Source of the DNA: Myxococcales bacterium 68-20 | Lineage (GTDB): Bacteria > Myxococcota_A > Polyangia > Polyangiales > Polyangiaceae | NCBI GenBank assembly: GCA_001899635.1 | Contig: MKVQ01000049.1 | Location: 89,017-153,016, forward strand | Length of the DNA: 64,000 nt | Direction of reading: 5' to 3' | Part shown: positions 1 to 64,000 of the stretch, piece by piece | Numbering within the stretch: the first letter of the stretch is position 1 | How the letters are laid out: every line of letters starts with the position of its first letter | The notes under the pieces: generated by a model | What the model was told of the DNA's origin: nothing | What the model saw: the letters and a program-made list of their open reading frames with translations, nothing else | The model's database searches: none | Translations under genes and position numbers: made by a program

Positions 1-738
1 CGCGCTGCCGTTGTTCCCGTTCGGGTCCTGATTTGGTTGCCCCATGGTGCCCGAGTTCCCCGGCGCACTCGTGAACCCAGCACTCGCTTTCAGCTCTACA
101 CGCTTGAGGGTCACGTTTGGCGAGCTCGCCACGAATGCGGCGATGCTCGACGGCGATGCATCCGTGCCCGGGACCGACTCAAAACCGATATCTTCGAACC
201 GAACTGCCGCCGTGACTCCGTCGACGTGGAGCGCGTAACCCGTGTCGGTTGGCGCCACCTTGGTCTTGATGCCAGGATCTGGTGCCCACGAGCTGCAGCT
301 GAACCCACCGAAGACGTTGGCGGCTGTCGTGACCTTTACGTGCTCGGCGTAGGGGCCTTCACCGCAAACGTAGATGCGGCGCTTCCCGGCCGAGGGAACC
401 TTCGCGATCGCGGCGGAGATCGTCTTGAACGGCTTCGCCTTCGTTCCATCGTTCGTGTCGTCGCCGGTCGCGCCGTCGACGAAGAGCGCGAACGAATCGA
501 CGATGCAGCCCTTCGCTTCGGGCGAGCTCGCGTCGGCCTTCTCGTTGCAGTCGTCCGGCGCGACCGCGTCGGGCGCGTCTGCATCGCGTCCGTCGCTGCT
601 GCCGCCGTCGCCCGTGTTGCCGCCTGGGATGCACGCGCCGTCGGTGCATCGATCGTCGAGTGACGCTGGGCATGCGGCCAGCGCGGTTGCGATACCCATC
701 AGGCCAATGAGGATCCCCGAGTCTCTCAATTGCTTCAT
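1..738 (-). CDS. DUF1565-type beta-helix lipoprotein (3' end outside window)
   Basis: The reading frame stays open for 246 codons from the ATG at 738 to the window edge, so the C-terminus is missing. The N-terminus is a lipoprotein signal (MKQLRDSGILIGLMGIATAL followed by AACP). An Asp/Gly-rich linker and a DUF1565-like block come next (FVDGATGDDTNDGTKAKPFK, then RRIYVCGEGPYAEHV), which in that family folds as a right-handed beta-helix. It is a diverged paralogue of the lipoprotein at 1103-2554: both share the order of lipobox, DGTKAKPFK-type motif, RRIY(V/I)C, GGF.C and SSIAAFVA. Presumably it is anchored to the outer membrane or surface. No enzymatic residues can be pointed to and its role is unknown. 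Confidence 0.8.
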   Translation of the reverse strand, partial: MKQLRDSGILIGLMGIATALAACPASLDDRCTDGACIPGGNTGDGGSSDGRDADAPDAVAPDDCNEKADASSPEAKGCIVDSFALFVDGATGDDTNDGTKAKPFKTISAAIAKVPSAGKRRIYVCGEGPYAEHVKVTTAANVFGGFSCSSWAPDPGIKTKVAPTDTGYALHVDGVTAAVRFEDIGFESVPGTDASPSSIAAFVASSPNVTLKRVELKASAGFTSAPGNSGTMGQPNQDPNGNNGSA

Positions 739-749
739 GGTGGTCACGC

Positions 750-960
750 TCAGAAGTGAAGCTGGAGGGAGGCGCCGGCGGCTCGCGGGCAAACCTGCGG
801 TGTGCTTCCGTTTAGGAACGCGGTAGTGCTCGATGTCTTCGACGTCGTAGCCGGTCTTCTGTTCGGTGCTCGCGAGGGGGAAGACGATCGCCGGTTCCTT
901 CAGAGCCCCAATGCCTGAAGATGCTCGAGGTGTGCCGGCTCCGGTGCTTCGCCGATTCCG
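750..960 (-). pseudogene. Decayed TPR/PEGA gene fragment
   Basis: Read on the minus strand this gives LKEPAIVFPLASTEQKTGYD followed by VEDIEHYR, which matches the intact protein encoded at 2566-3534 (LKAPAVLFNLASTEQKTGHD, VEAIEHYR). After the TAC CGC codons two bases are missing relative to the intact gene, so the frame shifts. A short tail ending LQLHF and a TGA at 750-752 then leads directly to the neighbouring lipoprotein start. The PEGA and membrane portions are deleted. The 5' boundary is approximate: similarity is clear from about 925 downward. Confidence 0.75.
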
Positions 961-1102
961 GTGAGGCGACCATCGGAGCCGTCAGGCGCAGGAAGGCTCC
1001 CACTCTCGCGAACGATTGTCACCTATGCGGACTGAGCGGTGCGAGAGCTGCCGGGAAGCCAAGTCGCGCGGTCCCGCCGTCGGCGCGGGGGGGCGCGGGA
1101 AG

Positions 1103-2554
1103 CTACTTGATCTCGAGCGTCGGCGCGGAGGCCCCGTCGATGCCGGCGTTGCCTGGTCCGTTGCCGGGACCACCCTTCGTGCCGGCGTTGATGCCGGCCG
1201 TCGTGGCCGTGTCGAGAGTGGGCGCCGATCCCTTGTAGACCACACCGACGGAGACGCCGCCGGCGCCGCCACCCCCCGGAGCGCCATCTCCACCCTTGCC
1301 GCCGTTCCCACCGTTGCATGACGTGCCGCTGCCAGTGCCGCGACTGCCACCGGGAGTCTGACCGGGTTGGCCGGCGACGCCGTCGCCGCCCGCGCCCGCG
1401 GTGGAGGAGGTGAGGGAGGATGCTTCGAATGTCATGGAGGATTGGAACGACACGAGGGCGATGCTCGCGCCGCCGCCTTGTCCGCCGCCGCCGCCAGCGC
1501 CGCCGCATCCTCCAGCGCCGCCGCCGCCGCCGGCACCGCCAACCAGACCCGCTCCGCCGCCCCCTCCTTGGCCGGCTCCGCCGTTTGAGCCATTGACTCC
1601 TGGGGCGGGGTGCCAGCCGTCAGGGGCGAGCATTCCAATGACGGAGGCACCAGCTGCCGGTGGTGGCGCCGCACCAGCAGCCCCGTTTCCTCCGCCCTTG
1701 TTCTCGGAATCGCACTGAGCCACGGAGCCCTTGTTTGATTGTCCGGGGGTCCCATCCCCGCCAGGGGCGCCGCTCACGCCGCCGTTGCCGCCCTTCGTGC
1801 TGACGGTTCCAACGGGGTCGGCGGGGCATCGAACCGGCTTCTCTGCGCCGCCATCCAAACTGGTGGCGCTGTTTCCGTTGAGATCGGCGGGAAAGGTGAA
1901 TGGCGAGAGGACGCCGTTGTCGCCTTTGGCGCCATTGCTCGCGGTGAGGGAGACGCGCTTGAAGGTGACGTCGGAGTTGGCGACGAACGCGGCGATGCTG
2001 GAGGCGCCGGGGGACGTTGCGTCCTTGGCGACGAATGCGATGTCGGCGATGGCGACGCCAGTGGCGCCGGTGATCTTCAGCGCGAGGGCGGTGTTTCCGA
2101 ACTTGGGCCTGTTCTTGGAGGTGCTCCAGTCGCAGGTGAAGCCGCCGAAGAGGCTCGCTCCCGCATGTTTCGCTTCGAGGACGACGTCCTCGGGGTAGTC
2201 GCCTTCGCAGATGTAGATGCGTCGCTTGGTGTCGGAGACCTTGTCGAGGACCGACGTGACGGACTTGAAGGGCTTGGCCTTGGAGCCGTCGCCGGTCGCG
2301 TCGTTGCCCTTCGACGATGAGACGAAGAAGGCCTTCGACTCGTCGAGGCACTCGGGCGCGTCGGGCTTGTTCAGGCACTCGTCGACGGGCGTGGCGTCGT
2401 GGCCGCCGTCCCTGGGGGGCGCCTCGCCGTCGTTGCCGACTTGCGGGCCGCTGCACATACCGAAGTCGCAGTCAGAGCCGACACTACACGCGGCGACGCC
2501 GAGCACGACGGCGACCGCGGCATACGCACTCGAGTACAAGAAGAAGCGACGCAT
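1103..2554 (-). CDS. DUF1565-type beta-helix lipoprotein with glycine-rich C-terminus
   Basis: This is a 483-residue lipoprotein: MRRFFLYSSAYAAVAVVLGV followed by the lipobox AAC, then an Asp-rich linker. Residues about 50-210 hold the DUF1565-like segment (FVSSSKGNDATGDGSKAKPF, RRIYICEGDYPEDV, GGFTCDW), expected to form a right-handed beta-helix. From about 215 to the end the protein is strongly Gly/Ala-rich (GGGGGAGGCGGAGGGGGQGG type), which gives the GCC-repeat look of 1470-1600. The ATG at 2554 is chosen because an AGGGAGG ribosome-binding site lies just upstream; a longer open frame to 3106 overlaps the next gene and has no signal peptide. It probably forms one operon with the TPR/PEGA gene whose stop is 11 bp upstream. 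Function is unknown; surface location is inferred. Confidence 0.85.
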   Translation of the reverse strand: MRRFFLYSSAYAAVAVVLGVAACSVGSDCDFGMCSGPQVGNDGEAPPRDGGHDATPVDECLNKPDAPECLDESKAFFVSSSKGNDATGDGSKAKPFKSVTSVLDKVSDTKRRIYICEGDYPEDVVLEAKHAGASLFGGFTCDWSTSKNRPKFGNTALALKITGATGVAIADIAFVAKDATSPGASSIAAFVANSDVTFKRVSLTASNGAKGDNGVLSPFTFPADLNGNSATSLDGGAEKPVRCPADPVGTVSTKGGNGGVSGAPGGDGTPGQSNKGSVAQCDSENKGGGNGAAGAAPPPAAGASVIGMLAPDGWHPAPGVNGSNGGAGQGGGGGAGLVGGAGGGGGAGGCGGAGGGGGQGGGASIALVSFQSSMTFEASSLTSSTAGAGGDGVAGQPGQTPGGSRGTGSGTSCNGGNGGKGGDGAPGGGGAGGVSVGVVYKGSAPTLDTATTAGINAGTKGGPGNGPGNAGIDGASAPTLEIK

Positions 2555-2559
2555 CCCAA

Positions 2560-2566
2560 CCTCCCT
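2560..2566 (-). promoter_or_regulatory. Strong ribosome-binding site fixing the lipoprotein start
   Basis: AGGGAGG on the minus strand, five bases before the ATG at 2554. Its first base is the last base of the upstream gene's TAA stop (2566-2568), which suggests translational coupling of the two genes. Confidence 0.7.
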
Positions 2567-3534
2567 TAGAAGCGTCCAACCAAGCTGAATCCACCGTAGC
2601 CCGGCGCGGTCACTGGCACCACTCGGGCCGAGCGCTCGGAGCTGGTCGGCCAGAAGACCGCGGCAGCCACGGCGCCCGCTGCGAAGACGGCTCCGCCAAC
2701 GAGAGAGACAGTGCTCAGCGTGACATTCGAATCGCGGTCGTCCTTGAGCTGTCGCGCGATCGTACAGTCCGTGCTCGTGACGCCGATGCAGCTTCCGCCC
2801 TGGAGGCGCGTCTTCGCTTCGTCGACGTTGTCCTGCGCGTTGCTTCGGAAGACGAGCGACAGCACCCCACCCGTGACCGCCACGGCCGCGAGGCCACTCA
2901 CGGTGACGATGCGTGCAGTCGACCAGCCGCCGCCGCTGCCGGTTTCCGGTGGGGCGTAGGTTCCGTCGGTGGCGTTGTCGAAGTCGAGTTTCGCCTTCAC
3001 GACCTGGCCGAGAGGGGCGTCGACCGTGACGCTTTTCACCTTGCCGCTGAAGGCGGCCTCGATGGTGTGTTTGCCTGGGGTGACGGGGACGGGGTCCTTC
3101 GGCCACTCTTCGAGCGGCTTGCCGTCGACGCTGAGCTTGGCGCCGTCGGGGGCGTCGATGTCGACTTGGCCGACCTTTGGCAGAAGAGCGGCGATGTTCT
3201 GCTTGGCCTTGTCGCGCATCGCGTCGGTGATGCGCGTGTCGTTGGTGCTTCCCTTGAGGAAGGCGCGGTAGTGCTCGATGGCTTCGACGTCGTGGCCGGT
3301 CTTCTGCTCGGTGCTCGCGAGATTGAAGAGGACCGCCGGTGCCTTCAGTACTGCGAACGCCTGGAGGAACTTCAGACGCGCCTCCTCGAACTTTGCGTTG
3401 TCCGCGAGCTGCAAGCCTTCGTTGAAGCGCGCCTGCGCCTCGGCCATTGCCGCGTCATCGGCGTGAGCAAGCGTCGCGAACGCGAGCGCAGATACAACGC
3501 ATGCTGCCTGGACGTACCGTCGCATCGTCATCAT
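2566..3534 (-). CDS. TPR/PEGA-domain protein with two C-terminal membrane segments
   Basis: This is a 322-residue protein with a Sec signal peptide (MRRYVQAACVVSALAFATLA, cut near AHA-DD). Helical TPR-like repeats lie at about 28-115 (ARFNEGLQLADNAKFEEARL; NLASTEQKTGHDVEAIEHYR). A PEGA-type beta domain spans about 122-185 (GQVDIDAPDGAKLSVDGKPL through TPGKHTIEA). Two hydrophobic segments at about 206-228 and 275-298 bracket a short loop containing two cysteines. This architecture is common in Polyangiales and usually sits beside secreted lipoproteins, as here; its role is unknown. Three close ATGs (3534, 3531, 3525) could start it, and no strong ribosome-binding site decides between them. A decayed copy lies at 750-960. 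Confidence 0.8.
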   Translation of the reverse strand: MMTMRRYVQAACVVSALAFATLAHADDAAMAEAQARFNEGLQLADNAKFEEARLKFLQAFAVLKAPAVLFNLASTEQKTGHDVEAIEHYRAFLKGSTNDTRITDAMRDKAKQNIAALLPKVGQVDIDAPDGAKLSVDGKPLEEWPKDPVPVTPGKHTIEAAFSGKVKSVTVDAPLGQVVKAKLDFDNATDGTYAPPETGSGGGWSTARIVTVSGLAAVAVTGGVLSLVFRSNAQDNVDEAKTRLQGGSCIGVTSTDCTIARQLKDDRDSNVTLSTVSLVGGAVFAAGAVAAAVFWPTSSERSARVVPVTAPGYGGFSLVGRF

Positions 3535-3700
3535 CTCTCGAAAATTCTGGGTTCCCGCCCCGAGCCGTGAAAATCGGCTCGCGCAGGCTACCGCACGCTC
3601 CCGTTCGAGGCATCGTTTTGCGAGCCCCTCCCGCCAGCGCATCGAGCCAGGCTCCTCCGCGGGGAGGGGAAGGCAGTCCGCAAGTCCCTGAGTCGGGGGA

Positions 3701-4227
3701 CCTCATCGAGTCACTGTGCTCGATGAGGTCGTCACCTCGAGCTAACGACCTCGCCGAGGGGCAGCGCCGATCGGGCGACGGTGTCCGACGAGGTCGTTGA
3801 AGCCGAGTTAAGGATCTCAGGGGCGCCGCCGAGCGGGCAATGGTGTCCGCGGCGGTCGTTAAGCTGAGTTAACGACCTCTGGAGGCGGCGCCGCCGAGCG
3901 GGCGATGTGTCCGCGGCGGTCGTTAAGCCGAGTTAAGGACCTCGGGGAGGAACGCTGCCGAGGGGGCGATGGTCTCCGCGGAGCTCGTCACGTCGAGTCG
4001 GCGACCTCGTGGAGCGGAGGGGCGCCGCAGGATGGAGCCGAGCACACCGTGACGGGCTGTTGAGGTCGTTAACTCGAGTTAGCGACCTCGCGGGGGCGCC
4101 GCCGGAGGTGACGGTGCTCCACGAGTCATCGAGTCTGCGGGGGACTCGTCGAGGAGTGCTGCCGTCTGGGCCGTGGCCGTCGGCTGACGGTTTTCCACTA
4201 GGTCGTCACGCAGCGGCAGCTGACCTC
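3701..4227. repeat. Array of 28-bp palindromes with ~64-bp pitch
   Basis: Six units of an imperfect 12+4+12 palindrome with half-site GAGGTCGTTAAC lie at 3725-3752, 3790-3818, 3852-3879, 3916-3943, 3981-4008 and 4062-4089. Starts are 65, 62, 64, 65 and 81 bp apart. The linkers are also related (GCGCCGCCGAGCGGGC, then ATGGTGTCCGC), so the array is a diverged tandem repeat of about 64 bp. A separate inverted repeat (CCTCATCGAG...CTCGATGAGG) at 3701-3728 precedes it and a degenerate unit sits at 4199-4227. The array fills most of the 859-bp gap between the TPR/PEGA start and the kinase stop; I see no gene in that gap. A perfect isolated copy of the palindrome occurs at 35632-35663. Confidence 0.8.
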
Positions 4228-4393
4228 GTCGAGGGACGATGCCATCACATCAAGCCGCGGAGGGCGTGCATGAGCTCGCGTCGCATCGCGTCGACGATCT
4301 TGTGGCGGATGGTCGCAGCCGGCACGCTCGAGCTCGAAGGTTACGTGCCATATTCGCGTCGGCGTCGTGCGCGACGCGAGCGTGCGCCTCCGG

Positions 4394-6409
4394 TCAGAAG
4401 TGGCGAATGAAGTCGCCGGAGGCCGTTCCGTTCGGTGCCGGGGTTGCGCGGTTGCCCGCCGGCGAGGACGCCGGCGTAGCGTTGCCGGTCGGAGAGGTCG
4501 TCGCTGGAGCGCCCGCCGGCGTAGCGCCTGCCGTTGGAGCACCCTTTGCCGGAGCACCTGTTGCGGAAGCACTTGTTGCTGGAGCGCCCGCCGGCGTAGC
4601 GCCCGCCGTCTTCCCGGCGGCGCTCGGCTTGTGACCCGGCTTCGTCGCAGCGGCTTGCGCTGTCGTCGTCGCGGGCGCGAGCTCGCTCTCCGGCGGCATG
4701 GTCGGCTCTGCTGCCGACGCCGCCGTTGCGGGCGCGGTCGTGGTCGTGGTCGTGGTCGGTACGGCTACGGTCTCTGCCGTCGGCGGGGGCGCCGCGACGT
4801 GGTTCGCGGTGGTCATGGTGCTCGCGTTGCTGCTCGAGCCACGCACGACGACGACCGTCGCCGTGACGAGGCCGATCAGGACCAGCGCGCCGGCGAGCAC
4901 GAACAGACCGGTGCGCGATCGCGGGAGCGCACGGCGCGCGTCGGACGACTGGGACGAGAACGTGTCGCGCGCCGCCGGCGCTGGCACCTCGTCGAGCGTG
5001 ACGGCGGTCCCTGCATGCGCCTGGGCACGAGGGAGCACGCGCGGCGCCGTGCGGGCATCTTCGTCTTGCGGCGAGCTCGCGTGCCGGCCGGCCTTGATGA
5101 CGACCTGCCCCGGGCGCGGTGACATCTCGGCGTCCGGGTTCGACTCACGCTCGCGCTTCGACGGAGGCTTGCCACCCACTACGCCGAGGCCCGCGAGCAG
5201 CGCGTCGGCGTCGGGTGAGGTGTGCTCGCGCCCGCCGACGCCTCGCCACGTCGGGCCCGAGCGCACCGACTCGGGTGGTACGCCGATGAGCGGCACGTCG
5301 CCCAGGCGATCGGTCGCTGGCGACGCCGCGGCCATGTTCTTGCTCGGGGCTCGCGATGTCGAGGTGATCGTGCTCAGCACCTTCGAGAGCGGTCCGTTCC
5401 CTCCGACCTCGATCGGGCCGAGGCCCGCGCGGGCGGCGGCTGCGGCTCCGGCGATGGCAGCGCCGGCTGCGGCGGCGGCTCCGACTCCGCGCTGCGGGGG
5501 CGCATCGAGCGAGGGCCCTTCGGCGGTCAGGTCGTGCGGGTCTTTGCCGTCGCTCGCCCACTCGAGCTCGAAGAGGCGCTCGGCGAACGCATACGCGTCG
5601 TGCGGGCGAACGCGCGGATCCTTCGCGAGCGCCGACTGGATGAGCGTGACGATGGATGCCGGCACCCACGGCGCGAACTTCGAGACCGGCGCCGGGATCT
5701 CTTCGAGCTGCGCCTTCGAGACCCTCGTCCAGTCGTCGTAGTGGTCGAACGGACCGACGCCGGCGAGCATCTCGTAGAGGACGAGGCCGACGGCGTAGAG
5801 GTCGGAGGCGGGCGTCGGTTTGGCGCCGCGGATCTGCTCCGGCGACGCGTAGCTCCATGTGCCGACGAAGGCGCCGTCGTGTTTGCGATCGGCGACGGCG
5901 GAGACGCCGAAGTCGATCAGCTTCACCACCGGTTCGCCGTGGCGAGGGGCGTGGAGGAAGATGTTCTCCGGCTTGATGTCGCGATGGATGACCGGCACCT
6001 CGTTGGTGTGCGCGGCCTGGAGCGCCTCGAGGAGCTGGCGCGTGATCTCGTAGGCGACCCGCGGCGGGACGCGGCCCATCGTGTAGATGACGTCGCGTAC
6101 CGTGCGGCCGGTCAGGAGCTCCATCACGTAGAACGGCGAGCCGTCCGGGAGCGAGTCGTAGTCGAACACCTTGACGATGTTCGGGTGGTCGAGCTGCGCG
6201 AGGATCCGCACCTCGTCGAGGAAGCGCATCCTGTGCTCCTCGTGCTGCGTGAGCTCGGTGCTCATCAGCTTGAGGACGCCCTGGATGTTCGGCGGCTTGA
6301 CGACCTGATAGACGACGCCCATCCCGCCGGCGCCGAGCGGCTTCACCACCTGATACTTGGTGCCGGGGATGGTCGCGCCGACCTCGAGCTCGGGGCCTTT
6401 CGCAGACAT
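4394..6409 (-). CDS. Transmembrane Ser/Thr protein kinase
   Basis: This is a 671-residue Hanks-type kinase. The N-terminal kinase domain (about 18-280) has the glycine loop GAGGMGVVY (26-34), the catalytic loop HRDIKPENIF near 140 and DFGVSA near 164. A single transmembrane helix (GLFVLAGALVLIGLVTATVV) lies near 500-520. The remaining C-terminal part is an Ala/Pro/Thr/Gly low-complexity tail (repeats of the TPAGAPAT kind), presumably outside the cytoplasmic membrane, with no recognised sensor domain. The ATG at 6409 overlaps the TGA of the upstream amidohydrolase (TGATG), so the two are translationally coupled. A longer frame to 6436 exists but lies inside the upstream gene. Substrate unknown. 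Confidence 0.9.
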   Translation of the reverse strand: MSAKGPELEVGATIPGTKYQVVKPLGAGGMGVVYQVVKPPNIQGVLKLMSTELTQHEEHRMRFLDEVRILAQLDHPNIVKVFDYDSLPDGSPFYVMELLTGRTVRDVIYTMGRVPPRVAYEITRQLLEALQAAHTNEVPVIHRDIKPENIFLHAPRHGEPVVKLIDFGVSAVADRKHDGAFVGTWSYASPEQIRGAKPTPASDLYAVGLVLYEMLAGVGPFDHYDDWTRVSKAQLEEIPAPVSKFAPWVPASIVTLIQSALAKDPRVRPHDAYAFAERLFELEWASDGKDPHDLTAEGPSLDAPPQRGVGAAAAAGAAIAGAAAAARAGLGPIEVGGNGPLSKVLSTITSTSRAPSKNMAAASPATDRLGDVPLIGVPPESVRSGPTWRGVGGREHTSPDADALLAGLGVVGGKPPSKRERESNPDAEMSPRPGQVVIKAGRHASSPQDEDARTAPRVLPRAQAHAGTAVTLDEVPAPAARDTFSSQSSDARRALPRSRTGLFVLAGALVLIGLVTATVVVVRGSSSNASTMTTANHVAAPPPTAETVAVPTTTTTTTAPATAASAAEPTMPPESELAPATTTAQAAATKPGHKPSAAGKTAGATPAGAPATSASATGAPAKGAPTAGATPAGAPATTSPTGNATPASSPAGNRATPAPNGTASGDFIRHF

Positions 6410-7779
6410 CAGTAGTACCCCTGCATCCTCTCCCACAGCCGGCTCGCCGCGGGCCGCGCTCGGCCGATGAGCGCGCGCTCGTCGACGTTGACGAGCGCGC
6501 GGTCGCGAACGACGAACCGTCCCCCGACGATGGTGTGGCGCACGCTGGCCGTCGACCAGCCACGCACCAGGTGCTCGATCACGTTCGACTGGTTCATCGG
6601 CGTGAGCGGATTGTAATCGAGGATTGCGAGATCGGCGCGTGCTCCTGCTGCGATGCGTGGCGGAGCGGGATCGGCGAAGAGATGGCCCGCCATCACCTGG
6701 CCTGCCGCGATCCGGGCGCCGATCTCGCGGCCTAGGCCGTCCTTCGCCTCGTCGTGGCGGAAGCCGTAGGCGCGGGCCTCGGCGAGGATGTCACCGTCGA
6801 GCCCGTCCGTGCCGAGCACGACGTGGTCACCGGAGCCGCCGAAGAGGCCGACGCCGTGACGCATGTTCGAGCGCGGGTTGGTCGCGACGAAGGCACCCGC
6901 CCGCGCGAGCTGCTGCACGACGTCGGGCGTGAGCTCGTTCGCCTGCGCGATGACCGAGTCGGTGCGCGCGATGCCGAGCCGCTCGAGGCGCTGCTCGAGG
7001 CGTGTCCGCTTGTTGAGCTCGGCGTCCAGCGCGTCGGTCGCGTCCTCGGCGACGTGGAGGTGGAGGCCGACTCCGAACTCGTCGGCGATGGCGCGGAGCG
7101 CGTCGAGCGTGTCGTCGTTGAGGGAGAGCATCGCGTGCGCGCCGACGAGCGCGCGGTGCTGCGTCGTGCCCGCGCGCACCTTCTTCAGGAAGCGACGGTT
7201 CTCGCTGAGCGCGGCGTCGCGGCGCGCCCGTCCCTCGCGATCGCTCGTCTCGTACGCGAGCACGCCCCGGATGCCGACCTCGTCGAGCGCGGCCTCGATC
7301 CGATCGAGCGAGCCGTCGATCGCGCGCGGCGACGAGTGGAGGTCGACGACGCACGCGGCGCCAGCCTTCGCCGCCATCGCTGCGCCCGCCAGCGCGGACG
7401 CATGCACGAGGTCGTCGTCGAGTGCCTTGTCGAGCGGCCACCAGATCCACTGGAGGTGATCGGTCAGCGTCTGCGGCGTCGACGCAGGTGGAGGCATCCC
7501 GCACGTGAGCGCCATGTAGAGATGCGTGTGGCCGACGACGAAGGCGGGCGTGACGATGCAGTCGTGCACGTCGACGCGCGGGAGCCCGTCCGGGATCTTC
7601 CCGCCGACCTGGACGATCTGCGACCCGCGGATCACGACGTCCGCCTGTCCCATCCGCGTCGGATGAAGCTCGAGGAGCGTGCCGCCTGCGAGCACGATCG
7701 CCTGCTCGGTGATCCGCGCGACCTCGTCTGCGCCGACGGTGGGCGCAGCCGAGCGGAGCGTGCTCTCCGAGGGCAACAT
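6409..7779 (-). CDS. SsnA-like amidohydrolase (cytosine/guanine deaminase superfamily)
   Basis: This 456-residue protein has the layout of the SsnA/atrazine-chlorohydrolase branch of amidohydrolases, which typically deaminate purines, pyrimidines or related heterocycles in the cytoplasm. Visible metal-site residues are H84 and H86 (GHTHLYMAL), H240/H242 with E245 (GLHLHVAED) and D325 (LGTDGLDGD); NPRSNM (301-306) is the family's usual loop. The segment DLHSSPRAIDGSLDRIE is SsnA-like. The position where relatives carry a His before the NPRSNM strand reads IAQAN here (Q279), so a frequently conserved active-site His may be absent. It is divergent from allantoinase (128 bp between starts) beside a urate-degradation cluster, so a purine-related substrate is a reasonable inference. 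Specificity cannot be read from sequence. Confidence 0.8.
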   Translation of the reverse strand: MLPSESTLRSAAPTVGADEVARITEQAIVLAGGTLLELHPTRMGQADVVIRGSQIVQVGGKIPDGLPRVDVHDCIVTPAFVVGHTHLYMALTCGMPPPASTPQTLTDHLQWIWWPLDKALDDDLVHASALAGAAMAAKAGAACVVDLHSSPRAIDGSLDRIEAALDEVGIRGVLAYETSDREGRARRDAALSENRRFLKKVRAGTTQHRALVGAHAMLSLNDDTLDALRAIADEFGVGLHLHVAEDATDALDAELNKRTRLEQRLERLGIARTDSVIAQANELTPDVVQQLARAGAFVATNPRSNMRHGVGLFGGSGDHVVLGTDGLDGDILAEARAYGFRHDEAKDGLGREIGARIAAGQVMAGHLFADPAPPRIAAGARADLAILDYNPLTPMNQSNVIEHLVRGWSTASVRHTIVGGRFVVRDRALVNVDERALIGRARPAASRLWERMQGYY

Positions 7780-7907
7780 GACCCGACTGAGTATAGGCCA
7801 CTCGCCCCGAGCGATCCCACCTCGAGTGCCGGCGGGGGCCGGGCAGCTCTGGGGCGCATCCCGATTCTCGACGCGGACGACGATCGAGCGAGATAGGCTC
7901 GGTCGCC

Positions 7908-9278
7908 ATGAGCGTCGATCTCGTTGTCCGCGGCCAGCGTGTCTTCACTCCCGTCGGCGAGCGACCGGCCGCCGTTCATGTCGACCGCAAACGAGGCACG
8001 ATCGTTGCCGTCACCGAGCTCGAAGCGGCGCCGTCCGGCGTGGAGACGATCGACGCGGGCATGATGTGCGTCCTTCCCGGCCTCGTCGACACGCACGTCC
8101 ACATCAACGATCCCGGGCGTACCGACTGGGAGGGCTTCGAGACGGCGACGCGCGCGGCAGCCGCCGGTGGCGTGACGACGCTCGTGGACATGCCGCTCAA
8201 CAGCATTCCCCCGACGACGACGCTCGACGGGCTCGCGGCGAAGCTACGCGCGCTCGAGGCGAAGGCTCACGTCGACGTCGCGCTGTGCGGCGGGCTCGTG
8301 CCGTCGAACCCGGCCGGTCTCGCGGACCTCCATGCCGAGGGCGTGCTCGCGTTCAAATGTTTCCTCGCCGAGAGCGGCGTCGGCGAGTTCTCGTACGTCC
8401 ACGAGAACGAGCTCCGCGCCGGAATGAAGGAGCTAGCGCGCATCGACGCGCCGCTCTTCGTCCACGCCGAGCTGCCCGAGCCGCTCGCCGAAGGCGAGAA
8501 GGCGGCGATGGGGCTCGACCCGCGCCGCTACGCGACCTACCTCGCCTCGCGGCCGCGCCGCGCGGAGGACGCCGCGATCGAGCTCGTGCTCCGTCTCGCC
8601 CGTGAGACCGGCGCCCGCGCGCACGTGGTGCACCTGTCGTCGTCCGATGCGCTCGGCCTCTTCCGCCAGGCGCGCGACGAGAAGACCCGGCTCACGGTCG
8701 AGACCTGCCCGCATTACCTCACGTTTGCCGCCGAGGAGATCGAGGACGGCGCGACGGAGTACAAGTGCGCGCCGCCGATCCGTGAGCGCAACAACCGCGA
8801 GAAGCTGTGGGACGCGCTCCGCGAAGGCCTCGTCGATCAGGTCGTCACCGATCACTCTCCGTCCACTGCCGAGCTGAAGTGCTCCGGCTCCGGTGACTTC
8901 ATGAAGGCGTGGGGAGGTATCTCGTCATTGCAGCTCGGCCTCGCCGCCTTCTGGACCGAGGCGAGGGCACGCGGACGTTCGGTCCGCGATCTCGTCGAGT
9001 GGATGAGCGCCGCTCCCGCGCGTCTCGCCGGCATCCACGGCAAGAAGGGGGCGATCGCCGCCGGCTTCGATGCCGACCTCGTCATCTGGGATCCCGACGC
9101 CGACTTCACCGTCGACGCCTCGACGCTCCAGCACCGGAACAAGATCACGCCCTACCACGCGCGCAGCCTGAAGGGCGCGACGCTCCGGACCATCCTCCGG
9201 GGCGAGACGATCTACGAGCGCGATCGCGCCGGCGGCGCGTTCGCCGAGCGTCGCGGCCGCTGGCTCCGTCGGGCCTGA
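7908..9278 (+). CDS. allB: Allantoinase
   Basis: This 456-residue cyclic amidohydrolase opens the hydantoin ring of allantoin to give allantoate. The binuclear metal site is complete: H63 and H65 (DTHVHINDPG), carboxylated-Lys candidate K150 (AFKCFL), H186 (FVHAE), H242 (VVHLSSSD) and D315 (TDHSPS). Length and motifs are standard for AllB rather than dihydroorotase or hydantoinase. It lies upstream of allantoicase, OHCU decarboxylase, HIU hydrolase and urate oxidase on the same strand, so it should act between OHCU decarboxylase and allantoicase. The ATG at 7908 begins at the family's usual N-terminus. Confidence 0.93.
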   Translation: MSVDLVVRGQRVFTPVGERPAAVHVDRKRGTIVAVTELEAAPSGVETIDAGMMCVLPGLVDTHVHINDPGRTDWEGFETATRAAAAGGVTTLVDMPLNSIPPTTTLDGLAAKLRALEAKAHVDVALCGGLVPSNPAGLADLHAEGVLAFKCFLAESGVGEFSYVHENELRAGMKELARIDAPLFVHAELPEPLAEGEKAAMGLDPRRYATYLASRPRRAEDAAIELVLRLARETGARAHVVHLSSSDALGLFRQARDEKTRLTVETCPHYLTFAAEEIEDGATEYKCAPPIRERNNREKLWDALREGLVDQVVTDHSPSTAELKCSGSGDFMKAWGGISSLQLGLAAFWTEARARGRSVRDLVEWMSAAPARLAGIHGKKGAIAAGFDADLVIWDPDADFTVDASTLQHRNKITPYHARSLKGATLRTILRGETIYERDRAGGAFAERRGRWLRRA

Positions 9279-9363
9279 CGATCACATCGCGCCGAATGAA
9301 ACGGCTTTCTTGGTTTCCACGGAGCCGAGGCGTCGGGGTATCCTCGTCGAGCCAATTCGGGCC

Positions 9364-9370
9364 GGAGGAG
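9364..9370 (+). promoter_or_regulatory. Ribosome-binding site supporting a TTG start
   Basis: GGAGGAG with eight bases to a TTG at 9379 that is in frame with the diguanylate cyclase. The more upstream TTG (9310) and the internal ATG (9427) have no comparable site, so this decides the start. Confidence 0.6.
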
Positions 9371-9378
9371 AGAGAGCG

Positions 9379-11058
9379 TTGGGGATCGAGCAGCCGAGGA
9401 AGACGCAGCAATACCTGAGTCGCGGGATGAGGTCCCCGCTCCGCCTTCCGATCGTCGGGCTCGTCGGCGCAGTCGTGGTGCTCCTCTCGCTCGGATGGGT
9501 GACGAACCGCGAGACCCGGGAAGAGGAAGCGGCTGCCTCGCTCGTCGAGCACACGCATCTCGTCATCGAGGAGCTCCGGCGGATCCCCTCCGGAATCGCC
9601 GTGGCGGAGAGCAGCCTCCGCGGCTACGCGCTTCAGCGCGACGAGGGGATGCTCGACGAATTCGAGCCGGCGATCCGCGAAGTCGAGGAGGGGCTGAGGT
9701 CGGCGCGCGCGCTCGTCCTCGACAACGAGCTCCAGGTGCGACGCCTCGAGGCGGTCGAGCCGAAGACCAGGCGGCGCATCGATCTGTTGCGCGAGCGCCT
9801 CCAGGTACTCCGGACGACCGGCAGCACGGACATCCTCCCCGAGGCGCGGCACCTGACGCTCGACATCCGCGCGATCGCCACCGAGATGGAGCAGCACGAG
9901 CTGATGCTGCTCGAGCGGCGAACGACCTCGCGAGAGGAGCGCATCCGGCGCATGCGCATCGTCTCGCCGCTCGGGATCTTCACCAGCATCAGCCTCGTCG
10001 CCGGCGCCTTTCTCCTCGTCTACGGAGAGGTGAGGCACCGGCGGCGCGCGGAGCAGGCAAGCGAGATGCAGGGCGCGCGGCTCCGGGAGCTCGTTCGTGA
10101 GACGGCGCTGATGCTCCAGATGGGAGAGCTCCTCAGCGCTTGCCGCTCCGTCGACGAAGCGACCGAGGTCGTCCGGCGGCTTGCCCCGCAGTTCTTCACT
10201 CGGGAGTCGGGCGCGATCTGCATCCTCAACGAGTCACAGAACTTCCTCGAGGCTCAGGTCGCGTGGGGAGGGAACCCCGTCCTCTCAGGGAAGACCTTCG
10301 GTCCCGACGCCTGCTGGGCGCTTCGGCGCGGAAAGCCACATCGGACGCAGCAGGGCGACGCGAGCGTGCGGTGCGAGCACTCGAGCGAGAGCAAGTCTGC
10401 GATGCTCTGTCTGCCGCTGCTGGCGCACGGGCAGGTGGTCGGGACGCTCCACGTCGCCGAGAACGGGGATGCCGAGCAGGTCGAGCGCCGGGCGATGGTC
10501 GTCGGTGAGCAGGTGGGGATGGCGCTCTCGAACCTGCGCCTGCGCGAGAGCCTGCGGAACCAGTCGATCCGCGATGCGCTCACCGGTCTCTACAATCGCC
10601 GCTACACCGACGAGACGCTCGAGCGAGAGATCCAACGCGGGGCGCGTGAGTCGACGACGATCGGCGTGCTCGTGATGGACGTCGACTTCTTCAAGAAGTT
10701 CAACGACTCGTTCGGCCATCAAGCGGGCGATCGCGTCCTCTCGGCGATCGGGAGCCTCCTCCGCAAGAAGACGCGCGGTGCCGACGTCGCGAGTCGGATG
10801 GGCGGTGAGGAGCTCGCGCTCGTGCTCCCGGGCGCATCCCGCGAGGACGCCGCGAAGCGAGCCGAGGAGATCCGTGAGGCGGTCGCGCAGATGGACGTGA
10901 CGTACGACGGCCGGAACATCGGTCCGGTGACGCTCTCGATCGGCGTCGCGGTGTTCCCGCAGCACGGCAATACCGCGGACGACGTCGTCCGCGTGGCCGA
11001 CGCCGCGCTCTATCGGGCGAAGCGAGAGGGCCGCAATCGCGTGATCGTCGCAGACTGA
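9379..11058 (+). CDS. Membrane diguanylate cyclase (CHASE3-like, GAF, GGDEF)
   Basis: Predicted at 559 residues from the TTG at 9379. The first membrane helix (LPIVGLVGAVVVLLSLGWVT) and a second (IFTSISLVAGAFLLVYGEV) bracket an extracytoplasmic helical domain of CHASE3 type. A GAF-like domain follows (about 225-385; AMLCLPLLAHGQVVGTLHVA). The C-terminal GGDEF domain (about 395-559) has DALTGLYNRR and the active signature GGEEL, so it should make cyclic di-GMP. An inhibitory-site RxxD is not obvious just before GGEEL. It sits between allantoinase and allantoicase on the same strand, which may be chance or may link purine supply to second-messenger output. Confidence 0.88.
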   Translation: MGIEQPRKTQQYLSRGMRSPLRLPIVGLVGAVVVLLSLGWVTNRETREEEAAASLVEHTHLVIEELRRIPSGIAVAESSLRGYALQRDEGMLDEFEPAIREVEEGLRSARALVLDNELQVRRLEAVEPKTRRRIDLLRERLQVLRTTGSTDILPEARHLTLDIRAIATEMEQHELMLLERRTTSREERIRRMRIVSPLGIFTSISLVAGAFLLVYGEVRHRRRAEQASEMQGARLRELVRETALMLQMGELLSACRSVDEATEVVRRLAPQFFTRESGAICILNESQNFLEAQVAWGGNPVLSGKTFGPDACWALRRGKPHRTQQGDASVRCEHSSESKSAMLCLPLLAHGQVVGTLHVAENGDAEQVERRAMVVGEQVGMALSNLRLRESLRNQSIRDALTGLYNRRYTDETLEREIQRGARESTTIGVLVMDVDFFKKFNDSFGHQAGDRVLSAIGSLLRKKTRGADVASRMGGEELALVLPGASREDAAKRAEEIREAVAQMDVTYDGRNIGPVTLSIGVAVFPQHGNTADDVVRVADAALYRAKREGRNRVIVAD

Positions 11059-11143
11059 CACGTCGCCGCTGGCGACGGCACGAACGGAGACGTGATCGTC
11101 GCGCGACGGCCGAATACGTCTGTCGTAGTCTCCCCGGATCGAC

Positions 11144-12703
11144 ATGGCGGACTTCAACGAGCTCATCGATCTCGCAGCGGAGCGCCTCGGCGGCTTCGTG
11201 CTCTGGGGAAGCGACGATTTCTTCGCCGAGAAGGAGAACCTCCTCAAGCCGGAGGAGGCGATCTTCATCGCCGGCAAATTCACCGACCGCGGCAAGTGGA
11301 TGGACGGCTGGGAGTCGCGGCGCAAGCGGCAGTACGCCGAGTCCTCCCGCGCTTACCCCGATCACGACACCTGCATCATCCGCCTCGGCCTCTCCGGCGT
11401 GGTGCGCGGCTTCGTCGTGGACACCGCGCACTTCAAGGGCAACTACCCGAAGGAGTGCTCGATCGAAGGCGCGAGCATCGAGGGCCACCCTGACGTCACG
11501 ACGCTCCTGTCGAGCGACGTGAAATGGACCGAGATTCTCCCGCGCACCGCCCTCGCGGGCGACACGAAGAACCGCTTCGAGGTCGAAGTCCCGCAGCGAT
11601 TCACCCATCTGCGCTTCCACATCTACCCGGACGGCGGCGTTGCACGGCTCCGCGTGCACGGCGACGTGATGCCGGGGGCGCGCTGGATGGGCCGGCGCGA
11701 CCGTCCTCAGCTCGTCGATCTCGCGGCGGCGGAGCACGGCGGTCTCGTCGTTTCGTGCAACGACATGTTCTTCGGCTCGCGCCACAACCTGATCATGCCC
11801 GGCCGCGGCGTGAACATGGGTGACGGTTGGGAGACGAAGCGCGGGCGCCGGCCGGGCCCCGACTGGGTCGTCGTCCGCCTCGCGACGGAGGGAGCGATCG
11901 AACGCGCAATCGTGGACACGCTGCACTTCCAGGGCAACGCACCCGACTTCTGCGCCATCGACGTCGCCTCGAGTCCGGACGCCGATCCCGACGGTTCGAG
12001 GGACGACGGCTGGCGACCGCTCCTCGCAAAGAAGAGCCTCCAGCCGCACACGGCGCACGTCTTCGAGGACGAGCTCCTCGCCGCAGGGGACGCGACCCAC
12101 GCGCGCGTTCGGATCTGGCCCGACGGCGGCGTGAGTCGGCTGCGCCTCTTCGGGATCGCGAGCGACGCGGGACGCGAGCGCTCCGGGATGCGCTACCTCC
12201 GCGCGATGCCGGAGCCCGAGCTCGAGAGCGCGCTCCGCTCATGCTGCGGGTCGAGCGCGTGGGTGCGTGCGATGGCCGACGAGCGAAGGAAGAACGCAGC
12301 CTCGTTCGCGAGCCTCGAGGCGCTCAAGAAGGTGGCCGCCGATCGTTGGAACGCGCTTGGTTCGAGCGACTGGGACGAGGCCTTCAAGGCGCATCCGCGC
12401 ATCGGCGAGAAGAAGGCGGACGGACCGCAGAGCAAGGTCGCTCATGGCTGGTCCACGAAGGAGCAGGCCAAGGTCTCCGAAGCGAGCCAGGCGGTACTCG
12501 AGGAGCTCCGCGCGACGAACAAGGCCTATGAGGAGCGCTTCGGCCGCATCTACATCGTCTGCGCGACGGGCAAGTCCGCCGAGGAGATGCTCGGCATCGC
12601 GAAGGAGCGGATGCAGAGCGCTGCCGAGACCGAAGTTCGCCGTGCCGCCGAGGAGCAACGCAAGATCACCGAGCTCCGGCTCGAGAAGCTGGTGATGGGA
12701 TGA
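11144..12703 (+). CDS. Allantoicase fused to OHCU decarboxylase
   Basis: A 519-residue bifunctional enzyme. Residues about 1-345 are allantoicase (allantoate to ureidoglycolate and urea), built of the family's two repeated beta-sandwich halves: one with GGFVLWGSDDFFAEKENLL and DGWESRRKR, the second with GGLVVSCNDMFFGSRHNLI and DGWETKRGR. Residues about 348-519 are OHCU decarboxylase (UraD), which turns 2-oxo-4-hydroxy-4-carboxy-5-ureidoimidazoline into S-allantoin. Visible UraD motifs are AHPRIGEKK near 416, GWSTKEQAKV and NKAYEERFGRIYIVCATGKS. The fusion joins two non-consecutive steps, since allantoinase acts between them. The TGA overlaps the uraH start by 4 bp (ATGA). Both halves look complete. 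Confidence 0.92.
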   Translation: MADFNELIDLAAERLGGFVLWGSDDFFAEKENLLKPEEAIFIAGKFTDRGKWMDGWESRRKRQYAESSRAYPDHDTCIIRLGLSGVVRGFVVDTAHFKGNYPKECSIEGASIEGHPDVTTLLSSDVKWTEILPRTALAGDTKNRFEVEVPQRFTHLRFHIYPDGGVARLRVHGDVMPGARWMGRRDRPQLVDLAAAEHGGLVVSCNDMFFGSRHNLIMPGRGVNMGDGWETKRGRRPGPDWVVVRLATEGAIERAIVDTLHFQGNAPDFCAIDVASSPDADPDGSRDDGWRPLLAKKSLQPHTAHVFEDELLAAGDATHARVRIWPDGGVSRLRLFGIASDAGRERSGMRYLRAMPEPELESALRSCCGSSAWVRAMADERRKNAASFASLEALKKVAADRWNALGSSDWDEAFKAHPRIGEKKADGPQSKVAHGWSTKEQAKVSEASQAVLEELRATNKAYEERFGRIYIVCATGKSAEEMLGIAKERMQSAAETEVRRAAEEQRKITELRLEKLVMG

Positions 12704-13038
12704 AATCCGTTTCCACCCACGTCCTCGACATCCACCGCGGCCGCCCCGCGGCGGGAGTGCCCGTCACCCTCGAGCGCAAGGACGGTGACGCGTTCACGCG
12801 CATCAAGGCCGCGGCGACCGACGCCGACGGCCGCGTGAAGGAGCTCGTCCCCGAAGGGCAGCTCACGAGCGGCACGTACCGCATCACGTTCGACACCGGC
12901 GCCTACTTCGCCGCGCAGAACGTCGAGGGCTTCTACCCGGAGGCGAGCATCGTGTTCGTCATCCGCGATGACGCCGCGCACTACCACGTGCCGCTCCTCT
13001 TGAGCGCGCACGGCTACTCGACCTACCGCGGCAGCTGA
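12700..13038 (+). CDS. uraH: 5-hydroxyisourate hydrolase
   Basis: A 112-residue transthyretin-like protein that hydrolyses 5-hydroxyisourate, the direct product of urate oxidation, to OHCU. It begins MKSVSTHVLDIHRGRPAAG with the N-terminal active-site His, contains HYHVPLLLSAHGYSTYRGS, and ends in the family's diagnostic YRGS C-terminus that separates true HIU hydrolases from transthyretin. No signal peptide, so cytoplasmic. Its start overlaps the stop of the allantoicase-OHCU decarboxylase gene (ATGA), whose second domain uses its product. Confidence 0.95.
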   Translation: MKSVSTHVLDIHRGRPAAGVPVTLERKDGDAFTRIKAAATDADGRVKELVPEGQLTSGTYRITFDTGAYFAAQNVEGFYPEASIVFVIRDDAAHYHVPLLLSAHGYSTYRGS

Positions 13039-13227
13039 GCGGGGGCGGTCCGTCACGCGTCATCACGCGGTCGTCGATCGCGTTGGGGCCTCGTGGAGCA
13101 GAGCGAGACGAACGCGCGGCGCTTCGGAGCCGGTGGCCCCTTTCGCGGTCGTTTACTCGCTACACGACCACTTCGAGGCGCCCGTCTCCTCGCCCTCGAC
13201 GAATCGGTACCTGGATGGACGGACGGA

Positions 13228-13266
13228 CGCCGCCGGTGACGGAGCATCTCCGTCGAGCCGGCGGCG
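13228..13266. terminator. Long hairpin between convergent genes
   Basis: An interrupted stem: CGCCGCCGG (13228-13236) pairs with CCGGCGGCG (13258-13266), and inside it GACGGAG (13238-13244) pairs with CTCCGTC (13248-13254). It lies between the uraH stop and the stop of the convergent cytochrome gene. No T-tract follows on either strand, so a two-way terminator function is inferred from position only. Confidence 0.45.
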
Positions 13267-13288
13267 CGTAAGCTCTCAGCCGAGAGCG

Positions 13289-13807
13289 TCAGTCGACGGT
13301 GTGGCAGCCCGCGCAGCCGAAGCCCTTGTGCGTGGCGGGATCGTACGGCTTCTCGTTGAGGGCCTCGGCCATCGCCGGCACGACCTTCTCGCCCATGAAC
13401 TTCATCATCTCGGGCTGCGCCTTCGCGAGCTTCTCGAAGCCGCCGTTCGAGAGCGTGAGCTTCGGGAGGACCTTGCGCGGGTCGTCCTTCTTCTGCGGGC
13501 CGTGGCAGGTAGCGCAGCCGAACTTCTCGAACTTCTTGCCGTCATGCTCCTTGAAGAGCTTCCCGACGTTCGGGACGACCTTCGCCGACATGACCTCGAT
13601 CTTCTTCTCCATCGGGAGGTCGTCGAAGCTCGGGCCTTCGTGCGCGGCGTGGGCGGTCTCTCCGCCGGTGCCGGCATCGCCGGTCTCGGTGTTCGCGTCG
13701 GCGGCCTCGGTCGGGGCCGACGGCGGGTTGGCCGCGGGCTGCGAGCCTCCGCAGGCGAGGAGGGAAGCGGTCGCGACGGCGAGGAAAACGAGAAGGTGGC
13801 TACGCAT
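13289..13807 (-). CDS. Two-haem cytochrome c lipoprotein
   Basis: A 172-residue lipoprotein: MRSHLLVFLAVATASLLACG has the lipobox LLAC, followed by a Pro/Ala/Thr-rich linker. Two CxxCH haem-binding motifs are present, GCATCHGPQ near residue 98 and GCAGCHTVD at the very C-terminus, with methionines between them (MMKFMGEKVVPAM) that could be axial ligands. The start at 13807 is chosen over a frame to 13876 because it begins the signal peptide. The gene is divergent from the PuuD-cupredoxin gene with 68 bp between starts. That urate oxidase lacks the usual cytochrome c domain, so this protein is a plausible electron acceptor for it or carrier downstream of it (inference). Confidence 0.85.
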   Translation of the reverse strand: MRSHLLVFLAVATASLLACGGSQPAANPPSAPTEAADANTETGDAGTGGETAHAAHEGPSFDDLPMEKKIEVMSAKVVPNVGKLFKEHDGKKFEKFGCATCHGPQKKDDPRKVLPKLTLSNGGFEKLAKAQPEMMKFMGEKVVPAMAEALNEKPYDPATHKGFGCAGCHTVD

Positions 13808-13875
13808 CTGTGCGGCGCCCGCTTTAATCCGCCCGCCGCCGGGATGCCAGTTTCCAGCTCCGGAAGAGCTGATCA
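13808..13875. promoter_or_regulatory. Divergent promoter region, cytochrome c / urate oxidase
   Basis: The 68-bp space between the two outward-facing starts must hold the upstream signals for both genes unless they are read from further away. The only site I can point to is GGAAG at 13862-13866, nine bases before the urate oxidase ATG. No clear -35/-10 pair or operator is visible. Confidence 0.35.
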
Positions 13876-15546
13876 ATGGACCTTACGCTCGAGCTGATTC
13901 ATATTCGGAGGCCGATGAGCCCGGCGTTCGTCACGGAGTGGTTGAATCTTTCCGTCCGCTGGATCCACGTCATTGCGGGGATCATGTGGATTGGCAGCTC
14001 GTTGTTCTTCAACTGGCTCGATGCACGCATCGAGAAGAACGAGCGCACCAAGGAGAAGGGCATCGAGGGCGAGCTCTGGATGGTGCACTCCGGCGGGTTC
14101 TACGACGTCGAGAAGACGCTCGTCGCGCCGAAGGTGATGCCCAAGCACCTCCACTGGTTCAAGTGGGAGGCGATGTTCACGATGCTGTCGGGCTGGCTCC
14201 TGCTCGACATCGTGTTCTTCCAGGGCGGCGCCGTCACGCTCGTCGATCCGAACGTCTCGGACATCTCGCCCGCTGCCGCGGTCGCGCTGTCGATCGGGAC
14301 GCTCATCGGATCGTGGTTCGTCTACGACATCCTCTGGCGCTCGCCGCTCACGAAGAGCGTGCCCGTCGGCGCGGCGATCACGTACGGCCTGATCGTCGGC
14401 GTCCTCTTCTTCCTGTCCCACAAGGTCAGCGGACGCGCCGCGTTCCTCCTCACGGGCGGAATGATGGGAACGTGGATGGCGACCAACGTCTGGGTGCACA
14501 TCATCCCGGCGCAGAAGGGGCTGGTGAAGGCGGTCACCGCGGGAAAGTCGCCGGATCCGAAGCTCGCGAAGCACGCCAAGACGCGCTCTCGGCACAACAA
14601 CTACATGACCTATCCGGTGGTGCTCATCATGCTGAGCAACCACTTCCCGGGCGTGTACGGCCACAAGCACGCGTGGCTCGTCCTCGCCGGTCTCATCCTC
14701 GTCGGCTCGGCGATCCGGCACCTGCAGAACGTGAAGAAGGAGCTCGCTCCGGGCGTGCTCATCGCCGTCCTCCTCGTGCTCCTCACGGTCGCGCACTCCT
14801 CGCTCACGTCTGCTCCGGCGAGCGCGGGCAGCGCGGGCGGCGACTCGAAGACCCCGCTCACGGCGACGACTCCCGAGACCAAGGGCGGTCCGGAGAAGGT
14901 CGCGAACGAGTCGGTCGTCGGCGTCGTGAAGGGCACGGTGAACCTCGTGGGCACGCCGCCGCCGAACAAGGAGCTCAACGTCGGAACCTGCACGAGCGAC
15001 GTGACGGGCCCGGTGATGTCCGATGCGGTCCTCGCGAAGGGGGGCAAGCTCCAGAACGCGTTCGTCTGGATCAAGGGCGGCCTCGACTCGTACAAGGCGC
15101 CGGCTGCGCCGAGCGAGCCTGTCGTGGTCGACCAGAAGGGGTGCATGTACAACCCTCATGTCGTCGGCGCGCGCGTCGGGCAGAAGGTCATCTTCCTCAA
15201 CAGCGACCCCGTGCTTCACAACGTGCGTGCCGTCGCGGAGACCAACGCGACGTTCAACGACATGATGCCGACGAAGGACATGCGCCTCGAGAAGGTCTTC
15301 GACAAGACCGAGGTTCCGGTGCGCGCGAAGTGTGACGTCCACCCGTGGATGAGCGCCTTCGTCGGTGTCGTCCCGCATCCGTTCTTCGCGGTGAGCGGCG
15401 TCGCGGGCGAGTTCTCGCTCGTGAACGTCCCCGAGGGCACCTACGAGATCGAGGCCTGGCACGAGGTCTTCGGGCGACAGACGCAGAAGATCGAGGTCAA
15501 GGCGCGCGAGACCGCCGAGCTCGCGCTGACGTTCCGCGCGGAATAG
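13876..15546 (+). CDS. puuD: PuuD-type membrane urate oxidase with C-terminal cupredoxin domain
   Basis: This 556-residue protein has two parts. Residues 1-305 are the membrane urate oxidase domain (DUF989/PuuD): about eight hydrophobic segments and the family's opening NLSVRWIHVIAGIMWIGSS, HSGGFYDVEK and LHWFKWEAMFTMLSGW. PuuD oxidises urate to 5-hydroxyisourate and normally passes electrons to a C-terminal cytochrome c domain. Here no CxxCH exists. After a linker (306-345), residues 346-556 form a cupredoxin-like domain with candidate type-1 copper ligands H448 (VLHNVRA), C486, H489 and M492 (CDVHPWM), then a beta-sandwich tail (VPEGTYEIEAWHEVFGRQTQ). Copper thus appears to replace haem as the built-in acceptor. 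The divergent gene encodes a separate two-haem cytochrome c. Start ATG 13876 has GGAAG nine bases upstream. Confidence 0.85.
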   Translation: MDLTLELIHIRRPMSPAFVTEWLNLSVRWIHVIAGIMWIGSSLFFNWLDARIEKNERTKEKGIEGELWMVHSGGFYDVEKTLVAPKVMPKHLHWFKWEAMFTMLSGWLLLDIVFFQGGAVTLVDPNVSDISPAAAVALSIGTLIGSWFVYDILWRSPLTKSVPVGAAITYGLIVGVLFFLSHKVSGRAAFLLTGGMMGTWMATNVWVHIIPAQKGLVKAVTAGKSPDPKLAKHAKTRSRHNNYMTYPVVLIMLSNHFPGVYGHKHAWLVLAGLILVGSAIRHLQNVKKELAPGVLIAVLLVLLTVAHSSLTSAPASAGSAGGDSKTPLTATTPETKGGPEKVANESVVGVVKGTVNLVGTPPPNKELNVGTCTSDVTGPVMSDAVLAKGGKLQNAFVWIKGGLDSYKAPAAPSEPVVVDQKGCMYNPHVVGARVGQKVIFLNSDPVLHNVRAVAETNATFNDMMPTKDMRLEKVFDKTEVPVRAKCDVHPWMSAFVGVVPHPFFAVSGVAGEFSLVNVPEGTYEIEAWHEVFGRQTQKIEVKARETAELALTFRAE

Positions 15547-15600
15547 CCCGACGTGGAGACTTTTTGGCTCGACCGGGATAGCGGCTGATATGGTGCGGCG

Positions 15601-16443
15601 ATGAAGGCGGTGGCGCTCGTCGGAGCGATTCTATGCTGCGCTGCAGTCGCGGCATGCTCGCTGGCGATGGCGTCGGAGCTCGATGACGCGCGCGAGCCGG
15701 TCCCTGCGCCGTTGCCCGGCCAGCCGGACGCCGACAGCGGCTCGGCGAGCCTCTTCGACGGTGGCGCGGACCCCGGTGCTGACGCTGCCGTCCGTAAGCG
15801 GGGATGTCGCGAGCTCGATCCGCCTCCTCAGTTCTGCGAGGACTTCGACGACGGGGAGCTCGGCGAGAACTGGGACGCGCTCGAGGATGCCGGTGGCACG
15901 ATCGCGTTCGACTCCCTGGCGTATTCGGCGCCCCGTTCGGCGCGGATCAGCCTCGTCGAGGCGCCGAGCTGCTCGAGCGCGTTCTTCCAACGGGGCTTCT
16001 CGGGCATCGGGACCAACGTCGTCGACGTTCGCGTTCAAATGCGTCCGAGCTCGCCGTGGAACGCTGAATATACGCCGCTCGCCATCGTCTTTTCCTCCGA
16101 TTGCGTCGTGTTCATCAACGCGCGTCCGGTCGCCTCGGGAGCCATCGGGTCGACCGTCGCCGCCATCCTTCATCCGAACAGCTCCGATACGGGCGGCTTC
16201 CGGTCGCTCGCTGGTGGTCTGCGCGTCGACGAGTGGACCGACGTGCGGATCTCGGCGGTGCGTCAGGGCTCGGGAGCGGCGATCACCTTCGCGTTCGAGC
16301 GCGCCGATGGAACGCTGAGCGAGACGACCGAGAGCGTTGCGGAGTGCACGCTTGGCGGCGATCTCATGCTCGGTGTTGGCTACCAGTGCGGTGCCGGCAC
16401 CAGCGAGACGCGATACGACGACGTGCGGGTGTACTGGAAGTAG
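15601..16443 (+). CDS. Secreted lipoprotein, LamG/concanavalin-like fold suspected
   Basis: A 280-residue lipoprotein: MKAVALVGAILCCAAVAACS carries the lipobox VAAC, followed by an Asp/Gly/Ala linker. The body begins CRELDPPPQFCEDFDDGELG and ends CGAGTSETRYDDVRVYWK. The pattern FCEDFDDG ... DEWTDVRISAV ... YDDVRVYW is that of the single-domain sugar-binding-like sandwiches frequent in Myxococcota lipoproteins. The fold assignment is an inference and no ligand or catalytic residues can be named. It follows the urate oxidase by 54 bp on the same strand but looks unrelated to purine metabolism. Confidence 0.8.
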   Translation: MKAVALVGAILCCAAVAACSLAMASELDDAREPVPAPLPGQPDADSGSASLFDGGADPGADAAVRKRGCRELDPPPQFCEDFDDGELGENWDALEDAGGTIAFDSLAYSAPRSARISLVEAPSCSSAFFQRGFSGIGTNVVDVRVQMRPSSPWNAEYTPLAIVFSSDCVVFINARPVASGAIGSTVAAILHPNSSDTGGFRSLAGGLRVDEWTDVRISAVRQGSGAAITFAFERADGTLSETTESVAECTLGGDLMLGVGYQCGAGTSETRYDDVRVYWK

Positions 16444-16693
16444 AGCGCGCCGCCGAGATCCTCTGCGACTGACGGTAGAGCCAACAGGACCGGACCGGAG
16501 CTGGCTTCCTCGAACGAGACGAGCCGCGGAACGGCTGACGCGCAGCAGGCTCCGCGTTCCTCGACGGCATCTACCCAGCGCCCATGGTCGGAACGTCGGC
16601 TCGAGGCGGCCCGCGCGCAGCGCGTGACGCGCGCTGCTTCCTCTCCGTGCCGCTCGGCGTGAATCCGGTCGAAGATCCATCGTCTCACGAAGG

Positions 16694-17092
16694 ATGTCGT
16701 CTCTGGGCCAAGGTCCAGTTCTGCTCCAGCTGCGCGGTGCTCGACCGATTCCGGTCGGGCACCGTGTCGAGGTGCGCGTGTTCTTCGCCGCCGGAGGCAG
16801 CGGTTTCTTCGGCACGGGCGCGCCGGCGCCGGACTTCGAGAGCCCTCTCATCACGGATCTCGAGACGGGCATTGGCTACGGCGCGTTCGAGCATTTCCAT
16901 CCTCCGGTCTCGATGTACACGACGGGCCAGACGTTTCCGTTCTCGCACACGCCGATCGCGGGGCTTCGGGAGCACTCCCGGTGGCTCGGGAAGGTCCTCG
17001 TCTGCAACGTCGTTTTTACCGGGAAGGAGAGGAACGAAATCCAGACGACGCTGCTGATCGAGCCGATGGCGTCGACTCCAGGCTACCGGTGA
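16694..17092 (+). CDS. Hypothetical protein, 132 aa
   Basis: Begins MSSLGQGPVLLQLRGARPIP and ends IEPMASTPGYR. Third codon positions are strongly G/C and the frame is free of unusual codons, which supports a real gene. No signal peptide, membrane segment or family motif is visible; it looks like a small soluble beta-rich protein. The 250-bp stretch before it (16444-16693) holds nothing I can support, and it converges on the BatE gene with 35 bp between stops. Confidence 0.6.
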   Translation: MSSLGQGPVLLQLRGARPIPVGHRVEVRVFFAAGGSGFFGTGAPAPDFESPLITDLETGIGYGAFEHFHPPVSMYTTGQTFPFSHTPIAGLREHSRWLGKVLVCNVVFTGKERNEIQTTLLIEPMASTPGYR

Positions 17093-17127
17093 GCCCCCGC
17101 ATCCCGAGCCCCCGTGAATGATACGGG

Positions 17128-17967
17128 CTAGCGCTTGGCGAGCGGGAGCACGACGCTCGACGGCAGATAGCCGTCCGCGCCGCCGACGATGACGTGGCTG
17201 AAGCCGCCCGTCTCTTCGACGATGCGCGCGCGCGCGCCTTCCGCGACCGGAGCGATGCCGTCGATCGCGAGATGACGAGCATCGAGCAGGCGTGCGTTCG
17301 GCGCGATCACGACGCCCTCTCGCAGGTGGAGGCGCGCATCGCGAGCGGCCCACGCGAGCACCGACGTGACGAGGAGGAGCGCGCCTGCGATCGCGCCCGA
17401 GGTCGTCGCGGCGACCTTGGCGCGAGGCTGCGTCAGAAGGCGGCGGGCGAGGATCGCGCCCGAGAGCACGAGCGCCATGATCGCGGCGATGGCAGCCCAG
17501 ACGTTCTCGGGCAGGAGATCGACGATGGATCGTCCGAGAGAGAACCCATGCCCGATCTCGACCGACTCGCCTGCGCGCGAGCGACGGTGCGCGACCTCGG
17601 AGCGCACGGACGCGAGCGCGGTGGTGGCGTCGGCGATGAGCGAAGGATCGCGGGTGAGCTCGCGTGTCTCTTCGAAACCGTGCGCCGCGCGTCCGAGATC
17701 ACCCGGCTGCTCGGCCCCCGCGCGCACGCGCGCAGCGTAGGCGAGCCCGCGATCGAAGCTGATGACTGCATCGATGACGCCACGATCCGCGAGTGCCTCG
17801 AGCTTGGCGATCGCCTCGCCGGGGCGATCCGCGACGAGCGCTTCGTGCGCGCCGAGGAAGAGCGCGGTCGGATCCATCTCCTCGTGCGGAGCGTCCTCGT
17901 CGGCGCGGGCCGTGGTGGCGAGCGCGACACACGCGAGGAGCACGGGGAACGAGACGCGCGATCTCAC
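17128..17967 (-). CDS. batE: BatE-like TPR / SH3 membrane protein
   Basis: A 279-residue protein from a GTG at 17967 that overlaps the batD stop by 4 bp (GTGA). It has a signal-like N-terminus (VSFPVLLACVALATTARADE), a helical repeat region of TPR type (about 30-120), two membrane helices (VWAAIAAIMALVLSGAILA and SGAIAGALLLVTSVLAWAA) and a C-terminal SH3-like part (VVIAPNARLLDA through GGADGYLPSSVVLPL). TPR, two helices and SH3 is the usual BatE plan. It is the last gene of the MoxR/Bat operon. Bat proteins are membrane-associated and linked to stress tolerance in other bacteria, with no agreed biochemical role. Confidence 0.85.
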   Translation of the reverse strand: MRSRVSFPVLLACVALATTARADEDAPHEEMDPTALFLGAHEALVADRPGEAIAKLEALADRGVIDAVISFDRGLAYAARVRAGAEQPGDLGRAAHGFEETRELTRDPSLIADATTALASVRSEVAHRRSRAGESVEIGHGFSLGRSIVDLLPENVWAAIAAIMALVLSGAILARRLLTQPRAKVAATTSGAIAGALLLVTSVLAWAARDARLHLREGVVIAPNARLLDARHLAIDGIAPVAEGARARIVEETGGFSHVIVGGADGYLPSSVVLPLAKR

Positions 17968-19979
17968 TCGGAGCTCCTCCGGCTCGAGGGAGGCGCCGAG
18001 TCGGTCGGCTGCAGCGAAGCGCGCTTGCTCGAGTGAGTGGCGACGGCGCCCATCGCCTCCTTCGCGCGCTTCCAGAGTGAGTGCGCCGTATCCATCGTCA
18101 CGCCGCCCGGGGAGAACCGTGCGCCCTCGCACTCGGAGAGGATCTGCATCGCGGACTTTGCCGTGGTCTCGGAGACGCCGGCGTCGGCTAGCTCGCGGAC
18201 CGCGCCGTCGCCGGACGTGCCGCGGATGTTCACGCCGGTGCTCGCGAGGATCTCTGCCTCGACCGCACGGGCGATGGCTGCGATCGTGGCCTTACCGTCG
18301 TCGCCCTTCAGTGCGGACTCGGCCTCGTTGCGCCGGTCGCGTGCGATGCGCTCCGGCGAGGGAGCGGCGTTGGCTCGCCGCTCGCGCGCTCGACGGACTG
18401 CACCGCCGAGTGCGATCATGGAGACGCAAGCGAGGGGCGAGCCGAAGAGCGCGCCCCAGTACACCGGCCACTCGGTGAGGAAGGTCTCGCTCTGCTTGCC
18501 TTCGAGCGCGGCGCGCGGCTTCGGCAAGTCGGGGAGGGGTGTCTCCGCGACCTCCGGGCCGGCGTCCGGCTTGTCCACCTTCGCGACCTGGACGATGCCG
18601 AGCGAGGTGCGTGCGATCTCGTACTTTCGCGTCTGAGGATCGAAGTACGGGAGGCGGATCTCGCCGAGATCGACCGCGCCTTCCTTGTGGATCAGGACCA
18701 CGTAGGAGAACGTCCTCGTCCCGCCGAACTTGTCGTTCGACACGGGCCCGAGGCTGTCGCGTGTCTGCGGCTCGAGCCATTCGACGCCGGCGATCTCCGG
18801 AGTCGGGAGCTTCGCGGGCATGTTCCCGCTGCCGCGCAGCTCGACGGTGACGCCGACGGCGCCATGCTGATCGATGTTCCGCGGCGTGGTCGATGCGGAG
18901 AGGGAGAAGTCGCCGGTGTCGCCGATCTGGTAGCCCGCCGGGCGGTTCGCGACCGGCGGCTCGCTCACGTCGACGAAGAGCGTCTCGCTCTCGCGCAGGC
19001 CGACACGTGCCTGCGACAGCGTGAGCGACATCGGCGAGATCGTGAGCCTGCCCGTCTTGATGGGGAAGAGCGCGTTCTTGCGAACGAGCTTCACCGCCCA
19101 CGGCCGTCCGCCGACCATCGCATTGCCGACGTGGACCGCGCGCGTCTCGTCCTGGACGAGCGAGCGCTTCACGAAGTCGGTCGCCGTCGCCTCGTGGACG
19201 TCGGAGGGGCGGCCCTGCCGCGCGCGGATGTCCTCGTAGAGGTAGACGTTGAGCGTGACCTGCTCGCCGACGACCGCGCGCGTCTTGTCGATCGTGGCGT
19301 GGAGGAACGCGATCGGCGCGCGCGGGGCGTCGAGCGCGAGCTTCGGATCGGCGCTCACGCCGCCGAAGGGATCCTGGGCGGCGCTGTCGTCGTCGGTGCC
19401 CGGGAAGAGTCCCTTGAACGGATCGAACGGCGAGCCGCCGCCGAAGGGATCGAACGGCGAGCCGCCGAAGGGATCGAACGGCTGTCGCCCTGGCCGCCGA
19501 GGCTTCGGCTTGCCCTGTCCCGGCGGGACCACGGTCACGCGGGCAGTCGGTCCGTTCCGGCGCGATCCGCCGAACGCGACGCTTCCCGGACCGATCGTGA
19601 AGGTGCCGAGCCTGCCGGCGCTCAGTCGCCAGGTCGCGGTGAGACCGTGCTTGTCGGTCCGTTGACCGTTGATGATCGACACCATGTGCGTCGGCGACGA
19701 CCCGGTATCGACGACGGTGAATGCCGCGGGCGGGGTGAGCCTCGGGTCGGACGGCGCTTCGCTCGTGGTGGAGGTCGCCTGGAGCACGTACGTGACCGTG
19801 TCGCCGAGCTCGATCTCGTTCGCGTCGATGCTGCCGGTGACGTCGATGCCCTGCGCCCGCGCCGGTGCCGTCCACGCGAGCGCGGGGGCGAGCGTCGCGA
19901 GCGTGAGCCCGATGAAGCGCGCGCGTACTCCTATACGGTGAGCTCGAGTCATGAACGGCGCAGTGCACGGGGCGTTCAT
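17964..19979 (-). CDS. batD: BatD-like membrane protein
   Basis: A 671-residue protein with a signal peptide (ARFIGLTLATLAPALAWTAP, cut near ARAQG), a long periplasmic part of repeated beta-sandwich domains and a membrane helix near residue 510 (WGALFGSPLACVSMIALGGA). The opening IDVTGSIDANEIELGDTVTY and the later TIDKTRAVVGEQVTLNVYLY are the oxygen-tolerance/BatD repeats. Between them lies a Pro/Gly/Phe/Asp-rich insert of the FDPFGGSPFDPFG type. The ATG at 19979 is chosen because it overlaps the upstream TGA (ATGA); a second ATG at 19952 is also possible. Ends 4 bp into batE. Confidence 0.88.
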   Translation of the reverse strand: MNAPCTAPFMTRAHRIGVRARFIGLTLATLAPALAWTAPARAQGIDVTGSIDANEIELGDTVTYVLQATSTTSEAPSDPRLTPPAAFTVVDTGSSPTHMVSIINGQRTDKHGLTATWRLSAGRLGTFTIGPGSVAFGGSRRNGPTARVTVVPPGQGKPKPRRPGRQPFDPFGGSPFDPFGGGSPFDPFKGLFPGTDDDSAAQDPFGGVSADPKLALDAPRAPIAFLHATIDKTRAVVGEQVTLNVYLYEDIRARQGRPSDVHEATATDFVKRSLVQDETRAVHVGNAMVGGRPWAVKLVRKNALFPIKTGRLTISPMSLTLSQARVGLRESETLFVDVSEPPVANRPAGYQIGDTGDFSLSASTTPRNIDQHGAVGVTVELRGSGNMPAKLPTPEIAGVEWLEPQTRDSLGPVSNDKFGGTRTFSYVVLIHKEGAVDLGEIRLPYFDPQTRKYEIARTSLGIVQVAKVDKPDAGPEVAETPLPDLPKPRAALEGKQSETFLTEWPVYWGALFGSPLACVSMIALGGAVRRARERRANAAPSPERIARDRRNEAESALKGDDGKATIAAIARAVEAEILASTGVNIRGTSGDGAVRELADAGVSETTAKSAMQILSECEGARFSPGGVTMDTAHSLWKRAKEAMGAVATHSSKRASLQPTDSAPPSSRRSSE

Positions 19980-21022
19980 TTGTCCGCCATCCCGCGCACG
20001 CGGCGCGCCTTGCCCTGCTTCTTCGCGGCCTCTTGCTGAACCGTCGGTGCGTTCTCGAGCTGGTCGAGGATGCGCTCGTCCTGGCTCTGGCGCGAGGGCG
20101 GCGGGGGCTGTTCGGGCTCGTCCTTCTGGTCCTGCTTCGGCGGAGGCTTGTTCTGATCGTCGCCGCCGTCCGAGTCCTTGCCGGCGTCCTGATCCTGATC
20201 GCCGCTGCCCGAGTCCTTGCCGGCGTCCTGATCGTCGTTGTTCCCGCCGTCCGGCTGGTTCTTGTCGTTCCCGCCGTCGGGCTGGTTCTGTTCGTCGTCG
20301 TTCCCGCCGTCGCCGCCGTCGGGGGGCGATGCGTCCGGGCCGGCGTCCTTCTTGTCTTCGATGCGGCGGAGCGCGATCGCGCGGTTCCACGCGGCGTCGC
20401 GGCCGACGGGATCGACGGCGTAGGTCACCTTGCCGGCGTCGGTGTTCGTCCCGATCGGTCCGGCGTCGCCCATCGCGGGCACGAGCTCGAGGGCGTGATC
20501 GTAGGCGGTGACCGCCTCCTTGTAGGCGGCGGTCAAGAAGAGGAGGTTGCCCTCGAGGTAGCGCGCGCGGGCGCGAAGCGAGACGGGCTGCGTGGGATCC
20601 TCCGAGATCGCACGCACGACGCGGAGCGCGCACTCGACCTGGCCGGCGCGCATGCCCTTGAGGTTCGGGTCGAGGAGGCCGGCGTCGTTCTCCTCGTCGC
20701 CGAAGCGGTGACCGTACGTCTCGGCGAGCTTGAAGAGCGCGAGGCCGAGGTCGAACGATCCGTTCGGTCGTTCGCGCACGCGGAGCGGCGTGCCGATGTT
20801 GCCCTCCGAGCAGGCGCCGGTGGTGAGGTAGTCCTGGAGGAGCGTCGCGGCTGTTCCGGCTTCACCGGCGTCGTAGTGGCCGAGCGCCTCGTTCACCTGA
20901 GGAGCTTCGCGCTCGAACGGGCGCGTCGGATCCCATCCGCATGCCGCGACGAGGACGGCGAGCGCCATCGACGCGACGGAGAGGCGACGGAAGCGCCGCA
21001 CGGCACGGGACGCGCCGCTCAT
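19976..21022 (-). CDS. BatC-like TPR lipoprotein with acidic C-terminal tail
   Basis: A 348-residue lipoprotein: VASMALAVLVAACGWD has the lipobox VAAC. Residues about 35-215 are TPR-like helices (VNEALGHYDAGEAGTAATLL; YLEGNLLFLTAAYKEAVTAY). The rest is a very acidic, Asn/Asp/Gln/Pro-rich tail with repeats such as DQDAGKDSGSGDQDQDAGKD. BatC in other bacteria is a TPR protein in this operon position, so a BatC-like role is inferred, but lipid anchoring plus the acidic tail is not typical. Overlaps its neighbours by 4 bp on both sides. Confidence 0.75.
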   Translation of the reverse strand: MSGASRAVRRFRRLSVASMALAVLVAACGWDPTRPFEREAPQVNEALGHYDAGEAGTAATLLQDYLTTGACSEGNIGTPLRVRERPNGSFDLGLALFKLAETYGHRFGDEENDAGLLDPNLKGMRAGQVECALRVVRAISEDPTQPVSLRARARYLEGNLLFLTAAYKEAVTAYDHALELVPAMGDAGPIGTNTDAGKVTYAVDPVGRDAAWNRAIALRRIEDKKDAGPDASPPDGGDGGNDDEQNQPDGGNDKNQPDGGNNDDQDAGKDSGSGDQDQDAGKDSDGGDDQNKPPPKQDQKDEPEQPPPPSRQSQDERILDQLENAPTVQQEAAKKQGKARRVRGMADK

Positions 21023-22215
21023 GCCGCCCTCGCTTTCTTCTTCGGCTTCTTGCCGGCGCCGTCGTCGGGCTTGTCTCGTTCGTCGCGGTTGTCGTCCTTC
21101 CGCTTCTTCCGCCTCCAGCCTCCGGGCGCGAGCCTCATGCCCGGCGGGAGCGCCCCGGCGACACCGAAGGCGAGCCGCGGGAGCGGCGCCTCCGGGATGA
21201 GGCCCTCGGCGATCAGGAGGAGGATCGCGATCCCGAGCGGCCACATGTACTCCTCGTCGAACGCGGTCTCGACGCGTTCGGCCAGCTCTTCGCGCATCAT
21301 CTTCTTGAGCGCGCGCGCGACCTCGTCGATGCCGGTCTCGCCCTTCTCGGCGCGGACGATCGCGCCGCCGGTCGCCTTCGCGATGTCGGCGAGCTGCGCC
21401 TCACCCTCGGCGGTGAGCTCCGTGGTGAGCGTCCGGCCGTTCTCGTCCTTGCGGAAGCCCAGCGTGCGCCCGTCGGGACCGACATCCGGGATCGGCTCCG
21501 GCGCGCGCCCCCCGATCTGGACGACGTCGATGCGCGTGTTCTCGCCTGCGGCTTGCCTCGCGACGCCGACGGGATCGCCTTCGAGGTCCTCGCCATCGGT
21601 GACGAGGACGATCACGCGCACGTGGTCCTTCGACTTCGGATCGCGGGCGAGCACCTCACGCGCGCGCTCGAGCGCCCGGCCGATCGCGGTGCCACCGATC
21701 GGCATGTCGTTCGGCTCGAGCTGGCGGAAGAATTGCGCGATGGCCGCCGAGTCACTCGTGAGCGGGAAGCTCATCGGCTCTCCGGCGAAGGCTACGGCGC
21801 CGAAGCGCGCGCCCGGAAGCTCGCGCACGAGCTTGCCGATCTCGGCCTTCGCGCGCGCGATCCGGCTCGGGGCGACGTCGCGCGCGTACATGCTCTTCGA
21901 GTAGTCGAGCACGATGACCACGTCGAGGTTGGTTGCCGGCACGAGCTTCGTGCCGCGGCCCCACTGCGGCCGCGCGAGCGCGAGGAACGCCGACGTGAGC
22001 GCGACGACGAGCAGCACGCCCTTGAGGGCGCGGCGGCCGGCGGCATCGAACGTCTCGAGGCGCATCACGAGCTTCGGATCGCCGAAGACCGTCGTCGCAC
22101 GTCCGCGACGGATCGACGCGAGGACGAGCGAGGTCGCGAAGAGCGCGACGAGCAGCCCGCACCCGAGCGCCGCGAGCAGGTAGGGCATCGCGGTGAGGTC
22201 GTAGGCGAACCTCAT
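21019..22215 (-). CDS. batB: BatB-like VWA-domain membrane protein
   Basis: A 398-residue protein: two N-terminal membrane helices (LLAALGCGLLVALFATSLVL and GVLLVVALTSAFLALA), a von Willebrand A domain (about 97-290) with the metal-site motif DYSKSMYARD and TDGED, a third helix near 310 (MWPLGIAILLLIAEGLI), and a Lys/Arg/Asp-rich cytoplasmic tail. The MIDAS starts DYSKS rather than the usual DxSxS, so the spacing is kept. It works presumably with BatA as paired VWA proteins. 4-bp overlaps at both ends. Confidence 0.9.
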   Translation of the reverse strand: MRFAYDLTAMPYLLAALGCGLLVALFATSLVLASIRRGRATTVFGDPKLVMRLETFDAAGRRALKGVLLVVALTSAFLALARPQWGRGTKLVPATNLDVVIVLDYSKSMYARDVAPSRIARAKAEIGKLVRELPGARFGAVAFAGEPMSFPLTSDSAAIAQFFRQLEPNDMPIGGTAIGRALERAREVLARDPKSKDHVRVIVLVTDGEDLEGDPVGVARQAAGENTRIDVVQIGGRAPEPIPDVGPDGRTLGFRKDENGRTLTTELTAEGEAQLADIAKATGGAIVRAEKGETGIDEVARALKKMMREELAERVETAFDEEYMWPLGIAILLLIAEGLIPEAPLPRLAFGVAGALPPGMRLAPGGWRRKKRKDDNRDERDKPDDGAGKKPKKKARAA

Positions 22216-23393
22216 GGAAACCTCCGCACGATGACGAGTCGCACGAGCGCCTCGAGCGCGATGAGAGCGACCGCGGGGAAGAGGAGGAGCCCGAAGAGAT
22301 CCTCCATCGTCGCGGCTTGCGCCTCGAACCGCGTCTTCTCGAGCTTGTCGAGGATCGCATGCATGCTCTGCTCGAGGCCCTTCTTGTCGGTCGCGATGAA
22401 GGCGTCGCCGCCGGTGGTGCTCGCGATGCGGCGGAGCAGCTCCGGGTTGACCGGGAAATGCTCCCGCACGAACTTCGGCTGCCCGAAGAGATCGACGCCG
22501 TCCTGCACGTCGACGTCGTCACCGTTGCCGATCTGCACGGTGAAGACCTTCACGCCTTGTGCCTGTGCGAGGTGCGCGGCGTAGTCCGGCGCGATCGAGC
22601 CGGCGTTCGAGTCGCCGTCGGTGAGCAGGATGATCGCCTTCGATCGCGCGGTGGAGCGTCGGAGGCGCGCGACCGCCGTGCCGACGGCGTCGCCGATCGC
22701 GGTGCCGTTGCCGTCGATGAGCCCGAGCTCCATCCTGCTGACGAGCATCGAGAGGAGCGACTTGTCGAGCGTCGGAGGCGAGAGGATGTAAGCCGTCCGT
22801 CCGAAGACGACGACGCCGATGCGATCGTTCTTTCGCCGCGAGACGAATTCGAGGATGACCTCCTTTGCGGTCTCGAGGCGCGTGAGGCGCTGGGCCGGTG
22901 CGCGCGGCGCGCGGGTCTGCTCCGGCGTCTCCGCGTCCATCAGCGCGCGCATCGAGCCGGAGAGGTCGAGCACGACGACCATGTCGATGCCCTTCTCGTC
23001 GGCGTCCTCGCCGCGGAGGACGTTCTGCGGCCGGCCGAGCGCGAGGATCGCGAGGACGAGCGCAGCGCCGCGGAGCATCCCGGGCAAGTCGCGCAGGCGC
23101 GTCCGTAGCCCGCGCGGCCCGGTGAGGAGCGGCGCGATCGCGGCGATGCGCATGCGCGGCGTCCGCGCGTCGGCGGCGAGGGTCATCCGCCATACGACGA
23201 CCCCTGCGATGATCACCGCCGCGCCGCCGAGCACCGGCAGACGCGCCGAGGGCGGGAGGAGCGAGAGCACGGGCACGGTCCACACCGCGGAGAGCCAGGC
23301 CTCGCCGCGCATGAGGATCGGATAGAGGAGCGCGGCGGTGACGAGGAGGAGCGTGCCGAGGACGACGGCGATCGCGCGGCTCGTGCGCGTCAT
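22212..23393 (-). CDS. batA: BatA-like VWA-domain membrane protein
   Basis: A 393-residue protein with N-terminal membrane helices (IAVVLGTLLLVTAALLYPIL; LPVLGGAAVIIAGVVVW; MLRGAALVLAILALG), a VWA domain with an intact MIDAS (DLSGSMRAL, and LLTDGDSNAGSIAPDYAAHL further on), and a C-terminal helix (LFGLLLFPAVALIALEALV). The DLSGS motif makes it the better-conserved of the two VWA proteins here. It overlaps both neighbours by 4 bp, which argues that all products are made together. Confidence 0.92.
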   Translation of the reverse strand: MTRTSRAIAVVLGTLLLVTAALLYPILMRGEAWLSAVWTVPVLSLLPPSARLPVLGGAAVIIAGVVVWRMTLAADARTPRMRIAAIAPLLTGPRGLRTRLRDLPGMLRGAALVLAILALGRPQNVLRGEDADEKGIDMVVVLDLSGSMRALMDAETPEQTRAPRAPAQRLTRLETAKEVILEFVSRRKNDRIGVVVFGRTAYILSPPTLDKSLLSMLVSRMELGLIDGNGTAIGDAVGTAVARLRRSTARSKAIILLTDGDSNAGSIAPDYAAHLAQAQGVKVFTVQIGNGDDVDVQDGVDLFGQPKFVREHFPVNPELLRRIASTTGGDAFIATDKKGLEQSMHAILDKLEKTRFEAQAATMEDLFGLLLFPAVALIALEALVRLVIVRRFP

Positions 23394-24877
23394 GTCTCGC
23401 CTCCTTCCGGGGGCTCACGGCGCGGAGGTCTTGACGACGTCGTCGGCTCGCGCTCGCCCTTGCCCTCGCCGGCCTTCGCGTCGGGCTCGGATGCCGAGGC
23501 GGTGCCCGATGAGGTCGCGTCGTCCCCGGTCTCGCTCGCGCGCTGCTCGGGTGCGGGGGCCGGCTCGTCCGGATCGGGCGGCTCGTAAGGAGAGCGGACG
23601 CGTGCGCGCGGCGCTTCCTCCGGCTGCGTGAACGGGGCCCGCAGCTGTGCGGCGGCGACCGGATCGACCTCCGGCTCCGGCTCCTCGAGCACGGTGCGGG
23701 CGCCGGTCGACGTCGGCATCGTCCCTCGCACGATCGCCTCACCGGTGGCGATCGACGTCGCGCACTGCTGCTGCGTCGGCGTGAGGTTTGCGAACTTCAC
23801 GAGGTCGCACTCGCGGAGAAAGCTCGCGACGCGATCGAAGGAGATCCCGGGCGCGGGCGCCAGGCTCGTCCGCGACGACGCGTCGGGGGAAGGCCGATCG
23901 AAGCGGATGAAGCCGCCCGCCTGCTTCTTGAGCGCGGCGAGGATCTCGTCGGTCGTCGACTCGAGGCCGTCGAAGCCGAAGCGCGCGCCGAGGTAGCGCC
24001 GGAGCGCGTCGCTCGTTCGGTCGAAGTACTCGCCGTAGCGTTCGTTCTCCAGGAGGCCGGCGTGGCGGACCTCGTCGAGCTCTTCGAGGGCGACCTCCCA
24101 CGGAGGACGCGGCGGCGGAGGTGGCGGCGCGGGCTTCGGCTGATTGAGCTTCCGCCAGAGGAGCACCGCGAGGATCGCTCCGACGACCAGACCGAGCGCC
24201 GCCCATCCGAGCGCCTTCTTCAGCGCCGTCCATTCCTCGCGCTGCGGGAGCCCGCCGGGATTTTCCTTCGGCATCGCGTCCGGCGTGTTCGCGATCGGGT
24301 CCTCGACGACGATCGGATGATCGTGCGTGCACACCGTCGCGATCTCTCCGTTCGCGCGGGCGACCGCGACGGGGAGCGGCGGGAGCATCATCACGTTGCG
24401 GCCCGGGTTCGGCGGCAGGAGGACGACCGGGAGCTCGAGGTGCGTCGTCGCTCCCGGCTTGTCGCCCTGGTCGGGCTCGGTCCAGATCTGCGCGCCGGCG
24501 CCACCGTCCTGATCGGGGATCGCGAAGCCCGCCTGCTTGAGCACCTTCTTCGCCTCGACCGCGCTCGAGAGATCGAGCCCGGAGGGAAGGACGCGCTCGC
24601 CCTTGCCGTGACGCACGGTGATCGAGAGCGTCGCCGCCCAGCCGCTCGTGCCGCGCTGCGGGAAGGTGTCGACGACGACAGGACGCTGCGCGCCCTTCGG
24701 CACGCTCTCGACGCAGCCGTAGGTCGACTCGCCGGCACCGGCACCGGCGTCGGGCGTGGCCGGAGGAGGCGGCGTCGGTCCCTGCGCGCGTGAGGCTCCC
24801 GCTCCGCCGAGCAAGAGCGAGGCGGTCACCAGCAGGCCGAGGAGGCTGAAACCGAGCGAGCGCGCGGGGCGACTCAT
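23390..24877 (-). CDS. Bat-operon membrane protein (DUF4381-like position)
   Basis: A 495-residue protein with a signal peptide (SLGFSLLGLLVTASLLLGGA), a periplasmic beta-rich part (about 50-225), one membrane helix near 240 (ALGWAALGLVVGAILAVLLW) and a cytoplasmic region with the family-like stretch PPWEVALEELDEVRHAGLLE then YGEYFDRTSDALRRYLGARF. The last 110 residues are Pro/Glu/Arg low complexity. Proteins with this layout regularly sit between the DUF58 protein and BatA. Function is unknown. 4-bp overlaps at both ends. Confidence 0.8.
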   Translation of the reverse strand: MSRPARSLGFSLLGLLVTASLLLGGAGASRAQGPTPPPPATPDAGAGAGESTYGCVESVPKGAQRPVVVDTFPQRGTSGWAATLSITVRHGKGERVLPSGLDLSSAVEAKKVLKQAGFAIPDQDGGAGAQIWTEPDQGDKPGATTHLELPVVLLPPNPGRNVMMLPPLPVAVARANGEIATVCTHDHPIVVEDPIANTPDAMPKENPGGLPQREEWTALKKALGWAALGLVVGAILAVLLWRKLNQPKPAPPPPPPRPPWEVALEELDEVRHAGLLENERYGEYFDRTSDALRRYLGARFGFDGLESTTDEILAALKKQAGGFIRFDRPSPDASSRTSLAPAPGISFDRVASFLRECDLVKFANLTPTQQQCATSIATGEAIVRGTMPTSTGARTVLEEPEPEVDPVAAAQLRAPFTQPEEAPRARVRSPYEPPDPDEPAPAPEQRASETGDDATSSGTASASEPDAKAGEGKGEREPTTSSRPPRREPPEGGET

Positions 24878-25884
24878 CGCGTACTGACCCTCCGCGCGCG
24901 GCGGGCGAACAGATCGCGGATCGGGCGGACGAACGAGCCGCCCGTGTCGATCTCGACGGAGTCGAGCCCGAGCTTGAAGAACAGCTGGCGGCGCGCGTCG
25001 CGAATGCGCTGCATCTCGCGCTTGAAGTGCGCGCGGACGCTCGCGTCCGACGTGTCGACGACGACCATCTCGCCGCTCTCGAGGTCCTCGAAGGTCGCGA
25101 GGCCGACGTCGGGCAGCTCGAAGTCGCGCTTGTCGACGAGGACGACGGGGATGACGTCGTGCTTCGCGCTCGCGAGCGACAGCGCACGCTCGTAGCCGGC
25201 GGTGAAGAAGTCCGACACGACGAATGCGACGCTCCGGCGACGGGCGACGTGCGCGAGCGCCTCCAGCGTTGCTTTGAGGTCGGTCGCGGCGCCGAGCTCC
25301 GGGTACGGCGCGGGCGCGAGCCGGCTCATGCGCCCTTCGCCGTCGCCGAGACCTCGCACCGGGCGATGCGCCACCTTCTTCTTCACACGCATGTCGGTCG
25401 AGCGTGCCCCGGCGGCCTCGGGCGCCTCGAAGCCGAGGATCTCGCGCACGACGCGCATGACGTGCTTCTCGCCCTTCTTCGGCGGCACGATGCGTTCGAC
25501 CTTGCTCGTCGAGAGGATGAGCCCCACGCGATCGTTGTTGCGGATCGCGCTGAACGCGAGGAGCGCCGCGACCTCCGAGGCGACCCGCGCCTTCGGGGCG
25601 CGCTGCGTCCCGAAGCGCTCGCTCGCCGAGAGGTCGACCGCCAGCATGACGGTCATCTCGCGCTCCTCGACGAAGACCTTCACGAAGCTCTCGTTCATCC
25701 GCGCGGAGACGTTCCAGTCGATCGTGCGGATGTCGTCGCCCGCCTGGTACGGACGTACCTCGCGGAACGCGAGCCCCTGCCCTTTGAAGCTGGACTTGTA
25801 CGTCCCCGAGAGCTGCTCGTTCGCGAGCCGCGCGGTGTGAATCTCGATCGTGCGGAGGGCCGCGAGGATCTCTCGGGGAATCAT
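24874..25884 (-). CDS. DUF58-domain protein
   Basis: A 336-residue soluble protein with the DUF58 hallmark FREVRPYQAGDDIRTIDWNV (about 41-60), followed by a VWA-like fold whose metal motif reads DLSASERFG. DUF58 proteins are encoded directly after MoxR ATPases and are thought to be their client or adaptor. The ATG at 25884 has GGGAG nine bases upstream; an in-frame GTG three codons earlier (25893) is less likely. It lies 22 bp after the moxR stop. Confidence 0.9.
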   Translation of the reverse strand: MIPREILAALRTIEIHTARLANEQLSGTYKSSFKGQGLAFREVRPYQAGDDIRTIDWNVSARMNESFVKVFVEEREMTVMLAVDLSASERFGTQRAPKARVASEVAALLAFSAIRNNDRVGLILSTSKVERIVPPKKGEKHVMRVVREILGFEAPEAAGARSTDMRVKKKVAHRPVRGLGDGEGRMSRLAPAPYPELGAATDLKATLEALAHVARRRSVAFVVSDFFTAGYERALSLASAKHDVIPVVLVDKRDFELPDVGLATFEDLESGEMVVVDTSDASVRAHFKREMQRIRDARRQLFFKLGLDSVEIDTGGSFVRPIRDLFARRARRVSTR

Positions 25885-25906
25885 GGCGCGCACGCTCCCG
25901 CGGAGG

Positions 25907-26893
25907 TCAGGGGACCTCGACCACCTCGAAGACGCGGCGGACGACCTGTTCGGACGTCACTTCCTCCGCGTCCGCTTCGTACGTGAGCACCACGCGATGG
26001 CGGAGGACGTCGGGACCGACCGCCTTCACGTCTTCGGGGGTCACGTAGCCGCGATGGCGAAGGAATGCGTGCGCGCGCGCCGCGAGGTTCAGCGCGATCG
26101 ACGCGCGGGGTGAGGCGCCGAACTCGATCAGCGGCGCGAGGTCCTTCAGGCCGTGCTTCTGCGGCTCGCGCGTGGCGAAGACGACATCGACGATGTAGTC
26201 CTTCACCTTCTCGGCGACGTAGATCTGGCCGATGATCTTGCGCGCCTCGAGCAGCTGCGCCGGTGTGACGACGGGCTCCGCCGCGAGCGGCACCATCGCC
26301 GTCATGCGGTCCATGATCTTCCGCTCGTCCTCGCGCGTCGGGTAGCCGACCTTGCACATGAGCATGAAGCGATCGACCTGCGCCTCGGGCAGCGGGTAGG
26401 TGCCTTCCTGCTCGATCGGGTTCTGCGTCGCCATGACGATGAATGGCGAGGGCAGGGGATACGTCTTGTCGCCGATCGTGACCTGCCGCTCCTGCATCGC
26501 CTCGAGGAGCGCGCTCTGCACCTTCGCGGGCGCGCGGTTGATCTCGTCGGCGAGCACGAGGTTCGCGAAGACGGGCCCGAGCTTCGAGGTGAACTCGCCC
26601 TTCTGCTGGTTGTAGATCACCGTGCCGATGACGTCGGCCGGGAGGAGGTCGGGCGTGAACTGGATGCGCGCGAACTTCGCGTTGATGGCGTCGCAGAGCG
26701 TGCGGACGGTGAGCGTCTTCGCGAGACCAGGGACGCCTTCGAGCAGAACGTGACCACCGGCGAGCAGGCCGATGAGCACGCGCTCGATCATGTACGTCTG
26801 GCCGACGATGACCTTGCCGACCTCGCTCTGGATGCGGTCCACGAACGCGCTCTCGCGCGCGACGATCTCGTTGAGCTCTCGGGCGTCTAGCAT
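25907..26893 (-). CDS. moxR: MoxR-family AAA+ ATPase
   Basis: A 328-residue MoxR ATPase: Walker A GVPGLAKT (about 54-61), Walker B region LADEINRAP, and the family's strand MATQNPIEQEGTYPLPEAQV. MoxR ATPases act as chaperone-like partners of VWA proteins; the next genes encode DUF58, BatA and BatB, all with VWA-type folds, so it probably remodels or inserts metal into one of them (inference from family). It is the first gene of the overlapping operon. Confidence 0.95.
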   Translation of the reverse strand: MLDARELNEIVARESAFVDRIQSEVGKVIVGQTYMIERVLIGLLAGGHVLLEGVPGLAKTLTVRTLCDAINAKFARIQFTPDLLPADVIGTVIYNQQKGEFTSKLGPVFANLVLADEINRAPAKVQSALLEAMQERQVTIGDKTYPLPSPFIVMATQNPIEQEGTYPLPEAQVDRFMLMCKVGYPTREDERKIMDRMTAMVPLAAEPVVTPAQLLEARKIIGQIYVAEKVKDYIVDVVFATREPQKHGLKDLAPLIEFGASPRASIALNLAARAHAFLRHRGYVTPEDVKAVGPDVLRHRVVLTYEADAEEVTSEQVVRRVFEVVEVP

Positions 26894-27033
26894 CGGTCGG
26901 TTTTCCTACCACGAATGGGGCGGGGAGCCTGCAGCCTCCGCGCCCGCACGTGCGCATCGACGGCCGCGAGACGATGCCTCGCGACGACCGCGGAAACCAC
27001 TGGCCCGCGCAGCACATTCCCCGGTCGCGCTGG

Positions 27034-27201
27034 CTACTGCTGCGGAGGCGCTTTGGCGAGGCGCGAGATGCCGCGCACGATCCAGATGACCCCGACGATC
27101 ATCGCGCCGTACCAGACGACCGCGTTCGAGAAGAGCGTCACGGCGACGCCCGCACCGAGCAGCGCCACCCCGGCGATGATCCAGCCAACTCCCGGTCGCA
27201 T
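27034..27201 (-). CDS. Small membrane protein, 55 aa
   Basis: Starts MRPGVGWIIAGVALLGAGVA and continues with a second hydrophobic stretch (VVWYGAMIVGVIWIVRGI), ending in a short basic/Pro-Gln tail. GGGGGA lies six bases before the ATG. The hydrophobic, positive-inside pattern and high G/C third positions support a real two-helix inner-membrane protein. It is 140 bp upstream of moxR on the same strand. Function unknown. Confidence 0.6.
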   Translation of the reverse strand: MRPGVGWIIAGVALLGAGVAVTLFSNAVVWYGAMIVGVIWIVRGISRLAKAPPQQ

Positions 27202-27301
27202 GCTCGTTCCCCCGTCGTTTCGCGTCTGGTCGCGGCAGCGCGTTCGCGCGTCGATCGCAGGGATCGACCCTAACAGAACGCGGCGCTCGGGCTAGAGCCG
27301 G

Positions 27302-27466
27302 CTAGACACGCGCGCGCTGCGCGAGCGAGATGCCGCCCTTCGCGCCGACCATCGAGCCGAGCGTGATCGCGAGCCACCAGTAGTTGAGGTCCGTGAGCTT
27401 CAGCGCCAGGATCCCGAGGATAATCAGACCGATTCCAAGGAAAATCTCTGCCGTGCCACGCTGCAT
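27302..27466 (-). CDS. Small membrane protein, 54 aa
   Basis: Starts MQRGTAEIFLGIGLIILGIL and has a second hydrophobic segment (YWWLAITLGSMVGAKGGI). Two helices with a basic C-terminus (AQRARV). It is similar in size and plan to the 55-residue protein 100 bp downstream, although the sequences differ. No enzyme motif. The moxR operon follows on the same strand. Confidence 0.6.
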   Translation of the reverse strand: MQRGTAEIFLGIGLIILGILALKLTDLNYWWLAITLGSMVGAKGGISLAQRARV

Positions 27467-27530
27467 GATGCTCGCTTCGTACCGCAGTTTGGCGCGCTTT
27501 CCAACCGGAAGTCGCTATGGTCTGGTCTGG

Positions 27531-28337
27531 ATGACCGCCCTCCCTTCGATCGATGAGCTCGCGCGCTTCGCGCACCGCCTCGCGGATGCCTCCGGCGAGG
27601 TGATCCGGCCGTGGTTTCGCGCCACCCTCGACGTGACCGACAAGGGGACCGGCAGGGCCGGCTTCGATCCGGTGACCGAGGCGGATCGCGAGGGAGAGGT
27701 CACTCTCCGTCGGCTCATCAAGGCGACCTATCCGCGGCACGGCATCCTGGGCGAGGAGCACGGCCACGAGGCGGGCGAAGAGCCGTTCACCTGGGTCCTC
27801 GATCCCATCGACGGGACGCGTGCGTTCATCTGCGGGATGCCGCAGTGGGGCACCTTGATCGCGCTGAACGACGGCACGCGGCCGATCCTCGGGGTCCTCG
27901 ATCAGCCCGTCACCGGCGAGCGATGGATCGGGCACTCGGGCCAGGCCGAGCTCGTCACGTCCGCGAAGACCACGCGGATCAGGACGCGTCCCTGCGCGGA
28001 TCTCGCGTCGGCGGTGATCACGACGACGCACCCGACCTCGTACTTCACGAAGCCGGAGCAGGACGCGTTCCAGGAGCTCGCCGGCGCCGCGAAGATGACG
28101 CGCTTCGGAGGCGACTGCTACGCGTACGCGCTCCTCGCGATGGGCTTCATCGACCTCGTCGTGGAGTCGGCGCTCAAGCCGTGGGACGTCCAAGCGCTCA
28201 TCCCGATCGTCGAGGGCGCCGGCGGCCTCATCACGTCGTGGGACGGCAAGGACGCGCAGGAAGGCGGCCGCGTCGTCGCCGCAGGGGACCCGCGCATCCA
28301 TGCGCTGGCGCTCGAGGTCCTGCGGAGAGTCGACTGA
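27531..28337 (+). CDS. hisN: Histidinol-phosphatase, HisN/inositol-monophosphatase type
   Basis: A 268-residue magnesium-dependent phosphatase. Metal and active-site motifs are present: PVTEADREGE, GEEHG, DPIDGTRAFICGMPQWGTLI and KPWDVQALIPIVEGAGG. The DGTRAF(I)xGxPxWGTLI form is characteristic of HisN-like histidinol-phosphatases within the inositol monophosphatase superfamily, so the likely reaction is histidinol phosphate to histidinol; activity on inositol phosphates cannot be excluded. The ATG at 27531 is used because the upstream in-frame extension has no family similarity and overlaps the small membrane gene on the other strand. No other his genes are nearby. Confidence 0.85.
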   Translation: MTALPSIDELARFAHRLADASGEVIRPWFRATLDVTDKGTGRAGFDPVTEADREGEVTLRRLIKATYPRHGILGEEHGHEAGEEPFTWVLDPIDGTRAFICGMPQWGTLIALNDGTRPILGVLDQPVTGERWIGHSGQAELVTSAKTTRIRTRPCADLASAVITTTHPTSYFTKPEQDAFQELAGAAKMTRFGGDCYAYALLAMGFIDLVVESALKPWDVQALIPIVEGAGGLITSWDGKDAQEGGRVVAAGDPRIHALALEVLRRVD

Positions 28338-28371
28338 CGCGGCACGCCTCTCGCGAAGTGCGCGCCGACCT

Positions 28372-29901
28372 TCAGTAGTGGCCCTTCGTCTTGCGAGCCG
28401 CGTCGCGATCGCGGTCGCGTGAGCGATCCTTCGCCTTGTTCTTCCGGCGTCGATCGCGCGCCGCGCCCTCCTCGTTGCCCTTGATCGACGCGAGCGGCCA
28501 GAGCGTGTGCTCGACGCGCGCGAGCCCCGCCGCGACGACCGCGGAGACGACCTCCTCGGCGCTCTTGTAGCAGTGGCTCGACTCGTCGAGCGGGACGCGA
28601 CCGTCGAGGTTCACGAGGATGTCGTCGCGACGGTACTGCTCGTCGACCTTGCGCTGATCGAGCTGGCGCATGGCCTCGCCGCGCGAGAGCCGGCGGCCCG
28701 CGCCGTGGTTCACGGAGAAGCCGCTCTTGTGCGCGCCGGCTTCCGGCATGAGGACGTAGCTGTAGTCGCGGTTCGATCCGGGGATGAGCACGGGGTGGCC
28801 CGTCTCCGCCCAGCGGGTACCGGCGAGCGCGGGGTGACCGCCGGGGAACGCGCGGGTCGCGCCCTTGCGATGCACCCAGACCTCGGCGAAGTCGGGGTGC
28901 TCCTCCGCCTGCACGAGGTTGTGGCTGATCTCGTAGACGAGCTCGAGGTCCTCCTTGAAGACCTTGCGGAACGCGTCGGCGATCTGCTCGTAGATGACGA
29001 GACGGTTCAGGATGGCGTAGTTGCCGCCCGCGGCGACCGCGTTGAGGTACGAGCCGAAGTGCTTGGACTCGGGCGTGAAGAAGCCGAGATCGAGATCGGT
29101 GAGCGGCTCGCCCTTCGCGGCGCGCTCGTCCTTCGCCATCTCGAAGTAGTTCGTCGCGAGGCCATGGCCGAAGCCGCGGCTGCCCGTGTGGACCTGGACG
29201 AAGAGCGTGCCGGTCTCCTCGCAGCGCTGCAGCTCGATGAAGTGGTTGCCTCCACCGAGCGAGCCGAGCTGAGCGAGGCCGCGCTCGGGCGAGCCCTTGC
29301 CGCCCCACGGGATGTCCCAGCGGTCGTCGACCGGGATGCGATGGCGCTCGGCGCGGCTCCGGTCGAAGGTCGCGCCGTACTTGTCGACGTAGTGCTCGGC
29401 GCCGCCGCGCACGAGCTCCTGGAGCTCCTTCTCGGACAGCGTGCCGAGCTTCACGCTCTTGCCGCCCGCGCCGAGGCTCACGCGATTCGAGACCTCGCGG
29501 TTGAACGCGAGCTTCCGGTCGGGCGTTGCGAGCTCGGCGGGGACGTTGCTCCGCGCGCTCATCATTCCGCATCCGATGTCGAACCCGACGGGACCCATCG
29601 CGATGGAGCCCTCGTTGCGATCGGTGAGGATGACGCAACCGACGGGCACGCCGTAGCCGTAGTGGACGTCCGGCGTGACGCACACGAGCTTCACGCCCGG
29701 GAAGCGCGTCGCGTTGACGACCTGCCGATAGAGCGTGGGCTCGGCCTCGCCGAGGAGCTTCGGCGTGACGAAGAGACGAACCGGCACCTCGCCGGTGTCG
29801 GCGGTCTCGAGGCGGAAGTAGCCGCCCTCCGCGCCGTCCACCCACTCGGCGCGCCGCTTCCAGTCGTTCTCGTTTTCGAGGAGAGCGCGTGCCTTGGACA
29901 T
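28372..29901 (-). CDS. rtcB: RtcB RNA-splicing ligase
   Basis: A 509-residue RtcB, which joins RNA 2',3'-cyclic phosphate or 3'-phosphate to 5'-OH ends using GTP and Mn2+. The core motifs are visible: DVHYGYGVPVG, VGFDIGCGM, GGGNHFIE, VHTGSRGFGHG, HNLVQAEEH and the guanylylation region NHGAGR. The last ~25 residues are a charged Arg/Lys/Asp tail (RDRRRKNKAKDRSRDRDRDA), outside the conserved fold and perhaps RNA-binding. No RtcA cyclase, archease or RtcR regulator is encoded beside it. It converges on hisN with 34 bp between stops. Confidence 0.95.
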   Translation of the reverse strand: MSKARALLENENDWKRRAEWVDGAEGGYFRLETADTGEVPVRLFVTPKLLGEAEPTLYRQVVNATRFPGVKLVCVTPDVHYGYGVPVGCVILTDRNEGSIAMGPVGFDIGCGMMSARSNVPAELATPDRKLAFNREVSNRVSLGAGGKSVKLGTLSEKELQELVRGGAEHYVDKYGATFDRSRAERHRIPVDDRWDIPWGGKGSPERGLAQLGSLGGGNHFIELQRCEETGTLFVQVHTGSRGFGHGLATNYFEMAKDERAAKGEPLTDLDLGFFTPESKHFGSYLNAVAAGGNYAILNRLVIYEQIADAFRKVFKEDLELVYEISHNLVQAEEHPDFAEVWVHRKGATRAFPGGHPALAGTRWAETGHPVLIPGSNRDYSYVLMPEAGAHKSGFSVNHGAGRRLSRGEAMRQLDQRKVDEQYRRDDILVNLDGRVPLDESSHCYKSAEEVVSAVVAAGLARVEHTLWPLASIKGNEEGAARDRRRKNKAKDRSRDRDRDAARKTKGHY

Positions 29902-29998
29902 GGCGGGTCAACATAGGTCGCCCATCGCGCCGCGCAACGGCCGTCGCCGTGATGGTTTCTCGTGGCAACGGCCATGGGATGCACGAGGTCGTCATCCC

Positions 29999-30508
29999 AT
30001 GCGAACGCTTGCCTGTGCCCTCCTCGTGTCGTCGTCGTTGGTCGTCGCTTGCGGCGGAACGATCGACGGCGAGACCGCGTCCATCCCGTCGTCGGCGGAG
30101 GCGGAGCTCGCTCCGTCCGGCCCCGAGGACGGCGAGTGGGGCACGTGGCAGCTCCTCTCCGTCGACGGACCGGACGGCCGGCGCCAGTACGATCCGCCGT
30201 TCGTCGAGCTCGATCTCCACCCGAGCGGAGCGGCCTTCATGTGGACATGCTCCGTGGGGCCGCGGACGGGCCAGGGGGAACGGTGTCCCTTCTACGCGCG
30301 CCATGGCTGCCTGGTCGGGACGATCGCGCTCGAGGGGGACGTCTGGCGCGTCCACTTCCCGACCAAGGACGGGATGCGGACCGCTGCGCGTGGCGACGTC
30401 GTCGACGAGCCGAGCGGCGACATCACGGTGAAGGGCGAGGGCGCGCTTCATCCCGGCGGTCACTACCGGCGTGTCGGAGCAGCGACCCGCGAGGGCTGCG
30501 CTCCCTGA
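29999..30508 (+). CDS. Small lipoprotein of unknown function
   Basis: A 169-residue lipoprotein: MRTLACALLVSSSLVVACGG contains the lipobox VVAC. The body has four cysteines (WTCSVGPRTGQGERCPFYAR, HGCLVG, REGCAP) and the short motifs GTWQLLSVDG and GDITVKGEG. The start at 29999 begins the signal peptide; an upstream extension runs into the rtcB promoter region. It is divergent from rtcB. No family recognised. Confidence 0.7.
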   Translation: MRTLACALLVSSSLVVACGGTIDGETASIPSSAEAELAPSGPEDGEWGTWQLLSVDGPDGRRQYDPPFVELDLHPSGAAFMWTCSVGPRTGQGERCPFYARHGCLVGTIALEGDVWRVHFPTKDGMRTAARGDVVDEPSGDITVKGEGALHPGGHYRRVGAATREGCAP

Positions 30509-30598
30509 CGCCGGGCGTCCTCTGCGCGTGGTTGGGGCGCGAGCCCGAAATTCAAAGCGGGCCGCAGGCGTTGTCGCCAGCGACGACGGCCGTCGCTC

Positions 30599-30814
30599 TG
30601 GCTCGCCGAGCTCGGCGGCTACACCGGCAAGTCGTCGGGCGGACCACCGGGCGCAACGACGAGCTCACGCGAGTTGTTCAAGCTCCGAGCAGCGGCCGAT
30701 GCGACCGCCGCCTTCCTCGCAAAGGACGACCACGAGAACGGATGCATGGTCAGAAAAATGAGTGCGATCGTGTGGAATCGACGTTTCCAGGTATGTCGTT
30801 ATTATCGTGCTTGA
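30599..30814 (+). pseudogene. Tn5/IS4-type transposase C-terminal relic
   Basis: In frame from 30599 the translation reads WLAELGGYTGKSSGGPPGAT then AAADATAAFLAKDDHENGC before running to a TGA at 30812-30814. This lines up with the end of Tn5-family transposases (a LGG....DG.PG..T block, then AAG....RDTHDSC at the C-terminus). Nothing upstream in any frame looks like the catalytic DDE region, so only the tail remains. It lies in the 565-bp gap 30509-31073, which otherwise shows only AT-richer sequence and the hairpin at 30991-31033. Confidence 0.65.
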
Positions 30815-30990
30815 CTGGAAAGACGAAAACCTTCACATCTCGTCGCTGCTGCGCTCGGCGCAGGGTCTTTGTTCGCGCCGCACACCACGTTAGAAGGGGG
30901 CTTCCCTGGCGAAGCGTAAGCCGAACGCTGCTGCTCCACCCGTTGCGCGTTCGACTTTGCACGGATTTTCATAACGAAGCCCGCTCCGCA

Positions 30991-31033
30991 GAGCGAGAAC
31001 GCGAGAACGCGAGAAGTTCGCGTTCTTGCGCTC
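30991..31033. repeat. Imperfect inverted repeat upstream of SUMF1 gene
   Basis: GAGCGAGAACGCGA on the left pairs, with a two-base bulge, with TCGCGTTCTTGCGCTC on the right, enclosing about 13 bases. It ends 40 bp before the ATG at 31074. It could be an operator, a transcript hairpin or part of the IS debris around it; no T-tract follows. Confidence 0.5.
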
Positions 31034-31073
31034 TTCCGGGATCAGGGTACTGCCTTCGGTGTGAACCGCTGAG

Positions 31074-32171
31074 ATGACGAGACGGACCGTGAAAACCCGG
31101 ATCACCGTCAGCGCGACCACGGTGTTGCTGGCGTTCGGCGCTGCCTGTACAGCCTGTCCGGCGGACCCCGCTCGTCCGTCGGGACTTAGCGCGACCTCGG
31201 AGCCTCCCTGCGGAGCGTCACTCGATACGTATGACATGCTTGGAAAGCGTATTGCGGGTGCCGGCGATGCGGGCTGCTGCAAGAGCACCTTCGACGTTGC
31301 AGCTGACTGTCACCACCCCACGGTGAACAAGGACTGTCGGGACGGCTGGTGCCGGGTCCCAGCTGGCTGCTTCGTCATGGGAAGCCCCCAGTGTGCGTGG
31401 GGGCGCGGGCGGCACGGCGAGCCGGAGACTCAAGTGACTCTGACCCACGCCTTCGAAATCCAACAGTACGAGATGACTCAAGCGCAGTGGATGTCGTTGG
31501 GATTCGAGAATCCAGGCGGAGCCAAGGATGGCTTCAGCGATTGCATCGCTCCCAACTGCCCCGTGGGAAACGTCACGCTGTTCGACGCGCTCGAGGCGGC
31601 CAACCGTCTGTCCGCCGCGCACGATCCGCCGTTGCCAGCCTGTTACACCCTTCGGGACTGTAGCGGCACCGCAGGCAACAAGATGGTGTGCGAGGCCATC
31701 GGCCAGACGGTCGCATCGCTTTACGACTGCACCGGATACCGTTTGCCGACGGAAGCGGAGTGGGAATACGCGGCGCGAGCCGGTACGCGCACCGCCTTCT
31801 ACTCGGGGGACATCAGGCCCGTCGATGGCTGCAAGCGGGACGAGAATCTGGAGCGCATCGGCTGGTACTGCTTCAACGCCAATCGCTCGACCCATCCTGT
31901 CGGGAAGAAGGAGCCCAACGCGTGGGGCTTGCACGACATGGCAGGCAACGTGGAGGAATGGGTCAGCGGTACGTTCAATGGCTTGGGGTACGGTCCGAGC
32001 CCACAGGTAGATCCAGGGGCTGTTCTTCATCCCACCTCGGGAAGCCGCATCCTTCGAGGCGGCGTCTTCTATGCGCAATCGCAGGTGTGTCGTTCCTCCA
32101 AGCGCGGTCAGTCCGGCGGGCACATCACGTTGCCTGGCGTCGGGCTGCGCCTCGTTCGCACTGTCTTCTAG
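31074..32171 (+). CDS. SUMF1/FGE-fold lipoprotein
   Basis: A 365-residue secreted protein with an N-terminal membrane-targeting segment (ITVSATTVLLAFGAACTACP) that ends in a likely lipid-anchored cysteine. Residues about 90-365 are a formylglycine-generating-enzyme-like domain: VPAGCFVMGSPQC, YRLPTEAEWEYAARAGTRTA, NAWGLHDMAGNVEEWVSGTF and SGSRILRGGVFYAQSQVCRS, ending VGLRLVRTVF. True FGEs have two cysteines in the RGG...C...C segment; here the first is Ala (FYAQSQVC), so sulfatase-activating chemistry is unlikely and a binding or structural role is more probable. Cysteine content and third-position A/T are higher than in neighbouring genes. It is bracketed by transposase relics. Confidence 0.85.
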   Translation: MTRRTVKTRITVSATTVLLAFGAACTACPADPARPSGLSATSEPPCGASLDTYDMLGKRIAGAGDAGCCKSTFDVAADCHHPTVNKDCRDGWCRVPAGCFVMGSPQCAWGRGRHGEPETQVTLTHAFEIQQYEMTQAQWMSLGFENPGGAKDGFSDCIAPNCPVGNVTLFDALEAANRLSAAHDPPLPACYTLRDCSGTAGNKMVCEAIGQTVASLYDCTGYRLPTEAEWEYAARAGTRTAFYSGDIRPVDGCKRDENLERIGWYCFNANRSTHPVGKKEPNAWGLHDMAGNVEEWVSGTFNGLGYGPSPQVDPGAVLHPTSGSRILRGGVFYAQSQVCRSSKRGQSGGHITLPGVGLRLVRTVF

Positions 32172-32212
32172 GGCATGGGGGAGTGCGCGTTCCTAGCTTG
32201 AGCAAGTCATGA

Positions 32213-32410
32213 ATGGCCCGGTTCCATTTGTACGATCCTCTACTGCACTGGGTTCTGCAAATCGCCGAATCAGCCCCCCGAGCTCGAGGAGTCTTGGTGT
32301 TGGTGGCCTTCGGCTCTGCCTGTACGGCCTGTCCGGCGGACCCAGCTGGTCCGCCGGGAGGTAGCACTACTGCGGAGCCTGCCTGCGGAGCGTCACTCGA
32401 TACTCGCTGA
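32213..32410 (+). pseudogene. Truncated copy of the SUMF1 lipoprotein N-terminus
   Basis: The short frame ends FGSACTACPADPAGPPGGST then AEPACGASLDTR and a stop. This repeats the start of the intact gene at 31074 (FGAACTACPADPARPSGLSA, SEPPCGASLDTYD), with a clearly matching DNA stretch (CTGTCCGGCGGACCC; CTGCGGAGCGTCACTCGATA). Similarity stops where the SUMF1 domain should begin and the first 30 residues are unrelated. It is a partial duplication, probably not functional. Confidence 0.6.
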
Positions 32411-32548
32411 CGTCGACACCACCGACGGGATAGATCGAGCGTTGGAGAAGGTGAAGGCCTGGGGGGTGGAACATCCGAGGCTTCGCGGCGAAGCGCGCAA
32501 GCAACGTGCTCGCCGACGGACAGTCTGTCGCCGGTCGACGCGCGCGTG

Positions 32549-32581
32549 CCGCCGCTCCGTGAGGAGCGGCGGTCTTTTCTT
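32549..32581 (+). terminator. Rho-independent terminator
   Basis: A perfect 10-bp stem CCGCCGCTCC / GGAGCGGCGG around a GTGA loop, followed at once by TCTTTTCTT. This is the most classical terminator in the window. It lies 377 bp after the SUMF1 stop; the intervening DNA holds the truncated copy and a non-annotated open stretch at about 32410-32530. Confidence 0.75.
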
Positions 32582-32727
32582 GGACGGGCGGTTCGGGCGG
32601 TGCGCGGGTGCGGGCTCGTGGTCGTGTTCTGCGACGTCTGCTCGTCCGATCACGCCCGGTGGGCGGGCTGCGCACGGCTCGGGCGGCTCGAGACGCACCG
32701 GACCGCCAACCGGCGCTGGGCGACGTT

Positions 32728-32783
32728 GCGGCCGATGCGATCGCCGCTTTCCTCGCAAAGGACGACCACGAGAACGGATGCAT
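32728..32783 (+). pseudogene. Second Tn5/IS4-type transposase tail relic
   Basis: These 56 bases match 30692-30747 with two differences and encode AADAIAAFLAKDDHENGC. The sequence upstream does not match the first relic, so even less of the element survives. The open frame runs on to the TAG just before the OmpA-like gene (32880) without family similarity. Same orientation as the first relic, so the two bracket the SUMF1 gene as direct repeats about 2 kb apart. Confidence 0.6.
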
Positions 32784-32895
32784 CGTGAGGTGGGTGGGCG
32801 CGAGCCCCAAATTCGTTTCATCAGATAAAGACGTGAAGACGGCTCTTAACGTTCTTCCCGTTCGCGCGGGGACCATCTAGTGTCGCCCGCTCGCC

Positions 32896-34284
32896 GTGCC
32901 AGACTGGAAGTCGATCTCGCTCTCGGTCCTCTCTGGCCTCGTGCTGACCACCGCGGTGCGCTCGAGCCATGCGGACGAGCCGCTTCGTGCCCGTGCCACG
33001 CTCGGCGTGTCCCATGCCGTCGGCGCGCCGCAGTACCGGGAGTTCGGCTTCGGCGGCGCGGGCTCGGCATCGCTCGAGCTCCCGCTCGGCAGGGCCCTCG
33101 GGATCGAGGGGAAGATCGGCGGCATCCTCCTCGCCGAGGGCGCGGCTCCGCGCGATCCCGCGCTCGCCAAGCCGGGCACGGGCACCGTGTTCTTCGGAAC
33201 GGCCGGCCTTCGGGTGCATCCGTTCGCGGCACCCGGCGGCCCCTGGACGTCGGCAGGTTTCGGCGTCGCGCAGACGGGGAGCCGCACGCGTCCTGGTGTC
33301 GACGTCGCTCTCGGGTGGGACTTCCGTGTGGGGAGCGAAGGGCGTTGGGACGTCGGGCCGTTCGCTGGCTACACGTTGGTGATCCAGCCCGACGACACGC
33401 TCCGCCCGAACGATGCGCACATCGTCTCGCTCGGAATCCAGGTCGGCCTCGGGGCGAGGGAACGTGCGCGCGGCGATCGTGACGGCGACACGGTCTTCGA
33501 CGACGAGGACGCGTGCCCCGACGTGCCCGGCATTCGCACGGGCGATCCGAAGACGAACGGCTGCCCGCGCGGCGACCGCGACAACGACACGGTCTTCGAC
33601 GACGAGGATGCGTGCCCCGACGTCCCGGGCCGTCGCACGGACGATCCGAAGACGAACGGCTGCCCGCGAGGCGACCGCGACAACGACACGGTCTTCGATG
33701 ACGAGGACGCGTGCCCCGACGTGCCCGGCGTTCGTTCCGCCGATCCGAGCACGAACGGCTGCCCGCCGAAGGATCGCGATCAGGACGGCGTTCCGGACAC
33801 CGAAGACGCGTGCCCCGACGTCGCCGGCGTTCGCACGCAGGATCCCTCCACGAACGGCTGTCCGCCGGCGAGCGAGAGCATTCGTGTCGAGAACGACAGG
33901 ATCCTCCTCGACGAGGTCATCCTCTTCGATCTCAACAGTCCGCGCGTGCGTCACGCGAGCTGGGGCATCGTGCGGAAGCTGGCCGAGTTCATCAACGCGA
34001 CGCCCGACATCCTCTCGATCAGCATCGAGGGCCACGCCGATGCGACTGGCACCGAGCGACACAACCTCGTCCTCTCGCGCGAACGCGCCGAGAGCGTGCG
34101 CCGTCTGCTCGTCCGGTTCGGGGTCGACCAGAGTCGTCTCGAGGCCGAGGCCTTCGGCCGATCCCGCCTGAAGGTGCAGACCAAGCGAGCCGAGGCCGCG
34201 AACCGGCGCGTCGAGTTCTGGATCACGCGGACGCGCACGGCACCCTCCGTGCAGTCGCCCGCTCCCGCGCAGGAAACACCATGA
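32896..34284 (+). CDS. OmpA-family protein with thrombospondin type 3 repeats
   Basis: A 462-residue outer-membrane protein from a GTG start. It has a signal peptide (ISLSVLSGLVLTTAVRSSHA), an N-terminal beta-barrel-like region (about 30-190), four 33-residue calcium-binding type 3 repeats (DRDNDTVFDDEDACPDVPG), and a C-terminal OmpA peptidoglycan-binding domain (about 330-445; ISIEGHADATGTERHNLVLS, RRVEFWI). This is a common Myxococcota arrangement tethering the outer membrane to the cell wall. The stop overlaps the next gene (ATGA), so the two are probably co-translated. Confidence 0.9.
   Translation: MPDWKSISLSVLSGLVLTTAVRSSHADEPLRARATLGVSHAVGAPQYREFGFGGAGSASLELPLGRALGIEGKIGGILLAEGAAPRDPALAKPGTGTVFFGTAGLRVHPFAAPGGPWTSAGFGVAQTGSRTRPGVDVALGWDFRVGSEGRWDVGPFAGYTLVIQPDDTLRPNDAHIVSLGIQVGLGARERARGDRDGDTVFDDEDACPDVPGIRTGDPKTNGCPRGDRDNDTVFDDEDACPDVPGRRTDDPKTNGCPRGDRDNDTVFDDEDACPDVPGVRSADPSTNGCPPKDRDQDGVPDTEDACPDVAGVRTQDPSTNGCPPASESIRVENDRILLDEVILFDLNSPRVRHASWGIVRKLAEFINATPDILSISIEGHADATGTERHNLVLSRERAESVRRLLVRFGVDQSRLEAEAFGRSRLKVQTKRAEAANRRVEFWITRTRTAPSVQSPAPAQETP
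33472..33867 (+). repeat. Four 99-bp tandem repeats (TSP3)
   Basis: Units begin at 33472, 33571, 33670 and 33769, exactly 99 bp apart, each coding one 33-residue Asp-rich type 3 repeat. The second and third are nearly identical, the fourth most diverged, which is compatible with recent unequal exchange. Confidence 0.85.
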
Positions 34285-35543
34285 TGGGCGGACGGACGGC
34301 TGCGATGATGGTGAACGTTCGCACGCGGCTCGTCGCCGTTGCGCTGGCGAGCGTCTCGGTTCTCGTGACGGTGCAGGGCTGTCGATCGGAGAACTCCGTC
34401 GTCGACGGCTCGTGTGCGGAGGGCTACTCCGAGTGCGGTCGCCGCTGCGTCGACACGTCGAGCGATCCCGAGCACTGCGGCGGATGCTCGGTGCGCTGCA
34501 CGCCCGGTGAGGCGTGTATCGGCGGCGTGTGCGGAGGAGCGATCGACGGCTCGCTCGACGGGAGCGTCGACGGCTCGCTCGACGGTGGGTTGCTCGAGGG
34601 GGGCGGTGACGTCGACGGCTCGCTCGGTGACGGCGGCGACGCCTGTCCGCCGCCGCCGTACGTGACCGCCGCCGCCTGCGGTGCGTGCGGGATCGTCTGC
34701 ACGGCGCCCAACTCGCGTTGCGTCGATCAAGGCGGCACGTTCGTCTGCGGCCCGCCGTGCGCCGCGCCCCTCGTGGAGTGCAACGGCGCGTGCGTCGATC
34801 TAGAGAACGATCCGGTCAACTGCGGTGCTTGCGGCAAGTTCTGTCCGTCGAACATCTGCGTGGCCGGTGTCTGCCAGGGCTCGACCCCCGGCGACATCGT
34901 CGTCATCGGGCACGACTACAGCACCGGCGCCGCCGCCTCCTCGCAGGCGAAGGTGCTGACGAACGCGGTCTTCATTCCGCGTTCCAACCCGCTGCGCATC
35001 CTCTCCTACGAGCAGTTCGCCGACGCCGCGGCCGTCGCGAACGTCAAAGGCATCCTTCAGAGCGCCGCCTCCGGTCGTACCCTCGCGGTCTCGGTCGCCA
35101 CGAACCCTGCGGCTCTCCAGAGCGCCACCCTCTCGCAGTCCTACGACGTCGTCATCATCCACGATCAGCAAGGCGGCGCGCCGACCACGCTCGCGACGAT
35201 GGGCGCGGGCTGGGCACCGGCCCTCGAGACGTTCGCGAAGGCCGGAGGCGTCATCGTCACGCTCGACGGAGCCGGCGGGCAGGGCGGGATGCCGTCTCTC
35301 CTCACGAGCGCGAACCTGCTCGCTCTCGCTTCGCACCAGTCGATCCCCGCCGGGTCGCTGATCGGGATCGTGGCGCCATCCGATTCCGTGGGCTCGCTCG
35401 TGATCGGGCCCTACGGTGCCTACAACCGGACGGTGACGCTTCAGCCGAACGAGCCGAACGGCGGCAACGTCACGTACGTCGCCAGACACATCGTCGCCGG
35501 GAATCCGGCCGACCCGGTCGTCGTGCACAAGGTCGTGCCCTGA
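34281..35543 (+). CDS. Cys-rich secreted protein with C-terminal GAT/ThuA-like domain
   Basis: A 420-residue protein with a signal/lipoprotein-type N-terminus (LVAVALASVSVLVTVQGC). Two Cys-rich modules (YSECGRRCVDTSSDPEHCGG; PLVECNGACVDLENDPVNCG) flank an Asp/Gly/Ser stretch made of repeats such as DGSLDGSVDG. The C-terminal half (about 210-420) looks like a Rossmann-type domain (GDIVVIGHDYSTG; YDVVIIHDQQGGAPTTLATM; GGVIVTLDGAGGQ), similar in layout to ThuA/glutamine-amidotransferase-like folds; no catalytic triad is evident. Coupled to the OmpA gene by ATGA overlap. Confidence 0.75.
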   Translation: MMGGRTAAMMVNVRTRLVAVALASVSVLVTVQGCRSENSVVDGSCAEGYSECGRRCVDTSSDPEHCGGCSVRCTPGEACIGGVCGGAIDGSLDGSVDGSLDGGLLEGGGDVDGSLGDGGDACPPPPYVTAAACGACGIVCTAPNSRCVDQGGTFVCGPPCAAPLVECNGACVDLENDPVNCGACGKFCPSNICVAGVCQGSTPGDIVVIGHDYSTGAAASSQAKVLTNAVFIPRSNPLRILSYEQFADAAAVANVKGILQSAASGRTLAVSVATNPAALQSATLSQSYDVVIIHDQQGGAPTTLATMGAGWAPALETFAKAGGVIVTLDGAGGQGGMPSLLTSANLLALASHQSIPAGSLIGIVAPSDSVGSLVIGPYGAYNRTVTLQPNEPNGGNVTYVARHIVAGNPADPVVVHKVVP

Positions 35544-35631
35544 CGGGGCAGGAGGCCCTGCTTCGCACAGTGCCGATCGCGCGACACTCGGTGGAACCGG
35601 GGCGCGGTCTCCGGCGTTCCGTTGCTCCACC

Positions 35632-35663
35632 ACGAGGTCGTTAACTTCGGTTAACGACCTCGT
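35632..35663. repeat. Perfect palindrome with TTCG loop
   Basis: A 14-bp perfect stem, ACGAGGTCGTTAAC and its complement, around the loop TTCG. It is a perfect version of the units in the array at 3725-4089. It sits 89 bp after the stop of the Cys-rich protein and faces the convergent hydrolase gene. No T-tract follows. The rest of this 328-bp gap (35544-35871) shows nothing else. Confidence 0.75.
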
Positions 35664-35871
35664 AGAGCATGGGCGGCGTGCCATCAAGACTCGGCCGCCG
35701 CACCGGGGGCTCGGCCTGCGAGCTCGCGGAATCAGGCGTGTCGGACCTGGCCTGAGGTCGGGGCTGGGCACAACCACCCGTCCGGCGATGCGATTCCCCA
35801 GCACGACCGAGGTCCCGGCGCGAGCAGCATCGCCGGTGGCGGCCCGTCAGTTCATCCAATCGGCCTGGTCT

Positions 35872-36669
35872 CTAAGGGGCGGGCAGGAGCTCCGGGAGCG
35901 CGCGGCGGAGCGCTTCGGGCACAATCGCCGAATGCGCCGTCCGAGCGGGCGTGAGCTCGATCTCTTCGATCGCGCAGCTCTCGCACGCGCTCGAGAGTGC
36001 CTCGATCGGTCGTGCCCATGCCTTCTGCCAGTAGAACCGGACGCGCGTGGATGCCGCCGTCGCGGCGAGCTCGGGGATGACGCGATCGTCGACGCAGGTG
36101 TCGATCGCGAGGATCGCCATCGCCTTCGAGGTGCGCACGCGGTCGCCGAGGACGCCGCCTTCGACGTTGCAGCCCGCTGCGCTGTGGCCGACGACGATGA
36201 CGCGTTCGCGATCGACGTGCGCGAGGCCGTCGAGTGCGCGCTCGGTCGCGTCGAGGAAGTCGCCGAGGTCGAAGCGCGGCCACATCACCGTCGCGCCGGT
36301 CGCGAAGCGTGTTTGAGTGGGGGCGGCGAGGATGAACGGCGCGACGCTGCCCGAGGAGACCAGCGGCTCGACGACGGTTCGCAGATCGCCGTAGGGCGAG
36401 TTGAACCACGGATGCATCTGCCCGTCGGCGTTCATCCCGTGGAGGAACACCACCACGGGAAGGCTCGCGCCGCGCTCGACCTCTGCCGACGTCACGTAGG
36501 CGAGGCCGCCGTTCCCGTGACGGGAATGGAGCAAGCGCCGCTGTTCGTAAGGGAACGTGATCGTCGTGCCCGGCGCTCGCGGCGCGGTCTGCACCGGCTT
36601 CGCATGACCACCAGCTCCCACGAGGAGCGATGCGATCACGAGCGTGGCACCGAGAGCGAACCGGGACAT
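35872..36669 (-). CDS. Secreted alpha/beta hydrolase
   Basis: A 265-residue protein with a signal peptide (MSRFALGATLVIASLLVGAG, cut near GHA-KP). The fold motifs are LPVVVFLHGMNADG (oxyanion loop), the nucleophile elbow GHSAAG (GxSxG) and a late His (TAHSAIVP) that could complete the triad. Two cysteine pairs (IDTCVDD; SACESCAIEE) suggest disulfides. An esterase or peptidase-like periplasmic enzyme; substrate unknown. The start at 36669 begins the signal peptide. Confidence 0.78.
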   Translation of the reverse strand: MSRFALGATLVIASLLVGAGGHAKPVQTAPRAPGTTITFPYEQRRLLHSRHGNGGLAYVTSAEVERGASLPVVVFLHGMNADGQMHPWFNSPYGDLRTVVEPLVSSGSVAPFILAAPTQTRFATGATVMWPRFDLGDFLDATERALDGLAHVDRERVIVVGHSAAGCNVEGGVLGDRVRTSKAMAILAIDTCVDDRVIPELAATAASTRVRFYWQKAWARPIEALSSACESCAIEEIELTPARTAHSAIVPEALRRALPELLPAP

Positions 36670-36819
36670 CGGCAATCGTTTCCAACATACGGCATCGCCC
36701 GAAGGCCCTTCAACGGGGCCTCGCGGACGAGGTCGCTCCGCCCCGCTGCGGCTGAGGTCCATCGGCGTCGAGGCGACGCCGAGGGAAACGGGCGTGGGGC
36801 GTGGGGCGTGGTCTGCCGC

Positions 36820-37857
36820 TCAGTCGACTGCGAGGACGATCTTGCCGAAGACCTTGCGCTCCTCGAGGAGACGATGAGCTTCGACCGCGCTCCAGAGGGG
36901 CATCACCCGATCGACCACGGGGCGGAGGCGGCCGTCCTCCACGTGGCGGAGGATGCCGAAGAGATCGCCCTTCGGTCCCATCGTCGACCCCACGATCGCG
37001 ACCTGGCGGAAGAAGACGTGACGGAGATCGATCTGCGGGGTGAAGCCCGTGGTCGCGCCGCAGGTGACGATGCGCCCGCCCCAGGCGGCCGCGAGGATGC
37101 TCTTCGCGAGGACCTCGCCGCCGACGTGCTCGATGATGACGTCGGCGCCCTTCTTGTTCGTGAGCCGCTTGGTCTCCGCTACGAAGTCCTGCGTCGAGTA
37201 GACGATCACCTCGTCGGCGCCGAGCTCGCGTGCGCGCTTGGCCTTCTCTTCGGTCCCCGTCGTGGCGATGACACGTGCGCCGTGCATCTTCGCGATCTGG
37301 ATCGCCGCGCTCGACACGCCGCTGCCTGCTGCCTGGACGAGGACGGTCTGGCCCGGGCGCACCTCGCCCTTGCGGACGACCATCTGCCAGGCGGTGAGGA
37401 AGCAGAGCGGGATCGCGGAGGCCTCCTCGAACGACAGGTTCGTCGGCATGGGGAGGAGGTTCGCGTCGGGAACGACGACGTGGCGCGAGTAGCCGCCTTG
37501 CGTGTTCTCGCCGAGGATGCGGTAGCTCCGACAGAACGTGTCTTCGCCGAGGAGGCAGCGCTCGCAGGCGCCGCACGACAGGCCCGGATTGACGACGACC
37601 TTGTCGCCGATCTTCGCGCCGGTCGCGCCGGGGCCGAGCGCCTCGATCTCGCCCGCGATGTCCGCGCCGAGGCGGTGCGGGAACTCGTACTTGAAGTGCG
37701 GGAGGCCGCGACGGCCCCAGATGTCGATGTGGTTCAGCGCGACCGCACGAACACGGATGCGGACCTCTCGCGGTCCGGGCTCACGCAGCTCGATCGTCTT
37801 CCGCTCGAGGACCTCGGGCCCGCCCGTGGCCATCATCACCATCGCTTCGGTCTGCAT
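36820..37857 (-). CDS. Zinc-binding alcohol dehydrogenase (MDR family)
   Basis: A 345-residue medium-chain dehydrogenase/reductase. The structural zinc lobe is CGACERCLLGEDTFC (four Cys), the N-terminal GroES fold has RVRAVALNHIDIWGRRG, and the nucleotide fold shows VLVQAAGSGVSSAAIQIAK. The usual catalytic-zinc Cys (GxxxCxTD) is replaced by ALNHID, which matches the NADPH-dependent alcohol/quinone-reductase branch more than classical ADH. Substrate cannot be assigned. Begins at the ATG 37857; the preceding in-frame codons lack family similarity. Confidence 0.88.
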   Translation of the reverse strand: MQTEAMVMMATGGPEVLERKTIELREPGPREVRIRVRAVALNHIDIWGRRGLPHFKYEFPHRLGADIAGEIEALGPGATGAKIGDKVVVNPGLSCGACERCLLGEDTFCRSYRILGENTQGGYSRHVVVPDANLLPMPTNLSFEEASAIPLCFLTAWQMVVRKGEVRPGQTVLVQAAGSGVSSAAIQIAKMHGARVIATTGTEEKAKRARELGADEVIVYSTQDFVAETKRLTNKKGADVIIEHVGGEVLAKSILAAAWGGRIVTCGATTGFTPQIDLRHVFFRQVAIVGSTMGPKGDLFGILRHVEDGRLRPVVDRVMPLWSAVEAHRLLEERKVFGKIVLAVD

Positions 37858-37986
37858 GGGGCGCACGCTAGACGGGGGCGCTTCGCCTGTCACGGCTCGC
37901 CGCCGCGCCGAGCTCCCCCGACGGCACGCGCTGCTTACGCAGCTCGTCGTCGGGAAAACGAACCGCTACGAGCTAGCCGTCGAGGC

Positions 37987-38571
37987 TCAGGCCAGCATTT
38001 CGCGCGGTCGCGTCCCGCTGGTCGATGCGACCGCGTGGGACAGCGCCAGCGTCTGGACGAGGATGTTGCGATAGACGACGTGCACGTCGTCGACGTCGAC
38101 GTCGCGGGTGTCGGCTTCGTCGGGCTCGAGCGCGGCGTCGACGTGCTCGTTCACGAAGGCGAGGACTCCGGGCTGCTCGATCGCCATCACGTCCTCGAGC
38201 TCCAGCGGCTCGCGGGCGTTGCTCGCGCGGAGCTGCTCCTCGAGCTCGAGCGCGGCCTCGGCTGCGTTACGTTCGTCCTCCGAGACCTCGGCGAGGCGCC
38301 CGCCGAACGCTCGCTCGAACGCGAGCCACACGGCGATCGTGAGGAAATAGCCTAGCGCCAGCGCGGTCTCGTCGAGCGGTCGCGCCAGGATGTCTGCCGC
38401 GCGTTGCGCGAGCGCGGGCTGGGTCCGCTCGAAGCGCTCGAAGGCGTCATCGAGCTCGGACTTCGCTCCGAGCCCGCCGTCGGCCAGCTCCTCCTCGACA
38501 CGCTCGAGGATCTCGCGACTGACGACCGCGTACGGAGGCACCGGACGAATTGCCGCGCCGCGAACCCACAT
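37987..38571 (-). CDS. Hypothetical acidic protein, 194 aa
   Basis: Begins MWVRGAAIRPVPPYAVVSRE and is rich in Glu/Asp and Ala, with predicted helices and one hydrophobic run (TALALGYFLTIAVWLAFERA). The motif PLELEDVMAIEQPGVLAFVN and the acidic DEADTRDVDVDDVHVVY stand out. No signal peptide, cofactor site or known family. High G/C third positions support coding. An 18-codon longer frame to 38625 is possible but the chosen ATG is better placed. Confidence 0.65.
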   Translation of the reverse strand: MWVRGAAIRPVPPYAVVSREILERVEEELADGGLGAKSELDDAFERFERTQPALAQRAADILARPLDETALALGYFLTIAVWLAFERAFGGRLAEVSEDERNAAEAALELEEQLRASNAREPLELEDVMAIEQPGVLAFVNEHVDAALEPDEADTRDVDVDDVHVVYRNILVQTLALSHAVASTSGTRPREMLA

Positions 38572-38640
38572 CGTGACGATCTCATAGCACACACGCCCCC
38601 CTCGAAGGGGCGGGGCGCTCGCCACGCCCTCGTTCGATCG

Positions 38641-39189
38641 TCAGTGCGCGCGCGGCGCTCGGAGGACGTGCGCGCTCCATCCGTAGCCGGCGAGGAGCGC
38701 CACCCAGCTCAGGAGGACGCCTCGGCCGAGCGGCGATTGGCCCAGGGGCACGACGCCGAAGCCGGCGTGGTACTGCGCGAACGAGGCGCTGACGGACAGG
38801 CGGCCCGCCGCGACGATGCACGCAACGACGAGGAGGGCGCCGAGGACGGCGCCGACCTTGAGGAGGGCGGAGCCCCGCTTCGCGATCGCCCATGGGCTCG
38901 CCAGGGCGAAGCTGAGCGGAACCTGGGCCGCGGCGAGGCAGACGAGTGCGAGGTCGACGGCCGACGGGATCCGGCTGAACCGTACGAGGTACAGGTAGGC
39001 CCAGTCGCCGTGCATCGTGACGAAGTACGCGAGCACCGGTGCGTGGACGAGCGCCCCTAGCCCAGCCGCGACGAGGAATGGGCGGGTGAGCACCAGGGGG
39101 ACTTCGGATCGGGCGAGCTCGACCCGCGCGAGCCAGGCCAGGCTCATCCCGATGAGCAGGCTGATGGGCAGGGCAAGCGGCAAGGGCAT
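38641..39189 (-). CDS. Multi-pass membrane protein, 182 aa
   Basis: Five hydrophobic segments can be seen (LPLALPISLLIGMSLAWLA; FLVAAGLGALVHAPVLAYFV; AVDLALVCLAAAQVPLSFAL; VGAVLGALLVVACIVAAGRL; LLSWVALLAGYGWSAHVL). Few charges, no transporter signature and no metal motif beyond scattered His. Divergent from larB with only 35 bp between starts, so they may share a control region. Function unknown. Confidence 0.7.
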   Translation of the reverse strand: MPLPLALPISLLIGMSLAWLARVELARSEVPLVLTRPFLVAAGLGALVHAPVLAYFVTMHGDWAYLYLVRFSRIPSAVDLALVCLAAAQVPLSFALASPWAIAKRGSALLKVGAVLGALLVVACIVAAGRLSVSASFAQYHAGFGVVPLGQSPLGRGVLLSWVALLAGYGWSAHVLRAPRAH

Positions 39190-39224
39190 GGCGCGACACT
39201 TATAGCTTGGGCTAAGACAACCGC

Positions 39225-39986
39225 GTGGACGAAGCTCGCCTGACCGAACTGCTCAACCGTGTCCGAAGTGGTGGGACGCAGGTCGCCGACGCGGTCGCGG
39301 AGCTGCGGCAGCTCCCTTTCGCTGATCTCGGTTTTGCCGTCGTCGATCATCACCGCGCCCTGCGGCAGGGCGTGCCGGAGGTGATCCTCGGCGAGGGCAA
39401 GACGGCCGAACAGATCATCGCGATCGCCCACGAGCTCGCGCGTACCGGACAGAACGTCCTGATCACCCGCATCGAGGACGAGAAGGCCAACGCGCTCATG
39501 CGCGACATGCCCGCGGTGCGCCACAACGCCATCGGGCGGACCTGTACGCTCGAGAGCTCGCCCATCACCGTGCTGTCGGAGCAGAAGGTCGCCCTGGTCA
39601 GCGCCGGGACGAGCGACATGCCCGTCGCCGAGGAGTGCGCAGAGACCATGCGCATGCTCGGGATCGGCTTCGAGCGCATCTTCGACGTAGGTGTCGCCGG
39701 CATCCATCGTCTGCTCCACAAGCGGCCGATGCTCGAGGACGCCTCGGTGATCATCGTCATCGCCGGAATGGAGGGCGCGCTCGCGAGCGTCGTGGGCGGC
39801 CTCATCGACGTGCCCGTGATCGCGGTCCCCACGTCGATCGGCTACGGCGCGGCGCAGCAGGGCATGACGGCGCTCTTCGGCATGCTGACGAGCTGCGCGT
39901 CGGGGATCACCGTGGTGAACATCGACAACGGGTTCGGAGCGGCATTCGCGGCGGCCCGGATCCTGCGGATGCGGAAGAAGGCGTGA
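39225..39986 (+). CDS. larB: LarB, pyridinium-3,5-biscarboxylic acid mononucleotide synthase
   Basis: A 253-residue protein from a GTG start. LarB carboxylates and hydrolyses nicotinic acid adenine dinucleotide in the first step of nickel-pincer nucleotide cofactor synthesis. Motifs: LPFADLGFAVVDHHRALRQG, VPEVILGEGKTAEQI, VALVSAGTSDMPVAEECAET and VPTSIGYGAAQQGMTALFGM with MLTSCASGI; the PurE-like C-terminal half is complete. It is followed after one base by larC. larE, the sulfur-inserting step, is not in this window. Confidence 0.95.
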   Translation: MDEARLTELLNRVRSGGTQVADAVAELRQLPFADLGFAVVDHHRALRQGVPEVILGEGKTAEQIIAIAHELARTGQNVLITRIEDEKANALMRDMPAVRHNAIGRTCTLESSPITVLSEQKVALVSAGTSDMPVAEECAETMRMLGIGFERIFDVGVAGIHRLLHKRPMLEDASVIIVIAGMEGALASVVGGLIDVPVIAVPTSIGYGAAQQGMTALFGMLTSCASGITVVNIDNGFGAAFAAARILRMRKKA

Positions 39987-39987
39987 C

Positions 39988-41625
39988 GTGAGCGCACGAA
40001 AGAAGGCCGAGGCGAAGAAGGGGACTGCGAAGAAGGCCGCGGCGAAGAAGGTGGCTTCGAAGAAGGCCGAGGCGAAGAAAGTGGCCGCGAAGAAGGTGGC
40101 CGCAAAGAAGGTGGCTTCGAAGAAGGCCCACGCCCACCGTCACGCGCATCCTCACGCCCACCGTCATGCTCATCCGCACGGGCACGGGCACGGGCACGGG
40201 CACGAACACGAGCACGCCCACCCGCACGAGCACGAGCACGACCATCCGCACGAGCACGAGCACGCCCACCCGCACGAGCACGGGCACGAGCACGCCCACC
40301 CGCACGAGCACGGGCACGAGCACGAGCACCCGCACGATCACCCGCACGATCACGACCACGATCACGACCACGATCACGACCACGCCCACCCGCATGCCCA
40401 CACGCGCGGGCCGGCGCAGGCGCCGCTCCCGCGCGGGGCGGGGAAGGGAAAGATCCTCTTCTTCGACGCTCCGTCAGGACTGGCGGGCGACATGGTCATC
40501 GCCGCGCTCGTGGATCTCGGCGTGCCCGAGTCCGTCATCGAGGACGCCGTCGAGCGTCTGAAGCTCACCGGCTTCCACCTGCATTTCGGGACGCGCGAGC
40601 GGAGCGGGATCGTCGCGACGTCGTTCGACGTGCACCTCGACTCGAAGCAGCCGGAGCGGACCTGGGGCGCGATCCGCAAGATGATCCAGGCGGCGAAGCT
40701 GCCTTCCGGCGTGGCCTCGCGCGCGATCGCGACCTTCGAGAGGCTCGCGGCCTCGGAGGCGAGGGTGCACCGCATGCCGATCGACGAGGTGCACTTCCAC
40801 GAGGTCGGCGGGGTCGACGCGATCGTCGACGTCGTCGGCAGTGCGGCCGCGCTCGATTACCTCGGGGCGCGCCTGATCGTGTCGCCTCTCCCGATGGGAC
40901 ACGGCCGGACGAAGGCGAGGCACGGCGTGTTGCCGTTGCCGGCGCCTGCGGTCGTCGAGTGCTTGAAAGGGCTTCCGACCTACGACGGAGGGATCGCCTT
41001 CGAGCTCGTCACGCCGACCGGAGCGGCGATCGTCGGCGCGCATGCGACGGAGTCGGCGCGCTGGCCAGCGATGAGACCCGAGCGAACCGGGTGGGGGGCC
41101 GGCACCGCCGACCTGGCCGATCGACCGAACCTCCTCCGCGTCGTGCTCGGGGAGCCGACCGAGAGCGCGTCTCGACTGGGAGAGCGCGGATCGCACGTCG
41201 TCCTCGAGGCCAACCTCGACGACGCGACCGGCGAGCTCCTCGGGACGTGCATCGAGTCGATCCTCGCGGCCGGGGCCCTCGACGTCTGGACCGCGCCGCT
41301 CACGATGAAGAAGGGGCGGCCGGGACAACTGCTCGGTGCGCTCGTCGAGGCGTCGCGCGCCGACGAGATCGCTGCCGTCATCCTTCGCGAGTCGACGACG
41401 CTCGGCGTTCGTCGTCATCTCGTCGACCGGGTCGAGCGGCCGCGACGCATCGAGGAAGTCTCGACGCCGTTCGGCGCGATCCCGGTCAAGATCGCAGGCG
41501 GTCCCTTCGGTCCTCCGCAGCGGAAGCCCGAGCTCGACGCCTGCGTCGCCGCAGCTCGAGCGCACGACGTCCCGGTCCGGCAGGTCATCGAGGCCGCGGT
41601 GATCGCGAGCGCGTCACTTCGATAA
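39988..41625 (+). CDS. larC: LarC nickel insertion enzyme with Lys/Ala and His-rich extension
   Basis: A 545-residue protein from a GTG two bases after the larB stop. The LarC core (about 154-545) inserts nickel into the pincer nucleotide; it has ILFFDAPSGLAGDMVIAALV, DEVHFHEVGGVDAIVDVVG and LEANLDDATGELLG, and is one continuous frame, unlike the frameshifted larC of lactobacilli. In front is an unusual extension: residues 4-46 are Lys/Ala repeats resembling histone H1 tails (KKVAAKKVAAKKVASKK), and residues 48-138 alternate His with another residue almost without interruption, about 46 histidines. A nickel-storage or metal-delivery role for this part is inferred. No lactate racemase-type client is nearby. 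Confidence 0.93.
   Translation: MSARKKAEAKKGTAKKAAAKKVASKKAEAKKVAAKKVAAKKVASKKAHAHRHAHPHAHRHAHPHGHGHGHGHEHEHAHPHEHEHDHPHEHEHAHPHEHGHEHAHPHEHGHEHEHPHDHPHDHDHDHDHDHDHAHPHAHTRGPAQAPLPRGAGKGKILFFDAPSGLAGDMVIAALVDLGVPESVIEDAVERLKLTGFHLHFGTRERSGIVATSFDVHLDSKQPERTWGAIRKMIQAAKLPSGVASRAIATFERLAASEARVHRMPIDEVHFHEVGGVDAIVDVVGSAAALDYLGARLIVSPLPMGHGRTKARHGVLPLPAPAVVECLKGLPTYDGGIAFELVTPTGAAIVGAHATESARWPAMRPERTGWGAGTADLADRPNLLRVVLGEPTESASRLGERGSHVVLEANLDDATGELLGTCIESILAAGALDVWTAPLTMKKGRPGQLLGALVEASRADEIAAVILRESTTLGVRRHLVDRVERPRRIEEVSTPFGAIPVKIAGGPFGPPQRKPELDACVAAARAHDVPVRQVIEAAVIASASLR
40129..40401 (+). repeat. CAC-rich tandem repeat coding the LarC His tract
   Basis: Hexanucleotide-type repeats of the kind GAGCAC / GGGCAC / GATCAC / GCCCAC run for about 270 bp. 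The preceding stretch 40000-40125 is a separate AAGAAGG-rich repeat coding the Lys/Ala part. Such DNA is prone to length change by slippage. Confidence 0.85.
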
Positions 41626-41704
41626 GCTCGATCGAGGCGCTGACCTCCTCATCGAGGGTGGTCGCCCTCAACGGGAGGCCCCACCGGCGTGACCCGGCGC
41701 GCCC

Positions 41705-41746
41705 CCCCCGCGTCGCTCGCGGGGGCCATTTCAATTCTCTTTTTTC
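41705..41746 (+). terminator. Probable terminator after larC
   Basis: An 8-bp stem CCCCCGCG / CGCGGGGG around TCGCT, then CCATTTCAATTCTC and a TTTTTT run. The T-run is about 13 bases from the stem, further than usual, so this is a probable rather than certain terminator. It lies between larC and the FHA gene. Confidence 0.5.
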
Positions 41747-41812
41747 CCGGTTGTCCGACCGATATGCTTCTCGGCGCACGACGACACGCTCGCGTGCACG
41801 GAGACATCGACG

Positions 41813-42874
41813 ATGAACCCCTGTCCGCAGTGCGGCGCGATCCCTCAACCGTCGGACAAGTTTTGCAACATCTGCGGTACGCCCGTGGTGATGGGCGCAC
41901 CGCAAGGCTTCGGCGCTCCGCCTCCGCAGCAAGGAGGCTTCGGCGCTCCGCCTCCGCAGCAGGGAGGTTTCGGCGCTCCGCCGCCCAACGCGTACGGTGC
42001 ACCGCCCGGACAGGGCGCATCGCTTCGCTGCCAGATGGGCCACGACATCGCGCCGGGCGCGAGCTACTGCCCGCACGGCCATCCCATCGCCCTCGACGCG
42101 ATGCCGTTCGCCAACGATCAGTACGGCGGCGGTTACGGCCCGCAGCCGGGCGGCTTCGGCGCTCCGCCTCCGCAGCACGGCGGCTTCGGCGGTCAGCCGC
42201 AGTTCGGAGCCCCGGCAGGTCCCGGCGGTTTCGGCGCTCCGCCTCCGCAGCCGGGCTTCGGCCCCGATCCCAACGCGGGGTACGGCCAGCCCTATCAGGA
42301 TCCCAACGCGCAGTTCGGCGGTGGCTACGGCCAGCAGCCGGGCTTCGGCGCTCCGCCTCCGCAGCAGGGCGGCTTCGGTGGCTCTGGCGGTTACGCTCCG
42401 CCTCCGCCTCCGCAGCAGGGCTTCGGTGCACCGCCGCCACCAGCCCCAGGATTCCCGCCCCCGCAGCCCGGTGGGTTCCCCGGCGCTCCGGCGCCCGAGG
42501 CGCAGGCCGCTCCGGCACCTCAGCCGCCGCTGAACCTCCCGCCGAACGCGCTCCGCGGCTTCCTCATCTCCTACCAGTCCAACACCCAGGGCGACTTCTG
42601 GGCGCTCAGCGGCGGGCGCAAGACGGTCGGTCGCGCGAACTCCGGTGAGCAGGTCGACATCCCGCTCTCGGACGCGACGATCTCCTCGCGTCACGCGGCG
42701 TTCGTCATCGACGGCGTCGCGGGCACGGTCCAGATCGAGGACACCGGGTCGACGAACGGTACCTTCGTCAACGAGGAGCACATCGGCTTCAACGGGAAGC
42801 GCGAGCTCCGCGACGGCGACAAGGTTCGCTTCGGCGGCTACACGACGATCGTCAAAGTGATCGGTCGCGTCTAG
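41813..42874 (+). CDS. Zinc-ribbon / FHA-domain protein
   Basis: A 353-residue soluble protein. The N-terminus is a zinc ribbon (CPQCGAIPQPSDKFCNICG) and a second Cys/His cluster follows near 65-85 (LRCQMGHDIAPGASYCPHGH). Residues about 100-240 are a long Gly/Pro/Gln/Phe linker of repeated FGAPPPQQGG. The C-terminal FHA domain (about 250-350) has GRKTVGRANSG, ISSRHAAFVI and DTGSTNGTFVNEEHIG, the residues that read phosphothreonine. First gene of a phospho-signalling cluster with VWA-FHA, PP2C and FHA-ABC proteins. It presumably recruits kinase substrates. Confidence 0.88.
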   Translation: MNPCPQCGAIPQPSDKFCNICGTPVVMGAPQGFGAPPPQQGGFGAPPPQQGGFGAPPPNAYGAPPGQGASLRCQMGHDIAPGASYCPHGHPIALDAMPFANDQYGGGYGPQPGGFGAPPPQHGGFGGQPQFGAPAGPGGFGAPPPQPGFGPDPNAGYGQPYQDPNAQFGGGYGQQPGFGAPPPQQGGFGGSGGYAPPPPPQQGFGAPPPPAPGFPPPQPGGFPGAPAPEAQAAPAPQPPLNLPPNALRGFLISYQSNTQGDFWALSGGRKTVGRANSGEQVDIPLSDATISSRHAAFVIDGVAGTVQIEDTGSTNGTFVNEEHIGFNGKRELRDGDKVRFGGYTTIVKVIGRV

Positions 42875-43042
42875 TACTGCGACGCGCGCCGGAGCTTCGG
42901 TTCCGCTCCCGCTCGGCTTCGCCGGGCGGGATGAGCGTCGCTGCGCCGTCCGCGAAAAGGCGCGATTATTCCGGGCGATTTTTGAACGACGGGCGTAACG
43001 GCCACAGCGCCATTGCGCCCGATGTGTAGTAGGCTCGCGCGC

Positions 43043-45577
43043 GTGAGACGCTCCATGGGCTCGAGGCTGTTCGCCTGGATCACGTTACTCGCGATCCTGC
43101 TCTTCGCTCAGACGTCGTTCGCGGCGCCGGAGGCACATATCCTCCGGATCGATCCGCGCGCAGGCGTCCAGGACGGTCAACCGATCCTGACCACCGTCAT
43201 CGAGCTCGTTCAGTTCACGCCGATGAGCGAGGTGGTGACGAACGCGGGTTGCGGCTCGCAGCGCGGAGATGCGCTGCTCGACTGCATCTCCAACGCGGTC
43301 GAGCAGAAGAACGTGATGTGGAAGGCGTTCCAGTTCCCGGATCCGGGCGCTCGCCTCCTCGTTCGCGTCGACGGCGGTGAGAACCCCGCCAAGCTCCACT
43401 CGAAGGCCACGTGGGGAGCCTCGACCAAGGATCCTCTCGTCGGCACGGCGTGGCTGATCGCGCTCGACGCGTCGAGCCTGATGGGCCCGCGCTACACGGA
43501 CGCGCGCGAAGTCGCGAACCAGATCATCAACGCGCTCGGCCCGAACGACATCGCGAAGCTGATCATCTTCGACGATCGCATCAGCCCCTACGTTGCGAAC
43601 TCGCCGTGGGTGCCCGCCGCGCAGAAGGCGCAGCTCGTCAAGATCCTCCAGGCGAATCCGTCGCCGTCGCCGTCGCACCAGCGCGCGCGCCCGCTGTTCA
43701 ACCAGCTCAAGAACATCACCAAGTCGTTCGGCGATCTCGGTAACACCGACTCGATCCAGAACATCCCGATGCACCAGGCGATGGTGCTGCTCTCGAACGG
43801 CTCCGGCCGCGAGGACGCGGCGAGCGCCGCGATCAGCGCGGAGGGCCTCAAGCAGTACTTCAACAAGGGGCGCTTCCCCGAGGACAACCCCCTCGCGCCG
43901 AAGACGCCGCTGCCGGTCATTTCGATCTTCTTCCCCAACGCGAAGGGGTTCACCAACGACGTCTACGCGATGAACGACCTGCAGTTCATGCAGGACATCG
44001 CGAACCCGGAGATCGGCGGCTTCTTCGACATCGTCCGCGCGGGGCAGGGCGTCTCGAAAGCGACGACGATCCTGTCGCTCATCAAGGCGCGCTTCAACGC
44101 GATGTGGGTCGTGAAGTGGCGCCTCTCGTGCCTCGCATCCACGGCCGAGCAGACGTTCAACCTCGTCTTCCAGGGCTCGACCCCGATAAAGCCGGACGGC
44201 TCCTTCAGGGACGTCCCAATCGGCATCGATCCGACGTCGTGGCCGCTCGACATCAACATGGCGCAGACGAAGGCCGAGGCGGAGGCGAACCCGGTCCATC
44301 CGGGCGGCACGTTCCGCGTCTACGGTGACTTCTGCTGGGGCGGCGACAAGAACCGCGCAGAGGCGTACTTCGTCCCCGCGGGTACCAACCCCAACCAGAG
44401 CATCAACAAGAACGACCCCGACGTCGCGAAGAAGGCGATCCAGCACCTCGTCGCACAGAACATGCGCGGCGGGTCGGTCGAGGCTGGCGACACCTTCGTC
44501 GTCCTCAACGTCCCCGACGAGGAGAAGATCCTCGAGGGCGAGGGCGAGAACATGATCACGCGCCTCGTCGTCTACGACAACAAGGCGAAGCGCGGCAGCG
44601 GCGTCACCGCGGAGACCGTGATCACGCTCAAGGCGAGCAAGAAGCCGTTCAACCTTCCGCTCATCCTCGGCGCGGCGGGCATCGTCGTCGTCATCCTGCT
44701 CCTCGTCGTCGTGCTCCTTCGCGGTGGCGGCGGCGGTGGGAAAGGCAAGCGCTCGAACCAGCCGCCGCCCGCGCCGATCATCGCCGGCGGTGGTGGCCCT
44801 CCCTACGGCGGTGGCGCGCCTCCCTACGGCGGTGCACCTCCGTACGGCGGAGGCGGTGGCAACTATCCGCCTGCTGGTGGCGGGTACGGCGCGGCGCCGG
44901 AGAACATCGCTCCGCAGGCGTACGTCGCTCCTGCAGCCGCTCCTGCAGCACCTCCCGTGTTAGCGGCGGGCCCCCCGCCACCCGAGCCTAGGCCAGCCGA
45001 ACCGGGAGGAGGTGGCTACCCTTTAGCATCAGCGGGGGGCGCACCGATCGAGGTGCGCTGCCCCGCATGCAGCATGACGACGCTCGCGATGCCGGGGCAG
45101 GCATCGGTGTGCTTCTCGTGCGGTCAGCCGCTCCCGAAGGACATCGCCACGGCAGCGCTCGCCGCCGCACCAGCCGCGACGTCCGCGGCGCCGGGCGGGC
45201 AAGGCAGCGCCCCCGCGTTTCCACTCACGAGCGCCCTGCAAGCGCAGCAGCTCGAGCCTCCTCCTAATCCGTACGGCACCACGCCGACATCGGCGACGAT
45301 CGTCGGCGCGGCGGGCCAGTTCGCCATTCGCAGCGGGGTCGAGGTCCGAGTCGGCCGTGACCCCGCGGCGTGCCCGATTACATTGACCGAGCCACGCGTG
45401 AGCGGTGTGCATGCCACGCTTCAGTTCGAAGGCGGCCAGCTCAGCGTTCGCGATGAGGGCTCGAACAACGGGACGTACGTCTCCGGCACCCGCATCCCTG
45501 CGCACGTCTGGACACCGGTGTTCGCCGGCGCAAGCCTTCGGTTTGGGCCTGTCGAGTTCACCGTGAAGATCGACTGA
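43043..45577 (+). CDS. VWA-like / transmembrane / zinc-ribbon / FHA protein
   Basis: About 844 residues from the GTG at 43043 (the ATGs at 43022 and 43055 are alternatives). A signal peptide (LFAWITLLAILLFAQTSFAA) is followed by a large periplasmic region with a VWA-like fold (WLIALDASSLMGPRYTDARE; IAKLIIFDDRISPYV). A membrane helix (LPLILGAAGIVVVILLLVVV) near residue 550 leads to a cytoplasmic Gly/Pro-rich linker, a zinc ribbon (VRCPACSMTTLAM, SVCFSCGQPL) and a C-terminal FHA domain (VRVGRDPAACPITL, SNNGTYVSGTRI). The layout connects an outside ligand-binding VWA-like domain to an inside phosphothreonine reader. 18 bp before the PP2C gene. Confidence 0.85.
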   Translation: MRRSMGSRLFAWITLLAILLFAQTSFAAPEAHILRIDPRAGVQDGQPILTTVIELVQFTPMSEVVTNAGCGSQRGDALLDCISNAVEQKNVMWKAFQFPDPGARLLVRVDGGENPAKLHSKATWGASTKDPLVGTAWLIALDASSLMGPRYTDAREVANQIINALGPNDIAKLIIFDDRISPYVANSPWVPAAQKAQLVKILQANPSPSPSHQRARPLFNQLKNITKSFGDLGNTDSIQNIPMHQAMVLLSNGSGREDAASAAISAEGLKQYFNKGRFPEDNPLAPKTPLPVISIFFPNAKGFTNDVYAMNDLQFMQDIANPEIGGFFDIVRAGQGVSKATTILSLIKARFNAMWVVKWRLSCLASTAEQTFNLVFQGSTPIKPDGSFRDVPIGIDPTSWPLDINMAQTKAEAEANPVHPGGTFRVYGDFCWGGDKNRAEAYFVPAGTNPNQSINKNDPDVAKKAIQHLVAQNMRGGSVEAGDTFVVLNVPDEEKILEGEGENMITRLVVYDNKAKRGSGVTAETVITLKASKKPFNLPLILGAAGIVVVILLLVVVLLRGGGGGGKGKRSNQPPPAPIIAGGGGPPYGGGAPPYGGAPPYGGGGGNYPPAGGGYGAAPENIAPQAYVAPAAAPAAPPVLAAGPPPPEPRPAEPGGGGYPLASAGGAPIEVRCPACSMTTLAMPGQASVCFSCGQPLPKDIATAALAAAPAATSAAPGGQGSAPAFPLTSALQAQQLEPPPNPYGTTPTSATIVGAAGQFAIRSGVEVRVGRDPAACPITLTEPRVSGVHATLQFEGGQLSVRDEGSNNGTYVSGTRIPAHVWTPVFAGASLRFGPVEFTVKID

Positions 45578-45595
45578 GAAGTACCGAGCGTCGAG

Positions 45596-46960
45596 ATGAG
45601 CACGAGCTCCAAGATCCCCGCCGTCGAGATCGCCGTTCGCACGGATCCCGGGCGCGATCCGGACAAGCAGGTCAACGAGGACTCCTCGATCCAGAAGGAG
45701 ACGTCGCTCGGCCTGCTCGCGGTCGTGTGCGACGGGATGGGCGGACACGCGGGAGGCAAGGAGGCCTCCGAGCTCGCCATCTCCACGATCGTGGAGATCA
45801 TCGAGGCCGCGCCCGCAGCGACCAACCCCGGCGTCGCGCTGAAGCGAGCGATCGAGGAGGCGAACGCGCGCATCTGGTCGATGCCGACCGCCGAGGCGGG
45901 CTACCGGCCAGGCTCGACGGTCGTCGCCGTCCTCGCGCACGAGGCAGGCGCCGAGGTCGCGCACGTCGGAGACAGCCGGCTCTATCTCGTGCACGCAGGC
46001 ACCATCTCGCAGGTCACGCGCGACCACTCGATGGTCCAGGAGATGGTCGATCGGAAACTGATCCGCGCCGAAGACGCGGCGCAGCACCCCGACGCGAACA
46101 AGATCCTGCGCGCGCTCGGGATCGCGAAGGACGTCGACGTCGATCTCCGAGCCGAGCCGCTCGTCTACGTCACGGGTGACGTGCTCGTCCTCTGCTCGGA
46201 CGGCCTGAGCGATCTCGTCGAGCCCGCCGAGATCCTCGAGATCGCCGGCTCACATTCTCCCGCCCAGGCCGCCGGGCGGTTCGTCGATCTCGCGAACGCG
46301 CGCGGCGGTCACGACAACATCACCGCGATGGTCCTCCGGATGAAGGCCAGCGCGACTCCGGGCGACGCGCCGACGCTGCTCAAGACGGTCGCCTTCACGG
46401 CGCACGCGCCTCTCGCGGAGCCGACGGAGAAGAGTGCCGGGCCGACCGGCACCTTGGTGTCGCCGCCGATGGCTCCTCCGCCCGGCGTGGCGCCCACGAT
46501 GCTCGAGGCGCTGCCGGCGCCTCCGGCCGGTGCGGTCCCGCGGCCACCGCCGTCGGGACAGTCGGTCGCGATCCCGCCTGCGCCGCCGTCAGCGCAGCCT
46601 CATGGTCGTGCGCGCACGCCGATGCTCGTGCTCGGCCTCGTGCTCGCGGTCATCGCCGTCGGGATCCTCGCCGCCGTCGTCGTCCTCGCGAATCGTCCCG
46701 GACGTCATCGCGCGGTCCCGCTCATCGAGGAGGAGCCGCGCGAGGCGGCGGCCCCGCTCGAGGATGACGGCGGGCCCGATCCGGTCGAGCCGACCGTCGC
46801 TCCCGCGCCGCCGCTGGAGCCGACCTCGAAGCCGGGGCACCGCGACGGCGGCACGTCGGATCCGTGTGGTGCGCTCCGGCGCTTGCGTGACGCCGATGCG
46901 TCGGCGCGCGTGCTCACGCATCTCGAAGAGCGTTGCCGCGCAAGCGGCGGCACGCCCTGA
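45596..46960 (+). CDS. PP2C-type Ser/Thr protein phosphatase, membrane-anchored
   Basis: A 454-residue protein. The catalytic PP2C domain (about 10-250) has the metal motifs VCDGMGGHAGG, YRPGSTVVAVLAHE, HVGDSRLY, LVLCSDGLSDLV and GGHDNITAMVL. A Pro/Ala-rich linker, a membrane helix near 350 (MLVLGLVLAVIAVGILAAVV) and a short acidic, Cys-containing C-terminus follow. It should reverse phosphorylation by Ser/Thr kinases; it lies between two FHA proteins and near the kinase at 50534-52054, so these probably form one circuit (inference). Confidence 0.92.
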   Translation: MSTSSKIPAVEIAVRTDPGRDPDKQVNEDSSIQKETSLGLLAVVCDGMGGHAGGKEASELAISTIVEIIEAAPAATNPGVALKRAIEEANARIWSMPTAEAGYRPGSTVVAVLAHEAGAEVAHVGDSRLYLVHAGTISQVTRDHSMVQEMVDRKLIRAEDAAQHPDANKILRALGIAKDVDVDLRAEPLVYVTGDVLVLCSDGLSDLVEPAEILEIAGSHSPAQAAGRFVDLANARGGHDNITAMVLRMKASATPGDAPTLLKTVAFTAHAPLAEPTEKSAGPTGTLVSPPMAPPPGVAPTMLEALPAPPAGAVPRPPPSGQSVAIPPAPPSAQPHGRARTPMLVLGLVLAVIAVGILAAVVVLANRPGRHRAVPLIEEEPREAAAPLEDDGGPDPVEPTVAPAPPLEPTSKPGHRDGGTSDPCGALRRLRDADASARVLTHLEERCRASGGTP

Positions 46961-47097
46961 GCGACGAGACCGAGCGACGGCGAGCTCGACGGGCAGAGCC
47001 CCTCGTACGCAACCGAGGCTCAACCGTGCCGTCCGTTCGTCGGAAAAGCCCGAGATCGCCTGCAGCGCGGGCCGAAGCCCTGTAGGATGGCGAGCCC

Positions 47098-50076
47098 ATG
47101 ATTCCCGGCTTCGGCAAGGAGCAGCTTACGCTCGGCAGTGCACCCGACAACGACGTCGTCCTTCAGGGACCCGGCGTCGCGCCGCATCACGCGCGGCTCG
47201 TCAAGCAGGGTGCGAACCTGACGTTCATCGACAACGGCGCGGCCCCTTCGTTCGCGAACGGCGCTCCGGTGCAGCCGAACACGCCGGTGCCGTTCGACTT
47301 CCGGACGCAGTTCTCGCTCGGTCAGGTGCAGGTCCCGCTCTCGCACCCCGCGATCGTGATGATGATCATGTCGCGCGGTCAGGCGAACGGCCCGCCCGGG
47401 CACATCCTCGTCGGACGCGAGCCCTCGACGTCGTCGCTCGTGATCGGCAGCGGCTCCGTCAGCTCGACGCACGCGACCGTGATGATGGACCGGATGATGG
47501 TCCAGGACTCCGGCTCGACGAGCGGTACGTATGTCGGAGGCTCGCGTATCCCTCCGAACGCGCTCGTTCCGGTCGATCCGAACGGCGTCGTCGCGTTCGG
47601 TCCGATCCCGATTCCCGTCTCGCTTCTCGGTCAGATCGCGCAGGCGCTCGGCGGCGGCGCGCCTGCAGGCGCGAGCGCGCAGGGGCCGGCGGGGCAGGCG
47701 CCTCCGGGAGCCACCGGCGGCGGTGGTGCTCGGAAGCACCGCACCGTCATCGGCGAGCTCGATCTCAAGCAGCTCCAGGGCGGCACCATCTCGATCGGCC
47801 GAACGCCGGACAACAAGATCGTCGTCCCGCACCCGCAGGTCTCGGCGCGGCACGCGCAGATCATCGACCAGGGCGGGAACCTCTTCCTCGAGGATCTCGG
47901 CAGCGGCAACGGCACGTTCGTCCGCGGCCAGCGCCTCGCGCGCGGTCAGCGCGTCCCGGTGCAGAACGGCGAGAAGGTCTACATCGGCCCGATGCCCCTG
48001 GTGATCCAGATCGCCGGGCAGCAGGTCAACGTCGTCGTCGAGGACCAACAGGCCTCGTGGGCGGGCAAGCCGCTCTACGAGATCGAAGCGTGGGACCTCT
48101 TCCTCGAGGTGCCCGATCGCGACGACAAGGCCAAGATGAAGGTCTTGCTCGACCACGTGTCGTTCAAGGCGCTTCCCGGCGACATGATCGCCCTCATGGG
48201 GCCGTCGGGAGCAGGCAAGACGACGCTCCTGATGACGCTGAACGGGTACCTGCCGCCGACGAGCGGTCAGGTCCGGATCAACGGCGAGGACCTCTACGCG
48301 ATCTACGACGCGCTCCGCGGTGTCATCGGGTACGTCCCGCAGGACGACATCGTCCATCCCGAGCTCACCGTCTTCGAGGCGGTGAAGTACTCGGCGCGCT
48401 TCCGCCTCCCGAACGACTACTCCGAGGCCGAGATCGACGCGCGCGTCGAGCAGACGCTGAAGGACCTCGGGCTCGAGGGAGTGAAGAACCTCCAGATCGG
48501 AAAGCCGGAGAAGAAGGTGCTCTCCGGCGGTCAGCGCAAGCGCGTGAACATCGCGCTCGAGCTCGTCACCGACCCGGTCATCCTCTTCCTCGACGAGCCC
48601 ACCTCCGGCCTCGCCGCTGACGACACGACCGCGCTGATCAACCTCTTGCACGATCTCACCAAGAAGACCGGCAAGACGATCATCATGACGATCCACCAGC
48701 CCGCGAAGGACGAATACGAGAAGTTCAATCTCGCGTTCATCATGGGCTACGGCGGCATCCCGACGTACTACGGCCCCACCGGGACGCCGAGCTACCGGTT
48801 CTTCGCGTCGCTGATCGAGAACCCGAACAGCCCGTACCGGAACAACCCCACCGCGCAGAACCGCGTCATCGACAACCCACGCGACATGTTCGACATGCTG
48901 AACATGCGCGAGCGCGGCGTGCACGAACAGATGAAGCAGCGGGACCCGAACGTCCCGCGCAATCTGGCGCGCCTCGAGGCGGCGAAGCAGTGGCGCGGCG
49001 AGTTCATGCACCAGGGCAACCCGGTGTTCCAGCAGATGTTCTCCGGCCGGCGCGCGGTCGGTACGGACCCTGCTGCGCGCGGCGTTCCGAGCCGGCCCAA
49101 CGTCGCCCTCTTCACGCAGCTCAAGCTCCTGATGAGCCGCTACTGGAAGGTGAAGATCCGCGACCGTGCCGGCGCGATGATCATGTTCCTCCAGGCGCCG
49201 ATCATCGGCGTGATGCTCGCGTTCGTCTTCGCAGGGCAGCAGAAGGCGGTGCCGTTCTGGTGTCTCGGCGCGCTCCAGGAGCTCGGGAAGAAGGTCCAGA
49301 GCTCCGAGGGCTCGAGCGATCTGCTCGCGCGCATGGTCCCCACGAGCGACAACACCGCGGCGATGTTCTTCGTCGTCGTCTCCGCGGTCTGGTTCGGGAC
49401 CTCGAACTCGGCGCGCGAGATCGTCACCGAGCGCGCGGTCTACCTCCGAGAGCGAATGGTCAACCTCTCGCTCTTCAACTACGTCTTCTCGAAGTACATC
49501 ATCCTGAGCCTCGTCTGCATCTTCCAGTGCACCGTGCTGCACGGGATCGTGTTCTTCACGCTCGGCTTCAACGGCGGGATCCCCGCGTTCCTGATGGAGC
49601 TGGCCGTCATCATCTCGGTGGCGATGAACGCGACCGCGCTCGGCCTCCTGCTCTCGACGGCGGTGACCTCGGCGGAAGCGGCAATGTCGCTCACTCCGAT
49701 CGCGCTCATCCCGCAGGTCGTCCTCGGCGGTCTGATGGTGCCGATGACCACGAACCCGATGCTCAAGCCGCTCATGTACATCATGCCGGCGCGCTGGGGC
49801 TTCGAGGGATCGATCGCGCACGAGCGCCTCGCGATCGCGAAGGATCCGGCGTGGTTCATCAATCTCCAGAACGCGTCGCTCAACAGCCCGCCCGACTACG
49901 TGTTCGGCGGCTACTTCCAGTGCGCGATCGCCCAGATGGGATCGGAGACGCTCAAGGGCGCGTGGGGCTTCTCCTCCTACGCGGACTTCTGGCTCCCGAT
50001 CGCGGTCCTCCTCGGAATGACCGCGGTGATGCTCGGTCTCCTCCTCATCCTCTTGAAGCGGCGCGACCCGGTCTGA
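47098..50076 (+). CDS. ABCG-type transporter with three N-terminal FHA-like domains
   Basis: A 992-residue fusion. Residues about 1-95 and 95-180 are FHA-like (LTLGSAPDNDVVLQGPGVAP; HILVGREPSTSSLVIGSGSV then SGSTSGTYVGGSRIP). Residues about 215-315 are a third and best-kept FHA (ISIGRTPDNKIVVPHPQVSA, GSGNGTFVRGQRL). The ABC ATPase (about 330-560) has Walker A GPSGAGKTTLL near 370, signature LSGGQRKRVNIALEL near 475 and Walker B ILFLDEPTSGL near 495. The C-terminal ABC2-type membrane domain (about 675-992) has six hydrophobic segments. This is an exporter-type half transporter whose activity may be gated by phosphothreonine binding. Cargo is unknown. A strong hairpin follows the stop. Confidence 0.93.
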   Translation: MIPGFGKEQLTLGSAPDNDVVLQGPGVAPHHARLVKQGANLTFIDNGAAPSFANGAPVQPNTPVPFDFRTQFSLGQVQVPLSHPAIVMMIMSRGQANGPPGHILVGREPSTSSLVIGSGSVSSTHATVMMDRMMVQDSGSTSGTYVGGSRIPPNALVPVDPNGVVAFGPIPIPVSLLGQIAQALGGGAPAGASAQGPAGQAPPGATGGGGARKHRTVIGELDLKQLQGGTISIGRTPDNKIVVPHPQVSARHAQIIDQGGNLFLEDLGSGNGTFVRGQRLARGQRVPVQNGEKVYIGPMPLVIQIAGQQVNVVVEDQQASWAGKPLYEIEAWDLFLEVPDRDDKAKMKVLLDHVSFKALPGDMIALMGPSGAGKTTLLMTLNGYLPPTSGQVRINGEDLYAIYDALRGVIGYVPQDDIVHPELTVFEAVKYSARFRLPNDYSEAEIDARVEQTLKDLGLEGVKNLQIGKPEKKVLSGGQRKRVNIALELVTDPVILFLDEPTSGLAADDTTALINLLHDLTKKTGKTIIMTIHQPAKDEYEKFNLAFIMGYGGIPTYYGPTGTPSYRFFASLIENPNSPYRNNPTAQNRVIDNPRDMFDMLNMRERGVHEQMKQRDPNVPRNLARLEAAKQWRGEFMHQGNPVFQQMFSGRRAVGTDPAARGVPSRPNVALFTQLKLLMSRYWKVKIRDRAGAMIMFLQAPIIGVMLAFVFAGQQKAVPFWCLGALQELGKKVQSSEGSSDLLARMVPTSDNTAAMFFVVVSAVWFGTSNSAREIVTERAVYLRERMVNLSLFNYVFSKYIILSLVCIFQCTVLHGIVFFTLGFNGGIPAFLMELAVIISVAMNATALGLLLSTAVTSAEAAMSLTPIALIPQVVLGGLMVPMTTNPMLKPLMYIMPARWGFEGSIAHERLAIAKDPAWFINLQNASLNSPPDYVFGGYFQCAIAQMGSETLKGAWGFSSYADFWLPIAVLLGMTAVMLGLLLILLKRRDPV

Positions 50077-50096
50077 TCCAACGGATCAGCTCGTCG

Positions 50097-50146
50097 ACTC
50101 TCGTGCGCACACATCCGCGCACGAGAGTTCGATGAACGTGTCTTTT
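50097..50146 (+). terminator. Terminator-like hairpin after the ABC transporter gene
   Basis: A perfect 12-bp stem ACTCTCGTGCGC / GCGCACGAGAGT (50097-50108 / 50117-50128) with an 8-base loop, then a TTTTT run at 50142-50146. A second, smaller hairpin (CTGATCC/GGATCAG, 50073-50089) immediately precedes it and includes the gene's stop codon. Confidence 0.6.
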
Positions 50147-50199
50147 TCCTCAACAAAGCAACGAAACGCGGTCATGTATCAGGCAGAGGCTTGCTTGAT

Positions 50200-50508
50200 A
50201 TGTCTTCGATTCACGACCGTGTGACGCGCGTGCAAACGGGCGAGGGGGCACCGCCGAAGGCTGAGCACCCGACGACGGCCCCGAACGAGGGCTGGCTTAC
50301 CTTCGAGGCGTATGTTGCGTGGGTGGCGACCTCATCCGGAGTGTCGTCGATCGCACTCTCGACGCCGTCGTCGATGGATGGCGAACGCGAGATCGAAGAT
50401 CAGCGCTCGACGATCCGCTCCCTCTCGCGTCGGCAGACGCGCAGGATCTCGCGCGGCCACCGGCGCTCGCTGGCGGCGTTGCGGCGGGTGTTGTCGAAGA
50501 CCGGCTGA
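50200..50508 (+). CDS. Possible small protein, 102 aa
   Basis: An ATG frame beginning MSSIHDRVTRVQTGEGAPPK and ending in an Arg/Ser-rich tail. Third positions are markedly G/C in its second half, more than in the competing frame at 50319-50531. No ribosome-binding site, family or membrane segment is visible. It could be a real basic protein or chance; it converges on the kinase gene with 25 bp between stops. Confidence 0.35.
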   Translation: MSSIHDRVTRVQTGEGAPPKAEHPTTAPNEGWLTFEAYVAWVATSSGVSSIALSTPSSMDGEREIEDQRSTIRSLSRRQTRRISRGHRRSLAALRRVLSKTG

Positions 50509-50533
50509 GCTCGTTGCGCTCGGACGGGTGACG

Positions 50534-52054
50534 CTACTTCCAGACCTTGAGCGGGCCGGCGAGGTCGCCCGTGGTGCCTGTCGTCGAGCCGGCCGGCGGG
50601 CTGGGGACTACCGGACGAGCTTGCGCGCCCGGAGCGGCGGCCTGGGGCGAACGCTTCGGCTTGGGTTTGTTGGTGCGCTGCCCGGGCGTGCCTTCGTCGA
50701 GGTCGCCCATGTCGATGATCGGCGTCGTCGTCGAGATACCGCTCGGCACGAGAACGGTCGCGGTTGGTGAAGGCAGCGGGGGCTCGTCGATTGCGGCCGC
50801 GGTCTCGCGCACGGTCGGCTTGCGGTTCGTCGGCGCGTCCCGCACGAGCAGCGCGGCGACGATCCCGAGCACTCCGACGAACGCTGCTGCCGCCAGGATG
50901 AAGCGCCACGCTCCCGTGTTCCCTGCCTGTCCGCGCTGCTGGCGCGTGCCTTTGGGCGCGTCGTCGGGCAACGAGGACTGCCGCGCGGGGATCGATCCGG
51001 CGGGCATCGCGAAGGCGAGCGGCGGCGGGGGCTGCGAGGCGCCCGGGGAGCGGACCTGCGTGGCGATGTCAGCCTCCTCGATCGGCGCGAGCGGAAGCTG
51101 GCGTGCCGAGGTGAACTCTTCGTGCTCGTCCCGAGGATCGAACCACGCGAGGCACTCGGCGACGTGGGCATGCGTGTCCGGCTGCCCGAGCTCGACGAGC
51201 GCGAGCTCGATCGCCTCGTGCATCTCCTCTGCGTCCGCGAAGCGGTTCTCCGGACGGCGCGCGAGCGCGCGGCGCAAGATCCACTGCACCGGCTCGGGCA
51301 GGTCCTCCGGAACGAATACGGGATTCGTCGAGAGCAGCGCGTTGATGACCGCGAGCTCGTTCGGACCTTCGAACGGCGCTCGTCCCGTGAGGAGCTGATA
51401 CGTGATCGCCCCGACGCTGAAGAGATCGGCGCGCCGATCGATCGGCTTCTCGAGCGCCTGCTCCGGTGCCATGTAGCGGACCTTGCCCTTGAGGCCGCCG
51501 CAGATGGACTGGTCGCTGCCGGTGGCGAGGTCGCGTGCCTTCGCGACGCCGAAGTCGATCAACTTGGCGATCCCCTCGCGTGTGACGAGCACGTTGTGTG
51601 GAGACACGTCGCGATGGACGAGGCCGAGCGGCACCCCTTCTTCGTCGCGGAGCTCGTGCGCAGCGTGGAGGCCGGCGCAGAGATCGCTCGCGATCCGGAG
51701 CGCGATGCCCGGCGGAACTCGCTCGCCGCTCTCGGCGACGGTCCGGGCGACGTTGCGGAGCGAGAACCCGTCGATCCACTCCATGACGAAGAAGGGGACG
51801 TCGTTCTCGAGGCCCACGTCGTACAGGCGCACGACGTTCGGGTGATCGATCGCAGCGGCGAGCCTCGCCTCCTTCACGAACATCGTGCAGACGCGCGGGT
51901 CGGCGGCGTATTGCGCCGACACCGTCTTCACTGCGTAGAGCTGCTCGGGAGCGTCGTAGGGGTGCGCGAGCCAGACCGTGCCCATGCCCCCCTCGCCGAG
52001 GACCTGCACGAGCTCGTACCGGCCGACGCGCTGCCCGCGCGCGCTCGCACCCAT
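50534..52054 (-). CDS. Transmembrane Ser/Thr protein kinase
   Basis: A 506-residue Hanks-type kinase. Glycine loop GEGGMGTVW (about 20), catalytic loop HRDVSPHNVL near 145 (the HRDVSPHN form is typical of Myxococcota kinases), DFGVAKARD, and MAPEQALEKP. A linker rich in Pro/Ser leads to a membrane helix near 385-405 (FILAAAAFVGVLGIVAALLV) and a low-complexity extracytoplasmic tail with no known sensor domain. It faces the FHA/PP2C/ABC cluster and is its most likely kinase. The start at 52054 begins the conserved N-terminus; an upstream frame to 52102 has no support. Confidence 0.9.
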   Translation of the reverse strand: MGASARGQRVGRYELVQVLGEGGMGTVWLAHPYDAPEQLYAVKTVSAQYAADPRVCTMFVKEARLAAAIDHPNVVRLYDVGLENDVPFFVMEWIDGFSLRNVARTVAESGERVPPGIALRIASDLCAGLHAAHELRDEEGVPLGLVHRDVSPHNVLVTREGIAKLIDFGVAKARDLATGSDQSICGGLKGKVRYMAPEQALEKPIDRRADLFSVGAITYQLLTGRAPFEGPNELAVINALLSTNPVFVPEDLPEPVQWILRRALARRPENRFADAEEMHEAIELALVELGQPDTHAHVAECLAWFDPRDEHEEFTSARQLPLAPIEEADIATQVRSPGASQPPPPLAFAMPAGSIPARQSSLPDDAPKGTRQQRGQAGNTGAWRFILAAAAFVGVLGIVAALLVRDAPTNRKPTVRETAAAIDEPPLPSPTATVLVPSGISTTTPIIDMGDLDEGTPGQRTNKPKPKRSPQAAAPGAQARPVVPSPPAGSTTGTTGDLAGPLKVWK

Positions 52055-52229
52055 CTCTAGACGATGACCTGTTACACGAGGCACGCCAAGTCCCGATCCC
52101 ACACCACCTACCGGTTACCGGCAGATGGACCGCAATCTTACGCCCTCTTCGGACACAGGGCGATGGCGCGAGCCCGCACGGATGGATCGCCGCTCGTCCA
52201 TCACTACACCGCAGTGACCGGAGCGTCCT

Positions 52230-54278
52230 TCAGGGCGGCGCGAGTCGACCGATCGGGTCGTCGGCGAGATCTCGGCAGAACGTAGCTGCCTGCGATCGCG
52301 CCTCGGGGACGTCGAACACGACGAAGTGACCGTCGCTGCCGTTCCTCGGCGGGTACTGAGCAAGTGCACCGGTCGCGCGACCTCCGGCGAGGTTTCCGCG
52401 CACGCCGCTCGCGGAGAGCGAGACGTCGGCGAGGTTCGCCCACTGGGCCTCCGGGATGAGACGGACGCCGGGAGCGACGCGCGGCAGGCTCATCGAGACC
52501 GCGAGCGCTTCGATGCCGCGCGGCGGGGCATAGGTGTCACCCGTGCCGTCGGCGGCGATGCCCTCCGTCTGGAAGACGCTCTTCGGCGCGAAGCCCGCGC
52601 GCGGAGTCGTGGTGATGAACGCGCCGTAGTGGATCGGGTCGGTCGCATCGACGATCGTCTGCGTGAGCGCGAGCCCGGGGTGGAACACGTTCAGCTCCTT
52701 GGCGCGCTCCTCGTCGGCGAGGCCGAGCAGGACCCGGACCGCGCCCGCGACGTCGACCGGCTTCGTCTTCTCGAGCAGGGCGACGACGAGCATGCTGCCC
52801 GCTCCCGAGAGGACGCCGCCTCGCGCGAGATCGCTCGCCGCGAGGAAGAGCGGACCGTTGAGCCCGCCCTGCGAGTGGCCGAAGAAGAGGACGCGACCGG
52901 GGTCGAAGCCGATCTCGCCTGCCGTGCGGGAGACGTTCGCCGGCACCTTCACCTTCGTCTCGGTGAAGAGGCGCGCCTGCTGGACGACGTCGATCGCCGA
53001 TTGGCGATTGTTCGTGCGTGCGGCGAATGCGTTGTCGAAGTTGAAGAAGAGCAGCTGGATCTTCGAGTCGCGCTGTGGGTCGTTCGGCGCCGGTGAACCG
53101 GGGCGGGTGCCGTGGAAGATCTGGTCGACGCCCATCGAGGCGAGGCATCGCTGCGCGAGCGCGCGGCCGGTGCCGTCGTCGAGGAAGGAGCGGTAGTCGC
53201 CGCCGGTGCCGTGCGCGTAGAGCACGACGGGGTATCCGCCCGGCGGGGCAGGGCACTTGTCCCCCTTCGGGACCGCGAGCGCGAAGCGGAGATCGAACGT
53301 GCCCTGGAGCTTCGGCTTGCCGTCCTCGAACACGAAGCCGCCGCCGTCCGGTGGCTTGCGGTACGGCGTCGTGCCTCCCTGGTAGTTCGGCGATGGGCCG
53401 TAGCTCCCTTCGTAGACGTCGTAGTCGGCGTTCGAGTCCTTCGCCGTCCAGTCGGTTGCGGTCGGAGGCGTCACGTTCGCCTTCACGTCATCCGCGATCG
53501 CGAAGAGCTCGGCGGTGGGATCGTTCGTGGTGAAGACGGTGAGGTGGACGATGTCGTTCGCCGAGATGCCGGCGCTCGCGAGCTCGCCGAGCGCGGGCGC
53601 GAACAGGTCCTTCGTCTTCTGCGTTCGCGGGCTCGCCGGTCTCGTTCCGAGCACCTCCTCGAGATCGGAGCTCCTCGCGATCGTACCGCCGCCCTTCGCG
53701 CGGACCTTGTTCGTGACGACGACCGCGTAGCGCGTCTTCGGCCGGAGAGGACGCCCGAGGATCGGCATCACCGCCAGCGTGTTCGGCTGCCAGTACGAGC
53801 CGTCGGTCACCGCCTCCTGCCAGTGGAGCTGCACGAGGCGGCGCTGCCCCTTTTCGGGTGAGGCAGGATCGACGTCGACCACCTGAACGGAGGCGTCCGC
53901 CGCGATCGAAGCGGGAGGATCTTTCGGCAGCGACGTCGGCTCGATCGGGCCCGTGAAGCGGAGGTACGCCGGGGCCGCGGGCGAGAACCCATCCAGGAGG
54001 TGATCGGTGCTCTTCGTGTACTCGCCGATGAGGACGTTCTGGAATGGGTTCGGCCAGCCGGTGAAGCGTGCGCTACCGTCGGCCTCGCGCCTCAGGTCGC
54101 TCGGGAACGGGTGCTCGAAGAACGTCTCTTCGCGCAGCTCGTCGAGCGAGGTCGGAACGACGAAGAGCGACGCGGTATTCGTGCTCGCCGCGGCCGACGG
54201 AGCGTCGTCACTGCACGACGGGAGCAGCGCGAGCGTCAGGAGGGAAGCGGCCGTAGCGAGCTGGAATCCGCGCACCAT
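52230..54278 (-). CDS. Lipase/esterase-like alpha/beta hydrolase lipoprotein
   Basis: A 682-residue lipoprotein (FQLATAASLLTLALLPSCSD; lipobox near LPSC). An N-terminal beta-rich half (about 40-330) with an Ig-like look (PAAPAYLRFTGPIEPTSLPK; PLRPKTRYAVVVTNKVRAKG) is followed by an alpha/beta-hydrolase half: GYPVVLYAHGTGGDYRSFLD (oxyanion region), nucleophile elbow FFGHSQGGLNGP, and a late GSDGHFVVFD that could supply the His. Related proteins are large secreted lipases/virulence-factor-like lipoproteins of Myxococcota. The ATG at 54278 is used; 54296 is an alternative. Substrate unknown. Confidence 0.85.
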   Translation of the reverse strand: MVRGFQLATAASLLTLALLPSCSDDAPSAAASTNTASLFVVPTSLDELREETFFEHPFPSDLRREADGSARFTGWPNPFQNVLIGEYTKSTDHLLDGFSPAAPAYLRFTGPIEPTSLPKDPPASIAADASVQVVDVDPASPEKGQRRLVQLHWQEAVTDGSYWQPNTLAVMPILGRPLRPKTRYAVVVTNKVRAKGGGTIARSSDLEEVLGTRPASPRTQKTKDLFAPALGELASAGISANDIVHLTVFTTNDPTAELFAIADDVKANVTPPTATDWTAKDSNADYDVYEGSYGPSPNYQGGTTPYRKPPDGGGFVFEDGKPKLQGTFDLRFALAVPKGDKCPAPPGGYPVVLYAHGTGGDYRSFLDDGTGRALAQRCLASMGVDQIFHGTRPGSPAPNDPQRDSKIQLLFFNFDNAFAARTNNRQSAIDVVQQARLFTETKVKVPANVSRTAGEIGFDPGRVLFFGHSQGGLNGPLFLAASDLARGGVLSGAGSMLVVALLEKTKPVDVAGAVRVLLGLADEERAKELNVFHPGLALTQTIVDATDPIHYGAFITTTPRAGFAPKSVFQTEGIAADGTGDTYAPPRGIEALAVSMSLPRVAPGVRLIPEAQWANLADVSLSASGVRGNLAGGRATGALAQYPPRNGSDGHFVVFDVPEARSQAATFCRDLADDPIGRLAPP

Positions 54279-55071
54279 CGTCCGTGGATATAGCATCGAT
54301 GCGGGCGGGGCCCGGCCGGCGGCCGAGGCTTCGGTCGAGCCAACGAGCCGCGCGGGGTGCCGTCGCTTGCGATCGTCTCGACGGGAGCGGCTTCGGCGCG
54401 CGATCCCTGGGCGTCGGTTCCGACGGTCACGTCGCATGTCGTCCCTGCGCGCGCCGTCTTGGGCGGCCTTGCTCTGCATCGCCGGGAAGGGCGCCATTGC
54501 TCGGACGTCGCGGTCGGGCGCGGCGCGGCTGACGCGTGTCGGTGGATTGGGGCTCCGAGGAGGAGCCAGACGTGTCGAGCGCCGTGCGCTCGTCGTCGCC
54601 ATCGTGCGCTCTTCGGACGCGTCCGCCTCGAGAATCGAGTCCTCGAGCTGCGATTCGGCGAGCAGCTTCTCGCCGCGTGTCGTCCGAGGACGACGGCGGA
54701 GCGCCGATGCCCCGGCCATCGGAAAGGGGGGACGTGTCGCCGTAGCTTCTTCTCTCAGTTGATTCCCGCAGTCGATGGATCGCTCGAGCGGTCGTCCAAA
54801 ACCGCACGCAGTGACGACGGTGGGCAGGCCATGACGCACGCTATTTGCTGTAGAGCTTGAGTCGCGGCAGTGATCGGAGCTCTTCTGCAGTCGTCGTCGT
54901 CGTCGTCGTCGCCTTCGCCCGAAGCCGGCTCGGCCGTGCGCGTAGCCGTAGCGACGCGCGCGAGAGCCCGGTAGCCTCGGTTCGTCGTGGCACGACCGTT
55001 TCTTTCGCGCTACGCGACGACCAGACGGGGAGGGCGGAGGTTCCCTCATTCTGACCGCCCTTCCCGCACTC
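54279..55071. other. 793-bp intergenic region between divergent genes
   Basis: It lies upstream of both the lipase-like gene (minus) and the surface-protein series (plus), so it should hold promoters for both, but I cannot point to a convincing pair. It contains a (TCG)7 simple repeat at 54891-54911. Open frames in it change strand and frame without consistent codon bias, and none resembles a protein family. Confidence 0.5.
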
Positions 55072-56220
55072 TTGCGCTCCGGTCGAACAACCGCCGCCGG
55101 TAGAGCGAGCAGCGATCGGGTAGCTTCATTGGTCCTTCGCCACACCCGGGCCGCATGCCTCGCCGGATTGAGCATCGCGCTCTTCGCGGCCGACGTACGT
55201 GCGGACGAGACCGGCAGCGAGGCGTCACCGGACACCGCGCTCCGCCTCGTCTACGAGGCCCCGTCGGAGTGTGTGGATGCTCTTGGCGTACGCGCGCGTG
55301 TGCTTTCGCTGGTGCGAACACCGCCGGAGAAGTGGAAGAGCCCGGTCGAGGTCCGGATCCGCATCGAGCGACACGACCATCTGTACATCGGGCGCCTCGG
55401 CGTCGTGCAGCTCGATCCGCTCGATCATCCAGCGGCCGAACGGGAGCTTCGGGCAACGGCGTGCCTTTCCGTCGTCGATGCGCTCACCGTCTCGGCAGCG
55501 ATTGCCGTCGACGACGCCCTCGCCGAGGCGGAAAGGGCCGCCATCACGAGCTCGTCCTCACCGCCCGGCGAGGAGCCGGTCGCCGCTCCCGCCCCCGAGT
55601 CCTCGACTCCGGCGCCAGCTCCCGCGAGCGCGCACGCCAAGATCTCAGTGCGTCCGCCTCCGGTGCGCCCGAGCAAAACATCGCGCATCGGGCCGATGGA
55701 GCTTCGCGTAGGAGACAGCATCGCACTCCGGCGAGGGATCGTCCCCGAACCGGTCTGGATGCAGTCCGCGTGGCTTTCGGCGGCTCGTCGGAACAGTTGG
55801 TATCCGATGCTCCGCGCCGAGCTGGCTTACGGCGCGAGCGGGATCGCCCGGACGGGCGTCGGCGCCTACCGTGCACGACTCCTCGAGGGCGGCCTCGCCG
55901 CGTGCACCCCCTTGCGCGACGGCGTCCTCTCGATCCTCGCCGTGTGCACCGGAGTGAACGGCGGCACGCTGATGAGCTCGTCGTTCGAGGTCATCCGTTC
56001 CGCGGACCGAGTACGGCCCTGGTTCGCGGCGTTTGCGGCACCCCGCATCGCGCTACCTCTGCTCGAAGGGATCGCCTTCGTCGTCGAGGGACGCATCGCC
56101 GTCCCGTTCATGCGCGAACGGTTGAGGTTCCATCCTGGGGTTACGGTGTACGAAGCTCCGCCCGCCGTCGCCCAGGTGGGCGTGGGCCTCGAAGTGAGGC
56201 TTCCGCCGTCGCGGCTGTAA
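55072..56220 (+). CDS. Secreted hypothetical protein preceding ECF sigma gene
   Basis: About 382 residues if started at the TTG 55072; a TTG at 55129 would leave a cleaner signal peptide (TRAACLAGLSIALFAADVRA). The mature part has LRLVYEAPSECVDALGVRAR and RELRATACLSVVDALTVSAA, a Pro/Ala linker (PAPESSTPAPAPASAHAKIS), then a beta-rich C-terminal half ending VGVGLEVRLPPSRL that looks like an outer-membrane barrel or sandwich. Genes of this layout commonly sit just upstream of ECF sigma genes in Polyangiales. The start is uncertain; the product is unassigned. Confidence 0.7.
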   Translation: MRSGRTTAAGRASSDRVASLVLRHTRAACLAGLSIALFAADVRADETGSEASPDTALRLVYEAPSECVDALGVRARVLSLVRTPPEKWKSPVEVRIRIERHDHLYIGRLGVVQLDPLDHPAAERELRATACLSVVDALTVSAAIAVDDALAEAERAAITSSSSPPGEEPVAAPAPESSTPAPAPASAHAKISVRPPPVRPSKTSRIGPMELRVGDSIALRRGIVPEPVWMQSAWLSAARRNSWYPMLRAELAYGASGIARTGVGAYRARLLEGGLAACTPLRDGVLSILAVCTGVNGGTLMSSSFEVIRSADRVRPWFAAFAAPRIALPLLEGIAFVVEGRIAVPFMRERLRFHPGVTVYEAPPAVAQVGVGLEVRLPPSRL

Positions 56221-56387
56221 GATCGAGCGATCCATCCGAAGGGGTCAGGACATGTTCCTTTCACCACGGACGGATGGCGATGCGCGCAGAAGCGAAACAT
56301 GATTTTTCCGCGCGATTTCTTCCCCCAGAAAACGTCTGGCGGCGCCGTGACCGGCCCGAGCCGGACGCGCCGTCGGGCCAACCCGGA

Positions 56388-56939
56388 ATGACTGAGCTCG
56401 GCGCCGCCGGCCTTCATCGGCTCTCCACCGTATTTCGCCGCGAGGCGCGATGGGTCTTCGCGCTGCTGCGCCGTTTCGGTTTGGAGCGTGGCGACGCCGA
56501 GGACGTGACCCAAGAAGTGTTCCTCGTCTTCCGGGCGCGAATCGAAGACGTCACGCCGGGCGAAGAGCGGAGGTTTCTCTTCCGAACGGCGGCTTACCTC
56601 GCGGCCAACGCGCGACGTGCCGCGCGGCGCCGGGAGGTTGCCCTGCCAGACGCCGCACACGAGCTGAGCACGCCGCACACCGCCGAGCGTGAGCTTGCCG
56701 AACGCGACGAGCTCGAGCTCTTGCAGAAGATCCTCGACGCGATGTCGGAGGATCTGCGGATGACGTTCGTTCTCTACGAGATCGAAGAAATGACGTTGCC
56801 CGAGATCGCCGACGTCCTCGCCATCCCGCTCGGAACGGTGAAGTCCCGCCTTCTTCGTGCACGACGCGCGTTCGAGCGCGAAGCACGGCGACACGGCATC
56901 AAACCAGACTCGGCCGGCGGTGCCGCGAGGAGTACGTGA
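56388..56939 (+). CDS. ECF RNA polymerase sigma factor
   Basis: 183 residues from the ATG at 56388. Region 2 reads RRFGLERGDAEDVTQEVFLV and region 4 reads MTLPEIADVLAIPLGTVKSR then LLRARRAFE, both intact, with the region 3 to 1.1 elements absent as expected for ECF type. An ATG at 56274 would add 38 residues, but 56280-56330 is AT-richer and not codon-biased, more like promoter. The stop overlaps the following gene (TGATG), which encodes a membrane protein that may act as its anti-sigma partner. Probably directs the downstream surface-protein genes (inference). Confidence 0.9.
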   Translation: MTELGAAGLHRLSTVFRREARWVFALLRRFGLERGDAEDVTQEVFLVFRARIEDVTPGEERRFLFRTAAYLAANARRAARRREVALPDAAHELSTPHTAERELAERDELELLQKILDAMSEDLRMTFVLYEIEEMTLPEIADVLAIPLGTVKSRLLRARRAFEREARRHGIKPDSAGGAARST

Positions 56940-57745
56940 TGACACTTCGTCGACTGACCGACGACTACGACTCTACGAATCCCCGTCTCGGTGCCATGCT
57001 GCGCAAGGCACGCGAGGAGTCGCTCTCGGCCGATGCCGAGCATCGCATCGCGGCGGTCGTCCTCGCGCCCACGGCCGTGGTCCCGCCCGCTCCACCGTCC
57101 TCCCCCCGAGGTCTTCTCGTCAAGGGAGCGCTCGGCCTCTCCGCCCTGGCTGTCGTCGCGACGTTCGCGGCGTCGATCGTGTCGAGCGACGGGGATCGAT
57201 CGGGGCGATCGCATACCGATACGGTGAGCTCGCGACAGGACGAGGGGGCGCACCCTTCCGCGGAGCCCGTGCAGACACATGACGTGGGGCTGTCCGTCCA
57301 CGATCTCCCTGCCGTGACGCCAACGACGAGAGAGCTGCATGATGCGCCTCCCGTCGCGAGCGCGAAGCCGGAGAGCACGCCGACGACGTCGAGCCACGGA
57401 CCTCGCACGACGGCAGCGGCAGCAGCGCCCGTCGACAACCTCGGTGAGGAGGCTGCGCGTCTGCGCTCGGTGCGTGAAGAGCTCTCCGCTGGCAGGACAC
57501 AGCAAGCACTTCGCAAGCTCGATCAGTACGACGACCGCTTCCGCAGCAACGGCGCGATGCGTGAGGAAGCTGCCGTCATGCGCGTGGAAGGGCTACTTCA
57601 GGCGGGCCGCACGAGCGAAGCCCATGCGCTGGGCTCGCGCCTTCTCGTCGAGCGCCCGAACGGTGCGTTCGCGCGCAAGCTCCGATCGCTCCTCGCGTCA
57701 CCTGCCGCTCCGTCGTCGGCAAGCGAGCCCGCCTCGCAACGCTGA
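56939..57745 (+). CDS. TPR/transmembrane protein coupled to the sigma factor
   Basis: A 268-residue protein: N-terminal cytoplasmic part (LTDDYDSTNPRLGAMLRKAR), a membrane helix near 65-85 (GLLVKGALGLSALAVVATFA), a Thr/Ser/Pro/Ala linker and a C-terminal TPR-like helical region (LRSVREELSAGRTQQALRKL; VMRVEGLLQAGRTSEAHALG). Position and topology fit an anti-sigma factor, but no zinc-binding anti-sigma motif (HxxxCxxC) is present. Starts at the ATG overlapping the sigma stop; a GTG three bases earlier would give a 4-bp overlap. Confidence 0.8.
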   Translation: MTLRRLTDDYDSTNPRLGAMLRKAREESLSADAEHRIAAVVLAPTAVVPPAPPSSPRGLLVKGALGLSALAVVATFAASIVSSDGDRSGRSHTDTVSSRQDEGAHPSAEPVQTHDVGLSVHDLPAVTPTTRELHDAPPVASAKPESTPTTSSHGPRTTAAAAAPVDNLGEEAARLRSVREELSAGRTQQALRKLDQYDDRFRSNGAMREEAAVMRVEGLLQAGRTSEAHALGSRLLVERPNGAFARKLRSLLASPAAPSSASEPASQR

Positions 57746-57799
57746 TCGTGTCGATCGAGCGATCCAAACGTCTGCCCTCGAACATTGTTCGGTAAGAAG

Positions 57800-58951
57800 A
57801 TGAGCCGCCTACGACGCACGCTCGGCCAACTGCTGGCCCTCGCAACGCTCACGGTCGTACTCCCTCACTGCACGCGCGACGTCACCCTCGACGCACCGCC
57901 GCTTCAGTCAGGCCCTGACGCGGGGACCGGCGTCTTCGCCCCGGCGGACGACGCGGGCCCCTCCTCCTCCCATTCCGATGGAGGAGGACTCGACAACGTA
58001 CCCATGTGCGCGAGCAGCACGTGCGCGGAGCCGTATGCAACCTGCTCGACGTCGAAATACCTCTGCGACATCGACCTCGACACCGACTCCAACAACTGCG
58101 GATCGTGTGGAAATAAGTGTCCGAACGACCAGTGGCGGGTGACCAACCTGCGCGCCAGTTGGATCTGCGTCGGCGGCGGCTGCACGATGGTGTGCAATCC
58201 GAGTAGCTTCTACGCCGATTGCAACGGCATGATCGAGGACGGCTGCGAGACGTCGATTACGGGCCCGGAGAACTGCGGCTCCTGCGGCAACAAGTGCGCG
58301 GACGATCAGATCTGTTCCGGCGGGAAGTGCGTCGGTTGCAAGGCGAACGAAGTGCTGTGTGGCACGCAGTGCGTGGACCTGATGGGCAACGACTCCCACT
58401 GCAGCGCGTGCAACAACGCTTGCTCGCCATTCCCGGCAGGCTTCCCCTCCGCTGGGGCGAATGCGTATTGGGGCTGCAAGGAGGGAGAGTGCAACAATCG
58501 CAAGTGCCGTCAGCCGTGGGCCGATTGCAACAACGACACCGTCGACGGTTGTGAAATCAACCTGGAAAGGGACCGCCTGAATTGTGGTCAGTGCGGGAAG
58601 GCGTGCGCTCCCGGAGAGATGTGCGCCAATGGCATTTGTCAGTGCAATCCGGGCCCGAGCGGGTGCGATTGCAACGACGATTTCGAAGCCGACTTGATGA
58701 ACTGCGGGGCGTGCGGGAACCGATGTTTGGACCGGACCAACGCCCCCGCGACATGCAAGTTCGGACGATGTGGAAATGTCTGCAACGCCGGCTTCGGCGA
58801 TTGCAACACGGACATGTTTGACGGCTGCGAGATCGACCTCATGAGGGACCCACAGAACTGCGGAACGTGCGGAAACAGGTGCGCGACAGGACAAGCGTGC
58901 ATCGATGGCAAGTGTGCCGTCGAGCCGTGCCCGGACGGAGTGATTCAATGA
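57800..58951 (+). CDS. Cysteine-rich secreted lipoprotein
   Basis: A 383-residue protein with a lipoprotein-type signal (LLALATLTVVLPHC) and an Asp/Gly/Ser linker. The body holds many cysteines in repeated units of the form DxxNCGxCGNxC (DTDSNNCGSCGNKC; GPENCGSCGNKCADDQ; RDPQNCGTCGNRC) alternating with DCNxxxxDGCE. This repeat is common in Myxococcota secreted proteins and resembles EGF/keratin-type disulfide modules. The ATG at 57800 is preceded by GGTAAGAAG. Its TGA overlaps the next start (ATGA). Confidence 0.82.
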   Translation: MSRLRRTLGQLLALATLTVVLPHCTRDVTLDAPPLQSGPDAGTGVFAPADDAGPSSSHSDGGGLDNVPMCASSTCAEPYATCSTSKYLCDIDLDTDSNNCGSCGNKCPNDQWRVTNLRASWICVGGGCTMVCNPSSFYADCNGMIEDGCETSITGPENCGSCGNKCADDQICSGGKCVGCKANEVLCGTQCVDLMGNDSHCSACNNACSPFPAGFPSAGANAYWGCKEGECNNRKCRQPWADCNNDTVDGCEINLERDRLNCGQCGKACAPGEMCANGICQCNPGPSGCDCNDDFEADLMNCGACGNRCLDRTNAPATCKFGRCGNVCNAGFGDCNTDMFDGCEIDLMRDPQNCGTCGNRCATGQACIDGKCAVEPCPDGVIQ

Positions 58952-60156
58952 CGCGGCAAGGCTTGTCGCAGACGCTTCCCATGAAGCTCTCGCTATTGGT
59001 CGTCCTCACGCTCGGCGTGCGCGGGGCGGCGGGATGCGCGGCTTCGTCCGTGGATGACCAATCGGCCCCGAGCAGCGACCTCGACGGTGGCCGCACCGAG
59101 ACCATCCCCGGCATCGACGGCTCGAGCGACGCGAGCGTGGAGGCGTCGATCGAAGACGGCTCGGCGCCGACGTCGGACGAGTGCAGCTCCGACGGCTGGT
59201 GCGTCGTCCCCCTCGAGCTTCGCGGAGTCGCCGTCTACTCCGTCTGGGGCAGTGGTCCGAACGACGTGTGGGCCGTCGGATCATGGGGCACCGTCCTCCA
59301 CTACGACGGAAAGAAATGGTCGACGTCCCGCGTCCTCACGGACGCAGGGCAGCCGAAGACGCTCATCTCGGTCTGGGGGAGTGGTCCGAACGACGTGTGG
59401 ATCGCGAGCGTCGACGACATTCGGCACTGCGACGGCTGGAAAGAAGATGGTCCAGACTGGTCGGCGGCTCAGATCCTCACGAAGGTCGACGCGTTGCCTT
59501 CCCAGCTCCTCGGAGTCTGGGGAACGGGCGCAAAGGACGTCTGGGTGCTCCACGGCGCGAACCTCCTGTCGGTCGGGCTAGTCACCAAGGTCTTGCACTC
59601 CGAGGGATGGGTCGATGGCTCGCCCTCGCTCAAGCCCGCGTTCGACCACGTGACGAGCGGGACTACCTCCAACATCAGCGGGATCTGGGCAAGCAGCCCA
59701 AGCGATGTCTGGGTCGTCGGAGACAGAGGCCGCATCTTCCGCTCGAACGGTTTCTGGGGCGGGATGGCCTCCTGGAAACAGGTCAACAGCAACACGCACT
59801 CTCACTTGCGTGCCGTCTGGGGATCCGCGTCGGACGACATCTGGGCCGTCGGCGACCTCGGAACGATCCGGCACTACACGCACAACGAGGGCGGGGAGCT
59901 CGTCTGGAGCTACGTGTCGTCACCCACCGGGAGCAAGCTCGGCTCGGTCTGGGGCTCGAGTGGCTCCGACGTTTGGGCTGTCGGAGAAGGCGGCACGATC
60001 GTGCACGGCGACGGCACGACCTGGACGACATCGAGTGTTCCGAAGGCCGCGACGAATATTCCGCTCTACGGCGTTTGGGGCAGCGGTCCGAACGACGTGT
60101 GGATCGTCGGAGAGCGCCTGATTCTTCATCGCGGACCAGCCGGAGTAACGAAGTGA
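58948..60156 (+). CDS. Secreted WG-repeat beta-propeller-like lipoprotein
   Basis: A 402-residue protein starting in the stop of the preceding gene. Signal (MKLSLLVVLTLGVRGAAGCA) and Asp/Glu/Ser linker lead to at least six copies of VWGSGPNDVWAVG-type units (VWGSGPNDVWIAS, VWGTGAKDVWVLH, IWASSPSDVWVVG, VWGSASDDIWAVG, VWGSSGSDVWAVG). Such repeats form beta-propellers and are typical of Myxococcota secreted proteins. The ATG could also be the internal MKLSLL codon. Its stop overlaps the next gene by one base (TGATG). Confidence 0.85.
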   Translation: MTRQGLSQTLPMKLSLLVVLTLGVRGAAGCAASSVDDQSAPSSDLDGGRTETIPGIDGSSDASVEASIEDGSAPTSDECSSDGWCVVPLELRGVAVYSVWGSGPNDVWAVGSWGTVLHYDGKKWSTSRVLTDAGQPKTLISVWGSGPNDVWIASVDDIRHCDGWKEDGPDWSAAQILTKVDALPSQLLGVWGTGAKDVWVLHGANLLSVGLVTKVLHSEGWVDGSPSLKPAFDHVTSGTTSNISGIWASSPSDVWVVGDRGRIFRSNGFWGGMASWKQVNSNTHSHLRAVWGSASDDIWAVGDLGTIRHYTHNEGGELVWSYVSSPTGSKLGSVWGSSGSDVWAVGEGGTIVHGDGTTWTTSSVPKAATNIPLYGVWGSGPNDVWIVGERLILHRGPAGVTK

Positions 60157-61385
60157 TGAGCTTCCGTCGCCATGGACTAGGAGTGACGGCCGTAGTCACC
60201 GTCCTCGCGGGCTTCGCCGCCTGCGCGGAGGCCGAGGGGGATGCGGCCATGCCCGAGCTCGATTTCGATGCAGGGATGGCGGACTCCCCCATCCCCACGC
60301 CCACCGACGATGTCGAAGGTGGCTCGTCGGACGAAGACGCGGGCGCACGCTCCGACAGCTCCACCGAAGTCGAAGCAGGGCTTCCCGCGTGCACGGTCGA
60401 TTGGTGTGACACGGCACTGCCGATTCCCGACGGCGGCTCGCTTCGACTCATGGATGTCTGGGTCGGGTCGAGCACGAACGTGTGGAGTGTCAGCGCCGAG
60501 GGCAAGGTCCTTCACTGGGACGGCACGACGTGGTCGGTCGTTTGGAGCACCGACAAGACGCTCTACGGCGTGTGGGGCGATCAGGACGGCACGATCTGGG
60601 TGGTCGGCGCAGCAGGAACGATCTTCCGCGGCCCGAACGGCGCGAACTTTACGGCCGTCCCGAACGGCGGCGTCACGCTCGATCTCGTCGGGATCTGCGA
60701 GGGCCCACGGGACGCCGAGCACGCGCGCAGTCTCGCCATCGTGGGCGCCGGAAACCGCGTCCTCCAATGGAACGGGACGACAGCCGAGAATGGCGATCCC
60801 GTTTGGGACGTGTCGACCTTCGCCCCGACCTCGGGTCGAGAGGCGGCTTTTCACGCGATCACGTGCGTGGGGCACGACGTCTGGATCTCCGGCATGTGGA
60901 ATGAGCCCTCCGACACCGGTGGGCGCATCTTCGTTCGATACGACGGCGAGCCGTCGTGGACGCGCATCCGGCCGATGCCGACCGATCTCGGCGCCGCGAA
61001 CGAGGGGGCGTACTGGGCCATCTGGGCTGCCGGCCCCGAACACGTTTGGGTTCGCGGGAGCCAGAACATCATCTACGCGACGCCGAACACGGATGGCGGT
61101 GCGCCTCTCTGGCGGTCCGAGACCTCCGCCACGGGACTCACGACGACGACCGATCGGCGCCGCGCGGCCGCGTGGGGCTCGAATCCGAGCGACGTCTGGA
61201 TCGCCTCGAATAGTGGGCGGATCCACCACTGGAATGGGTCCAAGCTCTCGATCACTGCGACCGCGAAGACCTGGGACGTTCTCTCGAGCAATCTTCACGG
61301 CGTGCACGGAAGCGGACCGAACGAGGTTTGGGTCGTCGGTGACAACGTGGCTCTCCGACGTAATCAGGACGCAGGTACGAAGTGA
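60156..61385 (+). CDS. Second secreted WG-repeat propeller-like lipoprotein
   Basis: A 409-residue paralogue of the preceding protein: MSFRRHGLGVTAVVTVLAGF then the lipobox AAC, an acidic linker, and propeller units (LMDVWVGSSTNVWSVSAEGK; YGVWGDQDGTIWVVGAAGTI; AAAWGSNPSDVWIASNSGRI; GVHGSGPNEVWVVGDNVALR). Fewer and more diverged repeats than its neighbour. Overlaps both adjoining genes by one base (TGATG). Both copies presumably arose by tandem duplication. Confidence 0.85.
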   Translation: MSFRRHGLGVTAVVTVLAGFAACAEAEGDAAMPELDFDAGMADSPIPTPTDDVEGGSSDEDAGARSDSSTEVEAGLPACTVDWCDTALPIPDGGSLRLMDVWVGSSTNVWSVSAEGKVLHWDGTTWSVVWSTDKTLYGVWGDQDGTIWVVGAAGTIFRGPNGANFTAVPNGGVTLDLVGICEGPRDAEHARSLAIVGAGNRVLQWNGTTAENGDPVWDVSTFAPTSGREAAFHAITCVGHDVWISGMWNEPSDTGGRIFVRYDGEPSWTRIRPMPTDLGAANEGAYWAIWAAGPEHVWVRGSQNIIYATPNTDGGAPLWRSETSATGLTTTTDRRRAAAWGSNPSDVWIASNSGRIHHWNGSKLSITATAKTWDVLSSNLHGVHGSGPNEVWVVGDNVALRRNQDAGTK

Positions 61386-62806
61386 TGTCGAGGCTCAACC
61401 TTGTCGTGCATTCGGGATGGCTGTTCGCCGCCGCCTTCACCGCGAGCACGCTCAGTCAAGGCTGCTCGGACGGCGAAGCCGACGCCACGTTGCCGTCTCC
61501 TCCATCGCCAACCGAGGATGCCGGCGTCGACGCCGCCTCGGACGCCACGACCGAAGAAGACGGCGGGGGACCTGCCCCAGCCTCCTTCTCGGGTGAAGTC
61601 ACGTGTGGCGCGTCCGGCCCGTGCGTCGTCGGGATCGCCGCAACTGCCGGACACCACATCTGCGCGCTTCTCGCGGACAAGACGGTTCGTTGCTGGGGTC
61701 AGAACGACCGCGGTCAGCTCGGTGTCGCGCCGACGGAGAGCGAGGAGCCCGGCGTCCTACCTCACTCTCCCAAGCCGGTTCGCCCCGACGGACTGTCGAA
61801 CGTGACGCAGATCAGCGTGAACGGGACCGCCGGCGGCACGAGCTGCGCACGCGTCGAAGATGGCCGCGCTCTCTGCTGGGGCTCGAACTCCGCGGGCCAG
61901 CTCGGCCTCGACGCCAACGCGGTGATCCGTGACGCGAACGCGCACCCGACGCCGACCGCGGTCGAGGGCGTGTCGTACGCAAGCCGCATCGACCTCGCCA
62001 GTGGATTCGCCTGCGCCGTCGGGCGCCTCGGAGAAGGCGACATCGAGGGCGACGGTGGAGGTCTCTCCTGCTGGGGAGCCAACGACGCGCTGCAACTCGG
62101 GCGCGGTCACCTTCCGACCGCTTGGGGAACGGCAGGCGCCGCGGACCTTCGGTTCCGAAAGGTCCTGAGCGCCGCCGGAACGTCACGCGTCGGCTTCGCC
62201 GTCCGGGACACGGGCCAGCTCCTTTCTTGGGGCGGCAATGAGTGGCAGAATCAGTCCTTCCCAGGCGTCGTCAACCTTCGTGATGCCCTCGGGCGCGAGA
62301 GCTCGTTCTCGCCCGATCCGGTTCCGTACGAGCTCCCCGTGATCGGCGACGTCACGGATCTCGCAGCGTCGACCAAACACGCCTGCATCGTGGCCGGCGG
62401 CGCCGTGCACTGCTGGGGTGTGAACGATACGGGAGCCGTGGGCAACAGCTCACGCGTCGACGACCGCTGGCCCTTCGCGGTCACGGTCCAGGGCGCTCGA
62501 CCGATCCGCAACCTGTCCGTCAGCGACAAAACGACGTGCGCCGCCAGCATCGACGGCAAAGCCTACTGCTGGGGCGACAACACCAAGGGACAGCTCGGAC
62601 CCGGCAACGCCGACTTCTCCTTCGAGCCGATGTCCGTGAGCGGCCTCGGCGGGCGCGTCGTGCGGCTTGCGACGATGGACGAGACGACGTGTGCGCTCAT
62701 CGAAGATGGCACCGTCGAGTGCTGGGGCTCGAACGCGCGAGGTCAGCTCGGCATCGGGACGCGTGACGACGACGAGCACCTCCAGCCGACGAAGGTGGTC
62801 TTTTGA
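61385..62806 (+). CDS. RCC1-repeat secreted lipoprotein
   Basis: A 473-residue protein: signal ending TLSQGC, Asp-rich linker, then about seven RCC1 repeats of the form C-x-L/V-x(4-6)-V/L-x-C-W-G-x-N-x-x-G-Q-L-G (VRCWGQNDRGQLG; ALCWGSNSAGQLGLD; AYCWGDNTKGQLGPG; VECWGSNARGQLGIG). RCC1 repeats form a seven-bladed propeller; bacterial members are mostly surface proteins of unknown ligand. The ATG at 61385 overlaps the previous TGA. The stop overlaps the next gene (TTGA). Confidence 0.9.
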   Translation: MSRLNLVVHSGWLFAAAFTASTLSQGCSDGEADATLPSPPSPTEDAGVDAASDATTEEDGGGPAPASFSGEVTCGASGPCVVGIAATAGHHICALLADKTVRCWGQNDRGQLGVAPTESEEPGVLPHSPKPVRPDGLSNVTQISVNGTAGGTSCARVEDGRALCWGSNSAGQLGLDANAVIRDANAHPTPTAVEGVSYASRIDLASGFACAVGRLGEGDIEGDGGGLSCWGANDALQLGRGHLPTAWGTAGAADLRFRKVLSAAGTSRVGFAVRDTGQLLSWGGNEWQNQSFPGVVNLRDALGRESSFSPDPVPYELPVIGDVTDLAASTKHACIVAGGAVHCWGVNDTGAVGNSSRVDDRWPFAVTVQGARPIRNLSVSDKTTCAASIDGKAYCWGDNTKGQLGPGNADFSFEPMSVSGLGGRVVRLATMDETTCALIEDGTVECWGSNARGQLGIGTRDDDEHLQPTKVVF

Positions 62807-64000
62807 GCGTCGGTCCCGCCAAGCGCGCCACGTCTTGGGCGAAGGTCGGCGCACTCACGACCACGACGGTGGCCTTCGCCGTCGTGGTCGCCTGCGGCTC
62901 CGATCGTCACGGGTTCGAGCGCGTTCCCGCGGTCGATGATGCCGGCGTGTTCGCGACGGCAGACGACGGCGGAACGACGTGCGGCGTCGTCTGCTCGCGG
63001 GACCTTCACTCGGTCCGAGACGGCTGCGACGGCACCCTCGTCGAAGAGTGCCGATCGGACCTGGGCTGCGCCGATGGGACCTGCGTATCGGCATGCAGAA
63101 GCGCCGAACGCAATCAGGGGACCGTCGGATGCTCGTTCTGGACGATCCCATCCGTCGCCATCGGGGGCGGTGCGCCTTCGGAGGCTCCCCTGCAAGACTA
63201 TCGCAACTCCTGCTTTGCGGCGTTCGTCGCGAATACATGGAGCGAACCGGTCAACATCCACGTCGAATACGAGGGGAAACCCCTCGACGTCTCGAAGAGC
63301 ACTGCCATCCCTCGAATGAAAAATGGCGAGCTCGGTCACGAGGTGCTCGAGGGGCCGCTGCCGCCTGGCGAGGTCGCGATCATCTTCCTCCACGATGGGG
63401 AGAAGCCGCCGATGGAGAAGTTCGGGTTACACGTGCGCTGTCCGATCACCCCGGCCATCGTCTCGGAGGAATTCCGCGTCCCCATGTTCTCGGGGACCAC
63501 GGAGGCGTTTCATATCTCGACGGACTTCCCTGTCAGCGCATACTCGATTTACCCCTACGGCGGCGCACTGAGCTATCTCCCGTCGGCAACGGTGCTCCTG
63601 CCCACGTCATCGTGGGACAAATCGTATCTCGTGGTCAATGCGTGGCCGGCCATCGACAATCGCTACACGGGCATGAAGCCTACGCTTCAGATCGTGGCCA
63701 ACGAGGACGACACGGAGGTGCGCATCCGCCCGAACAACGATCAGGTCATTTTGCCGGATGCGACGCCCTCTTCGGACGGAAAATCGGGGATCTACAACCT
63801 GTCCAAAGGACAGACCCTCCAGATCACGGTGGCGAAGGAGTTCGTGGGAAGTCCCATCGAAGCTACGAAGCCGGTCGGAGTCTTCGGCGGAGCAACGTGC
63901 CTGAAGTTCCCGACGGAACCTTTTGCGGGGGCCTGCGACGTGGCTCAGCAACAGATCCCCCCCCTGCGTGCGTGGGGCACCGAGTACATCGCCGCGAGTC
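62803..64000 (+). CDS. IgGFc-binding-type secreted protein (3' end outside window)
   Basis: Open from a TTG at 62803 that overlaps the preceding stop by 4 bp, to the window edge (about 399 codons). The signal segment VGALTTTTVAFAVVVACG carries the lipobox VVAC. After a Cys-containing linker (CGVVCSRDLHSVRDGCDGTL) comes the IgGFc-binding N-terminal-type domain: HISTDFPVSAYSIYPYGGAL then LPTSSWDKSYLVVNAWPA and FGGATCLKFP. The family name comes from a mucin-associated human protein; in Myxococcota it marks surface adhesin-like proteins. The C-terminus is not visible. Confidence 0.82.
   Translation, partial: MSVGPAKRATSWAKVGALTTTTVAFAVVVACGSDRHGFERVPAVDDAGVFATADDGGTTCGVVCSRDLHSVRDGCDGTLVEECRSDLGCADGTCVSACRSAERNQGTVGCSFWTIPSVAIGGGAPSEAPLQDYRNSCFAAFVANTWSEPVNIHVEYEGKPLDVSKSTAIPRMKNGELGHEVLEGPLPPGEVAIIFLHDGEKPPMEKFGLHVRCPITPAIVSEEFRVPMFSGTTEAFHISTDFPVSAYSIYPYGGALSYLPSATVLLPTSSWDKSYLVVNAWPAIDNRYTGMKPTLQIVANEDDTEVRIRPNNDQVILPDATPSSDGKSGIYNLSKGQTLQITVAKEFVGSPIEATKPVGVFGGATCLKFPTEPFAGACDVAQQQIPPLRAWGTEYIAAS

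Follow-up and report, generated by a model that had tools for sequence, protein, structure and literature searches.

Apparent replacement of the tethered cytochrome c of PuuD-type urate oxidases by a cupredoxin-like domain, with a divergent two-CxxCH lipoprotein as a local neighbour in one genus

PuuD is a membrane cytochrome c urate oxidase described by Doniselli et al. in 2015 for Atu2314 of Agrobacterium fabrum (PMC4562309). That paper reports the CxxCH motif and the distal Met of the C-terminal cytochrome c domain as invariant in all PuuD sequences, and gives this domain a central place in its proposal that urate oxidation is linked to respiration. We adopt the published topology, in which the C-terminal domain lies outside. 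The oxidase encoded in the window, the stretch of 64,000 nucleotides from Myxococcales bacterium 68-20 that we analyzed, has in common with PuuD as described there a full-length DUF989/Urate_ox_N domain, eight predicted helices, a C-terminal redox domain, and linkage to the genes for hydroxyisourate hydrolase and OHCU decarboxylase (Table 1). It differs in that it has lost the CxxCH motif and the distal Met and carries in their place a cupredoxin whose ligands are H, C, H, and M, and we therefore regard it as a variant of PuuD and not as a 'cytochrome c urate oxidase'. Tethered redox domains of both kinds occur in three-domain copper nitrite reductases, which carry a tethered cytochrome c in some cases and an additional type-1 copper in others (PMC6278305, PMC6400189, and PMC13324648). 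The copper and cytochrome variants of PuuD would work like the tethered domains of these enzymes, but the catalytic domain and reaction of the reductases are unrelated to PuuD, and no membership of that family is claimed.

An earlier note on this locus had taken a divergent lipoprotein with 2 CxxCH motifs for the external partner of a copper urate oxidase that has lost its own cytochrome domain. Such a lipoprotein is indeed encoded beside the PuuD-type gene, with the haem motifs CATCH and CAGCH and a lipobox-like LLAC. The allantoinase, the fused allantoicase-OHCU decarboxylase, and the hydroxyisourate hydrolase encoded upstream of puuD identify the surroundings as a urate pathway cluster, and among the matches listed at least 1 urate-pathway gene was present in the flanks read of 23 of the 26 copper fusions. 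Beside these purine genes in the window lies a gene for an SsnA-like amidohydrolase (6409-7779, minus strand; best match PRK07203, below cut-off), which is kept near purine genes in G347, G408, and G410.

Table 1. Positions of the genes, domains, and motifs of the locus, counted from the first nucleotide of the window.
Feature	Position	Strand	Basis
Allantoinase AllB	7908..9278	+	TIGR03178
Allantoicase fused to OHCU decarboxylase	11144..12703	+	Domain matches
5-Hydroxyisourate hydrolase, next pathway step	12700..13038	+	TIGR02962
Two-CxxCH cytochrome-c-like lipoprotein, 172 aa	13289..13807	-	ORF translation and family alignment
Haem motif 2, CAGCH, residues 165-169	13301..13315	-	Present in 65/65 family rows
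Haem motif 1, CATCH, residues 98-102	13502..13516	-	Present in 65/65 family rows
Lipobox-like LLAC ending at Cys19	13751..13762	-	Lipobox pattern in 46/65 family rows
Divergent intergenic gap, 68 bp; 107 bp (to 13914) if PuuD begins at ATG 13915	13808..13875	.	Sequence
PuuD-type membrane urate oxidase with C-terminal cupredoxin, 556 aa	13876..15546, start possibly 13915	+	Urate_ox_N match, alignment
Eight-helix membrane domain (Urate_ox_N/DUF989), residues about 16-310	13921..14805	+	Pfam match, AlphaFold2 model
Cupredoxin domain, residues 414-499; putative Cu ligands H448, C486, H489, M492	15115..15372	+	Alignment, fold comparison
Transthyretin-like (CarboxypepD_reg-like) module, residues 504-556, plus strand 348-358	15385..15543	+	Domain match, AlphaFold2 model, fold comparison

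The N-terminal part of the oxidase matched Urate_ox_N (PF06181) over model positions 2-288 of 295 (E 8.6e-105), and the AlphaFold2 model of the protein (mean pLDDT 82) showed 8 long helices. The membrane domain gave no sequence match among solved structures, and its fold was barely probed by the fold search, the list of which was filled by C-terminal domains. No CxxCH occurs anywhere in the open reading frame (13876-15546), and the C-terminal domain is cupredoxin-like. Both the loss of the cytochrome domain and the word 'copper' in the earlier note therefore hold as statements about the sequence.

The predicted fold of the C-terminal domain is that of a type-1 cupredoxin and resembles amicyanin and plastocyanin. 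Plastocyanin 7pcy superposed on residues 415-499 of the model with a Z score of 12.0 and an rmsd of 1.6 over 84 aligned residues; amicyanin, with a Z score of about 11.5, was tied with the plastocyanins, and its sequence match to the domain was weak (E 0.46-0.94). The spacing CxxHxxM is that of the amicyanin ligands. Unlike amicyanin and plastocyanin, the cupredoxin of the window is tethered to a membrane oxidase and lies within a transthyretin-like module: the part of carboxypeptidase D (1qmu) that matched strand 348-358 together with residues 504-556 (Z 11.9, rmsd 1.9, 78 residues) is presumably its transthyretin-like domain, so that the cupredoxin seems to be inserted in this module. The type-1 ligand set of a putative copper site consists of two His, one Cys, and an axial Met, and these 4 residues were invariant in all 17 aligned Myxococcota fusions. 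Each of the 9 fusions listed from named organisms, and each of the 3 separate neighbouring cupredoxins, likewise has the signature HN...CxxHxxM. From this conservation we infer that the C-terminal domain binds copper. Since 4 invariant ligands are no proof of copper occupancy and the domain sits within a transthyretin-like module, it could also be a cupredoxin fold with a structural, copper-sensing, or other non-redox role. We consider this very improbable, because the ligand signature is kept in the 26 fusions among the matches listed and in the 3 separate neighbours, and because the exchange with the cytochrome domain is one for one. Among the papers listed in a search of open-licence PMC papers, none dealt with a cupredoxin PuuD, and no biochemistry of the copper type was found.

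The replacement was followed through 377 Myxococcota genomes, in which 101 loci with a long PuuD match were read, including that of the window (2 fragments from G188 were left out). A fused cytochrome was present at 83 of these loci and a fused cupredoxin at 10; 4 loci encoded a complete PuuD with no C-terminal domain, and another 4, which we left out of the cupredoxin comparison, had fragmentary or interrupted frames. A cupredoxin open reading frame was found at 10 of 10 cupredoxin-fused loci, at 3 of the 4 loci without a C-terminal domain, and at none of the 83 cytochrome-fused loci. A cupredoxin therefore accompanied 13 of 14 complete cytochrome-less PuuDs versus 0 of 83 cytochrome-fused ones (Fisher p 3e-15, a value that overstates the contrast because loci within one phylum are related and do not amount to 97 independent trials). 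The 3 split loci, L153 (G373), L158 (G120), and L159 (G136), encode a PuuD with no C-terminal domain next to a separate cupredoxin gene, the product of which is homologous to the fused domain of the window. At L157, which lies near a contig start, a complete PuuD was found with no cupredoxin or fused redox domain in the sequence read, and the complete PuuD of L322 (an Acidobacteria MAG) similarly had neither a cytochrome nor a cupredoxin domain in the sequence read.

Altogether, at least 26 copper PuuD fusions were counted: 17 from Myxococcota and at least 9 from named records elsewhere, namely 7 from Bdellovibrionota, one from a Lysobacteraceae MAG, and one from an Acidobacteriota MAG. On a tree built from 144 PuuD membrane domains, the copper label required about 7 changes, 3 of them forced by well-supported branches. 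An AU test performed on 71 selected rows with a simpler model did not reject a single origin of the cytochrome-less forms (p-AU 0.38). These results support the view that the tethered cytochrome c of PuuD has been replaced by an amicyanin-like cupredoxin and that this swap recurs widely.

We think it likely that the copper-type PuuD passes electrons from urate to its tethered copper and then to a general acceptor, and that the neighbouring cytochrome is a lineage-specific arrival that the oxidase does not require. For the copper type, we infer the oxidation of urate, the direction in which electrons move, and the acceptor that receives them as follows. The eight-helix membrane domain would oxidise urate and deliver the electrons to the tethered, externally facing type-1 copper (H448, C486, H489, and M492), which would act in place of the tethered cytochrome c. 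From the copper they would pass to any carrier in the periplasm, or any cytochrome c oxidase, that the cell possesses; with 2 COX2 matches in the genome of the window, a terminal oxidase is available. The divergent cytochrome, which would have arrived between puuD and the gene for hydroxyisourate hydrolase, may be one acceptor in 3 species.

This neighbouring protein has CxxCH in an exported polypeptide, as generally expected of c-type cytochromes, and haem attachment is predicted. No Pfam or NCBIfam model scored above its cut-off for the 172 residues (13.5 bits for PF00034, cut-off 21.3; 13.4 bits for PF13442, cut-off 27). CxxCH haem motifs and export are thus what it has in common with the class I c-type cytochromes of these 2 models; unlike them, it falls below both cut-offs, is internally duplicated, and carries an invariant Met upstream of each CxxCH. 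In an alignment of 65 family rows (64 distinct), both CxxCH motifs were present in every row and are therefore not chance occurrences, and M73 and M138 were also invariant. The 2 halves of the protein are an internal duplication (HHalign E 7.5e-14), and each repeat has its Met 25-27 residues before its CxxCH, which suggests 2 haems with predicted His/Met ligands. The family comprises Myxococcota lipoproteins with two repeats and 2 haems, the latter probably His/Met-ligated. A single-sequence AlphaFold2 model was poor (pLDDT 45.7) and was set aside, and none of the papers listed in a search of open-licence PMC papers described this cytochrome family.

We then compared the occurrence of the 2 genes. 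In the genus of the window, copper PuuD was found in 8 of 12 genomes (G000, which contains the window, G347, G408, G409, G410, G411, G413, and G414), and a profile search that scored nearly all candidates detected the cytochrome in 7 of 12. The 3 genomes that have both, G000, G347, and G410, all have them adjacent. In the other 5 copper-PuuD genomes no cytochrome homologue was found, with every candidate scored and genome completeness of 88 to 99%; one of these is G409, the PuuD of which is 89% identical. Four genomes of the genus have the cytochrome without copper PuuD: G036, G089, and G415 (72% complete) gave no PuuD match at all, and G412 (loci L259, L261, and L262) has a cytochrome-type PuuD, which the tree places at a distance from the copper clade, and unlinked two-haem cytochrome copies. 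We rejected an obligatory partner cytochrome as a general rule, since 5 of the 8 copper-PuuD genomes of the genus yielded no such cytochrome and elsewhere it is unlinked. Conservation of the gene pair, proposed in the earlier note as a check of the partnership, was not borne out either: among the matches listed, a homologue adjoins 3 of 26 copper PuuDs, all 3 in the genus of the window, and motif scans and homologue searches found no adjacent homologue at the 23 other copper loci (the scans for CxxCH neighbours excluded Pro within the motif, a limit that does not apply to the homologue searches).

Beyond the genus, homologues of the cytochrome were found in at least 84 of the 377 Myxococcota genomes, with up to 9 candidates scored in each. 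Of the 84 in which we found one, 34 have a long PuuD match and 50 lack a full-length PuuD, so that the cytochrome is widespread without PuuD, an outcome that the earlier note had named as contrary to its proposal. Across the phylum the presence of cytochrome and PuuD was weakly positively associated (odds ratio 2.25, p 0.003, ignoring ancestry). Within the taxonomic family the cytochrome was, if anything, rarer alongside copper PuuD (4 of 12 genomes versus 60 of 96 others, p 0.066). No neighbour recurred beyond a few genomes around 40 loci of the cytochrome family in an all-against-all BLASTP comparison with antisense frames set aside; this comparison is coarse, because stop-to-stop open reading frames in GC-rich DNA include spurious ones.

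Gene order within the genus bears on the same point. In G408, G413, and G414 the gene for hydroxyisourate hydrolase directly adjoins puuD on one strand, with a short gap at most and no cytochrome, and in the window and G347 the cytochrome lies between them on the opposite strand. G410 retains the cytochrome-puuD pair, with the purine genes on its far side and in the opposite orientation. G409 has the gene order of G410 with the cytochrome missing, and the 1.8 kb upstream of its puuD are unrelated to the window, G410, and G347. These arrangements fit an arrival of the cytochrome in one subclade followed by a later loss, and they show that the pair has persisted to some extent. The divergent gap measures 68 bp from ATG 13876, as the earlier note had it; ATG 13915 (MSPAF...) is conserved in all 3 pair-bearing genomes and the upstream ATG is missing in G347, so the spacing may instead be 107 bp. 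An intergenic scan found no sigma-70-like promoter between cytochrome and puuD.

The divergent cytochrome could be the dedicated electron acceptor of copper PuuD in these genomes, co-regulated with it from the shared intergenic region. The divergent adjacency in 3 genomes, the grouping of the 3 pair-member cytochromes in their tree (SH-aLRT 96), the invariant Met residues, which would allow His/Met haems suited to an acceptor, and the weak phylum-wide association all favour such a role, and the retention of the pair in G410 despite the reoriented purine genes is mild evidence of a functional link. We nevertheless judge it unlikely, given the copper-PuuD genomes of the genus that lack the cytochrome, the genomes that have it with no PuuD match, the 23 copper loci with no adjacent homologue, the lower frequency within the family, and the gap with no promoter-like site. 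We give about an even chance to the cytochrome being a general redox or haem lipoprotein of the envelope that landed beside puuD and has no part in urate oxidation, as its spread through Myxococcota, its variable neighbours, and its frequent occurrence apart from full-length PuuD would suggest; the adjacency that outlived rearrangement in G410 argues against it. That reading touches on nothing but the cytochrome and does not conflict with a copper-type PuuD. The weight left over from these 2 readings goes to another or a partial role. The neighbouring cytochrome thus looks like a lineage-specific local neighbour and not a conserved or required partner, with a local role, for example as one acceptor in the 3 species, being possible. 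From the interpretation in the earlier note, the replacement of the fused cytochrome c by a copper-type domain stands as a real finding, and the claim that the divergent cytochrome is the partner of the copper oxidase is weakened.

More tentatively, and with rather less than even confidence, we propose that a PuuD lineage spread over several phyla exchanged its haem acceptor for type-1 copper and in this way freed the oxidase itself from cytochrome c maturation, that the copper may feed a terminal oxidase or another copper protein directly, and that one genus began to recruit a previously undescribed two-repeat His/Met two-haem lipoprotein. The swap, with both PuuD versions present in one phylum, offers a clean test of whether PuuD hands electrons to an external redox centre: if it does, urate is expected to reduce the copper, and the oxidase itself is expected to be independent of cytochrome c maturation. 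The swap also corrects the name 'cytochrome c urate oxidase' as applied to a number of myxobacteria, Bdellovibrio-like organisms, and other bacteria, and adjacency alone is no basis for annotating the neighbouring cytochrome as a partner.

The PuuD survey yielded further observations. The cytochrome-type PuuDs of L073, L120, L126, L127, and L128 contain 2 CxxCH motifs about 104-109 residues apart, possibly as a two-haem C-terminal extension. Short partial Urate_ox_N matches (about positions 170-260) occur in many Myxococcota genomes and may correspond to the DUF989 proteins with four helices and unknown function that PMC4562309 describes.

Follow-up and report, generated by a model that had tools for sequence, protein, structure and literature searches.

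The enzyme that most closely resembles the protein of this locus is the cytochrome c urate oxidase PuuD (COG3748/DUF989), known from Agrobacterium fabrum (Atu2314), which carries a C-terminal c-type cytochrome with a CXXCH motif and a distal methionine and has a published topology of N-out/C-out (PMC4562309). The CXXCH motif was reported to be strictly conserved in all PuuD proteins and the cytochrome to be invariably present, and the same paper left it open whether the cytochrome takes the electrons of urate or only scavenges superoxide (Doniselli et al., 2015; PMC4562309). Among three-domain copper nitrite reductases, one enzyme class, the fused electron partner is a cytochrome c in some members and a cupredoxin in others: the Ralstonia-type enzyme has a tethered cytochrome c (PMC6278305) and NirK of Thermus scotoductus an extra cupredoxin (PMC6400189). 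These reductases are soluble, receive electrons and have an unrelated catalytic domain, unlike the copper-type PuuD (Cu-PuuD) considered here. On these grounds a swap of this kind has a precedent in NirK, and its instance in PuuD appears to be new; among open-licence PMC papers, none was found on a copper-form urate oxidase (cupredoxin, DUF989, PF06181).

The host of the Cu-type PuuD gene is a soil bacterium. Within the window, by which is meant the whole 64,000-nt stretch of DNA analyzed and in which no RNA family was found with Rfam, the gene lies in a plus-strand reading frame (13876–15546) that is open throughout and encodes 556 aa. The true start is probably the ATG at 13915 (543 aa) rather than the upstream ATG at 13876, since the former has a GGAGG directly upstream and the near homologs L002 and L003 start, in the alignment, at the matching residue. 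Residue numbers refer to the 556-aa frame; for the 543-aa protein 13 is subtracted, and the predicted copper ligands become H435/C473/H476/M479. The gene is made up as follows:

13915–15546, plus strand: Cu-type PuuD gene, from the probable start
13927–14811, plus strand: DUF989/PF06181 eight-helix membrane domain, predicted to oxidize urate (Pfam match, residues 18–305; the last predicted helix ends at 312)
14911–15108, plus strand: first part of a transthyretin/carboxypeptidase-regulatory-like sandwich (residues 346–411; VIA-align)
15109–15375, plus strand: inserted cupredoxin with a predicted type 1 copper ligand set (residues 412–500; VIA-align and profile search)
15217–15219, plus strand: predicted copper ligand His448 (invariance and amicyanin alignment)
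15331–15351, plus strand: predicted CDVHPWM ligand loop with Cys486, His489 and Met492 (invariance and amicyanin alignment)
15376–15543, plus strand: second, transthyretin-like part of the sandwich (residues 501–556; weak CarboxypepD_reg match)

The membrane part of the protein is like that of PuuD. The PF06181 (Urate_ox_N) profile covers it with an E-value of 8.6e-105 and 350.8 bits against a cut-off of 26.9, and eight long helices were predicted between residues 16 and 312 in the full-length AlphaFold2 model. Fourteen residues (R28, H31, W38, H71, H93, W94, E98, R187, Q213, R237, S238, N241, M252, and H256) are identical in 20 copper-type and 19 other PuuD sequences, the cytochrome type included, and with all of these alignment invariants kept the earlier sequence-only reading of an intact eight-helix PuuD part was borne out. 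An N-out/C-out arrangement as in Atu2314 is expected, and because this is the published topology of PuuD, the tail of the window protein is by analogy placed in the periplasm, exactly where the cytochrome lies in the known enzyme. The rows shown by a Foldseek search with the full-length model were cupredoxins, beta-sandwiches and unspecific hits, with no obvious relative of the membrane domain among the matches listed. A haem b kinship of DUF989 with HemJ, with a HemJ-like family and with DUF2269 is unsupported, as HHalign gave probabilities of 0.2, 6, and 1%, respectively; despite these low values, helix I does show a similar H-x6-W-x-G pattern.

Where Atu2314 has its cytochrome, the window protein has a cupredoxin set in a sandwich. 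The absence of CxxCH that had been remarked upon from the sequence holds for the frame 13876–15546 and for every plus-strand frame from 13876 to 16600, which rules out a mis-read cytochrome gene; a cytochrome domain hidden in another of these frames was looked for and none was found. To describe the tail, 48 tails (20 from fusions and 28 from separate genes, 31–90% identical to the window domain) were aligned. The tail-only AlphaFold2 model made from this alignment has a mean pLDDT of 95.6 and a pTM of 0.92 and is confident at residues 445–467, where the full-length model has a pLDDT below 50. Searched with Foldseek, the tail model matched Thermus NirK, amicyanins and the purple cupredoxin 5fc9 with E-values of 2e-6 to 5e-6, and a profile search with the tail returned 5fc9 (E 2.7e-7) and amicyanin (E 2e-6). 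Using VIA-align, residues 412–500 (model 74–158) were superposed on plastocyanin with a Z of 12.3 and an rmsd of 1.7 over 84 residues, and amicyanin was superposed on the tail cupredoxin with a Z of 11.5 and an rmsd of 2.2 over 87; the two flanks together (model 8..215) match a carboxypeptidase D regulatory sandwich (Z 11.6), and CarboxypepD_reg matches weakly in all 48 tail homologs. Single-sequence alignments to solved amicyanins brought the His, Cys, His and Met into register, with His448 on the histidine of HNVH and the CDVHPWM loop on CTPHPFM. As modeled, and given the agreement of VIA-align, the profile search and the in-register alignments, the tail is a cupredoxin (about residues 412–500) inserted in a transthyretin-like sandwich and bearing an amicyanin-type C-x2-H-x2-M loop. 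Residues 346–556 had been taken as cupredoxin-like over their whole length; the structure prediction did return a cupredoxin fold, but only for about residues 412–500, the rest being sandwich. The positions given earlier for the four ligands were correct, while their spacing, described there as one reported in plastocyanin-like domains of separate lipoproteins, is that of amicyanin and not peculiar to lipoproteins.

Amicyanin is the acceptor for methylamine dehydrogenase. The tail shares with it the fold, the H...C-x2-H-x2-M layout and, presumably, the role of accepting single electrons in the periplasm from a catabolic oxidation; unlike amicyanin, it is part of a membrane enzyme and sits within a second sandwich domain, and the two are only ~25% identical. 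The amicyanin model TIGR02657 weakly matches 13 of the 48 tail relatives and does not match the window protein, whole or as tail alone, which places it outside the equivalog family of amicyanin proper. Stand-alone CDVHPWM cupredoxins of Myxococcota (e.g., L146:4554-5324, L137) have the same architecture and ligands and are 31–46% identical to the tail; they are encoded on their own, in some cases with a lipoprotein signal, whereas the window tail is fused.

All four of H448, C486, H489, and M492 are invariant in 48/48 aligned tails, as are C372 and C423, and with relatives so far apart in identity the ligand set is not due to chance. Pairwise dN/dS among near relatives was 0.02–0.22 for the cupredoxin vs 0.13–0.36 for the membrane domain, and in every relative comparison the cupredoxin had the lowest value of all segments. 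These results bear on the view that the tail transfers no electrons in urate oxidation and is instead a beta-domain that is structural or has degenerated, or else stores copper or acts as its chaperone. Two observations would suit such a view: many stand-alone tail relatives in Myxococcota genomes are without an assigned role, and the sandwich of the transthyretin-like part is of a generic kind. The view is nevertheless very unlikely given the invariant ligands, the low dN/dS of the cupredoxin and the recurrent joining of this domain to DUF989 in urate clusters.

The genes upstream of Cu-PuuD resemble the urate gene context of PuuD:

7908–9278, plus strand: allantoinase AllB (TIGR03178, E 1.4e-164)
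11144–12703, plus strand: allantoicase fused to OHCU decarboxylase in one ORF (TIGR02961 and TIGR03180, both over cut-off)
12700–13038, plus strand: 5-hydroxyisourate (HIU) hydrolase (TIGR02962, E 1e-41)
13289–13807, minus strand: divergent neighbor, a predicted lipoprotein with two CxxCH motifs (CATCH, CAGCH)

Cu-PuuD is the single PF06181 gene of the window genome, and searches there for Uricase (PF01014) and HpxO gave no Uricase and nothing above the HpxO cut-off; for these reasons, and with the downstream enzymes encoded in the window, Cu-PuuD is likely the source of HIU in this organism. It could be supposed that the transthyretin-like sandwich is itself a fused HIU hydrolase that processes what the oxidase makes, as HIU hydrolase and the tail both match the CarboxypepD_reg profile weakly. 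This supposition was rejected because the tail has no PF00576 match, and it deserves almost no credence when an intact HIU hydrolase gene is present elsewhere in the window and the same sandwich occurs in stand-alone cupredoxins. The divergent lipoprotein exceeded the cut-off of no Pfam or NCBIfam family. It adjoins Cu-PuuD at three loci only (the window, L003 and L122), which rules it out as a general partner and makes it at best a lineage-specific one. Comparison of the window with L003 shows a shifted HIU hydrolase side of the cluster and an unbroken lipoprotein/Cu-PuuD pair, which, with the pair seen in three genomes, hints at a link.

The search for PuuD homologs with the same fusion that had been proposed found full-length DUF989–cupredoxin fusions in Labilithrix-like Myxococcota (the window's genus), other Myxococcota families, Bacteriovoracaceae and Planctomycetota, the sampling of Planctomycetota and Bdellovibrionota being limited to loci from one genome search. 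Among nine genomes of the window's genus with PF06181, eight have the copper form and one the cytochrome form. No copper form was seen on plasmids, as none of the 255 plasmid records with PuuD relatives covered 80% of the query. Most fused loci, in distant lineages, have HIU hydrolase, OHCU decarboxylase, allantoicase or allantoinase alongside. At L056 and L005 (duplicate L126) the sampled neighbors of the fusion are housekeeping genes and no purine genes lie near, and at L008 the contig ends within the fused gene. A cytochrome-type PuuD of the same genus (G286:C28; L062, L194) sits on a long branch with no purine genes within 14 kb, a context unlike that of its copper-type relatives.

Unfused arrangements also occur. 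In G202 (L146:4554-6421) a stand-alone DUF989 gene adjoins, in divergent orientation, a gene for a cupredoxin that carries a lipoprotein signal; the pair belongs to a full urate cluster and has allantoinase on one side and allantoicase/OHCU decarboxylase on the other. Further unfused pairs of DUF989-like and cupredoxin genes (L131:4823-6494, L137:4339-6049, and L132:4493-6271) have no purine genes near and possibly act on another substrate. Full-length DUF989 genes with no C-terminal electron domain (L147:4668-5522, L148:4696-5499, L149, and L045:5977-6798) either lead urate operons or lie within them, showing that a fused acceptor is not obligatory. DUF989 genes of ~270 aa without a cytochrome were seen in Elusimicrobiota (L049–L055, L059), with no purine neighbors detected.

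The three pairs and the Elusimicrobia DUF989-only genes, all without purine genes nearby, raise the question of whether the fused protein is a neofunctionalised DUF989 that oxidizes a substrate other than urate. That seems most unlikely, as the window and most fused loci carry allantoinase, allantoicase, OHCU decarboxylase and HIU hydrolase, and the window genome has no Uricase, HpxO over cut-off or other PF06181 gene, within the enzymes searched, to provide HIU.

In the tree of tails, the fusions of G147/G213 group with the unfused lipoprotein of G202 (100/100) and away from the main fused group, and these sequence relationships indicate that fusion occurred in at least two independent events. 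The tree of membrane domains has copper forms in at least three places, and a single copper clade was rejected at a p-AU of 0.028; as this value is marginal and the branches are long, the claim is kept at two events as a minimum.

Taken with the fold, the kept invariants and the purine-gene context, which support the membrane urate-oxidizing enzyme with a built-in copper acceptor put forward in the sequence-only reading (copper loading and urate oxidation being predicted), it is very probable that this gene encodes a PuuD/DUF989-type membrane urate oxidase in which a covalently attached periplasmic domain with type 1 copper, instead of a c-type cytochrome, serves as one-electron acceptor. That type 1 copper replaces c-haem is the simplest reading when the genetics of PuuD (PMC4562309) are taken as established for the membrane domain. 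An accessory role is conceivable, in which the cupredoxin would bind copper and take no electrons from urate, for example removing superoxide for an oxygen-using DUF989 reaction. Doniselli et al. (PMC4562309) stated the superoxide alternative for the PuuD cytochrome and saw no specific effect of azide on PuuD, and the DUF989 genes of urate clusters that lack any acceptor fit such a role. However, c-haem or type 1 copper fills the same position in related genes and the trait common to the two is one-electron transfer, which is an argument and no proof, and no other part of the protein is as constrained as the copper domain; we therefore regard an accessory role as unlikely.

For an enzyme with a copper acceptor, we infer the chemistry, copper loading, direction of electron flow and partner as follows. 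The conserved eight-helix domain would oxidize urate to 5-hydroxyisourate, probably at the cytosolic face, and two electrons would cross the membrane domain one at a time to the copper, held by His, Cys, His, and Met at the outer face. From there they may pass to a soluble or lipid-anchored carrier, for example the neighboring two-CxxCH protein, which would deliver them to a terminal oxidase.

The copper-for-haem swap suggests that the enzyme needs any electron acceptor at that spot and not haem itself. It is rather likely that DUF989 forms a transmembrane urate dehydrogenase module complete in itself, able to pass electrons to interchangeable one-electron acceptors: a c-haem or a type 1 copper when the acceptor is fused (the copper gained at least twice), or a copper lipoprotein from a separate adjacent gene. 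If so, haem is not needed for the chemistry, and urate oxidation linked to respiration can run on copper. The recurrent natural replacement of cytochrome by copper would isolate the essential part of the enzyme, a one-electron acceptor at its periplasmic end, and the copper form makes the disputed role of the PuuD electron domain testable, in that the transfer of electrons from urate could be followed directly by a change of color at about 600 nm. The copper form does without cytochrome c maturation, and its expression may be easier than that of cytochrome PuuD. Purine breakdown would thereby be linked to copper-based electron transport, and PuuD searches that require a cytochrome domain would miss urate oxidizers in Myxococcota, Planctomycetota, and Bacteriovoracaceae.
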